In this document: positions 1 to 64,000 of the stretch, one piece after another | How positions within the stretch are numbered: the first letter of the stretch is position 1 | How the letters are laid out: every line of letters begins with the position of its first letter | From: Polynucleobacter yangtzensis | GTDB lineage: Bacteria; Pseudomonadota; Gammaproteobacteria; Burkholderiales; Burkholderiaceae | DNA length: 64,000 bases | NCBI RefSeq assembly: GCF_001595965.1 | Contig: NZ_LOJI01000003.1 | Location: 62,001-126,000 of the forward strand | Direction of reading: 5' to 3' | Notes under the pieces: model-generated | Seen by the model: only the letters and a program-made list of their open reading frames with translations | The model's database searches: none | Told to the model about the DNA's origin: nothing | Made by a program: the position numbers and the translations under genes

Positions 1-988
1 ACTCTGTAAAGGTGGTTGCGCCGATACATTTAAGCTGACCATTAGACAGTGCAGGCTTTAACAAATTACTTGCATCTAATGTTCCGCCTGATGCTGCACC
101 AGCGCCAATCAATGTGTGAATCTCATCAATAAACAAAACACCATGGGCATGATCTTTAAGGGACTTGAGAACACTCTTCAAGCGCTGCTCAAAATCACCG
201 CGATATTTAGTGCCCGCTAAGAGCGCACCCATATCTAATGAGTAAACCGTAGCATTGGCCAAAATATCAGGAACATCGCCTTTGACAATTCTCCAGGCTA
301 AGCCCTCGGCAATCGCTGTTTTACCTACGCCAGCCTCACCAACCAACAATGGGTTGTTCTTACGGCGGCGGCACAAGACTTGAATAACACGCTCTACCTC
401 GCTCTCGCGCCCAATCAATGGGTCAATCTTGCCTTGACGGGCCATCACGTTAAGGTTCTGCGTGTACTGCTCAAGAGGACTCTCTTTACCAGAAGAACCG
501 GCCTCCTCAGTCTCTTGAGTAGGCTCAGCAGGCTTCACATGCTCAGACTGATCTTTGCGAACGCCATGACTAATGAAGTTCACTACATCTAATCGTGTAA
601 CGCCTTGCTGTTGCAAGAAATACACTGCGTGTGAATCTTTTTCACCAAAGATGGCAACCAATACATTTGCGCCAGTCACTTCTTTCTTACCATTCGATGT
701 AGATTGCACATGCATGATGGCGCGCTGAATAACACGCTGAAAACCTAATGTCGGTTGTGTATCGACTTCATCATTACCGGGCACTACGGGCGTGTTGTCA
801 TTAATAAAGTTTTTGAGCTGGGCGCGCAGCTCTGCAATATTGACGGCGCAGGCTTTTAAAACCTCGACAGCGGTAGCGTTATCAAGCAAGGCCGCAAGCA
901 AATGCTCGACCGTAATGAACTCATGTCGCGATGCCCTTGCGTCAACAAACGCCATGTGCAAACTCACTTCTAATTCTTGGGCAATCAT
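1..988 (-). CDS. clpA: ClpA, ATP-dependent Clp protease ATP-binding subunit (N-terminal part, cut by window edge)
   Basis: AAA+ unfoldase that feeds substrates, including N-degron proteins delivered by ClpS, into the ClpP protease in the cytoplasm. The first 329 residues are visible; the gene runs off the left edge. Residues 1-145 form the two-repeat Clp N domain, followed by an acidic linker. The first AAA module begins near residue 190 with Walker A GEAGVGKT (217-224) and Walker B VLFIDEIH (284-291). The ATG at 988 overlaps the clpS stop by four bases (ATGA on the minus strand), so the two genes are translationally coupled, as is usual for clpS-clpA. The second AAA module and ClpP loop lie outside the window. 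The identity is firm, because the N domain and linker separate ClpA from ClpB and ClpC. Confidence 0.96.
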
Positions 989-1332
989 GCTTCCTCCATA
1001 GTGCACTGTAGTGGATGACCCGCTTCACGGGAGAGTTCTATAACTTGATGCACTTTTGTGGCAGCAACATCGCGAGTAAAAATTCCGCAAACGCCCTTAC
1101 CTACCAAATGCACTTGCAACATGATGCGTGTAGCTGTTTCATGATCTTTATTAAAATACTCCTGAATCACCATCACCACAAATTCCATTGGTGTGTAATC
1201 GTCATTTAATAGTAAAACTTTATACATCGAAGGCGCCTTAACTTGCTCGACCTGCTTTTCGAGAAGAATGGTGTCTTCAATATATGGATTACCGGGGTTG
1301 CCAGTAGTGGGATTTTTTGGTGCGCGACTCAT
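985..1332 (-). CDS. clpS: ClpS, Clp protease adaptor
   Basis: Adaptor that binds N-end-rule substrates and hands them to ClpA. The 115-residue product has a flexible N-terminal tail and a ClpS core from about residue 36. Residues matching the known substrate pocket are present: N43, D44, D45 and M49 in LLNDDYTPM, and H75, at the same spacing as N34 to H66 in the E. coli protein. An open frame continues upstream to 1506, but that extension has no ClpS character. I chose the ATG at 1332; an ATG at 1341 is also possible, and neither has a strong Shine-Dalgarno sequence. The gene is first in a clpS-clpA pair and divergent from cspA. Confidence 0.95.
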
Positions 1333-1455
1333 GAGAAACATTCTAAACACAGATATTGAAACTTTAATTTCATAGGGTCTTGTTGCGAAAACCACGCAAA
1401 AACCCCTCTTAAACCCATATTGGGGCATTTTTCGATAAAAAAAGGGGTATTTACT

Positions 1456-1518
1456 AGGGGGTAGGTGCATATAACTCCTTGACACCCCTCCAAAAAGGGC
1501 AAACAATCAGGGGGTAGG
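1456..1518. repeat. Imperfect direct repeat in the clpS-cspA divergent region
   Basis: The ten bases AGGGGGTAGG occur at 1456-1465 and again at 1509-1518, 53 bases apart. Both copies follow an A-rich stretch and a short G run, so the similarity extends to about 27 bases. The second copy sits at the expected start of cspA transcription. It could be a pair of protein-binding sites or a small duplication. No function can be assigned from sequence alone. Confidence 0.5.
1479..1507 (+). promoter_or_regulatory. Candidate sigma-70 promoter of cspA with a long leader
   Basis: A perfect -35 hexamer TTGACA lies at 1479-1484. After a 17-base spacer comes AACAAT (1502-1507), a 4-of-6 match to -10. Transcription would start near 1514 and give a leader of about 100 nt before the ATG at 1618. 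Long structured leaders are typical of cold-shock mRNAs, but I did not fold this one. Confidence 0.45.
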
Positions 1519-1617
1519 CTTCAAGAGAGGTTCTATTTAGGCGTGTTGTGGATTGAGACTGATTAAAAAGTATTTACCCTCATCACGGTTGTTTTAAGTT
1601 TATGTAATGGAGTTCGC

Positions 1618-1821
1618 ATGGCGACCGGAATTGTTAAGTGGTTCAATGATGCAAAAGGTTTTGGCTTTATCAAACCTGATGATGGTGAAGAAGAGTTGTT
1701 CGCGCATTTCAGCGCAATTACTATGCCTGGGTTCAAAACCCTCAAGGAAAACCAAAAGGTAACGTTTGACATTACCCAAGGTCCTAAAGGCAAGCAAGCT
1801 ACCAATATCCAAGCGGCTTAA
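1618..1821 (+). CDS. cspA: CspA-family cold-shock protein
   Basis: Single-domain OB-fold protein of 67 residues that binds single-stranded RNA and DNA and melts mRNA structure. It starts [18 protein letters not shown], which holds RNP1 (KGFGFI), followed by RNP2 as LFAHFSAI. The length is exactly that of the family. GGAG sits seven bases before the ATG. The gene is monocistronic: it has its own candidate promoter with a long leader and a strong terminator directly after it. Which csp paralogue this is cannot be decided here. Confidence 0.95.
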
Positions 1822-1840
1822 TAGTCCTTAGATCATTATT

Positions 1841-1872
1841 AAAAACCCAGGATTCGTTCCTGGGTTTTTTTT
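1841..1872 (+). terminator. Rho-independent terminator after cspA
   Basis: An eight-base-pair stem AACCCAGG / CCTGGGTT (1844-1851 and 1859-1866) has a seven-base loop and is followed by a run of T. It starts about 20 bases after the cspA stop. Confidence 0.85.
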
Positions 1873-1896
1873 CGTCTGCAATTTGCCTCACTTAAA

Positions 1897-2358
1897 ATGC
1901 ACAACATGCTTATTTCAAAAAACAACTTCATCAAACTATTTGCACGCCTTTTTCTCCTTGGCTCCAGCCTTGCGCAAGCTCAAGTCAATACAGGCCTACC
2001 CACCATTGAACTCAAAGCGGGCATCTACCGTATTCAGGCTGAGCTAGCGGATACACCCAAAGCAAGAGAAGTTGGCCTCATGAACCGCACAAGCATGCCA
2101 ACCAATTCTGGAATGTTGTTTGTGTTCGAACAAAAGGCGGGTCATTGCTTCTGGATGAACAACACCAAGATCCCGCTATCCATTGCATTCATTGCGGATG
2201 ACGGCAAGATAGTGAACATCGAAGAGATGCAGGCAGACACAACCAATAATCACTGCCCTAAAGCTGCCGTGCGTTATGCGTTAGAAATGAACAAACGATG
2301 GTTCTCAGAAAGAGTGATCGTTCCAGGCACTGTGGTCACTGGTCTACCGAAGAGGTAA
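1897..2358 (+). CDS. Secreted DUF192 family protein
   Basis: Small protein of 153 residues with a hydrophobic N-terminal segment (about residues 12-28) ending in a signal-peptidase-like LAQAQ. This is followed by a DUF192 domain covering most of the rest: GLMNRTSMPTNSGMLFVF, then CFWMNNTKIPLSIAFI. The biochemical role of DUF192 is not known to me. Export to the periplasm is inferred from the leader. An ATG at 1906 would still keep the leader, so the exact start is uncertain. The gene stands alone between the cspA terminator and a bidirectional terminator shared with ppnP. Confidence 0.88.
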   Translation: MHNMLISKNNFIKLFARLFLLGSSLAQAQVNTGLPTIELKAGIYRIQAELADTPKAREVGLMNRTSMPTNSGMLFVFEQKAGHCFWMNNTKIPLSIAFIADDGKIVNIEEMQADTTNNHCPKAAVRYALEMNKRWFSERVIVPGTVVTGLPKR

Positions 2359-2374
2359 GAAATTAAAAGGTAAT

Positions 2375-2404
2375 AAAAAACGCAGACCTCGGTCTGCGTT
2401 TTGC
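2375..2404. terminator. Bidirectional terminator between DUF192 gene and ppnP
   Basis: A ten-base-pair stem AACGCAGACC / GGTCTGCGTT (2379-2388 and 2391-2400) with a very tight loop has A-rich sequence on the left and TTTT on the right. It can serve the plus-strand gene ending at 2358 and the minus-strand gene ending at 2422. Confidence 0.75.
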
Positions 2405-2421
2405 TTTATAGAAATGCTTAT

Positions 2422-2727
2422 TTACTCAAAATGGCAAACATAGTGAACAGGTTGCTCGGCGCGAATAATGAAATAACCGCCCTTTTCCACTTCCCAGCTT
2501 TGGCCCGCTTTGAATTCTTGCTCAGGAGCGCCATTGATGCTGACAAAAGCAGTGCCATCAACCACTTCCATAACTTCTCTAGTGCTTAAGTCAAAGCGTA
2601 AGGTGCTTGGCAATACAACACCAACTGACTTACGTTCGCCATTTGGCAATGTCACGGTATGAGAAACACATTTACCATCGAAAAATACATTAGCTTTTTT
2701 ACCTACGGAAACTTGATCAAATTGCAT
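2422..2727 (-). CDS. ppnP: Pyrimidine/purine nucleoside phosphorylase
   Basis: Cupin-fold enzyme of 101 residues (formerly DUF1255/YaiE) that cleaves many nucleosides with phosphate to give the free base and ribose 1-phosphate. Family features are the opening FDQVSVGKKANVFFDGKCVS, the central TLPNGERKSVGVVLP, and the C-terminal SWEVEKGGYFIIRA. Length matches the family. The minus-strand start has AAAGAG a few bases upstream. It follows argG on the same strand after 54 bases, so it may be read from the same transcript, although the functions are unrelated. Confidence 0.9.
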   Translation of the reverse strand: MQFDQVSVGKKANVFFDGKCVSHTVTLPNGERKSVGVVLPSTLRFDLSTREVMEVVDGTAFVSINGAPEQEFKAGQSWEVEKGGYFIIRAEQPVHYVCHFE

Positions 2728-2781
2728 GCTGACTCTTTCTATTCTATTTAGTTCTAATCGTTTATTTGAATTTGCTTTTCG

Positions 2782-4014
2782 TTATTTCTTAGCGCGCTTG
2801 CGCTTTGCTGTTTCAGCAATACGCATACGCAAGGCATTGAGTTTGATAAATCCGCCAGCATCTGCCTGGTTATAAGCACCGCCATCATCATCAAAGGTCG
2901 CAATATTCTGATCAAACAAAGTATTAGCTGAATCACGTGAAATCACAGATACAGAACCTTTGTAGAGCTTCAAACGGACTACGCCATTGACAGCTTGCTG
3001 AGTGTGATCAATCAATGTTTGCAAAGCTAAGCGCTCTGGCGCCCACCACAAGCCGTTGTAGATCAAGCTTGCATAGCGTGGCATCAAATCATCTTTCAAG
3101 TGGGCTACTTCGCGATCCAGAGTAATACTTTCGATACCGCGGTGAGCCTTGAGCAGGATGGTGCCGCCAGGGGTTTCATAGCAACCACGGCTCTTCATGC
3201 CAACAAAACGGTTCTCTACCAAATCCAAACGACCGATGCCGTGCATGCCGCCAATACGGTTTAATTCAGCAAGCAATTCATGTGGCTTATACGCTTTGCC
3301 ATTAATTGCAACAGGATCACCCGCTTTAAATTCAATTTCGATAATCTCTGGAGCATCTGGAGCCTTCTCAGGGGAAACAGTCCAACGCCACATAGACTCT
3401 TCAGCTTCAGCATTTGGGTTTTCCAAATGACGGCCTTCATAACTAATATGCAATAAGTTGGCGTCCATGGAATAAGGCGAACCACCTTGCTTATGCTTCA
3501 TCTCAACTGGAATGCCATGCTTTTCTGCGTAGGCCATCAACTTCTCACGTGACAGCAGATCCCATTCACGCCAAGGAGCAATCACTTTGATTCCTGGCTC
3601 TAATGCGTAGTAACCCAACTCAAAACGCACCTGGTCATTACCTTTACCAGTGGCACCATGAGATACAGCATCAGCACCAGTTAAACGAGCGATTTCAATT
3701 TGACGCTTAGCAATTAAAGGGCGGGCAATAGATGTGCCTAACAAGTATTCACCTTCGTAAATCGTATTCGCACGGAACATCGGAAACACGAAATCGCGCA
3801 CGAACTCTTCGCGCAAGTCATCGATGAAAATGTTTTCTGGTTTGATACCAAATTGCAAAGCCTTGGCGCGTGCTGGCTCGAGCTCTTCGCCTTGACCCAA
3901 ATCCGCAGTAAAGGTAACGATCTCACAGCCATAGGTATCTTGAAGCCACTTCAAGATCACGCTTGTATCGAGACCACCGGAATACGCTAAGACTGCTTTT
4001 TTAATATCGGACAT
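2782..4014 (-). CDS. argG: Argininosuccinate synthase
   Basis: Joins citrulline and aspartate with ATP to give argininosuccinate, the penultimate step of arginine synthesis, in the cytoplasm. The 410-residue protein opens with the ATP-pyrophosphatase loop SGGLDTS (12-18). It continues with the family stretches [18 protein letters not shown] and [17 protein letters not shown]. The length is normal for the short ArgG type, and the C terminus is lysine/arginine-rich. It lies directly downstream of argF (gap of 52 bases), so the last two enzymes before argininosuccinate lyase are probably co-transcribed. I saw no convincing arginine operator. Confidence 0.97.
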
Positions 4015-4066
4015 TTTTTATTCAATCAAAAATAAATTAAAACGAATTACAAAAATTTTTACTCAA

Positions 4067-5014
4067 TTAATCCAAGCGGCCACAAAGCAAATACTCCATC
4101 AAGGCCTTTTGGACATGCAAACGATTTTCCGCCTCTTCCCAAACAATACTTTGCGGGCCATCAATCACTCCAGCTGAAACTTCTTCGCCACGATGGGCTG
4201 GCAAGCAATGCATAAATAAAGCGTCTGGTTTGGCCACAGCCATTAATTCTTCATCCACCATCCAGTCTTGGAAGGCATTCATGCGTGAAGTATTTTCATC
4301 TTCATAGCCCATACTGGTCCAAACATCGGTGGTCACCAGGTCAGCGCCTTTACAGGCATCTTTAGGATCGCCGCAAATCGTCAAATGCTTTGCCGCATTA
4401 GGCGTCAAACGCGCTGGATCCAGTTGATAACCTTCTGGTGCAGAGAAGCGCAACTGAAAATCTAAGCATTCAGCAGCTTGTAGCCAGGTGTAGGCCATAT
4501 TGTTTGCATCACCTACCCAGGCGACGGTCTTGCCTTGAATTGGGCCACGCGCCTCAACAAAAGTGAAGATATCAGCCAGAACTTGGCAAGGATGAAATTC
4601 ATTGGTCAGGCCATTTATTACTGGAACGCGGGAATTAGACGCAAAGCGCTCAATAATTTCCTGACCAAAGGTGCGGATCATGATGATGTCAGTCATCCTT
4701 GAAATCACCTGCGCAGCGTCCTCTACAGGCTCACCACGGCCTAACTGAGTATCGCGGGTGTTCAGATATACGGCATGTCCACCAAGCTGGTGAATGCCCG
4801 CCTCGAACGACAAACGCGTACGAGTGGAATGCTTCTCAAAAATCATCGCCAAAGTTCGGTCATGCAGCGGATGCCAAGTTTCATAACTCTTGAACTTAGC
4901 CTTTAGCCATGCAGAGCGCTTGAGTAAATAGTCATATTCCTCGCGAGCGAGGTCAGAAAACTGCAGATAGTGCTTTACCTGACCGGGCACTTGCGGCTTT
5001 GCCAAGGATGTCAT
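4067..5014 (-). CDS. argF: Ornithine carbamoyltransferase
   Basis: Makes citrulline from ornithine and carbamoyl phosphate; it feeds ArgG, encoded next downstream. Carbamoyl-phosphate-binding STRT lies at 63-66 and HPCQ at 141-144. Ornithine-loop sequence follows at VWTSMG (231-236), and HCLPA is at 269-273. I used the ATG at 5014 (MTSLAKPQ), giving 315 residues, close to the family norm and preceded by GAAAG. The frame stays open to a TTG at 5059 with another ATG at 5047, but those extra residues are not family-like. It is divergent from the DUF3579 gene. Confidence 0.96.
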   Translation of the reverse strand: MTSLAKPQVPGQVKHYLQFSDLAREEYDYLLKRSAWLKAKFKSYETWHPLHDRTLAMIFEKHSTRTRLSFEAGIHQLGGHAVYLNTRDTQLGRGEPVEDAAQVISRMTDIIMIRTFGQEIIERFASNSRVPVINGLTNEFHPCQVLADIFTFVEARGPIQGKTVAWVGDANNMAYTWLQAAECLDFQLRFSAPEGYQLDPARLTPNAAKHLTICGDPKDACKGADLVTTDVWTSMGYEDENTSRMNAFQDWMVDEELMAVAKPDALFMHCLPAHRGEEVSAGVIDGPQSIVWEEAENRLHVQKALMEYLLCGRLD

Positions 5015-5166
5015 AGTTGAGCTTTCTACTAAAGTTTTGGCTTGCATTTTTTTCTTCAAACATTCGGCTGCACGAAAATGGACCCTAAAGTCATCTTACG
5101 GCCAACCCAGGCTGTTAAGCTAGAGGGCTTAGTAATACTATTTTCTACAACCATCATTACGCGAAC

Positions 5167-5481
5167 TTGAACCACAAAAAGCTTTTCATTCAAGGCATTA
5201 CCACTTCTGGCAAACCATTTCGGCCCAGCGATTGGGCGGAGCGTCTGTGCGGGGTGATGGCTACTTTTCGCCCACCCGGTGACTCCGGGGACCCTCGCTT
5301 CACTTATTCGCCCTACGTCAGACCCGTACTAATTGCAAAAGTGAAATGCGTTGTTATTGATACTAGACTAGGGGACCTAGATCCTAGAGCGCTAGACTTT
5401 GTCATGAACTTTGCCAAAGACAACAGCCTACCAATCGAAGAGGCATGTGAGTTCAACCCAGCAGCCCCAACCCAGCCTTAA
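5167..5481 (+). CDS. DUF3579 domain protein
   Basis: Uncharacterised small protein of 104 residues typical of betaproteobacteria. The conserved opening KKLFIQGITTSGKPFRPSDW and the central RPVLIAKVKCVVIDTRLGDL identify the family. No function is known to me. No ATG is available: the frame upstream has only a TTG at 5167 that fits the conserved N terminus, and the in-frame stop lies at 5116. The start is therefore TTG or another rare codon. It stands between the divergent argF and the convergent rpsT. Confidence 0.8.
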   Translation: MNHKKLFIQGITTSGKPFRPSDWAERLCGVMATFRPPGDSGDPRFTYSPYVRPVLIAKVKCVVIDTRLGDLDPRALDFVMNFAKDNSLPIEEACEFNPAAPTQP

Positions 5482-5482
5482 A

Positions 5483-5511
5483 AACAAAAACCCGCTCTGA
5501 TGAGGAGCGGG
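5483..5511 (-). terminator. Rho-independent terminator of rpsT
   Basis: Stem CCCGCTC / GAGCGGG (5491-5497 and 5505-5511). Read on the minus strand it is followed by TTTTTGTTTTT, so it terminates rpsT. There is no T run on the plus side. Confidence 0.75.
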
Positions 5512-5554
5512 CTTAGATCGAAACTACTTCGACCAGCCTAAAACTAAAAACGTA

Positions 5555-5821
5555 TTACGCTGCCATCGCCTTGATAGCTGCGGACAAACGTGACTTCTGA
5601 CGAGCAGCAGTATTTTTGTGAGCAATCTTTTTGTCAGCAATCTTGTCGATTGTTGCTTGAGTCGCTGCGAATACTTTTGCAGCAGCTGCTTTGTCACCAG
5701 TTTCAATCGCTTTACGAACTGCCTTGATGGAAGTGCGGAGCTTTGAACGCAAACTGGAGTTATGTTCGTTTTGTTTTACTGCTTGGCGTGCACGCTTGCG
5801 CGCTTGTGCTGTATTGGCCAT
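5555..5821 (-). CDS. rpsT: 30S ribosomal protein S20
   Basis: Primary 16S rRNA-binding protein of the small subunit. It has 88 residues, is rich in Lys, Arg and Ala, begins [20 protein letters not shown] and has the typical helical repeat content. Length and sequence fit S20 throughout. An AAGG ribosome-binding site lies upstream of the start. It is monocistronic with its own terminator and divergent from murJ, an arrangement common in proteobacteria. Confidence 0.97.
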
Positions 5822-5972
5822 CTTTAAACCTTGCCTCTATAAATTGCAAAATGCGATTAGTTAAAAATCTTGCGGACTTGCCAGATTCATAAGCAAGCTC
5901 GCCAAAACCCAAGATTTTACCTTAAAGGGGCAAAAAAGCCCAGCCGACCGATAAATAGGTGAAAATCGGCTC

Positions 5973-7526
5973 ATGAATCTGCTTTCTGCCGCCGCCAAGG
6001 TCAGCTCCCTGACCATGCTGTCCCGTATTACGGGCCTGCTCCGGGAGACCCTGATCGCCCGTAGTTTCGGGGCTTCGGAGTGGACAGATGCCTTTAATGT
6101 GGCTTTTAGGCTACCCAATTTGCTGCGCCGGTTGTTTGCCGAAGGGGCCTTTTCCCAGGGTTTTGTGCCGATTTTGGGGGAAATCTCCAGCAATGGTGAC
6201 CAAAAACAGGCCCAAATCCTCGTAAATGCGGTCGCCACCCTCTTATTTTGGGCTTTGCTGCTCACGGTATTGGTGGGCGTCATTGGCGCCCCAGTACTCA
6301 TTTTGGCTATCGCTACCGGATTTAAGGGTGGTCCGGCTTATGAGGCCAGCGTGGTCATGACCAGGATCATGTTCCCCTACATTGGCCTTATTTCCCTAGT
6401 TTCACTCTCAGCAGGGATTCTCAATACATTCCAGCGTTTTGCCATTCCCGCCTTTACCCCTGTTTTACTGAATTTAGCCCTGATCGGTAGCGCCCTATTT
6501 TTGGCGCCCCACTTAGAGCAACCAATTTACGCCCTGAGCATTGGCGTTTTACTGGGCGGCGTTTTGCAATTAGCTATTCAGGTACCAGCGCTCTCTCGTC
6601 TCGGTCTTTTGCCTCGCATTGGCTTATTGCCAGGAGCAATTAAAGCGGCCGTCTCCAATCCTGATGCAAGACGCGTACTCAAGCTGATGGGGCCCGCAGT
6701 ATTTGCTGTATCGGTTGCACAAATCTCTCTCATTATTAACACCAATATCGCTTCACGCTTGCAGGCTGGCAGCGTGTCATGGCTATCGTATGCAGACCGC
6801 TTAATGGAGTTTCCAACCGCACTTCTTGGGGTTGCCCTTGGCACCGTTCTCTTACCTAGCCTGAGCAAAGCGAATGCAAAAAAAGATTTAGTTCACGCCG
6901 GTGAACTACTCATCTGGGGTTTGCAACTAACATTCTTACTGGCTGCACCATGTGCCCTTGCGCTCTTTATTTTTGGAGAACCTCTCGCAGCTGTGCTGTA
7001 TCACTACGGAAAATTCAATGCACTGGATGTGATGATGACCCAACGTGCACTAGCAGCTTACGGTGTTGGCCTCATTGGATTAATTCTCGTAAAAATCCTA
7101 GCGCCCGGCTTTTACTCTCGCCAAGATATCCGCACCCCAGTAAAAATTGGTTTACTTGTTTTGGTGGCAACCCAACTGGCCAACCTAGTTTTTGTTCCCT
7201 GGCTTGGTCATGCTGGCCTTGCCCTCTCTGTAGGGGCGGGTGCCTGCCTGAACGCCGCCCTCCTTTGGGTAGGCCTACATCGCCGCGGAGCCTTACCTAG
7301 CTCTGCCTGGGTCAAATACTTGGGGCAGCTACTGTTTGCCCTCATCCCCTTCGCAGCAGTACTTTTTTACGCCGCCTGCGCACATAATTGGATCGCCTTA
7401 CAAGCCGAACCATGGTTGCGAGTTGGCTTACTAGCCGCCTGGTTAGCTGTTGCAGCAATTGTTTACTTTGCATCCCTAGGCTTAGTTGGAATTCGCTGGC
7501 AAAAATTCTTGCGTCATGCAAAATAG
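5973..7526 (+). CDS. murJ: Lipid II flippase MurJ
   Basis: Inner-membrane protein of 517 residues that moves the peptidoglycan precursor lipid II to the periplasmic face. Family features are the N-terminal SSLTMLSRITGLLRETLIAR, SEWTDAFNVAFRLPNLLRRL and AEGAFSQGFVPI. The rest is hydrophobic with about 13-14 membrane segments. It is followed six bases later by the SirB1-type gene, probably in one transcript. The first 250 bases of the gene are visibly GC-richer than the later part, which may only reflect codon choice. Confidence 0.96.
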   Translation: MNLLSAAAKVSSLTMLSRITGLLRETLIARSFGASEWTDAFNVAFRLPNLLRRLFAEGAFSQGFVPILGEISSNGDQKQAQILVNAVATLLFWALLLTVLVGVIGAPVLILAIATGFKGGPAYEASVVMTRIMFPYIGLISLVSLSAGILNTFQRFAIPAFTPVLLNLALIGSALFLAPHLEQPIYALSIGVLLGGVLQLAIQVPALSRLGLLPRIGLLPGAIKAAVSNPDARRVLKLMGPAVFAVSVAQISLIINTNIASRLQAGSVSWLSYADRLMEFPTALLGVALGTVLLPSLSKANAKKDLVHAGELLIWGLQLTFLLAAPCALALFIFGEPLAAVLYHYGKFNALDVMMTQRALAAYGVGLIGLILVKILAPGFYSRQDIRTPVKIGLLVLVATQLANLVFVPWLGHAGLALSVGAGACLNAALLWVGLHRRGALPSSAWVKYLGQLLFALIPFAAVLFYAACAHNWIALQAEPWLRVGLLAAWLAVAAIVYFASLGLVGIRWQKFLRHAK

Positions 7527-7531
7527 CCCTT

Positions 7532-8374
7532 ATGCCAACACAACAACTCGACTACTTCACCTCCTTAGTTGCTGAAGACGAACACTTCCCTTTAACTGAA
7601 GCTGCGATCGCTGTCGCACAACATGCCTATCCGGATTTAGACGTCCAGGGCGTGCTTGATAAGCTTGATCAATTGGGCAATAAATTAAAGTCGCGCGTAA
7701 CGCCAGATACATCACCGGTTCAGCGCCTGCAAATTCTGAAGCATTTCTTTTATACAGAGTTGGGCTTTGGCCCCAACCAGAATGATTTTTATGCTCCAGA
7801 AAATTCATACTTACATTACGTTCTAGAGAATCGCAGAGGCATACCAATCTCATTGGCAATTTTGATGATTGAACTAGGCAATCAAATTGGTTTAAAAATT
7901 CGCGGCGTTTCGTTTCCCAATCACTTCATGATGCGCATCTCCTTGCAACAAGGCGAAGTGATCATGGATCCTTTAACTGGCGAATCACTCTCCAAGACGC
8001 AGCTACAAGAAATGCTCGACCCTTATTTGGATGCCAAAGGCTATCGAGGTGAGCTCAGTCTGCCACTCAACATCTTCCTACGTGCCTCAAGCTCACGGGA
8101 AATCCTGTCGCGCTTCCTTAGAAACCTCAAAATGATTTATTCAGAGCATGAGCGCTGGGAACGTTTATTGGGCATTCAGGAACGCTTGGTGATTCTACTG
8201 CCCGACTCCATTGAAGAGGTCAGAGACCGTGGCCTGATCTTTGCGCAGCTTGAGTATTTGCGTCCCGCCCTAGAAGACATGCATCGCTACCTAAGCGAAA
8301 TGCCAGAAGCTGAAGATGCCGGTGATATTCGCGAGCATATTGCTACACTCGAAAGTCAAACTAAGCTGCACTAA
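7532..8374 (+). CDS. SirB1-type transglutaminase-like protein
   Basis: Protein of 280 residues with the SirB1 N-terminal domain: a transglutaminase-like fold seen in ENRRGIPISLAILMIELGNQ and RGVSFPNHFMMRI, followed by a C-terminal tetratricopeptide-like helical part. Its biochemical function is not established. I used the ATG at 7532 (MPTQQLDY), because the longer open frame back to 7388 overlaps murJ and has no family character. It lies six bases after murJ. A hairpin with a T run follows the stop. Confidence 0.88.
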   Translation: MPTQQLDYFTSLVAEDEHFPLTEAAIAVAQHAYPDLDVQGVLDKLDQLGNKLKSRVTPDTSPVQRLQILKHFFYTELGFGPNQNDFYAPENSYLHYVLENRRGIPISLAILMIELGNQIGLKIRGVSFPNHFMMRISLQQGEVIMDPLTGESLSKTQLQEMLDPYLDAKGYRGELSLPLNIFLRASSSREILSRFLRNLKMIYSEHERWERLLGIQERLVILLPDSIEEVRDRGLIFAQLEYLRPALEDMHRYLSEMPEAEDAGDIREHIATLESQTKLH

Positions 8375-8407
8375 AGCCAATCTAGATTTGGCTTTAGCTT
8401 AAGTTTT
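8372..8407 (+). terminator. Terminator after the SirB1-type gene
   Basis: Stem TAAAGCCAA / TTGGCTTTA (8372-8380 and 8388-8396) overlaps the stop codon. After seven bases comes a run of six T (8402 onward). The distance to the T run is slightly long. Confidence 0.55.
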
Positions 8408-8418
8408 TTCGTATTCTT

Positions 8419-9063
8419 TTAAATTTTCTTGCGCTGGAAAATTTTATAGAGCGCCGCCAGCACTACTGGTATCGCTGCTGCGCCAATACCAATCAATACG
8501 ATTACATTGAGGTTTTGACGTATCACTGGAATATTGCCAAAGAAATAACCTGCAATAACTAAACTGAAAACCCAGAGCAGAGCACCAGTGACATTGAATA
8601 ACTGAAAGCGCGAGAAGTTCATTTCTGAAACGCCAGCAACAAACGGTGCAAAAGTTCTAATGATGGGCAAGAAGCGCGCAACAATAATGGTCTTGCCGCC
8701 ATGCTTTTCATAAAAGGCATGGGTTTTTAATAATGCGCCTTGATCAATCCAGCGGGACTTACTACTAAAGACTCTTTTACCAATCCAGCGACCAATGAAA
8801 TAGTTCACCGTATTGCCTGCAATTGCCGCAACCAATAAACCGATACATAAAGTCCAGATATTGAAATGCTCGGTAGCGCAATAAGCGCCTGCAATAAATA
8901 AGAGTGAGTCACCGGGCAGAAATGGTGCAACAACTAAACCCGTTTCCGCAAAAACAATTGCAAATAAGAGGCCATAAGCCCAAGGGCCGTATTGCTGAAT
9001 CACTACATCGAGATGTTTATCAATATGCAGTAATAAATCGCCTAATTGCAAAAGGGTATCCAT
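8419..9063 (-). CDS. DedA family membrane protein
   Basis: Inner-membrane protein of 214 residues in the DedA/SNARE-associated family. Family members contribute to membrane-potential homeostasis, and some flip undecaprenyl phosphate or phospholipids. Signature segments are VFAETGLVVAPFLPGDSLLF (about 38-57), GNTVNYFIGRWIG and ARFLPIIRTFAPFVAG (the conserved R-x3-R-T-x3-P region). Four to five membrane segments are visible. It is divergent from miaA and convergent with the SirB1-type gene. The precise substrate cannot be given. Confidence 0.92.
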   Translation of the reverse strand: MDTLLQLGDLLLHIDKHLDVVIQQYGPWAYGLLFAIVFAETGLVVAPFLPGDSLLFIAGAYCATEHFNIWTLCIGLLVAAIAGNTVNYFIGRWIGKRVFSSKSRWIDQGALLKTHAFYEKHGGKTIIVARFLPIIRTFAPFVAGVSEMNFSRFQLFNVTGALLWVFSLVIAGYFFGNIPVIRQNLNVIVLIGIGAAAIPVVLAALYKIFQRKKI

Positions 9064-9088
9064 TCGCTCGCTCTCTAATTTATGGGTT

Positions 9089-9116
9089 GTTGCGGATATT
9101 AACAGGCTCTTATAAT
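9089..9116 (+). promoter_or_regulatory. Candidate sigma-70 promoter of miaA
   Basis: A perfect -10 TATAAT lies at 9111-9116, with a weak -35 TTGCGG at 9089-9094 and a 16-base spacer. The predicted transcript starts near 9123, at the first possible ATG of miaA. This leaves either a leaderless message or the second ATG at 9149. Confidence 0.5.
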
Positions 9117-9121
9117 CGGGT

Positions 9122-10126
9122 ATGCCAACTGAACCCTACATTCAGCCTATGCATGCTCTAAATGAAGCCCCCATTCTTTGTATTGTTGGGCCTACTGGTG
9201 CAGGCAAAACCCACCTCGCCATGTCCTTGGCTGAGTATGCAAAATCCATTGGTTTAGCGATTGAACTCATCAGCATGGATTCTGCGCTGGTTTATCGCGG
9301 TTTAGATATTGGCAGCGCCAAACCTACCAAGGCTGAACAAGCGGCGGTCATTCATCACCTAATTGACATCATCGATCCAACTGAAGTGTATTCAGCGGCT
9401 CGCTTTGCCAAGGATGCAAAACGTCTCTGCACTGAGATTCGTGAGCGTGGAAATATTCCAGTAGTTGTTGGTGGAACAATGTTGTATTGGCGTGCCTGGG
9501 CACATGGCCTATCTTCTCTGCCACCAGCTAATCCAGAAATTCGCGCCCGCCTGGATGAAGAGGGTAAAAATATTGGCTGGCCAGCTATGCATGACAAACT
9601 GGCCAAAGTAGACCCTGATACGGCTGCTCGCTTGAAGCCCAATGACTCTCAACGAGTACAGCGTGCTCTGGAAGTTTTTGAAATTACCGGCAAACCAATG
9701 TCAGTGTTGCTGGCTGATTCGCCAAGTGAAGATGGCAGAGAAGGTTCTGCCATTCCATCATGGATTGATTTAGTTTCACTTGAACCCAGCGATCGCAAAC
9801 GCTTACATCTCAACTTAGAAAAGCGCTTTGATGAAATGCTTGCGGCAGGATTCATGGACGAAGTGAGGGCATTACGCGCTAACACCGAATTACATGCTGA
9901 CTTACCGGCAATTCGCTCAGTTGGCTATCGTCAAGCCTGGGAATTTCTCAATGGGGAAATTGATGCCGAAGAAATGCGCTACAAAGCATTGGCAGCAACC
10001 AGACAGCTTGGCAAGCGTCAGCTCACATGGCTGCGTGCAATAGATGGAAGAAAAACATTTGATCCCTTCAACCCCAAAGAGTTGAAGGCTGCACTGGAAT
10101 ACTGCAAAAGTAACTTAAAAAAATAA
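9122..10126 (+). CDS. miaA: tRNA dimethylallyltransferase MiaA
   Basis: Adds the dimethylallyl group to N6 of A37 in tRNAs that read UNN codons. The 334-residue protein has a P-loop GPTGAGKT (23-30), the substrate-binding SMDSALVYRGLDIGSAKPT and the C-terminal RSVGYRQAWEFLNG. Start choice is uncertain: a perfect TATAAT ends six bases before the ATG at 9122, so a start at 9149 (MHALNEAP) or leaderless translation is possible. It is convergent with purM. In many relatives miaA sits beside mutL or hfq, which are not here. Confidence 0.95.
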   Translation: MPTEPYIQPMHALNEAPILCIVGPTGAGKTHLAMSLAEYAKSIGLAIELISMDSALVYRGLDIGSAKPTKAEQAAVIHHLIDIIDPTEVYSAARFAKDAKRLCTEIRERGNIPVVVGGTMLYWRAWAHGLSSLPPANPEIRARLDEEGKNIGWPAMHDKLAKVDPDTAARLKPNDSQRVQRALEVFEITGKPMSVLLADSPSEDGREGSAIPSWIDLVSLEPSDRKRLHLNLEKRFDEMLAAGFMDEVRALRANTELHADLPAIRSVGYRQAWEFLNGEIDAEEMRYKALAATRQLGKRQLTWLRAIDGRKTFDPFNPKELKAALEYCKSNLKK

Positions 10127-10142
10127 GTTGGTAGATACCAGC

Positions 10143-11195
10143 TTAAATAACGATAGTTTGTGGCGCATCTTTTGGACGCTCAACCACTTCGCCGACCGTC
10201 CAAGCCTTCAGACCTTGCGCTGTCAATGACTTAATCGCAGTGTCTGCTTGATCTGGCGAGACAATGACAACCATGCCAATACCGCAGTTAAATACGCGTA
10301 CCATTTCTGCGTCAGCTACGCCACCCTTCATTTGCAACCAACGGAAGAGCTCTGGCATTTGCCAACTGTCACGATGCAAAACAGCTTGAGTATTTTCTGG
10401 AAGTACGCGTGGCACGTTATCCACTAAACCACCGCCAGTAATGTGTGCCATCCCTTTTACATTGATTTCAGAAATCAATTTGAGAAGTGGCTTCACATAA
10501 ATTTCTGTTGGTGCCATAACCACATCACCCAATGGGCGACCGCCTAAATCATCGCTTGGCTTTGCGCCAGCGCGTTCAATAATTTTTCGTACCAATGAGT
10601 AACCGTTGGAGTGAGCACCACTAGATCCAATTGCTAACACAACGTCACCTGGAACAATCGTCGCACCAGTAATGATTTTGGATTTTTCAACTGCGCCCAC
10701 TGCAAATCCAGCGAGGTCATATTCACCAGGTGGATACATGCCAGGCATTTCTGCAGTCTCACCACCAATCAATGCGCAACCAGATAGCTCACAGCCTTTG
10801 GCAATACCACCCACAACCGTTGCTGCAGTATCAACAGTCAACTTGCCGCAAGCAAAGTAATCCAAGAAAAAGAGGGGTTCAGCGCCTTGCACCAGAATGT
10901 CGTTCACACTCATGGCTACCAAGTCTTGACCGATGGTTTCGTGACGATTCCACTCAAAAGCCAACCTGAGCTTAGTTCCTACTCCATCCGTACCAGACAC
11001 CAATACTGGCTCTTTATAGCGCTTAGGCACCTCAAAAAGGGCTCCAAAACCGCCAATTCCAGCCAAAACGCCCTCACGCATGGTCTTTTTGGCAAGCGGC
11101 TTAATGCGATCAACCAAGGCGTCTCCGGCGTCAATATCGACACCAGCGTCACGGTAGGAAAGGCCATTTGAGGAGGAATTAGAAGATGAAGTCAT
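10143..11195 (-). CDS. purM: Phosphoribosylformylglycinamidine cyclo-ligase (AIR synthetase)
   Basis: Fifth step of purine synthesis: closes FGAM to aminoimidazole ribonucleotide using ATP. The 350-residue protein has [20 protein letters not shown], the glycine-rich [16 protein letters not shown] and [11 protein letters not shown], and [15 protein letters not shown]. The length is normal. The N terminus is serine/asparagine-rich ([16 protein letters not shown]), which is unremarkable for this position. It is divergent from the permease-hda pair with 73 bases between starts. Confidence 0.97.
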
Positions 11196-11268
11196 ATTGG
11201 AGCCGGAATATTAGTAAAAAATGCTACTTCGTCAGTAGAATCATTGAATTCTAGAGGATTGAAGCAAG

Positions 11269-12258
11269 ATGGCCGAAATTTTTACCCCTTTTCTCACCGC
11301 ATTCATTCTGGCGTATGCCCTACGCCCTGTTTGCCTGTGGCTTGAGCAGCATCGCCTACCTCGAGCGCTAGCCGCTTTGGTCAGCATGTTGATAGGGCTA
11401 TGCCTCGTTTTCTTCATCCTGAGCCTGCTCGTAAGCCTCCTCAAGTATGAAATCCCCCTAATTAAGGCCCAATTGCCTGATTGGATCGCCAATACTCAAG
11501 CCTGGCTTGGCCCAAAGCTCAGCGAACTGCACATCAACCTCGACTGGGGAACCCTTAGGGAAAGCGCCACTCAAAAAATTACTGAGCATATTAATGACAA
11601 CGCGGACAGCTTAATGACCTCCACTTTCAACACTGTGTTGATGTCTGGAAGCTCAGTCATTGCAGGATTTGTAAATGCAGTGCTCATCATTTTTGTGATG
11701 TTTTATTTGTTAATGGACTGGAATCATTTTTTTGGACTTGTAAAAGGTCTGGTTCCGGTTCGCGCGCAAGAAACTGTTCATCACCTCGCCATGCATACCG
11801 ATGGATTGCTTTCGCAATACTTGCGCGGCATGTTGATCGTCATCTCGATCATGGCGATTTATTACAGCGCAGGCTTAAGTTTCATTGGCGTCAAGGGTGC
11901 GGCAGCGCTTGGCGTGTTTACCGCACTCATGATTGTGATCCCGTATATCGGCATCACTATAGGTCTAACACTTGCAGTGTTATCAGCGCTTCTTCAATTT
12001 GGTCCAGGCACTGAAATTGTTGGCGTACTGATCTTGTTTGGCATTGGGCAATTCTTAGAAGGCTTCTTCCTAACGCCCCGCTTGGTTGGCGAGCGCATTG
12101 GCTTGCATCCAGTAGCAGTATTGTTTGCTTTACTTTTATTCGGCAAGTTATTTGGCTTCTTTGGCGTCCTACTGGCATTGCCTATCAGCGCTGTCAGCCT
12201 GGTCCTAGTTAAGTACCTTTGGTCTATCTATACGCAAAGCGCTTGGTATCAAAAATAA
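11269..12258 (+). CDS. AI-2E family transporter (PerM/YdiK type permease)
   Basis: Polytopic inner-membrane protein of 329 residues with seven or eight hydrophobic segments. The conserved C-terminal half holds GFFLTPRLVGERIGLHPVAV and LLFGKLFGFFGVLLALPISA. The family name comes from one autoinducer-2 exporter; other members act as ion antiporters, so the substrate here is unknown. An in-frame stop at 11260 forbids a longer N terminus, and the ATG at 11269 has GAGG upstream. This makes it slightly shorter at the N terminus than typical members. It precedes hda by 11 bases, a linkage known in related bacteria. Confidence 0.9.
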   Translation: MAEIFTPFLTAFILAYALRPVCLWLEQHRLPRALAALVSMLIGLCLVFFILSLLVSLLKYEIPLIKAQLPDWIANTQAWLGPKLSELHINLDWGTLRESATQKITEHINDNADSLMTSTFNTVLMSGSSVIAGFVNAVLIIFVMFYLLMDWNHFFGLVKGLVPVRAQETVHHLAMHTDGLLSQYLRGMLIVISIMAIYYSAGLSFIGVKGAAALGVFTALMIVIPYIGITIGLTLAVLSALLQFGPGTEIVGVLILFGIGQFLEGFFLTPRLVGERIGLHPVAVLFALLLFGKLFGFFGVLLALPISAVSLVLVKYLWSIYTQSAWYQK

Positions 12259-12269
12259 ATTTGGCAGTA

Positions 12270-13025
12270 ATGAACACACCTCCGCTTCCAAAACAATTTG
12301 CGTTAGATATTAGCCACTCACCCAAAGCGAGCCTAGAAAACTATCTCCCAGGAAAAGATCTCGCACTGATATCTGCTTTACAAAATATCGAAAGCTCATG
12401 GAAGGGTTCTTCAAATGAAGGCTCCGACAACCCATTAAATCAGCGCTGGATTTATTGGTGGGGACCGGAAGGATCTGGACGCACACATTTACTAAATGCG
12501 ATTGGCAATGCGGCAGAGCACGCAGACTTAGAACACATTGCCCTGACAGCATCAGAACCAGCATCCTGGGTTCGGTTAGAAGAAAACATTAGTGCGCTTG
12601 CGCAAACTAACACTCCATCAGTCATTACCGTGGATGATGTAGACCAATTGGATGATCGTCTGGTGGGGTCCTTATTTCGGATTCTGAATGCCGTACAAGC
12701 TAGCAAAGCAATCCATATTTTTATGGCTGGCGCAGCTGCCCCAGCAAATTTGAAGCTTCGTGAAGACTTACGAACAAGGCTGGGCTGGGGTTTGGTGTTT
12801 CAAACCCAGCTTTTGGATGATGATGAGAAAATACAGGCATTAGGCGAGGCAGCCAAAGCCCGTGGGCTAGTTTTGTCGCCCGATGTGTTGCCTTGGTTAT
12901 TAAGCCGCTTCTATCGAGATATGCCCAGCTTAATGGCCTTGATCGATGCTTTAGATGCTTATTCTTTAGAAACAAAACGTGCTGTAACCTTGCCGCTTGT
13001 ACGCGAGCTCTTGCAGCCCAAATAA
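12270..13025 (+). CDS. hda: Hda, DnaA regulatory inactivator
   Basis: DnaA-paralogous AAA+ protein that works with the loaded sliding clamp to make DnaA hydrolyse ATP, preventing re-initiation of replication. The 251-residue product starts MNTPPLPKQFALDI; the N-terminal QFALDI fits the clamp-binding element of Hda. The DnaA-like ATPase follows (WWGPEGSGRTHLLNAIGNAA), with VDDVDQLDD as the Walker B region. I chose the ATG at 12270, 11 bases after the permease stop; the longer frame from 12219 overlaps that gene. Downstream are the HAD phosphatase and pcnB in the same direction. Confidence 0.9.
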   Translation: MNTPPLPKQFALDISHSPKASLENYLPGKDLALISALQNIESSWKGSSNEGSDNPLNQRWIYWWGPEGSGRTHLLNAIGNAAEHADLEHIALTASEPASWVRLEENISALAQTNTPSVITVDDVDQLDDRLVGSLFRILNAVQASKAIHIFMAGAAAPANLKLREDLRTRLGWGLVFQTQLLDDDEKIQALGEAAKARGLVLSPDVLPWLLSRFYRDMPSLMALIDALDAYSLETKRAVTLPLVRELLQPK

Positions 13026-13043
13026 TTAATTAGATATTCATTC

Positions 13044-13724
13044 GTGACTCAGTTAGCCCTTTTTGATTTAGACCACACCCTGTTGCCCTGCGATAGCGAT
13101 TATGAATGGGGCCAATTTTTGGCTCGCATTGGCGTTGTTGATAGCGAATACTACGCAAGGCAGAATGAACGTTTTTACCAAGACTACAAAGAAGGCAAGC
13201 TCGACATTCATGAGTTTCTTCGCTTTGCTCTAAAGCCGCTTTCTGAGCACTCCCGTGCTCAACTCAAAGAATGGCATGACGCCTTCATGAAAGAAGTGAT
13301 TAACGGACAACTCCGACAAGAAGCACTAGATCTAGTTAAACGTCACCAAGATGCAGGTGATCTTTGCTGTGTGATTACGGCGACCAATAGTTTTGTAACG
13401 CGTCCTATCGTAGAAAGCTTTGGCATTGAGCATCTGATTGCAACGGAGCCAGCTACCAAGGACAACCAGCCTTTGGCTAATTACACTGGCGAAGTCAGCG
13501 GCATCCCTAATTTTCGGGAAGGCAAGATTCAGAACCTGCATGATTGGCTAACTTCTCAAAAGCTGTCACTGGACACCTTGCCTTACAGTTATTTTTATTC
13601 TGACTCGATGAATGATCTACCCTTACTTGAAAAGGTCAGCCATCCTGTCGCCACCAATCCAGACGATCGCCTTCGCAACGAAGCCAAACAGCGTAACTGG
13701 CCTATTCTTGAATTGTTTGCATGA
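13044..13724 (+). CDS. HAD superfamily IB phosphatase
   Basis: Cytoplasmic hydrolase of 226 residues with the HAD nucleophile motif FDLDHTLL (D8, D10), CCVITATNSFVTRP as the motif II region and YFYSDSMNDLPLLEKV as motif III/IV. The size and subfamily IB layout resemble SerB-like and CicA-like phosphatases, as well as some histidinol phosphatases. The substrate is not determinable. The start is GTG at 13044; no in-frame ATG precedes the conserved motif. It lies 18 bases after hda, and its stop overlaps the pcnB start (ATGA). Confidence 0.88.
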   Translation: MTQLALFDLDHTLLPCDSDYEWGQFLARIGVVDSEYYARQNERFYQDYKEGKLDIHEFLRFALKPLSEHSRAQLKEWHDAFMKEVINGQLRQEALDLVKRHQDAGDLCCVITATNSFVTRPIVESFGIEHLIATEPATKDNQPLANYTGEVSGIPNFREGKIQNLHDWLTSQKLSLDTLPYSYFYSDSMNDLPLLEKVSHPVATNPDDRLRNEAKQRNWPILELFA

Positions 13725-15121
13725 TCACTAAATTTATCAAACGTATTTTGCGGCGTGACCCGATGGTCAAGCATACACACGCAAGCAATACTGGAGCGCC
13801 AAAACGTATACCTAAAAAATCACATCGCATTGACCCTCACTTACTTTCCAAGAATGCAGTTAAGGTAACCCATACTTTGCAGCAAGCAGGTTACGAGGCA
13901 TTTATTGTTGGCGGTGCTGTACGTGATCTTGCTCTTGGAATTAGCCCTAAAGATTTTGACGTTGCTACTAATGCGACGCCAGACCAAGTTCAAAGATTAT
14001 TTCGCAAAGCTCGTCTTATTGGGCGCCGTTTTCAGATTGTTCACGTGACCTTTTTTGGTAAGGGCCATCCTGAAATCATTGAAGTATCAACCTTCAGGGC
14101 TTTACTGGATAACGCTGGAGACCATGTCGCAGAGAGCGGTCGCATTCTGCGTGATAACGTCTGGGGATCGCAGGGCGAAGATGCTGCGAGACGTGATTTC
14201 ACTATTAATGCCATGTATTACGACCCATCCTCCGAGACTGTGCTCGACTATCACGGCGGTATGGCAGATATGCAAAAGAAAACTTTGCGCATGATTGGTG
14301 ACCCAGCCAAACGTTATCGCGAAGATCCCGTACGCATGCTCAGAGCAGTTCGATTTGCTGCCAAAACTGGTTTTGAATTGGATAGCGCTACGCGCGCACC
14401 AATTGCAAAACTCGGTAAATTACTAAACGATGTTCCTTCGGCCAGACTGTTTGATGAAATTCTCAAGCTTTTGATGTCAGGCTACTCCTGGCGAGCAATT
14501 CAAGGCTTGAAAGAAGCAGGATTGCATCATGGACTGCTACCGCTGCTCGATCACATTCTGGATGATGGTGAGGACTCCAAAGGCGCCAATGATTTTGTAA
14601 AGCTTGCTTTGGCGAATACGGATGAGCGCATTCAATCAGGAAAAAGTGTTTCAGCTGGCTTTTTATTCGCCACATTGCTTTGGCCTGATCTATTGAAGAA
14701 CTGGAAAGCCAACTCCAGCAAAGGCATGGCCAATATCCCTGCTCTTCATGATGCTATGGATGACACGATCGCCACCCAAAGTAGCGGTATGACCATTCAA
14801 AGACGCTTTGAAAGCGATATGCGTGAGATTTGGTCAATGCAGCCGCGCTTTGAGAGACGCGTAGGCCGCTATCCCTTCCGCCTCATCGAATCCCCACGTT
14901 TTCGTGCGGGTTATGACTTTATGCTGCTTCGCTGCGCTACTGGGGAGCTAAATCCAGCAATTGGTCAATGGTGGACAGACTTCATTGCGGCAGATCCAGC
15001 CGGGCAAGAGGAGCTCATGGCTAGCGCTAAAAATGAATCCGGAAATACTGCCAGCCCAGCCAAAAGACGACGTCGTAGAAAGCCAAAATCTGCCATCCCT
15101 CCAGAGGGTGCAGCGAGCTAA
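13721..15121 (+). CDS. pcnB: Poly(A) polymerase I
   Basis: Adds poly(A) tails to RNA 3' ends, marking them for decay. The 466-residue protein contains the nucleotidyltransferase head FIVGGAVRDLALG (62-74), catalytic DFD (78-80), and RRDFTINAMYYD. The neck helix region RYREDPVRMLRAVRFAAKTG follows, and the C-terminal tail is rich in arginine and lysine (RRRRRKPKS). The extended N terminus and basic tail, together with the absence of an HD domain, favour PcnB over CCA-adding enzyme. It starts inside the stop of the phosphatase gene (4-base overlap) and is followed by folK. Confidence 0.92.
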   Translation: MITKFIKRILRRDPMVKHTHASNTGAPKRIPKKSHRIDPHLLSKNAVKVTHTLQQAGYEAFIVGGAVRDLALGISPKDFDVATNATPDQVQRLFRKARLIGRRFQIVHVTFFGKGHPEIIEVSTFRALLDNAGDHVAESGRILRDNVWGSQGEDAARRDFTINAMYYDPSSETVLDYHGGMADMQKKTLRMIGDPAKRYREDPVRMLRAVRFAAKTGFELDSATRAPIAKLGKLLNDVPSARLFDEILKLLMSGYSWRAIQGLKEAGLHHGLLPLLDHILDDGEDSKGANDFVKLALANTDERIQSGKSVSAGFLFATLLWPDLLKNWKANSSKGMANIPALHDAMDDTIATQSSGMTIQRRFESDMREIWSMQPRFERRVGRYPFRLIESPRFRAGYDFMLLRCATGELNPAIGQWWTDFIAADPAGQEELMASAKNESGNTASPAKRRRRRKPKSAIPPEGAAS

Positions 15122-15173
15122 GCAGACTTAGAGAAATTTCAGTAAAGTAGTTCCATCTCTAGTTTGGAACTCT

Positions 15174-15701
15174 ATGGCACGGGCATATATCGGATTTGGC
15201 GGCAATATTGGCGATACGCGTCAGCTCATTACTGATGCCATTGTTTGCTTAGCATTACGTTCTGAACTCCAAATTCTGGCAAAAAGCTGCTTTTATCAAA
15301 GTGCGCCCGTTGAAGCTACTGGCGGCGATTACATCAACGCCGTTATTGAAGTTGAAACCGAACTGTCTCCTTACGGCCTGCTGCATGTTTGCCAAACGAT
15401 TGAACAAGAGTTCGGTCGTGAGCGCCCTTATGCAAATGCTCCTCGTACCCTTGATCTCGATATCCTCTCATTTGAAGGGGTGACTCAAAATGAGACGGAG
15501 CTCATGCTTCCTCATCCCAAAATCATTGAGCGTTCATTTGTACTCCTCCCCCTCCTGGAAATAGCCCCCGAAATCTTCTTGCCACAATGGGGTGAGCTCA
15601 AAGCCTATTTACCGAATGTTGCCCACCAAAGAATTGAAAAACTCCCCTGCAGGAACTGCAATTGCGGGGAAAAAGACGTTTATAGCCAATCGGCGCATTA
15701 A
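15174..15701 (+). CDS. folK: 2-amino-4-hydroxy-6-hydroxymethyldihydropteridine pyrophosphokinase
   Basis: Transfers pyrophosphate from ATP to hydroxymethyl-dihydropterin in folate synthesis. The 175-residue protein has the signature IGFGGNIGDTR at the N terminus, FGRERPYANAPRTLDLDIL in the centre (metal- and ATP-binding) and LPHPKIIERSFVLLPLLEI. Length is normal. pcnB-folK-panB is a familiar order, and panB starts 18 bases later, so these are probably one transcript. The C-terminal residues after 155, with several cysteines, are not part of the family core. Confidence 0.95.
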   Translation: MARAYIGFGGNIGDTRQLITDAIVCLALRSELQILAKSCFYQSAPVEATGGDYINAVIEVETELSPYGLLHVCQTIEQEFGRERPYANAPRTLDLDILSFEGVTQNETELMLPHPKIIERSFVLLPLLEIAPEIFLPQWGELKAYLPNVAHQRIEKLPCRNCNCGEKDVYSQSAH

Positions 15702-15718
15702 TTCATTAAACTCTCGCC

Positions 15719-16537
15719 ATGGGTTACTTACAAGGCGATAAGCCAATCACAATCACCAAGCTCCTCGCAATGCATGCTGAGGGTGAAAAAATTTCTATGC
15801 TCACAGCATATGATTCAACCATGTCCGCGCTACTGAATCGCTGTGGGGTTGAAACAATTTTGGTTGGTGACTCTCTTGGTAATGTGATTCAAGGTCATTC
15901 CAGCACAACGCCGGTGACCGTAGAGCAAGTCGCGTACCACACCGAGTGCGTAGCCCGCGCCAATACACATGCTTTTTTGATTGCCGATCTTCCTTTCGCA
16001 AGCTATGGAGATCCAGTTCAAGCATTAGAGTCATCCACTCAACTGATGCGAGCTGGTGCAGACATGGTCAAACTTGAGGGTGGTGGCGATTGGCAAGTAG
16101 ATATCATTCGTCACTTGGTAGAGCGCAGTGTTCCCGTATGCGCACACTTGGGCCTACTGCCACAATCAGTTCACGTCCTGGGTGGTTACAAGGTACAAGG
16201 CAAATCTAAAGATGCGGCTAGCGTCATGCTCGAACAAGCACTTGCTTGTCAGGAAGCTGGCGCGCAAATGGTTGTGCTCGAAGCCATCCCCTCATCACTA
16301 GGCGAAAGAATTACTGCCGAGCTACATATCCCAACGATTGGTATTGGTGCTGGCCCAGATTGCTCTGGTCAGGTATTAGTGCTTCAGGATATGCTGGGCA
16401 TTAGCCCAGGTAAGCCACCTAAGTTTGTCAAAAACTTTATGGATGGTCACCACTCTGTAGAGGCGGCTATTAAGGCTTACGTGCGAGAGGTGAAGTCTGG
16501 GAAATTCCCAGGGCCAGAGCACGGCTTTGCTGGCTAA
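15719..16537 (+). CDS. panB: 3-methyl-2-oxobutanoate hydroxymethyltransferase
   Basis: First committed step of pantothenate synthesis: transfers a hydroxymethyl group from methylene-THF to alpha-ketoisovalerate. The 272-residue protein has [20 protein letters not shown] and [14 protein letters not shown] (metal-binding Asp), then ADMVKLEGG and [20 protein letters not shown]. It follows folK directly, so a folate-cofactor enzyme and a folate-using enzyme sit together. A short hairpin overlaps its stop codon but lacks a T run. Confidence 0.97.
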
Positions 16538-16563
16538 TTGCCAGCTAGCCGACTCAACAATTT

Positions 16564-17700
16564 CTAGCTAAAGAAACTCTTCACACCATCAAACCAGCCC
16601 TTTTGCTGGGGGCTATGTTTATCGCCACCAGATTTGAGACTGTCATCAAACTTCTGCAGCAATTTCTTCTGCTCATCAGTCAGTTTGACCGGGGTCTCCA
16701 CCAATACGTGAACAAAAAGATCACCCACCAGTGTTGAACGCAATCCTTTAATACCTTTGTTGCGCAAACGGAATGTCTTACCAGTCTGCGTACCTTCTGG
16801 AATCGGAAACTCAACGCGGCCAGAGAGTGTTGGCACTTCAATTTCACCACCGATCGTTGCGGTTGCAAAAGAGATTGGCATTTGCACATGCAAATCACTG
16901 CCATCACGCTCAAATACTTTGTGCGGCTTTACGCGAACCTCAACATAGAGATCGCCAGATGGGCCGCCGTTAATACCGGGCTCGCCGTTACCAACAGAAC
17001 GCACGCGCATGCCATCATCTATACCTGCTGGTATTTTGATTTCGAGTGTTTTTTGTTCTTTATGCTTTCCAGTACCGTGACAAGTTTTGCAGGGCTTTGG
17101 AATGTATTCGCCAGTGCCGCGGCACTTAGGGCAAGTTTGCTGCATGGAGAAAAAGCCTTGCTGTACACGCACCTGACCATGACCATTACAAGTGGTACAG
17201 GTCTCAGCCTTGGACCCCGGTTCTGCACCAGTGCCATGGCAGGGCTTGCAATTACTCCAACTTGGTACGCGAATTTGAGTTGTATACCCCTCAGCAGCTT
17301 GCTCCAGCGTAATGTCCATGTTGTAGCGCAAGTCTGCACCTTTATAGACCTGTGGGCCGGACTGGCGACCACCGCCTTGACCAAAAATATCACCAAAAAT
17401 GTCACCGAATGCATCGGCAAATCCACCGCCACCGAAACCGCCACCACCAAATCCACCACCCATCGACGGATCAACGCCAGCATGGCCGTACTGGTCGTAG
17501 GCAGCTCGCTTATTAGGGTCAGTCAAGGTTTCGTAGGCTTCCTTAACTTCTTTAAACTGAGCTTCAGCCGTTTTACTATCCGGATTGCGATCTGGATGAT
17601 GTTTCATCGCCATCTTGCGATAAGCCTTTTTTAGCTCTTCGTCGCTGGCGCCTTTTGATACACCCAGCACTTCATAAAAATCGCGTTTACTTTTAGGCAC
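16564..17700 (-). CDS. dnaJ: Chaperone DnaJ
   Basis: Hsp40 co-chaperone that delivers clients to DnaK and stimulates its ATPase. The 378-residue protein has a J domain (1-70) with HPD in MKHHPDRNP, a Gly/Phe-rich linker (about 80-115) and four zinc motifs: [32 protein letters not shown]. Two beta-sandwich client-binding domains follow. It is a full type I DnaJ. It lies 100 bases after dnaK on the same strand, separated by a strong hairpin. Confidence 0.98.
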
Positions 17701-17730
17701 GGCCTATTCCTCTCAACAACCTGAATGACA

Positions 17731-17753
17731 CAAGTCGGCACGAGGCCGACTTG
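17731..17753 (-). promoter_or_regulatory. Hairpin between dnaK and dnaJ
   Basis: A perfect nine-base-pair stem CAAGTCGGC / GCCGACTTG has loop ACGAG. Neither strand has a T run after it, so it is not a classical terminator. It may stop part of the transcription, or protect or process the dnaK message so that less dnaJ is made. Confidence 0.6.
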
Positions 17754-17800
17754 TTATTTAAGTACATCAAAACTACATCAATGAATGTCTGATTTCAGAA

Positions 17801-19738
17801 TTACTTCTTGTCATCAACCTCTTTGAAATCAGCGTCAACAACGTCTGCATCAGGGGCTTGGCCAGGAGCTGCGCCGCCTGGAGCTGCACCAGCAGCAGCG
17901 CCACCAGCTTTAGCTTGCTCAGCAGCCATGACTTTTTCGCCCAGCTTCTGACTTGCCTTACCCAATGCTTCTGTTTTTGCTTCAATCGCTTCTTTGTCGC
18001 TACCTTTAATAGCTTCATCCAAGTCCTTGAGGGCTGCTTCAATCGCTTCTTTTTCAGAGGCTTCTAAGCTAGCACCATGCTCTTCCAAAGCCTTCTTGGT
18101 TGAGTGAGCCAAAGCATCAGCAGTATTGCGGGCAGTAACCAGCTCTAATGCTTTCTTATCTTCAGCAGCATTCGCCTCAGCATCCTTAACCATGCGTTGA
18201 ATTTCTTCTTCAGTCAGGCCAGAGTTTGCCTTGATGGTGATCTTGTTTTCTTTACCAGTCGTTTTATCTTTTGCAGTTACGTGCAAGATACCGTTGGCAT
18301 CAATGTCAAAGGTCACTTCAATTTGTGGCATACCGCGCTGTGCAGGAGCAATGCCTTCGAGGTTAAATTCACCAAGCAATTTGTTAGCTGCGGCCATCTC
18401 GCGCTCACCTTGGAAGCACTTAATAGTTACAGCAGGCTGGTTGTCTTCCGCAGTGGAGTAAACCTGTGAATGCTTAGTAGGAATCGTTGTGTTCTTAGGA
18501 ATCATCTTGGTCATTACGCCGCCAAGAGTTTCGATACCCAATGACAATGGGGTAACGTCCAAGAGCAATACGTCTTTACGGTCACCAGACAATACAGAAC
18601 CTTGAATCGCAGCACCAACAGCAACTGCTTCATCTGGGTTAACGTCTTTACGTGGCTCTTTACCAAAGATTTCTTTTACTTTGTCTTGAACCGCAGGCAT
18701 ACGTGTTTGACCACCGACCAAAATGACGTCGTCGATATCTGCTACGTTTACGCCAGCGTCTTTAATGGCAGTTAAGCAAGGACCAGCGGTACGCTTGATC
18801 AACTCTTCTACCAAAGACTCCAACTTGGCACGAGTCAACTTCAAATTCAAATGCTTAGGACCGCTAGCGTCAGCTGTCACGTATGGCAAATTGATTTCTG
18901 TTTGTTGAGCGGATGACAATTCAATCTTGGCTTTTTCAGCAGCATCTTTTAAGCGTTGCAATGCCAATACGTCTTTGCTCAAATCAACGCCTTGTTCTTT
19001 CTTGAACTCAGCAATGATCCAGTCAATGATGCGTTGGTCAAAGTCTTCACCACCTAAGAATGTGTCACCGTTAGTTGAAAGCACTTCAAACTGCTTCTCA
19101 CCATCAACGTTAGCAATCTCAATGATAGAAACGTCGAATGTACCGCCACCCAAGTCATACACGGCGATCTTGCGATCAGCTTTGTCTTGCTTGTCCAGAC
19201 CAAATGCCAAAGCAGCTGCGGTTGGTTCGTTAATGATGCGCTTTACATCCAAGCCAGCAATACGGCCAGCATCTTTAGTTGCTTGACGTTGGCTGTCATT
19301 GAAGTATGCAGGAACAGTAATAACCGCTTCTGTCACTTCTTCTCCGAGATAGTCTTCGGCAGTTTTTTTCATCTTACGCAAAATTTCAGCGGACACTTGT
19401 TGTGGCGCCATTTTCTTGTCGCGTGCTTCAACCCAAGCATCACCGTTATCAGCGGCAATAATTGAATAAGGCATCAAGCCAATATCTTTTTGCACTTCAG
19501 GATCTGTAAATTTACGACCCATCAAACGCTTCACTGCGTAGATGGTGTTTTTAGGATTCGTCACTGATTGACGTTTTGCAGGCGCGCCAACCAATACTTC
19601 GCCATCTTCAACGTAAGCGATGATGGATGGAGTTGTGCGAGCGCCTTCGGCATTCTCGACAACTTTAGGTGCATTGTTTTCAACGACTGAAACACATGAA
19701 TTCGTGGTTCCTAAGTCGATACCGATAATCTTTCCCAT
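17801..19738 (-). CDS. dnaK: Chaperone DnaK (Hsp70)
   Basis: ATP-driven Hsp70 chaperone of 645 residues. The ATPase domain (1-385) opens [14 protein letters not shown] and includes [20 protein letters not shown] and [17 protein letters not shown]. The linker [15 protein letters not shown] leads to the substrate-binding domain, and the C-terminal tail is Gly/Ala/Pro-rich, ending in EVDDKK. Its own sigma-32-type promoter lies 57-84 bases upstream of the ATG, separated from grpE by a terminator. dnaK-dnaJ can therefore be induced by heat independently of grpE. Confidence 0.98.
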
Positions 19739-19794
19739 AATTGCTCCAAAAAATTAAATTGTTTGTTGTACTAATGAATATTTCGATACCCAGT

Positions 19795-19822
19795 AAATGG
19801 GGTCTAAAAAAGGGATTTCAAG
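19795..19822 (-). promoter_or_regulatory. Sigma-32 (heat-shock) promoter of dnaK
   Basis: Read on the minus strand: -35 CTTGAAA (19822-19816), a 13-base spacer, then -10 CCCCATTT (19802-19795). This equals the RpoH consensus CTTGAAA-N11-15-CCCCATNT. The predicted start lies about 50 bases before the dnaK ATG. Confidence 0.85.
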
Positions 19823-19834
19823 GGGTTAAATAGC

Positions 19835-19860
19835 AAAAAAGGCAGAAATCTGCCTTTTTT
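19835..19860. terminator. Terminator between grpE and dnaK
   Basis: GGCAG / CTGCC stem (19841-19845, 19850-19854) is flanked by six A on one side and six T on the other, so it has a U tract in either direction. It lies 35 bases after grpE and just upstream of the dnaK promoter. Confidence 0.7.
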
Positions 19861-19894
19861 ATCCCTTTTTTGGGGTTTTACCCCGATTTTCTCT

Positions 19895-20443
19895 TTATTT
19901 GGGGGCGCTAACCGTTACCAAAGCAGGTCTGAGGACCCGATCTGCCACGGTATAGCCACGCTGCAGCACTGAAACCACGGTATTAGGTTCTTGCTCTGAT
20001 GGCACCGAAGCGATCGCCTGATGATGATGGGGGTCAAATTTATCCCCAACCGCAGGGTTAATTTCCGTCATGCGACCCTTCTCAAATGCGGAGAGCAATT
20101 GCTTGAGGGTAATTTCTAATCCCTCTTTAAATGCTTTGGCATCCACCGCATCAGTACTCAATGCTGCATAGAGACTATCTGTCACTGGCACCAAATGCTC
20201 GGCAAAACTTTCAATCGCAAATTTATGCGCCTTAGCAATATCTTCAACAGCACGGCGGCGAATGTTTTCACCCTCAGCTTTTGCGCGTAAAAAATTATCT
20301 TGTAACTCGCCAATCTTTTGATTGAGTTCAGCAATTTCTTGTTCTGGGGTTTTTACAGCTGGCGTTTCTGCTGCAGCTTCAGTGGCCGGATCTGCCGCAA
20401 GATTCTCTTGCTCTGGGGATGGGTTTTGATTTTCTTGTGTCAT
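19895..20443 (-). CDS. grpE: GrpE nucleotide exchange factor
   Basis: Exchange factor that releases ADP from DnaK. The 182-residue product has an acidic, Ala/Glu-rich N-terminal tail (1-30) and a long coiled coil (about 32-75). The GrpE core contains [18 protein letters not shown] and the C-terminal beta wing [20 protein letters not shown]. It is preceded by its own sigma-32 promoter overlapping the end of hemH and followed by a terminator, so grpE can be a single-gene heat-shock unit. Confidence 0.97.
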
Positions 20444-20486
20444 AGACGCTATTTTACTTTTCTCTAAAGATGGCTATTACTTTGTA

Positions 20487-20514
20487 ATATGGGGGCAATT
20501 AATTCAATTTCAAG
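20487..20514 (-). promoter_or_regulatory. Sigma-32 (heat-shock) promoter of grpE
   Basis: Read on the minus strand: -35 CTTGAAA (20514-20508), a 13-base spacer, -10 CCCCATAT (20494-20487). It matches the RpoH consensus with the same spacer length as the dnaK promoter. The -35 overlaps the hemH stop codon (20510-20512). The leader would be about 37 nt. Confidence 0.85.
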
Positions 20515-21604
20515 TCTTCGCTTTTTCAGCCAACTCAGCTCTTTCAGCGCGCTTAGCTAATTCAGCCTCAGACTCCGTCCCCAAAGACCAGCCCTGTAAA
20601 TGATGATGAGCAATATCGCTCAGAGCCTCAATCCACTTAGGGTTGCTGTTAAGGCATGGAATATAACGATAGTCTTTGCCACCATGCTCCAAGAAGGTTT
20701 CGCGAGCCTCCATGGCAATTTCTTCCAGCGTTTCTAAGCAGTCGGCCGGAAATCCTGGACAAAAAATATCAATCCGCTGACAACCTTCTTTAGCCAGCTT
20801 TTCAATCGTTGGGGCTGTATATGGCTTTAACCACTCTGCTTTACCAAAGCGTGATTGGAATGTAACAAGGTATTGACCCGGCTCCAAACCAAGAGACTCA
20901 CCAAGCAAACGTCCTGTTTTTAAACACTCGCAGTGGTAGGGATCACCCTTCATCAAGTTGCGTTTTGGCAATCCATGAAACGACATCACAAAGCGGTCAC
21001 CCTTAGCAAAGTCTGGTCGCCCATCTTTATCCCAGCTACTTAAAACTTGATCGCGAAGTGCAGCAATATAAGCAGGGTTATCGTGATAGTGCTTTACCAA
21101 GCGCAATTCAGGCTGATCGCGCCAAGTACTCAAAACACGAAAGACTTCATCAAAGCTGGATGCTGTAGTGGTGGCAGAGTACTGAGGATACAAAGGCAGT
21201 ACCAATAAACGCTCCATGCCTTGTGCCTTCAGGCCCTCGAGGGCAGACTGGGTAGAGGGTTGTCCATAACGCATCGCCAAATCCACCAACACTGTATGGC
21301 CCTCATTCGCAAATTTATCACCGAGCTCTTTCGCCTGAAGACGTGAGTAGTGCATTAAAGGAGAGCCTAATTTTGGCAACCAGATAGAGGCATATTTTTT
21401 TGCAGAGGCACTACTGCGAATTGGCAAAATGATGCCATTCAAAATGCACCACCAAATAATGCGTGGAATTTCTACGACTCGCGGATCAGAAAGAAATTCT
21501 TTTAAATAAGCACGCACTGCTTTTGATGTTGGCGCTGAGGGCGTGCCCAAGTTCAGTACTAAGACTGCTGTTTTGGAGGCACGTAGATGCGGGTTCGGAT
21601 TCAA
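20510..21604 (-). CDS. hemH: Ferrochelatase
   Basis: Inserts Fe2+ into protoporphyrin IX, the last step of haem synthesis. The 364-residue protein has VLVLNLGTPSAPTSKAVRAY at the N terminus, the catalytic-histidine region VMSFHGLPKRNL, and ITFQSRFG-like VTFQSRFGKAEWLKPYT, then CPGFPADCLETLEEI. It lies 41 bases after hrcA and immediately before grpE, so it is embedded in the heat-shock cluster. The C-terminal tail (ELAKRAERAELAEKAKT) is a charged helical extension. Confidence 0.96.
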   Translation of the reverse strand: MNPNPHLRASKTAVLVLNLGTPSAPTSKAVRAYLKEFLSDPRVVEIPRIIWWCILNGIILPIRSSASAKKYASIWLPKLGSPLMHYSRLQAKELGDKFANEGHTVLVDLAMRYGQPSTQSALEGLKAQGMERLLVLPLYPQYSATTTASSFDEVFRVLSTWRDQPELRLVKHYHDNPAYIAALRDQVLSSWDKDGRPDFAKGDRFVMSFHGLPKRNLMKGDPYHCECLKTGRLLGESLGLEPGQYLVTFQSRFGKAEWLKPYTAPTIEKLAKEGCQRIDIFCPGFPADCLETLEEIAMEARETFLEHGGKDYRYIPCLNSNPKWIEALSDIAHHHLQGWSLGTESEAELAKRAERAELAEKAKT

Positions 21605-21645
21605 GATAGTTTGTCTCTTGTTAATTAATAGGTATAGATCGAGGA

Positions 21646-22656
21646 TTAGGAACTCAGCGCCCCGGACAATAATTTTGAGGTGATATCGACAATTGGAATC
21701 ACTCTGTCATAAGCCATACGAGTTGGCCCAATGACGCCAAGCGTACCAACTATCTGCCCATCAACGCTATATGGGGCGCTGATTACAGCCAGATCTTCAT
21801 AAGGCAATAAGTCACTCTCACCGCCAATAAAAATCTGAATGCCATCAGCGTGGCTCGATACATCAAGCAATTGCATTAGGACTGATTTTTGTTCCAACAT
21901 ATCAAACATCTTGCGCAACTTATCTAAGTTAGAACTTAAATCGCCAACATTCAGCAAGCGACGTTCACCAGATAAAACCATGTCGCCACGACTCATGTCG
22001 TAATCGGCAACACCGCTTTGCAAAGCCAAAGCCATCAACCCAGAAATATCTGTCCGTAAATTGTCTAAGTCGGATTTCAGATGTAGGCGCACTTGATCAA
22101 AACTTTTACCCGCAAAATGGGTATTGATAAAGTTGCCTGCCTCAATGAGTTGACTTGGCGTGTAATCTTGAGTAGTCGGCAAGATGCGGTTTTGCACATC
22201 CCCTTCTGGGGTCACCATAATTAATAAGATCTTGCCTTCGCCTAAGCGCAAAAACTCAATGTGCTTAAAAACCTGGGCGCGCTTCGGCGTCATCACCACC
22301 CCAGCGAAATGAGTCAAGTTCGACAAAATCTGAGCGGCAGAGGTCAAAACGCGTTGCGGGGAGTCCGGCAAAAGGCCTTTTTCCACCTCTCGAGCTGCTA
22401 TCTCCTCCAAAGGACGGACTGTCACCATGGTGTCAACGAACAAGCGATAGCCTCGTGGGGTAGGGATGCGGCCAGCAGAGGTGTGGGGACTAGTCACTAA
22501 ACCCATATCCTCCAAGTCCGCCATGACATTGCGGATGGTGGCTGCCGACAGGTCTAAACCCGAGTATCTAGACAGAGTGCGGGAGCCAATAGGCTGACCC
22601 TCCTCGATATAGCGCTCGATGAGGGTTTTGAGTAGGGCGCGGGAACGTTCATCCAT
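21646..22656 (-). CDS. hrcA: Heat-inducible transcription repressor HrcA
   Basis: Repressor of 336 residues that in other bacteria binds the CIRCE operator of groE and dnaK genes. It has an N-terminal winged helix ([20 protein letters not shown], then [20 protein letters not shown]) and a GAF-like dimerisation region. The C-terminal conserved [20 protein letters not shown] follows. I found no CIRCE-type inverted repeat (TTAGCACTC-N9-GAGTGCTAA) in the promoters of grpE, dnaK or hrcA, so its targets probably lie elsewhere, for example groE. It is divergent from nadK with only 37 bases between starts. Confidence 0.95.
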
Positions 22657-22693
22657 GGTGGAAGGGATTTTATGCCTATGGTTTAATCGTTAT

Positions 22694-23599
22694 ATGTTAA
22701 GCCCATCCCCAAATTCCACCAAGAAGGCATTTAGCCGGGTTGCGCTTGTCGGCAAATTCCATGCTGACGGCATTGATGAGCACCTGAAGGACCTGGCTAA
22801 GTTGGTCAAGAGCCTGGGTTGCGAGGTCTTTTTAGAGGCAGCCACAGCCCAACATTTGGGTTTAAAAGAATTCCCCGCCAAGACCGCAGAAGACTTTGCC
22901 GGCGCAATTGATTTGGTCGTAGTCCTCGGGGGCGACGGCACAATGCTAGGAATTGGTCGTCAACTGGCAGGAAGCAATGTGCCGCTAGTAGGCATCAATA
23001 TGGGACGCCTGGGTTATATGACTGATATCCCCATTCAGTCGGTGCAGGATACCCTTCCAAAAATCATTGCTGGCGAATACGAAGCCGATACTCGTACATT
23101 ACTTGATGCCGTTGTGTTGCGCAAGGGCAAAGAAATCAATCGCGCATTAGCGCTAAATGATGTGGTCGTAAATCGCTCTGGAATTTCTGGGATGGTGGAA
23201 TTGGCGGTTCATGTTAATGGTTCATTCATGTACAACCAACGATCTGATGGTTTGATCGTGTCGACCCCAACTGGCTCAACGGCTTACGCCCTCTCAGCAG
23301 GTGGACCCATCTTGCATCCCCGTGTAGCCGGCATCTTGCTAGCGCCAATTGCGCCTCACTCACTTTCGAATCGTCCAATCGTGCTGCCAGAAGATTCTGT
23401 CACCATTATTGAAGTTGTTGATGGTCGAGAAGTCATTGTCAACTTCGATATGCAATCACAAACTGATTTGCAAACAGGTGACAAGATTGAAGTTCGTCAG
23501 TCTGACAAAACAATTACCCTGTTGCACCCACGCAGTCATAGTGACTACAAAACCTTGCGTGAGAAGCTGCACTGGAATGAGTACCCATCGACATTCTGA
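22694..23599 (+). CDS. nadK: NAD kinase
   Basis: Phosphorylates NAD to NADP. The 301-residue protein begins MLSPSPNSTKKAFSRVALVG. It has the nucleotide-kinase motif VLGGDGTMLGIGRQ, NMGRLGYMTDIP, and RSDGLIVSTPTGSTAYALSA. I used the ATG at 22694; the frame is open back to 22619, but that part overlaps hrcA on the other strand and has no family likeness. recN follows 26 bases later on the same strand. Confidence 0.96.
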   Translation: MLSPSPNSTKKAFSRVALVGKFHADGIDEHLKDLAKLVKSLGCEVFLEAATAQHLGLKEFPAKTAEDFAGAIDLVVVLGGDGTMLGIGRQLAGSNVPLVGINMGRLGYMTDIPIQSVQDTLPKIIAGEYEADTRTLLDAVVLRKGKEINRALALNDVVVNRSGISGMVELAVHVNGSFMYNQRSDGLIVSTPTGSTAYALSAGGPILHPRVAGILLAPIAPHSLSNRPIVLPEDSVTIIEVVDGREVIVNFDMQSQTDLQTGDKIEVRQSDKTITLLHPRSHSDYKTLREKLHWNEYPSTF

Positions 23600-23625
23600 T
23601 GTCGAGTTTTTTGCTACGCTAATAC

Positions 23626-25296
23626 ATGCTTCAAACCATCTCACTTCGTGACTTTGTCATTGTTGATCAACTAGAGTTAGATCTCACTAGCGGATTTACC
23701 GTTCTGACAGGTGAGACTGGTGCTGGCAAATCCATACTCCTTGATGCTCTTGGCCTGGCCTTGGGGGAACGTGCTGATAGCAGTCAAATTCGTGAAGGCT
23801 GTAACCGAGCAGAAATCTCCGCCCTCTTTCGCATTGAGCCAAATCAGTCTAAAGAGTTGAGTAAATGGCTTGATGAGCAAGGCTTTCCTCTGGAGGATGA
23901 CGGACAAAGCTTGGTACTCAAAAGAACGGTGGAGGCCAATGGTCGCAGCCGTGCTTTTATTAATGGCAGCGTTGCCACCTTAACGCAATTGCGTGAAGCA
24001 GGCGATCAATTAGTAGATATTCATGGTCAACATGCGCACCAACTTTTGCTAAAGGGAGGCGCTCAACGAGAGCTCCTCGATAGTCATGCTGGATTACTTC
24101 CGCTTGCCAGTGAAGTAGCAACAGCATTCAAAACACTTGCAGATTCACGTCGTCGCCTTGAACAAGCAGAAAACGCTGGTCAAGATGTGGAGCGTGAACG
24201 CGAGCGCCTTCAGTGGCAGTTAGATGAACTCACCGACCTTTCCCCACAGGAAGGAGAATGGGCGAACATTCAAAGTGAACATGCTCGTTTAGCCAATGGC
24301 GCAAAGCTGATTGGCGGCTGCCAAGAGGCAGTTGATATTTTGAGTGACGCTGATAATTCACTGGAATCCACCCTGTCTAAAGTATGCGTAAATATCAGTG
24401 CGCTTGCTGAGCATGACCCCAGCCTTAGCGACATTAGTCAATCGCTAGAGTCAGCAAGCATTCAGCTGGACGAAGCGATTCATGGACTCAATCGCTACTT
24501 ACAAAAAATAGATTTGGACCCAGCTCGTCTTGCGCAAGTTGAAAAACGTATGCAAGCATTGCATAGTGCCGCTCGTAAATATCGCGCTGAAACTGATGAG
24601 CTGCCAAAGCTTCTGCTCGAGACAGCAGAGCGACTAGATGCCCTAACAGCCTCACAAAATATTGAAGCGCTTCGCGAGCAGGTTAAGCAGGAAGAGGCCA
24701 CCTACTTAAAGCTAGCAAAACAACTCACACAAAAACGTAGTAAGGCTGCAAAAGAACTGGGTGAATTAGTGACTAGCGCTATGCAAGATTTATCTATGGC
24801 AGGCGGTCGCCTGGAGATTGCTCTGGTGCCGCTAAACGAAGGTGGATCGCACGGCTTGGAGCAAATTGAATTCCTAGTAGCTGGTCATGCCGGCAGCACC
24901 CCTCGCTCACTCGCAAAAGTTGCCTCCGGCGGTGAATTAGCGCGCATCAGCCTAGCTATCAGCGTCATTACCAGCAAAGCCTCATTCACGCCGACCCTCA
25001 TATTTGACGAGGTCGATGCTGGCATTGGCGGAGCTGTCGCTGAAACCGTAGGTAAGCTATTGCATCAATTAGGCCAGTCCCATCAGATCTTATGCGTAAC
25101 CCATTTACCTCAGGTAGCTGCGCAAGGTAATCATCACTTTAAGATTAGCAAATCGCAAAGTGGTGAGAAGACCGTTTCGCATGTGCAAGTCCTTGGCAGA
25201 ACTGAGCGAGTCGAAGAAGTAGCCAGAATGCTTGGCGGCGCCACCATTACTGATACCACTCGTCGCCATGCTCGCGAATTACTAGAGCAAAACTAA
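23626..25296 (+). CDS. recN: DNA repair protein RecN
   Basis: SMC-like ATPase for double-strand break repair. The 556-residue protein starts MLQTISLRDFVIVDQLEL and has Walker A TGETGAGKS near residues 28-36. Long coiled-coil arms span about 150-370. The C-terminal ABC signature is ASGGELARISLAI and Walker B is LIFDEVDAGIGG. nadK-recN adjacency is common. No SOS box is evident to me in the 26-base gap. Confidence 0.96.
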   Translation: MLQTISLRDFVIVDQLELDLTSGFTVLTGETGAGKSILLDALGLALGERADSSQIREGCNRAEISALFRIEPNQSKELSKWLDEQGFPLEDDGQSLVLKRTVEANGRSRAFINGSVATLTQLREAGDQLVDIHGQHAHQLLLKGGAQRELLDSHAGLLPLASEVATAFKTLADSRRRLEQAENAGQDVERERERLQWQLDELTDLSPQEGEWANIQSEHARLANGAKLIGGCQEAVDILSDADNSLESTLSKVCVNISALAEHDPSLSDISQSLESASIQLDEAIHGLNRYLQKIDLDPARLAQVEKRMQALHSAARKYRAETDELPKLLLETAERLDALTASQNIEALREQVKQEEATYLKLAKQLTQKRSKAAKELGELVTSAMQDLSMAGGRLEIALVPLNEGGSHGLEQIEFLVAGHAGSTPRSLAKVASGGELARISLAISVITSKASFTPTLIFDEVDAGIGGAVAETVGKLLHQLGQSHQILCVTHLPQVAAQGNHHFKISKSQSGEKTVSHVQVLGRTERVEEVARMLGGATITDTTRRHARELLEQN

Positions 25297-25323
25297 AGTA
25301 ACGATCTTAAGCAACAAGGTGCT

Positions 25324-28137
25324 CTAGTTCAAACTAGAGGGCGCTTTAAATATTTCTAGCCAAAGTGCTTGAACTGCATCCCTAGCAGCAATGAACTCAG
25401 GCTCTTGGTCTAAATCGACCCGAGTTTTTTCAGCTCCGTCTAAACGTAATCGATGTTGGCGCGCCCTTAATAAGCGATAAGCATCGCCAACGGATTGCGC
25501 CGCCTCAGCAGCAATCAAACCAATCTCACCAGCAATCTGTAACAAAGCAATATTACCGAGATTGCCGATCAATTTTGGATGCTGATGAGCATAAGCAAGC
25601 ACCAAGAATTGGACTATGAACTCAATATCTACCATGCCGCCAGCATCGTGCTTTAAGTCAAATTCTGGGTTGGCGTTAGGGTGACCTGCATGGACTTTAC
25701 GACGCATCTCTAAAATTTCAGAGCGGAGTTGCTCAATGTTTCTTTGTTGGCTTAACACTTCAGAACGAACCGAATCAAAGAATGAGCCCACCAGCGAATT
25801 ACCCGCTGAGAAGCGCGCACGCGTGAGAGCCTGATGCTCCCAAACCCAAGCGGCATTGTCACCCTCACGAAGCTGATACTTCCTAAAAGCCTCCGCATTG
25901 GTCACCAAGAATCCAGCTGATCCATTGGGACGCAAACGAGTATCAATTTCAAATAGACTGCCGGTAGAAGTAAATGCTGTAAGCCAGTTAATCATTCTCT
26001 TTGCTAACAGGGCATAAATTTCTTGGGCAGCGTAATCAGCCTCATCTGCCTGATATAAAAAGATAATGTCTAAATCAGATGCGTAGCCCAACTCTTTACC
26101 ACCCAACTTGCCATAAGAAATAACAGCAAAAGGTGGATTTGTATCGGCAGGTAACTCAAACTTCTTAAGCACGCTTGGCCATACTCGCTCAAAGGTAGTT
26201 TGCAGAATCAAGTCTGCCAGCGCAGATAAATGATCGCTTACCTGCTCTACCGGCAACGCTTGTTGCACGCCAATTCCGAGATCCGTCAATAGCGTAATGA
26301 ACGTTTCATTGTGATGAGTCACTCGCAAAATATCCATTGCCTGCTCAGAGCCATCACCATCAGACATCACATCATCAAGCTGCATATTGAGATTAGATCT
26401 CACATCACCCCAATATTTTTCCGGATCCTCAATTAATGCTCTTTCAGCCTGAGAATTCAATAAGTAATCGAGTAAATGGGGGTGGCGCGTTAAATATTGA
26501 GCTCCCCATTGAGAGGCCTTGAGCAAATCCAATACATTTGACAGTGCTCTGGGATACTCGGCCAAAATAGAAAGATATGCACTGCGCCTAGCAATCGCCT
26601 CAAGCAAGTCAAAAAAACGTAATAGTGTTTGATCTGCATGAGCTGAATTAGAGCCATCATTTTGCAAACTTTCTGCGGCTTTACACATTAAGTTATCAAA
26701 AATTAAACGGCTTTTTTCAGGTAATAACTTTTGCTTTGGGCTATCTACCCAAGCCTGCCAGCGCGCACAAGAGCCAGGGAAGAATGCTTGATCAGGAACC
26801 CAGCCAATAGCTAAGGGGGCTATTTCAAGGCGCGCACCATCGTCCAACAAGAAGGCTTTTTCGAATAAGTGAGCAACATGATTTTGGTGTTGTTCCAATT
26901 CAGCCATAAGATCACCCGCCTGGGCATCTTGACCTTGCATCGAAATCGCCAAGCGTGCACGCGCACTTTCATCATCTGGCAGGTAATGCGTTTGCTGATC
27001 ATCCCAAACCTGTATGCGATGCTCTAAACGTCTTAGGAAAATATAAGCAGCTTGTAATGACTCCACTTCATGAGCGGGTAGGATATTGCAATGCTTAATG
27101 AGCTCTAACACTTCTAAGCTAGGGCGCACTCTAAAGCGAGGATCCGTGCCCCCCCTCATCAACTGGAACATTTGCGCTAAAAACTCAATCTCTCGTATGC
27201 CGCCGCGACCCAACTTAATATCACGTGAACGCCCTTGATGACCCGAGGATCTTTTTTCAGCTTCGGCCTGTATTTGTGCATGCAGATCACGAATAGAGGC
27301 AATAACGCCGTAATCCAAATGCCTGCGATATACAAAGGGGCGGATCAGCTGATCAAGTTCTTTTTGGCAATGAGCAAAGTCTGGAGACCCTGGTAGTGGC
27401 GCAATCAACCTACCTTTAATCCAGGCATAGCGCTCCCACTCTCTACCCTGCACCAAAAGGTATTCCTCTAACATGTCTAAACTACATACCAAAGGCCCTG
27501 AATCGCCATTAGGACGAAGGCGCATATCTACACGGAATACAAAACCGTTGGCATCGTGCTCAGCAAGTAACTTGATTAAGCGCTTACCCATTCGAGAAAA
27601 CCACTCGTGATTAGACAAGCTCTTAGGGCCACCAGCAGTCTCACCCTCATGCTCATACAAAAATATGAGATCGATATCTGAAGAGAGATTTAACTCAAGA
27701 CCACCCAATTTACCCATACCAACAACCATGAGAGGCATTTCAGATTGGGTCGTATTACTCCAAGGCAAACCAAAACGATTTTTGAGATCTTCTCGAATAA
27801 ATGCAATCGAAGCGGAAACCGCTAATTCGGCAAAATGACTTAGTGCGTGGGTGACCTCATCCAAATCAGCCAAACCATTTAGATCCCGAAATGCCACCCA
27901 TAATATTAAGCGCTGCCTTGCCAAGCGCAAATTGGCCATCCACTCAGCCTCATCCTGCTCGTTTGATGCAGAAATTGCCTGGCACTCATCCAGTAAATTC
28001 CTAATACCTTGCAAATCAACCTTTTTTTGCCCCTGAATGGCAAGCCACTCAACCCATTCGGGGCGCGCACTTAGCCAACGTCGCGCATAAGTTGAATGCC
28101 GCTGCAAAAAATCGATTTGTTGGGAAAAATCATCCAT
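25324..28137 (-). CDS. glnE: Bifunctional glutamine synthetase adenylyltransferase/adenylyl-removing enzyme
   Basis: Switches glutamine synthetase off and on by adding or removing AMP, responding to PII and glutamine. The 937-residue protein contains two nucleotidyltransferase modules with the same signature. One is near residues 140-165 (GMGKLGGLELNLSSDIDLIF, adenylyl removase half) and the other near 665-690 (SYGKLGGKELGYASDLDIIF, adenylyltransferase half), linked by helical regulatory sequence. Length is normal. It is convergent with recN and divergent from yhdP (78 bases). Confidence 0.97.
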   Translation of the reverse strand: MDDFSQQIDFLQRHSTYARRWLSARPEWVEWLAIQGQKKVDLQGIRNLLDECQAISASNEQDEAEWMANLRLARQRLILWVAFRDLNGLADLDEVTHALSHFAELAVSASIAFIREDLKNRFGLPWSNTTQSEMPLMVVGMGKLGGLELNLSSDIDLIFLYEHEGETAGGPKSLSNHEWFSRMGKRLIKLLAEHDANGFVFRVDMRLRPNGDSGPLVCSLDMLEEYLLVQGREWERYAWIKGRLIAPLPGSPDFAHCQKELDQLIRPFVYRRHLDYGVIASIRDLHAQIQAEAEKRSSGHQGRSRDIKLGRGGIREIEFLAQMFQLMRGGTDPRFRVRPSLEVLELIKHCNILPAHEVESLQAAYIFLRRLEHRIQVWDDQQTHYLPDDESARARLAISMQGQDAQAGDLMAELEQHQNHVAHLFEKAFLLDDGARLEIAPLAIGWVPDQAFFPGSCARWQAWVDSPKQKLLPEKSRLIFDNLMCKAAESLQNDGSNSAHADQTLLRFFDLLEAIARRSAYLSILAEYPRALSNVLDLLKASQWGAQYLTRHPHLLDYLLNSQAERALIEDPEKYWGDVRSNLNMQLDDVMSDGDGSEQAMDILRVTHHNETFITLLTDLGIGVQQALPVEQVSDHLSALADLILQTTFERVWPSVLKKFELPADTNPPFAVISYGKLGGKELGYASDLDIIFLYQADEADYAAQEIYALLAKRMINWLTAFTSTGSLFEIDTRLRPNGSAGFLVTNAEAFRKYQLREGDNAAWVWEHQALTRARFSAGNSLVGSFFDSVRSEVLSQQRNIEQLRSEILEMRRKVHAGHPNANPEFDLKHDAGGMVDIEFIVQFLVLAYAHQHPKLIGNLGNIALLQIAGEIGLIAAEAAQSVGDAYRLLRARQHRLRLDGAEKTRVDLDQEPEFIAARDAVQALWLEIFKAPSSLN

Positions 28138-28215
28138 CCCCCCATCTTAATCCGACCTTGAATTCCCCTGCCATAAGCTTGGCGATGAAGCTAAGGCTGA
28201 CGGATAATAGGGGTC

Positions 28216-31200
28216 ATGCTGCAAAACATTATTCCGCCTCGCCTTAAGAGCGCGCTTGCTAAACGTCCTCAAGGTTCGAGTCGAACTTGGCGTAAGCGTG
28301 CCTTGATTTTGGGGGGCGTAATTCTGGCCCTTTCTGTACTGGTGCATATGGGGGTACGTTTTATTCTTTGGCCGCAAATCGAGAAGTCCAAGGCCTCAGT
28401 TGAAAAACTCATCAGCGCGCGAATTGGCGCTGATGTATCGATGGACTCACTGCATGTTTCATGGACGGGAATTAGGCCTGATTTTGAAATCGAAGGCTTG
28501 CGCTTTAACGCCCCAGAAAAAACAAAACCTCTTTTATTTATACAAAAGATAAACGGACAGTTAAGTTGGGCTTCCTTTTATCATCTCGCACCATTTTTTC
28601 AAGAACTCACTTTTGAAGGCGCTGAAATTTATGCACAACGGAATAGCAAGGGCGCTATTAGTGTTGCAGGCATCTCGATTGATGGCAAGACGAATGATTA
28701 CTCTGCAGAGAATTGGCTTTTTTCTCAAAACGAAATTCGAGTAAAGGATGTCAAATTATTTTGGGAGGACCAACTCAAAAAGAAGCCGTCTACTGCGATA
28801 GAGATACAAAGTCTTACTCTCAGTAACGGCATTCGCAGCCACATAGGCTCAATCAGCGCAACAACTCCCTGGACCAAGGGCCCCCTCCTACTGGATATTG
28901 ATTTAGTCCATCACATAGGCGGCCAAGCAGGCAATTGGCGCGATTGGATTGGAACCATCTCCTGGAATTTAAATACCCTTCAGCTCGGTCAGATTGCGAA
29001 TGAATTTTCCCTCCCACTAAATACTCTAGAGGGCGCACTCAGCTCAAAGGGGAAATTAAAAATTGATAACGGCAAGCCTGATGGTGGAGAAATTTATCTT
29101 GCAGCCGATGATTTAACAATTCAACTATCTAAGAATGAGGATGCAATTGCTCTTGGGCGATTAGAAACAAACCTGACTCAGGAAACTGATAACGGAATGA
29201 TCTCTATCACTACCAAGACATTTGCATGGCGTGATACCGAAAGCCCAAAATCAACTTCCTTAGAGAATTTAAGCCCCATGACTTTCCGATGGAGACCGCC
29301 GGCAGGCGATGAAGAAATTAAAGAGTTTGGCTTTTCATCCCCCAAGATTTCCGTTGAGGATATTGCTTTATTTGCCCTTAATCTTCCACTCTCTAAAAAA
29401 GTCCAGCAATGGATTAAAGCCTCTAAAGCTGATGGAGAGCTGCAAGATTTAGATATCTCTTGGTCTGAGAGCAAATCGCCTTTATCAGCGCTGAATATTC
29501 CCGGTGGCTGGTTTAAATCAAGCAAACTAGGCTTTAATGTGAGCGCAAAACTGATCGATGTTAGTTTTATCGGCATCAACAAATCTATGCCCTCTGTATC
29601 AAATCTGTCAGGATTTCTGGCTGCAGACCAAACCAAAGGAAGCTTCACCATCCAATCCAATAATTTAGGAGTGGAGATAAATGATCTATTGGTGGATCCA
29701 AAAATAAAACTAGATAAAGCTAATGGTCAAATTTCCTGGTCAAAACAAAAAGGTAACTGGGTTATTAAAACAAAGCAGTTAGCACTGAGTAATCCTGAGA
29801 TTTCGACAACACTCAATCTGAACTACATCATTGGCGAAGTTAATAAGCCAGACTTCATGACACTGGATATGGACTTTGCACAAGCAAATCTACAGACTGC
29901 CTATAGATATTTGCCAGTTAGCATGGGAAGCGAAGTCAAAACCTATTTAAGAAAAGCCTTTGATGCAGGAGTAATTAAAAAGGGGAATCTCCATATTAAA
30001 GGTGACCCTAATGAGGTGCCTTTCCCAAAAGCAGGCTCCGGAGAATTCACGCTCAATCTACCTATCGTTGGCGCAACCTTTAGCCCGGTGCCCTCCACAT
30101 CACCTGCACAAGGTTTATGGCCCGCCTTTAATAACGTGAATGGCGTTATTAATATGCAGAATGCCAACTTTACGGTAGACATTGATCAGGCAAGCTACAA
30201 ACAGGTTGCCCTAAGCAAATTCCATGCTGAGATACCAAGTGTTAGTGCAAAGCAATTAATCCTGACAGTAAATGGCGAAGCACAGGGCGATGCGCCGCAA
30301 CTCCTGGATTATTTATTTACCTCACCTGTCGGCAAGAAACAGGCTGAGCTTGAGAAAAATTTAAAGATTACAGGGCCTACTAACTTAAATCTTGGCTTAA
30401 AAATCCCACTATCCGGCACTGGTGATACCAATACGGATATTCAAATTAACTTCCCTGGCAATAGAGTTCAGTGGGCCAACATACCTCCTTTTGAAAATCT
30501 CAAAGGCAAAATTCGCATTACCGAAGTCAATCCAGAATTCGAAGATATTACAGCTGAGTTTCTTGGTGGCTCCATTAAAATTTCGAGCACAACACCTAAC
30601 CAAAGCAGCCAAAGCTACAGCATCACAGGAAATATTTCTGCGAACTTCATCAAGGATTACTTTGCAAAGGATGCTGCAGTACAGGCATCCCCTATTTTGC
30701 AATCCCTTAGTGGTGTGGCTAGGTATGACGGCATTATTAATTTCAACAAGGGTAATAGCGAAACTAGCCTAAAAATCGACATGCGTGACTGGGGTAGTAC
30801 TGCGCCCGCACCCCTGAAAAAACAGGCGGGTACCTTGATGTCTGGTCAGCTGAACCTTAAAACCTTCGCCAAAACAAAAAGTAATTCCAGCCGCCTCACT
30901 TGGGATGGAAAGATTGGGGACTCCTACTTTATTCAAGGCGAAATTGCTGGTGATGACCTGCTTCGTCAAGCTGTAGGCATTGGCGCGCCCGCCATCCTTC
31001 CTCAAGAGGGCCTTGCGCTAAATATTGTTAGCAATGAGTTGAACGCAGATGCTTGGCAAGAATTTTTGAGTAATCAAAACAGAAAAAAATCTGGGGTGAG
31101 CGCTAACCCAAACACTACAAGTAATGTCCAAGTTTCAGCACAAGTAAAACAATTAACTTTGTTTGACCGCGTCTGGCAGGATATTAATTTGGCTGCAAGC

Positions 31201-32370
31201 AATAAAGGTGCTACCTGGCAACTGCGCATGAGAGGATCCCCTCAAGTTGCCGGCAATATCCAATATCAACCAGCTACAACATCTGACGGTAGCGACTTAA
31301 TTAGCGGACGTCTTGTGCGCTTAAAGATTCCCGAAGAGCTTGTTAGCGCAGCAATCCCTACAAAGCAAACTTCAAAAACTCCGCCAACTAAAAATAAATT
31401 TGGCCCCGGATCGATGCCTAGTATTGAATTAACCATTGATGATTTTGATTGGAACAAAGCACGGCTTGGTCAGGTAAAAATTAAAACTAAGACCATAGGC
31501 AATACTGTCAATTTCGAATCTGTTCAATTCAACAATCCACAAGGTAGCTCAACTACAACTGGTCGTTGGGTTGGGGCTACGCAAACTACCCCCGCACACA
31601 CCAACTTAAATATTGATTTGGATATTAAGGATGCGGGCCAGATTATTGGTCACTGGACTAATCAAAAGTCAGTAGAGGGCGGGCAAGGCAAGTTGACAAT
31701 CAATGCAGATTGGGACGGCTCCCCATTCAACCCTCAATATGAGACCCTGTCAGGCAAGGCAAATTTAAATTTAGAAAAAGGTCGCCTCTTAGAAGTTAAT
31801 ACCAGTGGAGCAAAGCTACTAGATGTTCTGAGTTTGCAAAGTTTATTTAGGTTTGCCACGTTAGACCTAAAAGGTAGTCTAGGAAATATTGTTACCAAAG
31901 GAACGCCATTCAATACGATTGATGCCTCGTTTGATTTGAATGCAGGTGTAGCTCAAACCAAGCAATTCACAATGGGCTTAGATCAGGCGCGCGTTGCTAT
32001 GACCGGACAAATCAACATCCCCAAGCAAACGCAAGATTTACGTGTCACCATTTTTCCAACAATTGATGCAACTGCAGGCTCTTTAGCCGCATTTGCCATC
32101 AACCCAATCATAGGTCTTGGCGCTCTTGTTGGGCAATACCTCATTACCAGCCAAATTAATCGCAACCTACAGTCTGATTATTTAGTGCAAGGATCATGGG
32201 ATAACCCGGAAGTCATTCCACTTGATCAAAAAGGTCAGCCAATTGATACAAAAACATTAGATACGATTCGTAGCAAGGACTTGCTTAAAGAGCAAAGCAA
32301 ACCGGACAATACTACGGGGCCACAAACCAACCCAAACAATTCAAGCGCTCCAAATAAAACTGCAAACTAG
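28216..32370 (+). CDS. yhdP: YhdP family AsmA-like protein
   Basis: Large envelope protein of 1384 residues. It is anchored by one N-terminal membrane segment (about 29-47, KRALILGGVILALSVLVH), followed by a very long periplasmic beta-rich region. The C terminus is an AsmA-like domain (LEKGRLLEVNTSGAKLLDVL, then FRFATLDLKGSLG) and ends in a Pro/Asn-rich tail. In E. coli YhdP, TamB and YdbH together carry phospholipids to the outer membrane. That role is known for the family and inferred here. It is followed six bases later by the nitrilase gene; the yhdP-nitrilase-tldD order is frequent in this group. Confidence 0.92.
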   Translation: MLQNIIPPRLKSALAKRPQGSSRTWRKRALILGGVILALSVLVHMGVRFILWPQIEKSKASVEKLISARIGADVSMDSLHVSWTGIRPDFEIEGLRFNAPEKTKPLLFIQKINGQLSWASFYHLAPFFQELTFEGAEIYAQRNSKGAISVAGISIDGKTNDYSAENWLFSQNEIRVKDVKLFWEDQLKKKPSTAIEIQSLTLSNGIRSHIGSISATTPWTKGPLLLDIDLVHHIGGQAGNWRDWIGTISWNLNTLQLGQIANEFSLPLNTLEGALSSKGKLKIDNGKPDGGEIYLAADDLTIQLSKNEDAIALGRLETNLTQETDNGMISITTKTFAWRDTESPKSTSLENLSPMTFRWRPPAGDEEIKEFGFSSPKISVEDIALFALNLPLSKKVQQWIKASKADGELQDLDISWSESKSPLSALNIPGGWFKSSKLGFNVSAKLIDVSFIGINKSMPSVSNLSGFLAADQTKGSFTIQSNNLGVEINDLLVDPKIKLDKANGQISWSKQKGNWVIKTKQLALSNPEISTTLNLNYIIGEVNKPDFMTLDMDFAQANLQTAYRYLPVSMGSEVKTYLRKAFDAGVIKKGNLHIKGDPNEVPFPKAGSGEFTLNLPIVGATFSPVPSTSPAQGLWPAFNNVNGVINMQNANFTVDIDQASYKQVALSKFHAEIPSVSAKQLILTVNGEAQGDAPQLLDYLFTSPVGKKQAELEKNLKITGPTNLNLGLKIPLSGTGDTNTDIQINFPGNRVQWANIPPFENLKGKIRITEVNPEFEDITAEFLGGSIKISSTTPNQSSQSYSITGNISANFIKDYFAKDAAVQASPILQSLSGVARYDGIINFNKGNSETSLKIDMRDWGSTAPAPLKKQAGTLMSGQLNLKTFAKTKSNSSRLTWDGKIGDSYFIQGEIAGDDLLRQAVGIGAPAILPQEGLALNIVSNELNADAWQEFLSNQNRKKSGVSANPNTTSNVQVSAQVKQLTLFDRVWQDINLAASNKGATWQLRMRGSPQVAGNIQYQPATTSDGSDLISGRLVRLKIPEELVSAAIPTKQTSKTPPTKNKFGPGSMPSIELTIDDFDWNKARLGQVKIKTKTIGNTVNFESVQFNNPQGSSTTTGRWVGATQTTPAHTNLNIDLDIKDAGQIIGHWTNQKSVEGGQGKLTINADWDGSPFNPQYETLSGKANLNLEKGRLLEVNTSGAKLLDVLSLQSLFRFATLDLKGSLGNIVTKGTPFNTIDASFDLNAGVAQTKQFTMGLDQARVAMTGQINIPKQTQDLRVTIFPTIDATAGSLAAFAINPIIGLGALVGQYLITSQINRNLQSDYLVQGSWDNPEVIPLDQKGQPIDTKTLDTIRSKDLLKEQSKPDNTTGPQTNPNNSSAPNKTAN

Positions 32371-32376
32371 ATTGCT

Positions 32377-33210
32377 ATGAGCACACCTGTAAATTCCTCA
32401 AATCTCAAGGTCGCATCTATTCAGATGGTCTCCACTCCCAGTCTGCAAGAGAACCTTTCTACAGCAAGTAGGCTCATCTCATCAGCGGCGGCGGATGGCG
32501 CGCAGTTAGCCGTTCTACCAGAATACTTTTGCTTAATGGGTCTTAAGGACACAGATAAAGTCTCTGCACGCGAAAGCTTTGGTAGCGGCCCCATCCAAGA
32601 GCAGCTCTCCCAGATTGCCAAACAGAACAAGCTGCACTTGGTTGCTGGCACTATTCCGCTTGAGGCAAGAGATCCAAATAAAGTACTCAATACAACTCTT
32701 GTATTTGATCCCGCAGGCCAACAAATCACTCGCTACGACAAAATTCATTTATTTGGCTTTCAAACAGCAACCGAGCGCTACCAAGAATCGGAAACGATTG
32801 AGGCTGGAAATGAGCCAGGGATCTTAAAGATTTCTGTTGATGGCAACAATTGGACTTTTGGCTTAAGTATTTGTTATGACCTGCGTTTTCCAGAACTCTA
32901 TCGCGCGCTAGGTCAGGTAGATTGCCATATCATTCCGGCCGCATTTACCTACACCACCGGAAAAGACCATTGGGAAATTCTGTTGCGCGCCCGAGCCATT
33001 GAAAACCAAAGTTATGTATTAGCTTCAGCCCAAGGTGGTAAACACCAAAACCAGCGTCGCACTTGGGGTAATAGCATGTTGATTGACCCTTGGGGCGAGA
33101 TCTTAGCCAATCTCCCTGAAGGAGAAGGCTTTATTTCTGGTGTCTTGTGCAAAGATAAATTAAACGAGGTACGCTCTAAGTTACCTGCACTTGCACATCG
33201 CAAGATTTAA
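32377..33210 (+). CDS. Nitrilase-superfamily carbon-nitrogen hydrolase (deaminated-glutathione amidase type)
   Basis: Hydrolase of 277 residues with the full Glu-Lys-Cys triad: E49 in VLPEYF, K122 in RYDKIHLF, C166 in [13 protein letters not shown]. The Nit1/YbeM branch repairs deaminated glutathione. That assignment rests on overall likeness ([23 protein letters not shown]) and is less certain than the superfamily. It lies six bases after yhdP and 20 bases before tldD, so the three are likely one transcript. Confidence 0.9.
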
Positions 33211-33230
33211 AGAAAGATCCGCCCAATCAC

Positions 33231-34721
33231 ATGAATGCACCAGAAGCACTATTTCCTGCAAATTGGACTAAAGCCAAAAAGCAAGCAGACCTTATTAAAT
33301 TAGCCAAATCTATTCTGCTTGAGCCAACAGGATTATCAGAACAAGATTTGCATCACACCTTTGGCCATCTATTTACCCATCGTCTTGATGATGCGGACCT
33401 TTACTTTCAACATACTCGCAGCGAGAGCTGGAGTCTTGAAGAGGGCATCGTTAAATCTGGCAGCTTCAATATTGATCAAGGTGTTGGGGTCCGCGCCATC
33501 TATGGTGATAAGACCGCCTTTGCCTATTCAGATGAAATTAATTTAGAAGCTTTAAGCAAGGCAGCAAAAGCAACTCGAGTAATCGGACCAGCAGGCGGCA
33601 AGCAAGCGGTTGCAAGTAAATCATTTAACCCCGTATCAAATAAACTGTACTCAGATATCAACCCTCTTGACTCACTACAGCCAAAGGAAAAAATCGCGTT
33701 ACTAGAAAGCATTGAGCGCAGAGCTAAGGCGCGTGATCCACGCATTATTCAGGTGATGGCAAGTCTTGCTGGGGAGTTTGATGTAGTTTTAGTGGTTAGG
33801 GCTGATGGTTTATTGGCTGCCGATGTCCGCCCCCTGGTGCGCGTTTCGGTCCATGTCATTGCAGAACAAAATGGTCGCCGAGAATCTGGATCTTCCGGTG
33901 GTGGCGCGCGCCATGACTACCTGTACTTCGATCAAGAACTCATCAATCGCTATGTTGATGAAGCGGTTGATGGCGCTTTAGTGAACCTAGAATCTCGTCC
34001 TGCCCCAGCAGGCCCAATGACTGTGGTGATGGGGCCAGGATGGCCTGGTGTCCTTTTGCATGAAGCAGTTGGTCATGGTCTTGAGGGTGACTTTAATCGC
34101 AAGGGATCTTCTGCATTTGCCGGTCGAATTGGGCAACGTGTTGCCGCAAAAGGTGTCACTGTAGTGGATGATGGCACCCTATCTGGACGTAGAGGCTCTT
34201 TAAACATTGATGATGAAGGTACGCCTACGCAATGCACCACATTAATTGAGGATGGCATTTTGAAGGGTTACATTCAGGACAGCCTCAATGCACGCTTAAT
34301 GAATATGCCCCTCACCGGAAATGGTCGACGCGAAAGCTTTGCCTCGCTTCCAATGCCGCGTATGACAAATACTTACATGCTGGCTGGCAAAGATGATCCC
34401 CAAGAAATCGTGGCCAGTATTAAACGTGGTTTGTATGCGGTCAATTTTGGCGGTGGCCAAGTGGATATCACCAGCGGCAAATTTGTTTTCTCCGCTTCAG
34501 AAGCCTACTGGGTTGAAAACGGCAAAATCCAATACCCCGTTAAAGGTGCCACCATTATTGGCAGCGGTCCAGAGTCCCTAAAACAGGTCTCCATGATCGG
34601 AAATGACCTCAAACTCGATGGCGGGGTTGGGGTTTGCGGCAAGGAAGGGCAAAGCGTTCCGGTTGGAGTTGGGCAACCTACTCTCCGAATTGACAGCCTT
34701 ACCGTGGGCGGGACTGCCTGA
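33231..34721 (+). CDS. tldD: Metalloprotease TldD
   Basis: Zinc-dependent protease subunit of 496 residues that works with TldE (PmbA) in processing microcins and some ribosomally made peptides and in degrading CcdA. It has the zinc motif HEAVGH (277-282) in [20 protein letters not shown], and the conserved [16 protein letters not shown] downstream. The C-terminal half is typical of TldD rather than TldE, which lacks the zinc motif. tldE is not in this window. aroG follows after 30 bases. Confidence 0.95.
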
Positions 34722-34751
34722 TATTGGCAAATTACGGCTTAAAATAGCCGG

Positions 34752-35876
34752 ATGAGCCAACAAAATACAAATCCCGCTAATTGGTACTCCGCGGTCGACA
34801 AGACCTCCGATACCGACGATCAACGCATCGACAAGATTTCTGTTCTGCCTCCGCCAGAGCATTTAATCCGTTTCTTTCCAATTTCTGGAACACCAACAGA
34901 AGCGTTGATCAGCAAAACTCGCAAAAAGATTCGCGACATTATTCACGGTAAAGATGACCGCTTACTCGTCATTATTGGACCATGCTCTATTCATGATCCA
35001 CGTGCAGCACTCGAATACTGTCAACGCCTTTTAAGTGAGCGCGAACGTTTTGCTGGCGAACTAGAAATTGTGATGCGTGTGTATTTTGAAAAGCCACGCA
35101 CTACTGTTGGCTGGAAAGGTTTGATCAATGACCCGTACCTTGATGAAAGCTATCGCATCGAAGAGGGACTACGTCTTGCCCGCCAAGTGCTAATGGAAAT
35201 TAATCGACTCGGCATGCCAGCAGGTAGCGAATTCCTAGATGTCATCTCTCCTCAATATATTGCTGATCTGATTTCATGGGGAGCAATCGGTGCACGTACC
35301 ACTGAAAGCCAAGTTCATCGCGAACTCGCATCAGGACTCTCTGCACCTATTGGCTTTAAAAATGGTACCGATGGAAACATCAAGATTGCTACCGATGCTA
35401 TTCAAGCAGCAGGTCGGCCACATCACTTCTTGTCTGTGCATAAGAATGGTCAAGTATCTGTTGTTGAAACCAAAGGTAATAAAGATTGCCACGTCATTTT
35501 GCGTGGTGGTAAAGAGCCGAACTACGAAGCCAAGTTTGTACAAGCTGCCTGCTCTGAGCTAGAAGCAGCCAAGCTTCCAGCTAGTTTGATGGTTGACTTG
35601 TCTCATGCTAATTCAAGCAAGAAACATGAGCGTCAAATCGTGGTTGCTGATGATGTTGCACAGCAAATTGAATCTGGCTCACATCAGATTTTTGGTGTGA
35701 TGGTAGAAAGTCATTTAAATGATGGTGCTCAGAAATTTACACCAGGCAAAGATGACCCAAGTAAATTAGAGTACGGTCGCAGTATTACTGATGCGTGTAT
35801 TAACTGGGATGATTCGGTGCAAGTATTAGAGCGTCTTGCTGCTGCCGTCAAAAAACGCAGAAGTAAGAAAAAATAA
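34752..35876 (+). CDS. aroG: 3-deoxy-7-phosphoheptulonate synthase (class I DAHP synthase)
   Basis: First step of the shikimate pathway: condenses PEP and erythrose 4-phosphate. The 374-residue protein has VIIGPCSIHDPRAALEYC, YFEKPRTTVGWKGLINDP, SWGAIGARTTESQVHRELAS and MVDLSHANSSKKHERQ. This is the class I (AroF/G/H) type, presumably feedback-inhibited by one aromatic amino acid; which one cannot be read safely. The strong hairpin right after the gene ends the transcript. Confidence 0.95.
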   Translation: MSQQNTNPANWYSAVDKTSDTDDQRIDKISVLPPPEHLIRFFPISGTPTEALISKTRKKIRDIIHGKDDRLLVIIGPCSIHDPRAALEYCQRLLSERERFAGELEIVMRVYFEKPRTTVGWKGLINDPYLDESYRIEEGLRLARQVLMEINRLGMPAGSEFLDVISPQYIADLISWGAIGARTTESQVHRELASGLSAPIGFKNGTDGNIKIATDAIQAAGRPHHFLSVHKNGQVSVVETKGNKDCHVILRGGKEPNYEAKFVQAACSELEAAKLPASLMVDLSHANSSKKHERQIVVADDVAQQIESGSHQIFGVMVESHLNDGAQKFTPGKDDPSKLEYGRSITDACINWDDSVQVLERLAAAVKKRRSKKK

Positions 35877-35906
35877 TGCAGAATTAATTTTGCAAGAAGC
35901 AAAACT

Positions 35907-35938
35907 AAAGAGACTAATTTACTTAGTCTCTTTTTTTT
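35907..35938 (+). terminator. Terminator after aroG
   Basis: Stem AAAGAGACTAA / TTAGTCTCTTT (35907-35917 and 35923-35933) has loop TTTAC and is followed by further T to 35938. It overlaps the 3' end of the convergent adenosyltransferase gene. Confidence 0.85.
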
Positions 35939-36488
35939 CGTGCTTCCAAAGCACATCAGACCCGCCGGCTGCACGATTTAAGATGCGTGCCAGCACAAAT
36001 AGCAAATCTGATAAACGATTCACATATTGCCTGGGGGAATCATACAAAGGCTCTTCCCAGCCTAAGCGGACAATCGAACGCTCTGCTCTACGGCAAACCG
36101 TACGGCACACATGCGCCTGTGCAGCAGCTCTAGTACCGCCTGGCAAAATGAATTCGGTCAAAGGCGGCAGCTGTTGATTGTATTTTTCAAGCCAAACATC
36201 TAACTGAGCTACATGCTCAGGATTGAGTAGCTTGTAGTTGGGGATGCAAAGCTCACCCCCCAAATCAAATAAATCATGTTGCACCTGCAGGAAAAGCTCA
36301 TGCAATTCAGCAGAAATGCCTTCAGGAATCTGCTCAGTCATCAAAACCCCGATTTCTGAGTTCAATTCATCGATATCACCCATAGCGCAGATACGCAGAT
36401 GATCCTTCTCCACGCGACTGCCGTCACCCAAGCCAGTCATCCCGGCGTCACCTGTTCTGGTGGCGATTTTTGATAGTCGATTTCCCAT
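35919..36488 (-). CDS. PduO-type cob(I)alamin adenosyltransferase
   Basis: Attaches the adenosyl group of ATP to cob(I)alamin to make coenzyme B12. The 189-residue protein has the ATP-binding N terminus KIATRTGDAGMTGLGDGSRV, the helical core and CRRAERSIVRLG near residue 125, followed by YVNRLSDLLFVLARILNR. It resembles PduO/MMAB, not CobA or EutT. It stands alone. Its start is only 18 bases from the divergent glcD start, so promoters must overlap the two coding regions. Confidence 0.94.
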   Translation of the reverse strand: MGNRLSKIATRTGDAGMTGLGDGSRVEKDHLRICAMGDIDELNSEIGVLMTEQIPEGISAELHELFLQVQHDLFDLGGELCIPNYKLLNPEHVAQLDVWLEKYNQQLPPLTEFILPGGTRAAAQAHVCRTVCRRAERSIVRLGWEEPLYDSPRQYVNRLSDLLFVLARILNRAAGGSDVLWKHEKKETK

Positions 36489-36506
36489 AAGCTTAATTAT
36501 AGGTAA

Positions 36507-38021
36507 ATGGCTAAAATGATTCTTATGAATATGGTGACCCCACCCCCCGAATTAGCCGCTATTAGCGCCCTTCAGTCCAAATTGGTTTCGGCTTTGCGCC
36601 CAATCCTTCCGGAACATGCCCTTCTATGGGAGCCAGAAGACACTATTCCCTATGAATGTGACGGCCTGGCCGCTTATAGAAGAATGCCTTTGGCAGTAGC
36701 TTTGCCAGAAACCGAGGAGCAAGTAGCCCAGATTTTGAAGATTTGCTATGCAATGCAAATTCCTGTTGTGCCTCGTGGATCTGGAACTGGCCTCTCGGGA
36801 GGTGCAATGCCCCTTTCGCAAGGATTAGTGCTGTCATTGGCCAAGCTTAAGAAAATTATCAGCATTGATCCATTTACTCGCACTGCAGTTGTTCAGCCTG
36901 GTGTTCGCAATCTTGCCATTTCTGAAGCAGTTGCACATCTTGGTTTGTATTACGCACCAGACCCTTCTTCGCAAATTGCCTGCTCTATTGGCGGCAACGT
37001 GAATGAAAACTCCGGTGGTGTGCACTGTCTCAAATACGGCCTCACCTTACATAACGTTCTACGCGTCCGTGGAATATTAATGAATGGTGAGATCGTAGAA
37101 TTTGGCGGCTTAGCCCCAGATGCACCCGGCCTTGATTTGCTAGCAATCATGATGGGCAGCGAAGGCATGCTCGCAGTTGTTACTGAAGTGACAGTCAAAC
37201 TAGTTGCCAAACCAAAGTTGGCTCGCGTGATCATGGCAAGTTTTGATGACATCGAAAAAGGTGGCAATGCAGTTGCTGCCATCATTGCTGCCGGCATTAT
37301 TCCTGCTGGCTTGGAAATGATGGATAAAGCCACCACTCGCGCTGTAGAGGAATTTGTCCACGCTGGCTATGACTTAGATGCGGCAGCTATTTTGTTATGC
37401 GAATCCGATGGCACTCCAGAAGAAGTTGCTGAAGAAATTGAGCGCATGACTAAAGTGCTCGAACAAGCAGGCGCAAGCGGCATTCAGATCTCCAAAGATG
37501 AAAGTGAGCGCTTGAAATTTTGGAGTGGTCGCAAGAATGCATTCCCGGCTGCAGGCCGCTTGGCCCCTGATTACTACTGTATGGATGGCACTATTCCCCG
37601 CCGTCATATCGCCACCCTACTTAAACGTATTCAGGGCATGGAAGAAAAATACGGACTTGGTTGCTTAAACGTTTTTCATGCTGGCGATGGCAATATGCAC
37701 CCTCTGATTTTGTTTAATGGTGCCGATCAGGAAGAGTGGCATCGTGCGGAAGAATTTGGTACTGAAATTTTAGAAGCTTGCGTTGAGCTTGGCGGCACTA
37801 TTACTGGTGAGCACGGTGTTGGCATTGAAAAAATTAATTCAATGTGCGTGCAGTTTGGTGAAGGTGAGCGTGAATCGTTCTGGGGCGTGAAGAGCGCCTT
37901 CGATCCAGAGAAACTTCTCAATCCAGATAAAGCAATTCCGACGCTCAACCGCTGCGCTGAATATGGCCGTATGCGTATTAGTGGTGGTCAGTTACCTCAT
38001 CCAGAATTGGAGCGCTTCTAA
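36507..38021 (+). CDS. glcD: Glycolate oxidase subunit GlcD (FAD-binding)
   Basis: FAD-containing catalytic subunit of glycolate dehydrogenase, which oxidises glycolate to glyoxylate. The 504-residue protein has the FAD-binding stretch PVVPRGSGTGLSGGAMPLSQ, then SSQIACSIGGNVNENSGGVH, and the C-terminal VFHAGDGNMHPLILF and GGTITGEHGVGIEK. Four in-frame ATGs lie at the N terminus (36507, 36516, 36525, 36531); AGG before the first favours it weakly. It heads a run in which glcE starts on the last base of the glcD stop. Confidence 0.94.
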   Translation: MAKMILMNMVTPPPELAAISALQSKLVSALRPILPEHALLWEPEDTIPYECDGLAAYRRMPLAVALPETEEQVAQILKICYAMQIPVVPRGSGTGLSGGAMPLSQGLVLSLAKLKKIISIDPFTRTAVVQPGVRNLAISEAVAHLGLYYAPDPSSQIACSIGGNVNENSGGVHCLKYGLTLHNVLRVRGILMNGEIVEFGGLAPDAPGLDLLAIMMGSEGMLAVVTEVTVKLVAKPKLARVIMASFDDIEKGGNAVAAIIAAGIIPAGLEMMDKATTRAVEEFVHAGYDLDAAAILLCESDGTPEEVAEEIERMTKVLEQAGASGIQISKDESERLKFWSGRKNAFPAAGRLAPDYYCMDGTIPRRHIATLLKRIQGMEEKYGLGCLNVFHAGDGNMHPLILFNGADQEEWHRAEEFGTEILEACVELGGTITGEHGVGIEKINSMCVQFGEGERESFWGVKSAFDPEKLLNPDKAIPTLNRCAEYGRMRISGGQLPHPELERF

Positions 38022-39166
38022 TGAGTCACTCCAATCTACAAGTGGATGCATTTCGCGAACAGATTCTGAATGCAGCCAAGAATAAAACCTCTCTCTCCAT
38101 TGAAGGTGGGGGCACAAAATCCTGGTACGGCAATACCAATAACTATGCCAAGCTAGATACTCGCTCTTACTCGGGCATTTTGGAGTACCAACCAGAAGAG
38201 CTAGTGATTACTGCTTGTGCAGGCACGCCACTAAAAGAAATTGAAGCAGCCCTCAAAGAAAAAAATCAGGTGCTTGCGTTTGAGCCTCCACACTTTGGTG
38301 AGAATGCAACCTTTGGTGGTGCCATTGCCGCTGGTCTAGCTGGACCTGGCCGCATCACCGTTGGCAATTTCCGCGACTTCGTATTGGGTGCTCGCATCCT
38401 AGATGGCAAGGGACAAGATCTTTCCTTTGGCGGCAAGGTCATGAAGAACGTTGCAGGCTATGACGTATCTCGCTTACTACCAGGCTCCTTGGGCACCCTA
38501 TCCCTCTTATTAGAGGCTTCAGTAAAAGTATTGCCAAAGCCTGCTGCGACTGCAACCCTACGCTGCCAACTCTCTCAAGATAAAGCACTAAAAGCATTAA
38601 ATGAATGGGCAGGCCAGCCACTACCACTTTCTGCTAGCTGCTGGATTGGGTCAGCCAAAGGTGGAGATGGAGAGCTCACCTTCCGTCTCGCGGGCGCAGC
38701 AGCTGCAGTTAAGGCTGCGATCCCACTTATGGGTTCTTTGGTTAATGCGACTGAACTCAATGAAGGAGTTGCCGAAGACTTTTGGAATAATTTGCGCGAG
38801 CAAAAAATTTCTGCTTTTGACAACCTTGGTGCAGATCAAACTTTGTATCGTCTAGCGCTGCCTGCAGCTTGTGGACCAATTGCAATTTCTGGCGCTAATG
38901 ATGAAATTATTTTTGAGTGGCATGGACAGCAACGCTGGATAAAAGCACCTGGTGATGAAGCTACCTTTGCAGCCATCAAAGCTATTGCCAATTCTCATGG
39001 TGGTCATGCAACTCGCTTTAGACAGGGCGCAAACGTAGACCCTTCCTATCAGCGCTTTACCTTACTCACAGAGCAAGCTCATTCCAAAGCCCTTGAAGCC
39101 GTACAAGAGCGCTTGAGATCCGCCTTTGATCCTGCTGGCGTATTTGCCACTAAACGTCTTCCATAA
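38021..39166 (+). CDS. glcE: Glycolate oxidase subunit GlcE (FAD-binding)
   Basis: Second flavin-binding subunit of glycolate dehydrogenase, 381 residues, shorter than GlcD. It has SIEGGGTKSWYGN at the N terminus, PPHFGENATFGGAIAAGLAG (FAD pyrophosphate contact) and GGKVMKNVAGYDVSRLLPGS, and ends RSAFDPAGVFATKRLP. Its ATG shares one base with the glcD stop (TAATG), indicating coupled translation. glcF follows after eight bases. Confidence 0.94.
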   Translation: MSHSNLQVDAFREQILNAAKNKTSLSIEGGGTKSWYGNTNNYAKLDTRSYSGILEYQPEELVITACAGTPLKEIEAALKEKNQVLAFEPPHFGENATFGGAIAAGLAGPGRITVGNFRDFVLGARILDGKGQDLSFGGKVMKNVAGYDVSRLLPGSLGTLSLLLEASVKVLPKPAATATLRCQLSQDKALKALNEWAGQPLPLSASCWIGSAKGGDGELTFRLAGAAAAVKAAIPLMGSLVNATELNEGVAEDFWNNLREQKISAFDNLGADQTLYRLALPAACGPIAISGANDEIIFEWHGQQRWIKAPGDEATFAAIKAIANSHGGHATRFRQGANVDPSYQRFTLLTEQAHSKALEAVQERLRSAFDPAGVFATKRLP

Positions 39167-39174
39167 GTATTTCT

Positions 39175-40452
39175 ATGCAAACTCAACTCGCCCCTCAATT
39201 TGCCAACACACCGGAAGGTATCGAGGCAGCCCGTATTCTGGGCAAATGCGTTCACTGCGGATTTTGTACCGCTACCTGTCCAACCTATCAAATCCTTGGC
39301 GATGAATTAGATGGTCCGCGCGGACGTATCTACCTCATCAAACAAATCGCTGAGGGCCAAGTACCAACAGAAAAGACACGCCTGCATTTGGATCGCTGCT
39401 TAACCTGTCGTAATTGCGAAAGCACTTGCCCAAGTGGTGTGCAATACGGCAACTTAGTTGATATTGGCCGCAAATGGGCAGAAGAAAATACGCCTGAGCG
39501 TCCAATTGCTCAGCGCCTAACTCGTTGGGCCCTAAAAGAAGGTTTGACCAAGCCAGCTTTATTCAATACTGCAATGACCTTGGGTCGCTTGGTACGCCCA
39601 TTAATGCCTAGCGGTATTCAACGCAAGATCCCATTGACCCTCAATAAGGCATTGGCGAGCTCGACTGATCCATACGCAAGACCTGCAACTACGCATCAAC
39701 GCAAAATGGTTTTGCTAGAAGGCTGCGTTCAGCCAGGCATGTTGCCAAATATCAATTCAGCAACAGCACGTGTACTGAATGCATTGAAGATCCAATTGAT
39801 TAGTGCGCCAAGCGCTACTTGTTGTGGAGCTTTGCGCTATCACCTCAATGATCAAGCTGGCGGTCTCGATAATGCCAAGCAAAATATTGATGCTTGGTGG
39901 CCTTTAGTAGAGGGTGGCGTAGAAGCGATTGTGATGACAGCATCCGGTTGCGGCGTGATGGTGAGAGACTATGGACATCTGTTTGCGAATGATCCCATTT
40001 ACGCTGCCAAAGCTAAAAAGATCTCTGATTTGACTAAGGATATTTCTGAGATTCTTACTGCGTTACAAAATGAGCTTGTGCAACTGGTAGGCACCGATCC
40101 CAAATCTGGCGTGGTTTATCACCCACCCTGCACCTTGCAACACGGCCAACAAATACGTGGCAAGGTTGAGGGACTACTTTCAAGCATTGGCATCGGTGTG
40201 CGTTTATGTACGGATAGTCATCTTTGCTGTGGATCTGCAGGCACCTACTCCGTGACCCAGCCAGAACTTTCTGAACAGCTACGTAAAAACAAGCTCACCC
40301 ATCTCAATGCTGCATGCGAAGAGTCTGGAGCAGAGGTGATTGTTTCAGGAAATATTGGCTGCATTACCCATCTCCAGCAAGATGACACTCCGGTGCTGCA
40401 TTGGATTGAGATTGTCGATCAACTGGTTGCTAAATCCTCTAAGGCCTCATGA
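39175..40452 (+). CDS. glcF: Glycolate oxidase iron-sulfur subunit GlcF
   Basis: Electron-transfer subunit of glycolate dehydrogenase, 425 residues. Two 4Fe-4S motifs are seen near the N terminus: CVHCGFCTATCP and CLTCRNCESTCP. Two cysteine-rich CCG-type segments follow (ATCCGALRYHL and LCCGSAGTYSV), which bind haem or clusters in relatives. It completes glcDEF. The last four bases (ATGA) overlap the yggS start. Confidence 0.95.
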   Translation: MQTQLAPQFANTPEGIEAARILGKCVHCGFCTATCPTYQILGDELDGPRGRIYLIKQIAEGQVPTEKTRLHLDRCLTCRNCESTCPSGVQYGNLVDIGRKWAEENTPERPIAQRLTRWALKEGLTKPALFNTAMTLGRLVRPLMPSGIQRKIPLTLNKALASSTDPYARPATTHQRKMVLLEGCVQPGMLPNINSATARVLNALKIQLISAPSATCCGALRYHLNDQAGGLDNAKQNIDAWWPLVEGGVEAIVMTASGCGVMVRDYGHLFANDPIYAAKAKKISDLTKDISEILTALQNELVQLVGTDPKSGVVYHPPCTLQHGQQIRGKVEGLLSSIGIGVRLCTDSHLCCGSAGTYSVTQPELSEQLRKNKLTHLNAACEESGAEVIVSGNIGCITHLQQDDTPVLHWIEIVDQLVAKSSKAS

Positions 40453-41174
40453 ATTCCATTGTTGTTAATTTGATGCAAGTCAGAGAGCGGATTGAACTTG
40501 CCGCTCTAGCAGCAAACCGTGAGCCCGAAGAAATTGAACTCTTAGCTGTTAGCAAAACATTTCCGGCTTCAGCAGTAGAAGAAGCAATGCATGCTGGTCA
40601 ATCTGCCTTTGGAGAAAACTATGTTCAAGAGGCTGTTGAAAAAATCCAGAAGCTTGCCAAATTACGCCCTTGGTTGGTCTGGCACTTCATTGGGCCACTA
40701 CAGAGCAACAAAACCCGAGAGGTTGCGGAGCATTTTGATTGGGTTCACAGTGTTGATCGCCTCAAAATTGCAGAACGTCTCTCCGCTCAAAGAGGTGAAT
40801 TCCCTGATCTAGCCCCATTACAAGTTTGCGCACAAATCAATGTAAGCGAAGAAGACAGTAAAAGTGGCGTCTCACTGGCGGAAGTTGAAGCACTTTGTAA
40901 TGCCATCACTTCGCTACCTAATTTAGTTCTCAGGGGCTTAATGGCCATTCCTGCACCTAGCCCAAACATAGAGCAGCAACGTCAAGCGTTTGCCGCTTTA
41001 CGTGAGTGCTTTCTACAGATTCAGGCAGCCCACGCTGGTGAACTGGGATACCAGTTTTTTGACACCCTCTCTATGGGCATGTCCGATGATTTAGAAGCGG
41101 CAATCCTAGAGGGAAGTACGATGGTTCGTGTTGGCACAGCCATTTTTGGGAAGCGCGATAAGATTAACAAATGA
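40449..41174 (+). CDS. yggS: PLP homeostasis protein YggS
   Basis: Small fold-III pyridoxal-phosphate binding protein of 241 residues that keeps PLP and amino-acid pools balanced; it has no proven enzyme activity. The PLP lysine lies in ELLAVSKTFPA, followed by FGENYVQEAVEK, WHFIGPLQSNKT and SMGMSDDLEAAILEGSTMVRVGTAIFG-like C-terminal sequence (in pieces SMGMSDD and RVGTAIFG). It overlaps glcF upstream and proC downstream by four bases each. The yggS-proC pair is widespread; its fusion to glcDEF makes the run unusual. Confidence 0.95.
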   Translation: MNSIVVNLMQVRERIELAALAANREPEEIELLAVSKTFPASAVEEAMHAGQSAFGENYVQEAVEKIQKLAKLRPWLVWHFIGPLQSNKTREVAEHFDWVHSVDRLKIAERLSAQRGEFPDLAPLQVCAQINVSEEDSKSGVSLAEVEALCNAITSLPNLVLRGLMAIPAPSPNIEQQRQAFAALRECFLQIQAAHAGELGYQFFDTLSMGMSDDLEAAILEGSTMVRVGTAIFGKRDKINK

Positions 41175-42040
41175 GCACAAATAAAACCGCACAAAACAAT
41201 AGCAACGCCCACATCACATTTATTGGTGGCGGCAATATGGGGCGCGCCTTGATTAGCGGCCTCCTTGCGAACGGATTTGAGCCAAATCAAATTTCCGTTG
41301 TTGAAGCGAACGCCGTAACGGCGTTAAAGTTGTACGAAGACTATGGTGTTCAGGGTATTGGCGCTTTAGAGCAAATTGCTTTTGACTTCTCCAAAAATAA
41401 TGTCGTTGTTATGGCAATCAAGCCGCAAGACTTTAATGTTGTTGCAAAGGGGTTGGCTGCAAAACTGAAGCATGCAAGCGCACCTGGCCCACTGATCCTT
41501 AGCATCGCTGCAGGCATTCGCCTAAAAGATATGAGTCGTTGGCTGGATCACACACGCTGTGTTCGTGCCATGCCTAATACCCCTGCATTAATTGGCAAAG
41601 GCATCACTGGACTCTTTGCAGATGCAGCAGTTGATCAAGCTGATCGTGCTTTAGCAGAAACCATTTGCAATGCGGTAGGCCAAGCGGTATGGGTGTCCGA
41701 AGAAAAGCTGATGGATGCAGTCACCGCCGTATCCGGAAGTGGCCCTGCTTATGTTTTTGCCTTTTTAGAAGCGATGCAATCTGCTGGTGAGAAGCTCGGT
41801 CTTGATACAGCAACTGCACGCAAACTTGCCTATGCAACCCTTGAGGGCGCTACACAGTTGGCTCATAACTCTGATGAACATGCTGGCGTTTTGCGCGAGA
41901 GAGTTACTTCTAAGGGTGGCACCACTGCAGCAGCCTTAGATGTGATGAAGCAACAAGGCTGGCACGAGATTTTGGAAAAAGCAATTGATGCAGCAAGTCA
42001 ACGTGGCAAAGCTATGGGTGACGAGTTGGGTCAGAGCTAG
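41171..42040 (+). CDS. proC: Pyrroline-5-carboxylate reductase
   Basis: Last step of proline synthesis, using NAD(P)H. The 289-residue protein has the Rossmann motif [36 protein letters not shown], and the active-site stretch [17 protein letters not shown], then [18 protein letters not shown]. It starts inside the yggS stop (ATGA) and ends in a four-base overlap with the convergent ubiA (CTAG), so this junction has no spacer at all. Confidence 0.96.
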
Positions 42041-42900
42041 TTAATAGCCAAACCCAGCACAATTCCAAGAAATAAAAACCCGCCAAGCCAGTTGTTATGG
42101 CGGAATGCCTTAAAACAATCTTCTCTATTGCGAGTAGAAACCAGCTTTAGGTGATAGATTGCACAAGCCAAGGCCGCGAACCAGCCTAATAAAAAATAAT
42201 TACTAAGGTTGGCTAATTGCGCTACCCACACTTGGCTGATAAATAGCACTCCATAGCTCATAGCAATGGCGATAACATCGTAGCGACCAAAAGTGATAGC
42301 TGAAGTTCTTAAACCCAGACGCAAATCATCGTCGCGATCGACCATGGCATAGGCTGTGTCATAAGCAATTGCCCAGAAAATATTCCCTACAAACAAGATC
42401 CAAGCCTCTAGCGGAACGAAATCCAGAATCGCTGCGTATGCCATTGGGATACCAAACCCAAAAGCTATTCCCAAGACTGCTTGAGGCATCGCAAAGAAGC
42501 GCTTAGTGAAGGGATAAATAAAGGCAACCAGTAGCGCAAGAACTGACAGTTGCTTTGTAAATACATTCAGAGGCTGGATCAGTAAAAAAGCGATGAAAGC
42601 CAGCGCACCTGCTACAGCCACCGCCTCTTTCCCAGAAATTTTTCCACTTGTGACAGGGCGTCCCTGGGTTCTTTTAACGTGACGATCAAAGTTACGATCA
42701 GCGTAGTCGTTAATAGCACAACCCGCGCTACGCATGAGAAACGTACCTAGAGTAAAAATCAACAAGATAGATAAATCAGGAATACCGCTACTGGCTAACC
42801 AGAGAGCCCAGAGCGTAGGCCACAACAGCAATAGCGTACCAATAGGTTTGTCTAACCTAATTAAATACCCATAAGAAATGAAACGCTCTTTTAAGCTCAT
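42037..42900 (-). CDS. ubiA: 4-hydroxybenzoate octaprenyltransferase
   Basis: Membrane prenyltransferase that joins the polyprenyl chain to 4-hydroxybenzoate in ubiquinone synthesis. The 287-residue protein has about eight membrane segments and the two Asp-rich motifs that bind Mg-diphosphate: [11 protein letters not shown] and [33 protein letters not shown] is at the N terminus. It follows recG after ten bases on the minus strand and overlaps the end of proC. Confidence 0.96.
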
Positions 42901-42910
42901 GAAGTAATTA

Positions 42911-44998
42911 TCAAGCTTTTAGAAACTCTGCACGAGATCCAAGCCAGCGCTCTAGGTGTCGCTCCACCAGATCGGCGTGCTCGGCAAGTAATCGGTCAGC
43001 CGCCTGCTGCGCAAGCTCAATTAACCAGGCATCGCGTTGGAGGTCTACAAAGCGCAACATGGCATCGCCTGACTGCTTGGCACCGAGCAACTCGCCGGGG
43101 CCGCGTAGCGATAAATCACGTTCGGCAATCACAAATCCATCTGATGTCTCACGCAAAGTTTGTAAACGTTCTTTGGCGGCCATTGAAAGTGGCTCTGCAT
43201 ACATCAAGATGCAGACTGAATCCACGGCCCCCCTACCAACGCGCCCACGTAATTGATGAATCTGGGCATAACCAAAACGCTCCGCATGCTCAATCACCAT
43301 TAATGCAGCGTTAGGCACATCAACCCCAACCTCAATCACCGTAGTGGCGACCAGAAGTTGAATTTCATTTGCTTTGAAGGCAGCCATCACTGCCGCTTTT
43401 TCTTCTGCTTTTAATCTGCCATGCACCAAGCCTACTTTAAAGTCAGGCAAGGCTTGCGTCAGCTGCTCAAAGCTTTCTGTTGCTGTTTGTAATTGCAGCG
43501 CTTCAGACTCTTCGATGAGCGGACAAACCCAATAGGCCTGAAGCCCTTTTGATAACCAACTTTGTAGTCCGCCAATCACTTCATCACGGCGACTAGCTTT
43601 GACTACTTTGGTGGCAATTGGTTTGCGCCCTGGAGGTAATTCATCAATGACAGAAACATCCAGGTCGGCGTAATACGTCATTGCTAATGTTCTAGGTATG
43701 GGAGTTGCAGACATCATTAACTGATGACAATAAAACAATTCTGATCCAACACGTTGCTGAATCTCTAAACGCTGCCTTACCCCAAAGCGATGTTGCTCAT
43801 CAATGACTGCTAAGCCAAGTTTGGCAAAGCTCACGCTTTCTTGAATAAGCGCATGTGTACCAATAATGAGCTGAGCTTGCCCATTCTCAATCACCTCTTG
43901 CGCCAGTCGTTTCTCTTTAGCTTTTAAGCTGCCGGATAACCAAGCGATTTTTACCCCCAAAGGCTCAAACCATTCCTTCATCTTTAGATAATGTTGCTCA
44001 GCCAAAATCTCTGTAGGCGCCATGATGGCGGCTTGATAGCCGTGATCCATGACCCGCGCTGCAGACAAGGCAGCCACTACCGTCTTACCACTACCGACAT
44101 CGCCTTGGAGTAGGCGATTCATAGGAAACGACTTGGAGAGATCCCTGCTAATTTCTGACCAAACGCGATCTTGCGCATTCGTTAATTTAAAAGGCAATAC
44201 TTTCAGCAAGCTCTCCTCAAAAGATTGCTCTCTAGTTTTATCTTTACCTTCTTCCTGAACTTTTGCAAAGCTTGGTGCATTTCGTTCACGACGAATCGCG
44301 TGCGCTCGCTTTAAAGAAATTTGCTGAGCCAGCAACTCTTCAAATTGCACCCTGCGCCAGGCGGGATGCGTACGCTCTAACAATGATTGAGTATTGGCAT
44401 CAGCGGGAGGCTGATGCAAATAGGTAATTGCAGACTGCAAACTGGGCCAATCATTACTGGGCAATAGCTCTGCCATCAGTTTTTTAGGTAAGAACTCTGC
44501 CAAGCTCTCTTGCAAACTAGGGTCACGCAAAGCTTGTGTAACTGCTTTACGAATAACAGTCTGTGAAACGCCAACGCTTGCTGGATAGACTGGAGTAAGG
44601 CTATTTGGTAACGGCGCATCTGGAGCTACAGCGCGTACATTCGGGTGAACCATCTCCGAGCCTTGGAAACCATCTCGCACCTCGCCACGCACTCGAACAT
44701 GGACGCCGACCGCCATCTGTTTTTGCTGGCTGGGGTAGAAATTGAGAAAGCGCAGATTCAGAGTCTCGGTCTCATCCTCAATAGTGACAATCATCTGTCT
44801 TCTGGGCCGAAATAAGACTTGGTTACGAATCACGACACCCTGGGTCTGGGCCGAGGCAAACCTACCCTGGGCAATGGCTTCTTCAATAGTGAGCAACTCT
44901 GTCTCATCCTCATAACGGGATGGCAAGTGCAAAGCAAGGGCCATAGGGCTGTCTAAACCCATTTTTTGGAGTGTGCTTGGCGCTTGTTTAGTAGTCAT
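42911..44998 (-). CDS. recG: ATP-dependent DNA helicase RecG
   Basis: Branch-migration helicase that regresses stalled replication forks. The 695-residue protein has an N-terminal wedge/OB domain (about 50-150). Helicase motifs follow: Walker [15 protein letters not shown], motif [15 protein letters not shown], motif [11 protein letters not shown], and motif [12 protein letters not shown]. Length and order fit RecG throughout. It is divergent from queA with 30 bases between starts. Confidence 0.97.
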
Positions 44999-45028
44999 CG
45001 TTAAAATCTAATACCTGATGGTAATGCT

Positions 45029-47229
<2,201 letters not shown>

Positions 47230-47363
47230 TAGCCCTACAGGGGGCTCAACCCCCTTCAAATCACCTCCAAAGCCCCACACAGTTTAGAATTGCGGGTTAC
47301 GGCCCAAGGTTCAAAGGTCGAAAAACTCAGCAGTTTTTAATTGGTAATTAATGGAGGTTTTGT

Positions 47364-47690
47364 ATGTGGATTAGTAACGCTTTTGCCCAAGCTCCTGCAG
47401 CGGGCGCAGATTCCGGTGGCTTGATGAGCTTCCTCCCTTTGATTTTGATGTTTGCAGTTTTGTACTTCATCATGATTCGCCCACAAATGAAGCGTCAAAA
47501 AGAAACTAAAGCAATGCTTGAGTCATTAGGCGTTGGCGATGAAGTAGTTACTGTTGGCGGCATTATGGGCAAAGTAACAGCACTCAAGGACCAAGTAGTG
47601 ACCGTTGAAATTTCTGCTGGTACTGAAGTACAAATGCAAAAAGGTGCCATCACTACAGTATTGCCAAAAGGCACACTGAAGTCTGCTTAA
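47364..47690 (+). CDS. yajC: Preprotein translocase subunit YajC
   Basis: Small inner-membrane partner of SecDF and the SecYEG channel. The 108-residue protein has one membrane segment (about 21-42, LMSFLPLILMFAVLYFIMI) and then RPQMKRQKETKAMLESLGVG. A cytoplasmic domain follows with EVVTVGGIMGKVTALKDQVV. GGAGG sits directly upstream of the start. A gap of 134 bases separates it from tgt, so it may have its own promoter. secD follows after 38 bases. Confidence 0.95.
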   Translation: MWISNAFAQAPAAGADSGGLMSFLPLILMFAVLYFIMIRPQMKRQKETKAMLESLGVGDEVVTVGGIMGKVTALKDQVVTVEISAGTEVQMQKGAITTVLPKGTLKSA

Positions 47691-47728
47691 TGCATCCGCT
47701 TAATTTGTTTGTTTAAAAGTATCTCAAT

Positions 47729-49588
47729 ATGAATCGCTATCCTCTCTGGAAATATCTAGTTATCGCCATTGCATTACTGATTGGCGGACTATATTCATTA
47801 CCCAATTTCTATGGTGAGGCTCCAGCGGTTCAAGTCTCGTCTGCCAAACCAACCATCAAGGTTGATTTGGCAACACAGGCTCGGGTTGAAAAAATCCTGA
47901 CTGAAGCGAACATTGGCAACACTGGCATCTTCTTTGAAGTTGCTGGCAATGTAGGCTCAATCAAGGTTCGCTTTAATAACACCGATATTCAATTGCGTGC
48001 ACGCGATCTCTTGCAACAAAAATTGAATAATGATCAAAATGATCCCAACTACACCGTTGCATTAAATTTACTTTCCAATACACCAGGATGGCTTAATGCA
48101 ATCAATGCATTGCCAATGCCTTTAGGACTTGACTTACGTGGTGGCGTGTACTTCCTTCTACAGGTAGACATGAAAGGCGCCGTTCAGAAGAAGGTTACTT
48201 CTTTAGCAACGGATATTCGCAGTCAATTACGCGACAAAAATATTCGTCATCAAGGCATTGAGCGTGGCGCTGACTTCATTTCCATTAGCTTTGGCAGCAC
48301 TGCTGATGCTGAGGCAGCTCGCTCTGTATTAATGACAGCGCAACCGGAATTAGTTTGGCAGGTTAAGCCTGCCGGGCTTTCACCAAAAGTAATCGGTGAA
48401 TTTAAGCCCACTGCATTAAAAGAAATTCAAGATAACGCTGTTAAGCAAAACATTATCACATTGAATAAACGCGTAAATGAACTCGCGGTTAAAGAGCCCG
48501 TCATTCAGCAACAAGGTGCTGAGCGTATTGTGGTGCAACTACCAGGCGTACAAGATACAGCGCGTGCTAAAGACATTATTGGCCGTACAGCCACACTCGA
48601 ATCACGCTTAGCTGATCCACTCGTATCCACTATCGCTCTAGGCGAAACTCCTCCTCCAGGTATGGATACTTTCCGCTTCGGTGAAAACCGTTTGGGTGTA
48701 TTCAAAAAATCAGTGATCTTTAGCGGTGATCGCATTACCGATGCAAGCGCTGGCTTTGATCAAAATCAACGCCCTGCTGTCAATATCTCCTTAGATGCGG
48801 CTGGTGGTCGCGTGATGCAAGAAGTGACTCGTGAAAACATTGGCAAACCAATGGGCATGATCTTGTTTGAAAAAGGCAAAGGTGAAGTGCTCACGATAGC
48901 TACCATTCAAAGTGAATTTGGTTCTAAGTTCCAGATCACTGGTCAACCTACTACCGAGAGCGCCAATGACTTAGCCCTCTTGTTACGCGCAGGCTCATTA
49001 GCAGCGCCAATGGAAATCATTGAAGAACGCACTATCGGACCAAGCTTGGGTGCTGAAAACATTGAGAAAGGCTTTAAGTCTCTCTTAATTGGTTTTGGTG
49101 CTATTGCTATCTTTATGATGGCTTACTACCTCTTATTTGGAACATTCTCAGTTGTGGCGTTAGCAGTCAATCTGCTCTTGCTCATTTCGGTACTTTCCAT
49201 GTTGCAAGCCACGCTCACCTTGCCTGGTATTGCAGCGATGGCTTTAGCGCTTGGTATGGCGATTGACTCTAACGTGTTGATCAACGAACGTATTCGCGAA
49301 GAGTTGCGTAATGGCGCAGCTCCACAAACAGCCATTGCTGTAGGCTTCGACAAAGCCTGGGCAACCATTCTAGACTCAAACGTCACCACTTTAATTGCTG
49401 GTCTAGCCTTGTTAGCATTTGGCTCTGGTCCTATTAAAGGATTCGCAGTAGTTCACTGCTTAGGTATTCTGACTTCAATGTTCTCGGCTGTCTTCTTTTC
49501 ACGTGGCCTTGTTAATCTTTGGTACGGCAGACACAAGAAGATTCAAAAACTCGCTATCGGCCAAGTTTGGCGCCCACAGGAGAAATAA
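47729..49588 (+). CDS. secD: Protein translocase subunit SecD
   Basis: Inner-membrane protein with a large periplasmic domain that uses the proton gradient to help pull secreted proteins through SecYEG. The 619-residue protein has TM1 near the N terminus, the D1 motif LGLDLRGGVYFLLQVD, and a periplasmic base and head. A five-helix RND-type membrane block follows (GFKSLLIGFGAIAIFMMAYY, then AMALALGMAIDSNVLINERI). Length is as expected. secF follows with a three-base gap. Confidence 0.97.
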   Translation: MNRYPLWKYLVIAIALLIGGLYSLPNFYGEAPAVQVSSAKPTIKVDLATQARVEKILTEANIGNTGIFFEVAGNVGSIKVRFNNTDIQLRARDLLQQKLNNDQNDPNYTVALNLLSNTPGWLNAINALPMPLGLDLRGGVYFLLQVDMKGAVQKKVTSLATDIRSQLRDKNIRHQGIERGADFISISFGSTADAEAARSVLMTAQPELVWQVKPAGLSPKVIGEFKPTALKEIQDNAVKQNIITLNKRVNELAVKEPVIQQQGAERIVVQLPGVQDTARAKDIIGRTATLESRLADPLVSTIALGETPPPGMDTFRFGENRLGVFKKSVIFSGDRITDASAGFDQNQRPAVNISLDAAGGRVMQEVTRENIGKPMGMILFEKGKGEVLTIATIQSEFGSKFQITGQPTTESANDLALLLRAGSLAAPMEIIEERTIGPSLGAENIEKGFKSLLIGFGAIAIFMMAYYLLFGTFSVVALAVNLLLLISVLSMLQATLTLPGIAAMALALGMAIDSNVLINERIREELRNGAAPQTAIAVGFDKAWATILDSNVTTLIAGLALLAFGSGPIKGFAVVHCLGILTSMFSAVFFSRGLVNLWYGRHKKIQKLAIGQVWRPQEK

Positions 49589-49591
49589 GCC

Positions 49592-50566
49592 ATGGAATTT
49601 TTCCGGATCAAAAAAGATATTCCCTTCATGCGCCATGCATTGGTGCTCAATGCGATTTCTTTAATTACTTTTTTAGCGGCTGTCTTTTTCCTCTGGCATA
49701 ACGGCCTGCACCTCTCCATCGAATTTACTGGTGGCACGGTTATGGAAGTTAGCTATCCACAAACTGCGCCACTAGACTCCATTCGCTCAAAAGTTGAGAA
49801 GCTTGGTTACGCAGATACCCAAATTCAAAACTTTGGTAGCTCACGCGACGTGATGATTCGCCTGCCTTTACAAAAAGATGCTGAAGGCAAACTCATCTCC
49901 TCCGCTGATCAAAGTACAGCAGTAATGCAAGCGCTAGATCCAGCAGCAACTGGTGTAAAGCTCCAGCGTGTTGAATTTGTTGGTCCACAAGTTGGTCGTG
50001 AGCTAGCAATAGATGGATTAATGGCATTGCTATTTGTGATTATTGGCATTGTGGTTTACCTCTCATTCCGCTTTGAGTGGAAATTTGCGGTTGCCGGCAT
50101 CATCGCGAACTTACATGACATTGTCATCATCTTGGGTTTCTTTGCCTTCTTCCAATGGGAGTTCTCACTCTCAGTTTTGGCAGCGGTGCTCGCGGTTCTA
50201 GGCTACTCAGTAAACGAATCCGTGGTGATCTTTGACCGTATTCGCGAAAACTTCCGCAAATACCGCAAGATGAATACCCGTGAAATCATCGATAACGCAA
50301 TCACCAGCACTATCAGTCGCACTGTTATTACTCACGGCAGTACAGAGATGATGGTTTTGGCTATGCTTATCTTCGGCGGCCCAACGCTCTTCTACTTTGC
50401 TTTGGCGCTGACCATTGGTATTTTGTTTGGTATTTACTCTTCAGTCTTCGTTGCTGCAGCGCTAGCTATGTGGCTTGGTGTTACACGAGAAGATTTGGTG
50501 AAGGGCGATAAAAAGCCTGATGACGAAGCACGCAAAGATGACCCTAACTACGGGGCGCGGGTTTAA
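49592..50566 (+). CDS. secF: Protein translocase subunit SecF
   Basis: Partner of SecD, 324 residues with six membrane segments. It has HLSIEFTGGTVMEVSYPQTA in the first periplasmic loop, then RFEWKFAVAGIIANLHDIVI and GYSVNESVVIFDRIRENFRK, which are family hallmarks. The C-terminal tail is charged. It ends the yajC-secD-secF run and is convergent with waaA after nine bases. Confidence 0.97.
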   Translation: MEFFRIKKDIPFMRHALVLNAISLITFLAAVFFLWHNGLHLSIEFTGGTVMEVSYPQTAPLDSIRSKVEKLGYADTQIQNFGSSRDVMIRLPLQKDAEGKLISSADQSTAVMQALDPAATGVKLQRVEFVGPQVGRELAIDGLMALLFVIIGIVVYLSFRFEWKFAVAGIIANLHDIVIILGFFAFFQWEFSLSVLAAVLAVLGYSVNESVVIFDRIRENFRKYRKMNTREIIDNAITSTISRTVITHGSTEMMVLAMLIFGGPTLFYFALALTIGILFGIYSSVFVAAALAMWLGVTREDLVKGDKKPDDEARKDDPNYGARV

Positions 50567-50575
50567 GTCAGTAAT

Positions 50576-53373
<2,798 letters not shown>

Positions 53374-53396
53374 TTAGGATGGCTATACTTGATCCC

Positions 53397-54011
53397 ATGA
53401 AACTTATCGGATCCCTCACCAGCCCCTATGTACGCAAAGTACGCATTGTTTTTAACGAGAAAAAGGTCGATGTTGACCTCGAATTAGAGAATGTTTGGGC
53501 CGCAGACACCAAAATAGGTGCCACAAACCCCCTAGGGAAGGTTCCTTGCCTTATTTCTGACGATGGGGATGCTATCTACGACTCCCGTGTCATCGCAGAG
53601 TACGCAGATGGCCTAAGCCCTGTCAGCAAGCTTATTCCCGCCGATAACCGGGAGCGTGCCGCTGTTAAAACCTGGGAAGCCCTGGCTGACGGAATTATGG
53701 ATGCCGGTATTTTGGCTCGTTTAGAGCGTACCCTGCGCCCAGCAGAGCAGCAAAGCCAAACTTGGTATGACCGCCAAATGGGCAAGATCGATGCTGCCCT
53801 TCGCGAGATGTCGGAGCAACTCGGTGAAAACCCATGGTGTCATGGTAATCAAATGACCTTAGCGGATATCGCTGTTGGTTGCGCCATTGGTTATTTATTG
53901 TTTCGCTTTCCTGAAGTGAAATGGCAAGCACAATATTCCAACCTAGATCGCTTGTATCAGAAATTATTGCAGCGACCATCGTTTATGGAAACTGTACCGC
54001 CTGCTGCTTAA
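53397..54011 (+). CDS. Glutathione S-transferase family protein
   Basis: Protein of 204 residues with an N-terminal thioredoxin-like GST domain (MKLIGSLTSPYVRKVRIVFN; glutathione contacts in NPLGKVPCLISDDG and IYDSRVIAEY) and an all-helical C-terminal domain. The SPYVRKV opening puts a Ser at the usual catalytic place. The substrate is unknown. I chose the ATG at 53397; a TATACT-like -10 lies just upstream. It is followed by a terminator shared with the convergent mnmA. Confidence 0.92.
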   Translation: MKLIGSLTSPYVRKVRIVFNEKKVDVDLELENVWAADTKIGATNPLGKVPCLISDDGDAIYDSRVIAEYADGLSPVSKLIPADNRERAAVKTWEALADGIMDAGILARLERTLRPAEQQSQTWYDRQMGKIDAALREMSEQLGENPWCHGNQMTLADIAVGCAIGYLLFRFPEVKWQAQYSNLDRLYQKLLQRPSFMETVPPAA

Positions 54012-54030
54012 TCAACTTATTACTTAAATA

Positions 54031-54060
54031 AAAAAGCCAATCAAAACTGATTGGCTTTTT
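54031..54060. terminator. Bidirectional terminator between GST gene and mnmA
   Basis: A 13-base-pair stem AAAAAGCCAATCA / TGATTGGCTTTTT (54031-54043 and 54048-54060) has loop AAAC, giving a U tract in both directions. Confidence 0.88.
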
Positions 54061-54082
54061 TGTATCCGATGGCTGATGAAAT

Positions 54083-55198
54083 TTATGCGGAGATAATTCC
54101 ACCGCCTAAACAAATTTCACCGTCATAGAGAACGGCTGATTGTCCGGGTGTTACCGCCCACTGCGCATCCGGAAAGCTTAATTCAAAGCTTTGCGTATCA
54201 TTGCCGGTAATTAAAGTGCAAGCTGAATCAGCTTGACGATAACGCGTCTTAGCGGAATAGCTTCCCGGCATTGGCGCTGCGCCAGATACCCAGCTAGCGT
54301 CCATTGCAGAAAGCTTATGAGCCAATAGCCACGGGTGCTCATGGCCCTGTGCTACATACAGAGTGTTATTTGGAATATCTTTACGCGCCACATACCAAGC
54401 ATCACCATTACCATCCTGACTGCCTCCCAAACCAATGCCTTTGCGCTGACCTAAGGTAAAAAATGCTAGGCCCATATGCTCACCAACAGTCTTACCTTCT
54501 GGCGTCTTAATAGGGCCAGGTATACGAGGTAAATAGCGGTTTAAGAATTCTCTAAAAGGACGTTCACCAATAAAACAAATTCCAGTAGAGTCTTTTTTCT
54601 TTGCATTGTGCAAACCAATTTGCTCGGCAATTTTTCTCACTTCCGTTTTAGGAATTTCTCCCAGCGGAAACATGACGTTTGCCAATTGCTGCTGCGTTAA
54701 GCGATGCAAGAAATAACTTTGGTCTTTGCTCGTATCAACTGCCTTTAATAGCTGGACTTTTCCACCCTCATGACGCACACGTGCATAGTGCCCAGTAGCA
54801 ATCGCATCCGCACCCAAACTCATGGCGTGATCTAGGAATGCTTTGAACTTAATTTCGGCATTACATAAAACGTCGGGATTAGGTGTTCGCCCTGCAGCGT
54901 ATTCGCGCAAAAAATCGGCAAATACACGTTCACGGTATTCAGCTGCGAAATTGACGGCTTCAACGTCTATGCCGATCATATCGGCCACCGAAACCACATC
55001 TAGCCAGTCCTGGCGAGCAGAACAGTACTCGTCGTTGTCATCATCTTCCCAATTCTTCATAAAAAGGCCAATAACTTCAAAGCCTTGCTCCTTGAGCATC
55101 CAGGCGGCAACCGACGAATCCACCCCTCCAGACATGCCAATAACGACTTTCTTGGTCTGGGACGACGGGATTGCGGAAGAATTGAGCGGGATCATCAA
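54083..55198 (-). CDS. mnmA: tRNA-specific 2-thiouridylase MnmA
   Basis: Puts sulfur on U34 of tRNAs for Lys, Glu and Gln. The 371-residue protein has an ATP-pyrophosphatase loop SGGVDSS (23-29) and catalytic cysteines C112 (LCNAEIKF) and C208 ([11 protein letters not shown]). [10 protein letters not shown]-like [14 protein letters not shown] follows. The first two codons are both ATG; either may be used. It is convergent with the GST gene and divergent from pntAA. Confidence 0.96.
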
Positions 55199-55372
55199 AA
55201 AATGCGAGAATTCAATATAAGCTGACAGACCTTATTGTAGAAGTCTTAGCCCGGTTTCACAGAATTTTGGGCAAAAACCAAGCAAGCGGACTTAGGGGTA
55301 AGTAAATAGGTGCATTAAGGCCTATTTAACTAAAATAGATTTTTTGAAAAATTTTGCTTTTGGAGACATGCC

Positions 55373-56503
55373 ATGCGCATAGGAGTGCCACTGGAAACAA
55401 GGCCTGGGGAAACTCGAGTAGCCGCCACACCAGAAACCGTTAAAAAACTCATCAGTCAAGGTCATACCGTCGTTATTCAGAAAGACGCCGGCGTAAAAGC
55501 CAGTCAACCTGACTCTGCGTATGAAGCTGTCGGCGCAACCGTTGGCAGCGCAGCAGATGCATTTGGAGCGGAGATTGTTCTAAAAGTTCGTGCGCCTGAG
55601 GCAGCTGAACTTAAGCAAATTAAATCTGGCGCCGTTCTCCTAGGCATGCTCGATCCGTTTGATAACGACATGATTGCTGCAATGGCAGCTCAAGGCGTGA
55701 CTGCATTTTCTTTAGAAGCTGCGCCGCGTACAACACGTGCACAAAGCATGGACGTCTTGTCTTCTCAAGCAAACATTGCCGGATATAAAGCCGTCATGGT
55801 TGCTGCCAACGAATATCAACGCTTCATGCCAATGCTCATGACTGCCGCGGGTACAGTTAAAGCAGCTCGCGTACTCATCTTAGGCGCTGGTGTAGCTGGC
55901 TTGCAAGCTATCGCTACTGCAAAACGCCTTGGTGCTGTGATTGAAGCATCTGATGTTCGTCCTGCAGCCAAAGAACAAATTGAATCACTGGGCGCCAAGT
56001 TTGTTGACGTTCCTTATGAGACTGATGAAGAGCGTGAAATTGCTCAAGGCGTTGGTGGCTATGCCCGCCCAATGCCAGAAGCTTGGATGAAGCGTCAGGC
56101 AGCCTTAGTTGCCGAACGCGCTCAACAAGCAGATATCGTCATTACTACTGCGTTGATTCCTGGACGCAAACCTCCAGTCCTACTACATAGCGACACTGTT
56201 GCTAATATGAAACCGGGCTCAGTCGTGATCGACTTAGCTGCAGGTAAAGGTGATAACGGTTCTGGTAACTGCCCTTTAACTCAGGCAGATAAAGTCATTG
56301 ATGTGAATGGCGTGAAGATTGTCGGCTACACAAATTTAGCCAGCATGGTTGCAGCGGATGCATCTGCACTCTACTCACGCAACTTACTCGATTTCATGAA
56401 GCTGATTGTGGACAAAGAAGCGAAGTTGGTGATCCCAACTGATGACGATATCGTCACTGCTTGTTTAATGTGTCGTGATGGCCAAGCCATTCGCAAAAAC
56501 TAA
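55373..56503 (+). CDS. pntAA: Proton-translocating NAD(P) transhydrogenase, alpha-1 subunit
   Basis: NAD(H)-binding subunit of the membrane transhydrogenase that makes NADPH from NADH using the proton gradient. The 376-residue protein begins MRIGVPLETRPGETRVAATP. It has the Rossmann motif ILGAGVAGLQAIATAKRLGA and the mobile-loop and RQD-loop regions. This is the split (three-gene) form, with the membrane part encoded by the next gene. GGAG lies eight bases before the ATG. The upstream region of 174 bases must hold the operon promoter. Confidence 0.95.
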   Translation: MRIGVPLETRPGETRVAATPETVKKLISQGHTVVIQKDAGVKASQPDSAYEAVGATVGSAADAFGAEIVLKVRAPEAAELKQIKSGAVLLGMLDPFDNDMIAAMAAQGVTAFSLEAAPRTTRAQSMDVLSSQANIAGYKAVMVAANEYQRFMPMLMTAAGTVKAARVLILGAGVAGLQAIATAKRLGAVIEASDVRPAAKEQIESLGAKFVDVPYETDEEREIAQGVGGYARPMPEAWMKRQAALVAERAQQADIVITTALIPGRKPPVLLHSDTVANMKPGSVVIDLAAGKGDNGSGNCPLTQADKVIDVNGVKIVGYTNLASMVAADASALYSRNLLDFMKLIVDKEAKLVIPTDDDIVTACLMCRDGQAIRKN

Positions 56504-56528
56504 TAGTAAAAAATACTAAGGAAACATT

Positions 56529-56867
56529 ATGGATCTCGCTGCCTTTCAAAGCATCCTCACCGTTCAAAACATTACTGTGTTTGTATTGGCCATTTTTGTC
56601 GGCTATCACGTAGTTTGGAACGTTACCCCAGCATTGCATACACCTTTAATGGCGGTAACCAATGCAATCTCCGGCATCATCATCGTTGGCGCATTACTTC
56701 AAACTGAAGTTATTGGTGGAGATGAAATTACCCTAACCAGCATTATTGGTGCCATTGCCGTATTCCTCGCCTCAATTAATATTTTTGGTGGCTTTATGGT
56801 CACCCGTCGCATGCTTGAAATGTTCAAGAAAAAAGCCCCTAAGGCTGATGCGGCTGGAACTAAATAA
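56529..56867 (+). CDS. pntAB: NAD(P) transhydrogenase, alpha-2 subunit (membrane part)
   Basis: Small membrane subunit of 112 residues with three hydrophobic segments (about 15-33, 40-60, 70-95). Family sequences are [20 protein letters not shown] and [12 protein letters not shown]. It matches the C-terminal part of single-chain PntA. It lies between pntAA (25-base gap) and pntB (33-base gap), forming one operon. Confidence 0.95.
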
Positions 56868-56900
56868 ACCTAGAACAAGACCTATATAGAGACCAAAACT

Positions 56901-58268
56901 ATGTCAAACATAACCGCTATTTCTTATCTCATTTCATCGGTGTTGTTCATCCTCGCTTTGCGTGGTTTGTCTTCACCAACTACTTCACGCCAAGGTAATA
57001 CCTTCGGCATGATTGGTATGTTGCTTGCTGTGATCACGACATTCTTGATCCCAGACTTCAAGCCTGTATTTTCATTAATCATTGCTGCAATCGTTGGTGG
57101 TGCCGTTATTGGAACCATTGCTGCTAAGCGCGTGCAAATGACTAAGATGCCTGAGTTGGTAGCTTTGATGCACTCCTTTGTAGGTTTGTCAGCTGTACTG
57201 ATCGCGATTGCAGCCGTATTTAATCCAGCACACGACCATACTGGCGCACAAAAGATTGAACTCTTTATTGGCGCGTTTATTGGCGCGATCACATTCACTG
57301 CCTCAGTAATTGCTTTTGGTAAGTTATCTGGCAAGGTTAGTGGCAAGCCAGTAAGCTTTGCTGGTCAACATTTACTCAACCTCCTTTTAGCTATCTCAAT
57401 GGTTGGTGCTGGTATTGCTTACTACATGGGTGATAGCCACGCAGCCTTCTTGGCAATGTGTGCCATTGCCTTGGTATTGGGCGTTACTTTGATCATCCCT
57501 ATTGGTGGTGCCGATATGCCAGTGGTTGTATCGATGCTCAATAGTTACTCTGGTTGGGCTGCAGCAGGTATTGGCTTTACCTTAAACAACCCCGTGTTAA
57601 TTATTGCGGGTGCTTGCGTAGGTTCATCTGGCGCGATTCTGTCCTACATCATGTGTAAGGCAATGAACCGCTCTATCTTGGCTGTATTGCTCGGCGGCTT
57701 TGGTGCCGAAGCTGCTGCAGGTGGTGGCGATGACGGCGGTCCTAAGAATTACAAAACAGGTTCACCTGAAGATGCTGCTTTCTTGATGGAAAACGCTGAC
57801 ACTGTGATCATTGTTCCAGGCTATGGCCTAGCGGTTGCTCGCGCCCAACACGCCCTGAAAGAATTGACTGAAAAGTTAACTCACCATGGTGTGACTGTGA
57901 AATACGCTATTCACCCGGTTGCCGGTCGTATGCCTGGTCATATGAACGTTCTCTTGGCGGAAGCTGAAGTTCCATACGATCAAGTGTTCGAGATGGAAGA
58001 TATCAACAGTGATTTTGGTCAAGCTGACGTGGTCTTGGTGCTCGGCGCTAACGACGTTGTTAACCCAGCAGCACGTACTCCAGGCAGCCCAATTTTTGGT
58101 ATGCCAATCTTGGAGGCGTTCAAAGCAAAAACCATCATCGTTAATAAGCGATCAATGGCGGCTGGTTATGCCGGCTTAGACAACGAGCTTTTCTACATGG
58201 ATAAAACCATGATGGTCTTCGGAGATGCAAAGAAAGTAGTTGAGGAAATGGTCAAGGCTGTTGAGTAA
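56901..58268 (+). CDS. pntB: NAD(P) transhydrogenase, beta subunit; 3' end serves as attachment site
   Basis: Beta subunit of 455 residues. The membrane domain (to about 265) has some nine helices. The NADP-binding domain III contains VPGYGLAVARAQHALKEL, HPVAGRMPGHMNVLLAEA, GANDVVNPAA and NKRSMAAGYAGLDNELFYM. The final 60 bases (58209-58268) are duplicated at 63726-63785, 5.5 kb away. The last codons here (EEMVKAVE) differ from the distant copy (EDMVKAVE), so the present tail was probably brought in by the integrated element. The reading frame is intact and full length. No terminator follows before the recombinase gene. Confidence 0.95.
   Translation: MSNITAISYLISSVLFILALRGLSSPTTSRQGNTFGMIGMLLAVITTFLIPDFKPVFSLIIAAIVGGAVIGTIAAKRVQMTKMPELVALMHSFVGLSAVLIAIAAVFNPAHDHTGAQKIELFIGAFIGAITFTASVIAFGKLSGKVSGKPVSFAGQHLLNLLLAISMVGAGIAYYMGDSHAAFLAMCAIALVLGVTLIIPIGGADMPVVVSMLNSYSGWAAAGIGFTLNNPVLIIAGACVGSSGAILSYIMCKAMNRSILAVLLGGFGAEAAAGGGDDGGPKNYKTGSPEDAAFLMENADTVIIVPGYGLAVARAQHALKELTEKLTHHGVTVKYAIHPVAGRMPGHMNVLLAEAEVPYDQVFEMEDINSDFGQADVVLVLGANDVVNPAARTPGSPIFGMPILEAFKAKTIIVNKRSMAAGYAGLDNELFYMDKTMMVFGDAKKVVEEMVKAVE
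58209..58246. repeat. attL core (left direct repeat, inside pntB)
   Basis: 38 bases identical to 63726-63763, beginning ATGATGGTCTTC and ending GTTGAGGA. After it the two copies continue with four mismatches in 22 bases up to the stop codon, which fits two homologous but different pntB tails joined by site-specific recombination. Confidence 0.88.
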
Positions 58269-58317
58269 TTCAACTGGACCAATAGATATAAGGCTGTAAG
58301 GGGGATTTAAAAGGGCT

Positions 58318-58339
58318 TGTCCAATTCCTGTCCAACTGG
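58318..58339 (+). repeat. Left arm repeats (two TGTCCA units, 11-bp spacing)
   Basis: TGTCCA occurs at 58318 and 58329, each unit being TGTCCA plus five bases, between attL and the recombinase start. The same word in the same direction and spacing occurs three times at the right end. Placement inside both att sites suggests binding sites for the recombinase arm domain. Confidence 0.65.
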
Positions 58340-58348
58340 AGAGGAAAA

Positions 58349-59335
58349 ATGGCATCAATTCGTAACCGCAATGGTAAGTGGCAAGCCCGCATCACCCGCA
58401 AAGGACAAGAAGCAGTTGCAAAGTCCTTTCACTCCAAACAAGACGCTGAAAAGTGGGCTAGGCAGCTTGAGACCGAAATCGACAAGGGCAGCTATACCAA
58501 CACTACCCTTGCTGAAAGAACCCTGTTTAAAGACGTTATAGAGCGCTACGTGCAAGAGGTCACACTCAAGACCCGAAGCATGAAAGAGGATGCATACCGC
58601 CTCAAAGCGCTGGCAAGACACTCCATAGCAAACCTCAGAATGACCGCTCTCACTCCAATTAAGGTAGCGGAGTATCGGGATGAACGATTAAAACTCGTTT
58701 CTAATGGGGCGGTGATACGGGAGCTGAGCTACTTCTCCTCAATCATCAACCATGCAAAACGGGAATGGGGCATTAATATGGTCAACCCAATCCCTTTAGT
58801 GAAGAAACCACAAAGTCCTCAAGGGCGCAACCGAATTCTGACTGAGGAAGAGCTGGGTCTACTATACGCAGCACTCACACCAAGAGTGAAGAATGCAAAC
58901 CATTGGATATTGCCCTTAACTAAATTTGCTTTAGAAAGTGCCATGAGGCGTGGTGAAATCTTAGGATTACGCTGGGAGCATATTGACCTACAAAAACGCA
59001 CTGCTTTTATTCCAATAACTAAAAATGGTGAATCACGCTTGACTCCACTAAGTACGACTGCTACTGAAATCCTGCAATCATTGCCAAGAAACTTACATGG
59101 CGCTGTCTTTCCAGTGACTGCATGCGCCCTATCTGCAGCAATAGATAGAGCAAGGACTAAAGCCAAGATTGAAGATTTTCATTTTCATGATTTAAGACAT
59201 ATGGCTATTACTCGCCTAGCAGAAAAACTCCCCAATCTCATTGAACTTTCAGCAGTATCTGGACATAGGAGTCTTACGATGCTCAAACGCTACTACCACC
59301 CAAATCCAGAGCATTTAGCACAAAAGCTAGGATAA
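58349..59335 (+). CDS. Tyrosine recombinase (integrase) of the element
   Basis: Site-specific recombinase of 328 residues that would insert and excise the element at the pntB 3' end. The N-terminal arm-binding domain (1-45, MASIRNRNGKWQARITRKGQ) is of the phage-integrase type, followed by a core-binding helical domain (about 55-150). The catalytic domain has R200 (AMRRGEILGLRW), K225, H280 and R283 (HDLRH), H306 (SGHRS) and nucleophile Y315 (LKRYYH). All catalytic residues are present, so it is probably active. A GAGAGG ribosome-binding site precedes the ATG. It starts 80 bases after the pntB stop in the same direction with no terminator between, so pnt transcription probably reads into it. 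I found no excisionase gene. Confidence 0.95.
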   Translation: MASIRNRNGKWQARITRKGQEAVAKSFHSKQDAEKWARQLETEIDKGSYTNTTLAERTLFKDVIERYVQEVTLKTRSMKEDAYRLKALARHSIANLRMTALTPIKVAEYRDERLKLVSNGAVIRELSYFSSIINHAKREWGINMVNPIPLVKKPQSPQGRNRILTEEELGLLYAALTPRVKNANHWILPLTKFALESAMRRGEILGLRWEHIDLQKRTAFIPITKNGESRLTPLSTTATEILQSLPRNLHGAVFPVTACALSAAIDRARTKAKIEDFHFHDLRHMAITRLAEKLPNLIELSAVSGHRSLTMLKRYYHPNPEHLAQKLG

Positions 59336-59377
59336 AAAATATCTATACTCAATCTATATCCGTTACTAAAAAATCAT

Positions 59378-59710
59378 ATGAAAACTATCCTTCTATATTT
59401 CGCTTGTGGATTTCTTAACACTGCATTTGCAATAGAAAGTCCAGAAGGGGTTGTGTATTGTCACAAGAAATCGGTTGTGGAATATCGACTAGTCAACCCT
59501 AGAAAAGATGGCACTGCATCTGACGTTGATTTAATTGTTAACGGCAAAACGAAGCGATATATGACGGCATACTCTTGGTTTGGCTCAAATCAGCCCACCC
59601 CAAAAAACTTTAAATTTGCCATTCTTGGGGAAAGAGAGTTTGACCCCTTGTTGGTGTTTGATAATTACCTAGAGAATGTCAATAAAAATCGATACCAGAA
59701 GTGTAACTAA
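59378..59710 (+). CDS. Small secreted protein of unknown function
   Basis: Product of 110 residues that I do not recognise. Residues 1-18 (MKTILLYFACGFLNTAFA) look like a Sec signal peptide with cleavage after AFA. The mature part of about 92 residues contains two cysteines, one near each end (in VYCHKK and as the second-last residue), which could form a disulfide in the periplasm. It is rich in Lys, Tyr and Phe and has no membrane segment. It follows the recombinase by 42 bases and is convergent with the autotransporter gene, ending only 19 bases from it. A TATACT-like -10 lies upstream near 59342. Confidence 0.75.
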   Translation: MKTILLYFACGFLNTAFAIESPEGVVYCHKKSVVEYRLVNPRKDGTASDVDLIVNGKTKRYMTAYSWFGSNQPTPKNFKFAILGEREFDPLLVFDNYLENVNKNRYQKCN

Positions 59711-59729
59711 GGCATTGAAAAAGAGGTTT

Positions 59730-61736
59730 TTACAATCCCACCGTGTAAGTTGCCATCACAGTCGTTGTACCCACCGCTTGATAAGCCTCTTGACGATAAA
59801 TGCCAGTAATACCTAAGCGTTGATTCTTTTCAATGTCATAGCTCGCACCAAGCATGGCTGTTGGTCTAGTTTTTACTGGGTTGGGATTAAAGTTTACTGA
59901 GGTTAAGCCAGAGATACCTGTCGCATTGATTGAGCCATTCTGGGTATTGGTATCAGACTCTACGCCAGCACTGGCAAATAGATTGGTTTTAGGAATGCCT
60001 TTGTACTGCGCACCTAAGCCAGCCAATACAGTAGTAGCGTTGGTATTAAGAGCTGAGTAGGTCAAAGGTGCAGTGACAGAACTACTTGCACTTTCGGCAT
60101 ACCCACCCATATTGTTTTGGGTGTAGCGGACACCAGCATAGGGAGAAAGGATGACATTTTGCGCAATAGCAAATCCATACTTAGCTGATAGCTGTGCGCC
60201 TTGGCTATTGAGCTGTGATGAACCAGAGCCTGCTTCACTCAAACCAACAACTTGGCGAGTCACCGTTGTATTTTTTTGTCCATAAGCAGCTGATACTTTG
60301 ACTTGCGTTCCAGTGTCATCCAAGCGCTCATTCCAAACTCCAAACAAACCTAGCAATGGGGTGTTATTACCAAGATTGACAGTAGCGCCAGCGTTATTGA
60401 CTGAGAGATTTTGGTCTGCATACGCACCAATGCGGTAGTGTGGATGTGGGCGATAAGCCGCAATCAGTAAGGCACTGGTGTTATTTAAGCCATTAGCAGC
60501 AGATACTGCAGTGTTACGACCACCAGCGGAAATACAAATATTGTTCTTATCGAATACAGGGCAGTCATAAGTAAAGCTATTGGTAAGAACGGTGTTCTGT
60601 AATGCGAAGATAGGTTGTAAAGCGTTAGCTGTATTGGCGAGAGATTGCTGAGTCCAAATTAAGGATGCTCCAGTAAACACCAAATCATATTTGCCACTCA
60701 CCCCATTAAGAGACAGACTCCAGCGCATATTGTCATAAGTACCAGACGATGTCGTGGAAACGGTGACATTACCATTCAAAACTCCTGAATACGTTCTAGA
60801 CGTTAAAGTAGGTGAGCCGTAGATTCCGAAATTTGCAATCGCAGTGGCATTGGTCGCCCATAACTGACCGTAATTAGTAGTGCTATTAATTCCGATGTTG
60901 TAATTTGTTAATGTGCCAGTTGAATTTGTATATGTTAGAGCAGTCGTAGAAGCTGTAGCTCCATTGCCACCTTGATAATTATTTAGAGTGCCAATGACTC
61001 TTGCGTTGAAGATGCCCGCCGTTCCACCACTAATGACTCCACCAATATTATTTAAAGTAGTAATAGTCCCAGAGTTATTAATTCCGTAATCTGTTCCCGT
61101 AATTAAGCCTCCAGAATTATTAGTTAAGGTAGAGATTGTTGATGTAGAGGCATAGTTCCAGATACCGTGTGAATTCCCACTACTTCCCGTGGTAGATATT
61201 GTGCCGCTATTGATAATATTAGTTATAGTGCCGCCATTCCAGTTATAAACGCCGCCATAGGTAGTGCCAGTAATTAACGCTCCAGAATTATTCGTTAATG
61301 TTCCAATAGTTCCTGACTGGTTATATATGCCGCCATAGGTAGTGCCAGTAATGTTGCCTGAGTTGGTTATAGAAGTTACTGTTCCTGCGTTTTGAATACC
61401 ATAAGAAGAGCCAGTTAAAACTGCGTTTGAATTATTTGTAATGCTATCAACAGTTCCTGACTGAATCCAAATTGATGGATAACCAGAGCCACTGGTAACG
61501 CTCCCGTAGTTGTCGATTCCAGCAGCAGAACTTATGTTCCCGTGAATACCCGCAGTATTTGATGGAGCAGTAATATTTCCAGTGGAGGTTACTGTTACCA
61601 GCCCAGTTGGCAAATCACAACCCGTTGTAATTGAAGAATCGATTACTGTTGAAGGGCAATTAGCAGCAAAGGCAGGTGCGCTTGCGAAGCCCATAAAATA
61701 CGTCACCAAAATAGCGGAAGTTAAGCGACTATTCAT
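59730..61736 (-). CDS. Type V autotransporter (beta-helix passenger, C-terminal barrel)
   Basis: Outer-membrane or surface protein of 668 residues. A signal peptide is cleaved after AFA (residue 24). The passenger (about 25-330) is made of Gly/Ser/Thr/Asn-rich repeats of about 20-27 residues, such as ITNSGNITGTTYGGIYNQSG and LTNNSGALITGTTYGGVYN, typical of a right-handed beta-helix. An autotransporter barrel domain covers about 400-668, with alternating strands ending MATYTVGL rather than the usual terminal Phe or Trp. It contains two cysteines in a loop (CPVFDKNNIC). There are no obvious catalytic residues, so adhesin-like or protective surface functions are possible. It is cargo of the integrative element, reads against the other genes, and is divergent from the polymerase-like gene. 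Confidence 0.9.
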   Translation of the reverse strand: MNSRLTSAILVTYFMGFASAPAFAANCPSTVIDSSITTGCDLPTGLVTVTSTGNITAPSNTAGIHGNISSAAGIDNYGSVTSGSGYPSIWIQSGTVDSITNNSNAVLTGSSYGIQNAGTVTSITNSGNITGTTYGGIYNQSGTIGTLTNNSGALITGTTYGGVYNWNGGTITNIINSGTISTTGSSGNSHGIWNYASTSTISTLTNNSGGLITGTDYGINNSGTITTLNNIGGVISGGTAGIFNARVIGTLNNYQGGNGATASTTALTYTNSTGTLTNYNIGINSTTNYGQLWATNATAIANFGIYGSPTLTSRTYSGVLNGNVTVSTTSSGTYDNMRWSLSLNGVSGKYDLVFTGASLIWTQQSLANTANALQPIFALQNTVLTNSFTYDCPVFDKNNICISAGGRNTAVSAANGLNNTSALLIAAYRPHPHYRIGAYADQNLSVNNAGATVNLGNNTPLLGLFGVWNERLDDTGTQVKVSAAYGQKNTTVTRQVVGLSEAGSGSSQLNSQGAQLSAKYGFAIAQNVILSPYAGVRYTQNNMGGYAESASSSVTAPLTYSALNTNATTVLAGLGAQYKGIPKTNLFASAGVESDTNTQNGSINATGISGLTSVNFNPNPVKTRPTAMLGASYDIEKNQRLGITGIYRQEAYQAVGTTTVMATYTVGL
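61251..61352 (-). repeat. Near-identical repeat units in the autotransporter passenger
   Basis: The 24-base word starting GCCGCCATAGG occurs identically at 61251-61274 and 61329-61352, a period of 78 bases (26 codons), within a longer series of diverged repeats. It encodes ITGTTYGG in both units. The identity suggests a recent tandem duplication or gene conversion in the passenger. Confidence 0.75.
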
Positions 61737-61850
61737 ATATAAACTACTGGATGTAAGAGTTTTTGAAAGTTAGATTATAGGGGATTAGATTCTTCTCAAT
61801 AATTAATACTCCTACCTCACCTTAAACAAATTAATCACCTTAATTAAAAT

Positions 61851-63308
61851 ATGTCTTTATTTGAATATAGGGCTTACTCCAAACATCCTGCTATCAAAAA
61901 GCAGGCAGAAGTCTTAGTTAACCTGATGCTGAGTGAGCGTTCTCGCAAGCCTTCAGCAAATAAACGAAACAAGCTCACCAAATGGATGAAAACCGCCATA
62001 GCAGGTCTTTATCTGATTGGCGGATATCAAAGAGGTGATGTGCAGATTCCGACTGGACGCAACCTTTATCAAGGCAATACTCGTAGAAGTGCGATGTATC
62101 GAAGTGAGCTATTAGATTGCTTTTTATGGCTGCGTAGCAATGGCTATATTGAAATGACCAAACCAGCCCATCAAGACAAGAATGCCAAATGGACGCCTGC
62201 TGCCTATCGCTTAACTAAGAAGTGGTTTGATGTTGCGTGTAACTTTAGCCCCTACACTGAAAGACAAAATCAAATCCTTCAATCGATTACTCGCAATCCT
62301 GCAGCTCCATTGATTGAGCTTCGTAAAGATGGCAAGAGAATGCGTTTGAATCACCACCCCGAAAAGTGGCGATGGCTCAAGAGAATTAAGACTTATAACG
62401 AACGACTGGAAAAGCATCAATTTAAGCTCAACGGAGAAGTGTTGCCACCAGTACTATTTTCTTTAACCAGAATCTTTAATGACGGTTCGTTCAATCGAGG
62501 TGGACGCTACTATTCAACCTTTCAAGGATTTAAGTCCCAGTTAAGGTTATTCATCACCATCGACAATGAACCTGTCATAGAAGTCGACTACAAGGGCTTA
62601 CATCCATCATTACTCTATCAAAGGGCTGGACTACAAGAACCAACCCAAGAAGCCTATACGATTGATGGCTACCCTAGAAAGCTGGTTAAAAAAGCCTTCA
62701 ATATCCTCATTAATCGCAAGAAACCAGCTCCTGCAACAGGTAGTCTTATCTTTTATCTTAATAAAAATAAGCAACAGTATGTGGATGAAAAGCACCCTAT
62801 CGCACCTATTATCGACAAGGAATACTGCATCGCTCTGGAGAAGGCGATTAGAGACCATCATAAGTCCATAGAACACTTCTTTTGCACAGGCATAGGTCTT
62901 GAGCTACAAAACCACGACAGCCTTCTATGCAGTCATATATTTGATTATTTTTTATTTAAAACGGACAGTATTGTCCTAGCAGTGCATGATTCATTTATTG
63001 TTAAACAGAGTGATATTCCTCACCTTGCAGAAGCCATTCGCTATGCTGAAGTTACTGTCGCTAAAGAATTAAATACCACTTACAGAGAACCAGACCTTGA
63101 AACAGAAACTGTGACTCAAATTGATAACTTTGACCAACTGATGAGTTCTTCATTTGGTTCTTCTCTAGACATCAACTACATACCAGAATCATTAATCTCA
63201 GAGTTATTGGATAACGTAAATCAAGAACTAGAGCTTGCTGAAGATGTTCTATCTTTTGCTGATGCTGATGCAGATGCAGTAATAGATGCTGAAGAACCCC
63301 TGAATTAA
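61851..63308 (+). CDS. Polymerase-A-like palm-domain protein of the element
   Basis: 485-residue protein that I cannot name, but which carries motifs in the order and character of family A polymerases. Residues 215-225 read NRGGRYYSTFQ. Motif A-like: VIEVDYKGLHPSLLY with D246. Motif B-like: R276-x3-K280 in PRKLVKKAFNILINR, comparable to R-x3-K-x7-YG of Pol I and T7 RNA polymerase, but with Asn (N288) where the sugar-sensing Tyr falls. Motif C-like: LAVHDSFIV with H379 and D380, as in T7 RNA polymerase HDSFG and Pol I VHDE. An N-terminal region (about 75-125) resembles a winged helix, and the C-terminal tail (450-485) is acidic. There is no exonuclease, helicase or primase module, and no strong Shine-Dalgarno sequence before the ATG. 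A role in replicating the element is inferred. Confidence 0.85.
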   Translation: MSLFEYRAYSKHPAIKKQAEVLVNLMLSERSRKPSANKRNKLTKWMKTAIAGLYLIGGYQRGDVQIPTGRNLYQGNTRRSAMYRSELLDCFLWLRSNGYIEMTKPAHQDKNAKWTPAAYRLTKKWFDVACNFSPYTERQNQILQSITRNPAAPLIELRKDGKRMRLNHHPEKWRWLKRIKTYNERLEKHQFKLNGEVLPPVLFSLTRIFNDGSFNRGGRYYSTFQGFKSQLRLFITIDNEPVIEVDYKGLHPSLLYQRAGLQEPTQEAYTIDGYPRKLVKKAFNILINRKKPAPATGSLIFYLNKNKQQYVDEKHPIAPIIDKEYCIALEKAIRDHHKSIEHFFCTGIGLELQNHDSLLCSHIFDYFLFKTDSIVLAVHDSFIVKQSDIPHLAEAIRYAEVTVAKELNTTYREPDLETETVTQIDNFDQLMSSSFGSSLDINYIPESLISELLDNVNQELELAEDVLSFADADADAVIDAEEPLN

Positions 63309-63595
63309 CCAAGTAATTAATCTTAGGATTAATGGTAATTTATTGATGCTGGAGTCGTAGGAATCCTTCTATGGCTTATTAGTACTGCTAAGGTAGACAA
63401 TGCAGATAAATACCTATACATATCAAGTATTTACAGAGATTTAGAAAATAAACACTTCTCCATCCACTCACCGATAGGGGATAAATAAATATCAGTCTAT
63501 TTTGTCCTTTTTGTATGGGAGTTAAGCATCAACATAGGTATGAATTTAGCTTAACCCATGCCCCCCCCTGACTCAATATTAGATGCCAAATATTC

Positions 63596-63628
63596 TGTCC
63601 AGACTCTGTCCATTTCTTGTCCATTTAG
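63596..63628 (+). repeat. Right arm repeats (three TGTCCA units, 11-bp spacing)
   Basis: TGTCCA begins at 63596, 63607 and 63618, exactly 11 bases apart, about one helical turn. The last two units share TGTCCATTT; the left-end units read TGTCCAATTCC and TGTCCAACTGG. The array lies about 100 bases inside attR. Confidence 0.7.
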
Positions 63629-63630
63629 TG

Positions 63631-63652
63631 GTTAAATATTGACTGATTTAAC
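63631..63652. repeat. Inverted repeat GTTAAAT-N8-ATTTAAC beside the right arm repeats
   Basis: A perfect seven-base inverted repeat with an eight-base centre (63631-63637 and 63646-63652) starts three bases after the last TGTCCA unit. Its size and symmetry fit a dimeric DNA-binding protein such as an excisionase or repressor, though neither is encoded visibly in the element. Confidence 0.5.
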
Positions 63653-63725
63653 GAAATGCAGGAATTGAAGACAAACTTGGCAATATCCATGCAAGCCATA
63701 TATTTACTGAACTCTTCTACATGCG

Positions 63726-63785
63726 ATGATGGTCTTCGGAGATGCAAAGAAAGTAGTTGAGGACATGGTCAAAGCGGTTGAATAA
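63726..63785 (+). repeat. attR and displaced native pntB tail
   Basis: 60 bases matching the last 60 bases of pntB; the first 38 are identical. In frame it encodes MMVFGDAKKVVEDMVKAVE and a stop, so it is the remnant of the original chromosomal pntB 3' end. The four differences from the left copy are three synonymous changes and one Glu-to-Asp change. Such a pattern of coding constraint shows both copies evolved as true gene ends. Confidence 0.88.
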
Positions 63786-63810
63786 ACCCAGGCCTCAATA
63801 CTTGTAATAA

Positions 63811-63837
63811 AAGACCGCCTTCGGGCGGTTTTTTATT
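63811..63837 (+). terminator. Original terminator of the pnt operon, now right of the element
   Basis: Stem ACCGCC / GGCGGT (63814-63819 and 63824-63829) has a TTCG tetraloop followed by TTTTTT. It lies about 28 bases after the displaced pntB stop codon, the normal place for the pnt operon terminator before insertion. Confidence 0.85.
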
Positions 63838-63887
63838 ACACTAAACAAACTACTCAAAAGAGCGACATCACCTTAAAAGAGCTTGCT

Positions 63888-64000
63888 ATGCCAAATTTCG
63901 TTGAGAATCACCTCAATATCGTTCAATATGCACCAATCATATTCTTTACCTCCATCCTAATATTCTTATTGATGGGCTGGCTATATGGAAGATATCGGAC
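63888..64000 (+). CDS. Start of a membrane protein gene (cut by window edge)
   Basis: The open frame starts at ATG 63888 and runs off the window; the first 37 codons are visible. The start reads MPNFVENHLNIVQYAPIIFF and continues into one hydrophobic segment (about residues 15-33) followed by GRYR. This looks like the N terminus of a small or single-pass membrane protein. It is too short to identify. It lies about 50 bases after the pnt terminator, in the host backbone. Confidence 0.5.
   Translation, partial: MPNFVENHLNIVQYAPIIFFTSILIFLLMGWLYGRYR

Follow-up and report, generated by a model that had tools for sequence, protein, structure and literature searches.

What a small polymerase of the family A kind does for the DNA that carries it is the question raised by one gene in a 64,000-nucleotide stretch of the Polynucleobacter yangtzensis genome, hereafter the window. 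The original prediction held that the gene encodes the stand-alone polymerase of a mobile element, free of accessory domains and possibly protein- or transcript-primed.

The polymerase gene and its predicted fold

The gene, which is of the TV-Pol/divPolA2 kind discussed below, is an intact ORF with an ATG start and no internal stops at positions 61851-63308 of the forward strand, and both these coordinates and the length of 485 residues agree with those first given. In its protein (P0001), motifs A, B and C follow one another as predicted, comprising a catalytic aspartate, an R...K pair and an HD pair; the correctly numbered D246 and D380 are assigned to the palm, R276xxxK280 to the fingers, and a beta-strand arginine, R219, sits in strand 217-221 of the structural model.

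The AlphaFold2 model contains the palm domain that had been named as the structural check, together with fingers, and its block pLDDT is mostly above 90. All 50 matches listed by a VIA-align structure search with this model are polymerases of the family A superfamily, and a Barba31A protein is a structure match at E=9e-21. As modelled, P0001 has the palm/fingers fold of Pol I and T7 RNA polymerase, i.e. that of the family A superfamily, and the view of it as a stand-alone polymerase of this type is borne out by the model, the structure matches and the invariant residues described below. Residues ~36-132 are predicted to form an N-terminal domain of winged-helix-like topology, as had been guessed from the sequence, and the C terminus is an acidic tail of low confidence. 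The claim that accessory domains are lacking therefore stands in part: no Pfam match above the cut-off was obtained, but the N-terminal domain and the tail are present.

At E<=1, P0001 matched neither the Pfam profile DNA_pol_A (PF00476), which finds the Pol I of the same genome at 2.4e-164, nor the T7-like RNA_pol (PF00940), which matches 2 of 88 family members (best E=0.0061). No match was obtained among NCBIfam and PDB sequences; phrog_4756, to which PHROG assigns no function, was matched at E=1.1e-49. The profile comparison with Pol I that had been proposed gave, in one hhalign run, an alignment with motifs A and B in register and D246 on the motif A aspartate of Pol I, but it is weak (probability 1.7%, E=0.029). 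Together with the fold match, it lends indirect support to a single site for D246 and D380, the other structural check named at the outset.

Conservation and distribution of the family

Among 50,697 phage records, tblastn detected relatives of P0001 in 169 (E<=0.01), most of them from Vibrio (140), and 3 of 72,556 plasmid records matched as well; among the 40 phage matches listed, the feature is either named as a (conserved) hypothetical protein or lies in a record without annotation. Scanning of genome contigs, for which eight aligned members were used, yielded 154 relatives among 175 pattern hits, with 80 loci taken further, and scanning of viral contigs yielded 33 relatives among 99 pattern hits. 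Of these 113 loci, 108 (76 bacterial and 32 viral) contain a family ORF 280 or more residues long.

In the resulting 88-row alignment, G218, R219, R232, D246, Y269, K280, L376, H379, D380 and S381 are invariant and R276 is conserved in 87 rows. Because 87 of the 88 rows had been found by scan patterns equal to motif A or motif C, one of them being enough, part of the conservation of these two motifs comes from how the rows were chosen; R219, R232, Y269, R276 and K280 lie outside the patterns. Since these residues are kept in all or nearly all of the 88 members, the motifs of P0001 are more than a chance resemblance. The fingers aspartate column holds aspartate in 83 rows, including both close relatives, and glutamate in 3; P0001 itself has glutamate there (E267).

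In a tree of 103 proteins, made with a quick method, with weak support for 40 of its 100 inner branches and with several long branches, P0001 groups on a long branch with its two 71%-identical relatives, and other members from the same genus fall in distant branches. Given this scatter, the genus seems from the sequences to hold several separate lineages of the polymerase. The gene occurs sporadically: family matches were obtained for 16 of the 151 genus genomes (its own included; one of the matches is a 52-residue fragment where a contig ends), for 6 of 299 genomes of a family-level sample, four of the six from its own genus, and for 6 of 300 genomes of an order-level sample, its own included. 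The three close copies are free of stops, and their pairwise dN of 0.22-0.28 is far below the saturated dS (4.0 in one pair, not computable in two).

In 51 of the 76 bacterial loci, some of them on short contigs, the polymerase has a recombinase gene of the tyrosine (42) or serine (19) type no more than 5 kb away. Closeness of tyrosine integrases is only mildly enriched: over 39 loci, the distance is 0-2.5 kb in 16, 2.5-5 kb in 8 and 5-8 kb in 10. One viral contig (L127), with an integrase match in the locus, bears two family members a few kb apart (3087-4397 and 7816-8835).

An integrative element at the end of pntB

The polymerase lies in a chromosomal integrative element of about 5.5 kb that has a copy of the pntB 3' end on either side, and the mobile element first suspected is now delimited by attachment sites and an empty site. 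The left site, attL (58209-58268, forward strand), is the final 60 bp of pntB, where the pntB ORF stops, and the right site, attR (63726-63785, forward strand), is a second copy directly upstream of a terminator hairpin; the two form a direct repeat with 93% identity and a spacing of 5,517 bp. A relative (G052) outside the 16 genomes with a family match has the empty site: pntB runs straight into the same hairpin, without the insert.

Just inside the ends lie YTGTCCA repeats, all on the forward strand and 11 bp apart, as a pair on the left (58317-58334, starts at 58317 and 58328) and a triplet on the right (63595-63623, starts at 63595, 63606 and 63617), which are probably arm sites of the integrase. 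The related element of G124 has the identical 2+3 set at the same spacing, the right-end repeats of that in G026 have diverged to a TGTCCT version, and lone extra YTGTCCA copies occur elsewhere within the elements.

Besides the polymerase, the window element carries a tyrosine integrase of 328 residues (58349-59335, forward strand; PF00589, E=2.5e-27; phrog_1 integrase, E=6.2e-59), a 110-residue ORF with a start that by eye resembles a signal peptide (59378-59710, forward strand; no Pfam or PHROG match at E<=1) and, as cargo, an autotransporter of 668 residues (59730-61736, reverse strand; PF03797, E=4.2e-15). The 110-residue ORF and the polymerase gene are not neighbours. Among these four non-overlapping ORFs of at least 100 residues, no helicase was recognised by Pfam (E<=1), and the absence of nuclease and helicase that had been predicted holds as far as Pfam recognises them. 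The 73 bp at positions 63369-63441, on the 3' side of the polymerase gene, share 77% identity with the G124 element and contain no supported ORF.

The same site in related genomes

Of 61 genomes of the genus searched, 56 have a detectable pntB, and in eight of them the 3' end of the gene is matched a further time, in some cases solely on other contigs. Both ends are visible for six elements (G000, i.e. the window, and G124, G026, G028, G003 and G006; the comparison leaves out G024, G001 and G045), three of which have the polymerase, two primase/D5-helicase-type genes instead and one neither. The stretches in G024 and G001 contain one repeat copy only, and no element genes were recognised in them.

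Between their pntB repeats, the elements of G124 and G026 carry an integrase (76% and 59% identical to that of the window), a polymerase (71% in both) and an autotransporter, in a gene order unlike that of the window. The element of G028 (integrase 71%) has D5_N/DUF5906/Pox_D5 genes and that of G003 (integrase 69%) has PriCT_2 and DUF5906/VapE-like genes, neither with a match to the polymerase profile, and in that of G006 (integrase 60%) neither polymerase nor primase/helicase genes were recognised. Across the genus, the pntB 3' end serves as an integration hot spot for related integrases that carry very different cargo. An autotransporter is found in all three polymerase-bearing elements (59730-61736 in the window, L145:11786-13285 and L146:12381-14279); those of the window and G124 have 71% identity across 316 residues, and that of G026 has just the Pfam domain in common.

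Two kinds of small protein recur near polymerase genes. One, of 65-72 residues with a basic tail, separates integrase from polymerase in the element of G124 (L145:9896-10096), is flanked in G096 (L151) by a recombinase that looks unrelated and, where the contig ends, by a polymerase fragment, and recurs at the loci of three more distant polymerases (L155 in G086, L158 in G106 and L159 in G055); it matches 35 of 151 genus genomes, that of the window not among them, and could possibly be a partner of the polymerase or a marker of elements. The other, a Cys/His-rich protein with an HGG motif, is encoded directly upstream of the polymerase at four genus loci (L149:7002-7235, L150:8851-9081, L152:8628-8855 and L154:8710-9036), with relatives near the polymerase in L098, L030, L090 and L091 and in both primase-bearing pntB elements; three of these proteins gave no Pfam match at E<=0.01.

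Relation to described polymerases

TV-Pols, a group of minimal polymerases similar to family A and encoded by mobile elements and viruses, are recognised by a conserved hairpin arginine, two aspartates, a fingers aspartate and RxxxK. Some have an N-terminal domain and lie near integrase, resolvase or transposase genes, and in 2008 TV-Pols were predicted to act as primase and polymerase (Iyer et al. 2008, PMC2579912). P0001 resembles them as a minimal polymerase with the beta-hairpin arginine ahead of motif A (R219, in 88 of 88 rows), both palm aspartates and the RxxxK of the fingers, with no nuclease recognised, and at a mobile-element site with integrase or resolvase neighbours in the family. 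Compared with the TV-Pols that have an N-terminal domain, its own domain looks winged-helix whereas theirs is all-helical, and its thumb is hard to recognise; the TV-Pol thumb consists of two helices, and the model has helices at 137-145 and 170-187. The whole record of Ma-LMM01, one of the genomes named in 2008, gave no match to P0001 at E<=10. On 150 of its 162 kb, hmmsearch --max with one family profile placed gp030, which may be the TV-Pol of Iyer et al., second in the list at E=0.22, and with a second profile gp030 was not among the 15 matches listed.

The divPolA2 proteins of tailed phages, with AUR84708 as the modelled example, were described by Yutin et al. 2024 (PMC11348598). P0001 matches AUR84708.1 by tblastn at E=2e-4 (22.5% identity, residues 10-409, 82% of P0001), and barbavirus homologues are weaker (E=9e-3 to 2e-2 among the matches listed). 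Both have an N-terminal domain with palm and fingers and no exonuclease; divPolA2, however, belongs to large phages and P0001 to a chromosomal integrative element with its own integrase, and the sequence similarity is only moderate. In the 2024 paper, the phage genes have variable neighbourhoods and can co-occur with another DNA polymerase, and 'TV-Pol' is mentioned once, in the background, so no statement of a single family was found there (PMC11348598); nor was one equating divPolA2 with the TV-Pol family found in the open-licence literature, where divPolA2 itself turned up in this paper and its preprint alone.

An experimental precedent is CCPol of SCCmec, which with its partner MP makes primers de novo in a manner requiring the CCPol active site, and which Bebel et al. 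2020 called, to their knowledge, the sole proposed TV-Pol characterised biochemically (PMC7581432). Without MP it only extends primers (PMC7581432; Rice 2023, PMC10061031), and the finding was broadened to PolA-SSB pairs in Bacillota (PMC10061031). The kind of protein seen here is thus already published, as TV-Pol (2008) and divPolA2 (2024), with CCPol priming de novo with a partner, and the implied novelty of P0001 falls away. CCPol likewise combines a family A polymerase domain with a cut-down N-terminal part on a mobile element, but it retains part of the exonuclease region and shares its operon with a helicase and an OB-fold partner, next to large serine recombinases. Genes of these three kinds were not recognised in the window element.

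Pipolins are integrative elements with their own primer-independent family B polymerase. The window element is analogous in carrying its own polymerase; membership is ruled out, since the fold is that of family A, not B.

Function of the polymerase

We read P0001 as a primase-polymerase of the TV-Pol/divPolA2 kind that supplies the element's own DNA synthesis, with a probability of roughly 55%. The reading rests on the fold and catalytic residues, on the element ends, end repeats and empty site, on the recombinase neighbours, sporadic occurrence and low dN, on the replacement of the polymerase by primase/helicase genes at the same pntB site, and on the precedent of CCPol-MP (PMC7581432; PMC10061031). 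Iyer et al. argued for TV-Pols from such swaps of one replication gene type for another within comparable frames (PMC2579912), and here the swap is seen at one attachment site.

According to this reading, the integrase would excise the element as a circle, and the winged-helix-like domain would hold the polymerase on the element's DNA. On a single-stranded template, either a region opened by the host or DNA incoming after transfer, the polymerase would start a strand without a pre-made primer and make a short or complete second strand. Priming would be de novo; nothing was seen that points to a terminal protein, which leaves the suggested protein priming without a basis. Host helicase, SSB and Pol III would do the remaining replication work, the helicase being proposed because none was recognised in the element, and the circle would reintegrate at pntB, restoring its end.

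To our knowledge, no activity is known for any member of the subgroup of P0001, which counts against this reading, as do the window element's lack of a recognised helicase gene and of a recognised partner gene like the one that CCPol needs for priming, the only mild enrichment of tyrosine integrases near the gene, and the variable neighbourhoods of the phage homologues, which can accompany another DNA polymerase (PMC11348598). The replication gene may, moreover, be dispensable, since the element of G006 shows none. A bolder form of the reading, which we consider somewhat unlikely, makes P0001 a family A counterpart of the pipolin polymerases, i.e. a single thumb-poor polypeptide with a DNA-binding winged helix, recognising element DNA and starting strands without primer, partner or helicase.

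It is unlikely, though worth weighing, that the polymerase is cargo serving repair, gap-filling or anti-phage defence to the benefit of host or element, with no part in element replication. The variable neighbourhoods of the phage homologues beside a regular polymerase would fit such a repair or accessory role (PMC11348598), as would the G006 element and the restriction-modification-like genes, named from sequence reading, near some members (clusters in 11, 8, 6 and 6 of 108 loci). Yet the polymerase is common to all three related elements in which it was found, whereas other cargo varies in place and sequence; its replacements in G028 and G003 are primase/helicase genes, not defence genes; and P0001 has no PADLOC match at E<=1. 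We find it rather improbable that P0001 acts as an RNA polymerase of the single-subunit type, transcribing the element or making RNA primers only, with the winged-helix-like domain as promoter reader. Host polymerases could complete second strands, and this, with the exchange for primase-type genes that favours priming, makes it very improbable that P0001 is a primer-dependent enzyme completing only the second strands of incoming single-stranded element DNA. That account would suit the unrecognised partner gene, the mere primer extension by CCPol alone (PMC7581432; PMC10061031) and the discussion of second-strand synthesis in Rice 2023 (PMC10061031).

Significance

Phage divPolA2 and the bacterial, integrase-linked TV-Pol-like proteins, previously described separately, fall into one homologous family. 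Its member in the window sits in a compact element whose ends are mapped and for which an empty site is known; two more genomes hold close copies, and at one site the gene is exchanged for primase/helicase genes. If the counterpart to pipolins were real, a 5-kb unit of integrase and polymerase would be among the smallest self-replicating integrative elements. With a compact mapped element and a natural gene exchange at hand, the 2008 prediction for TV-Pols becomes testable.
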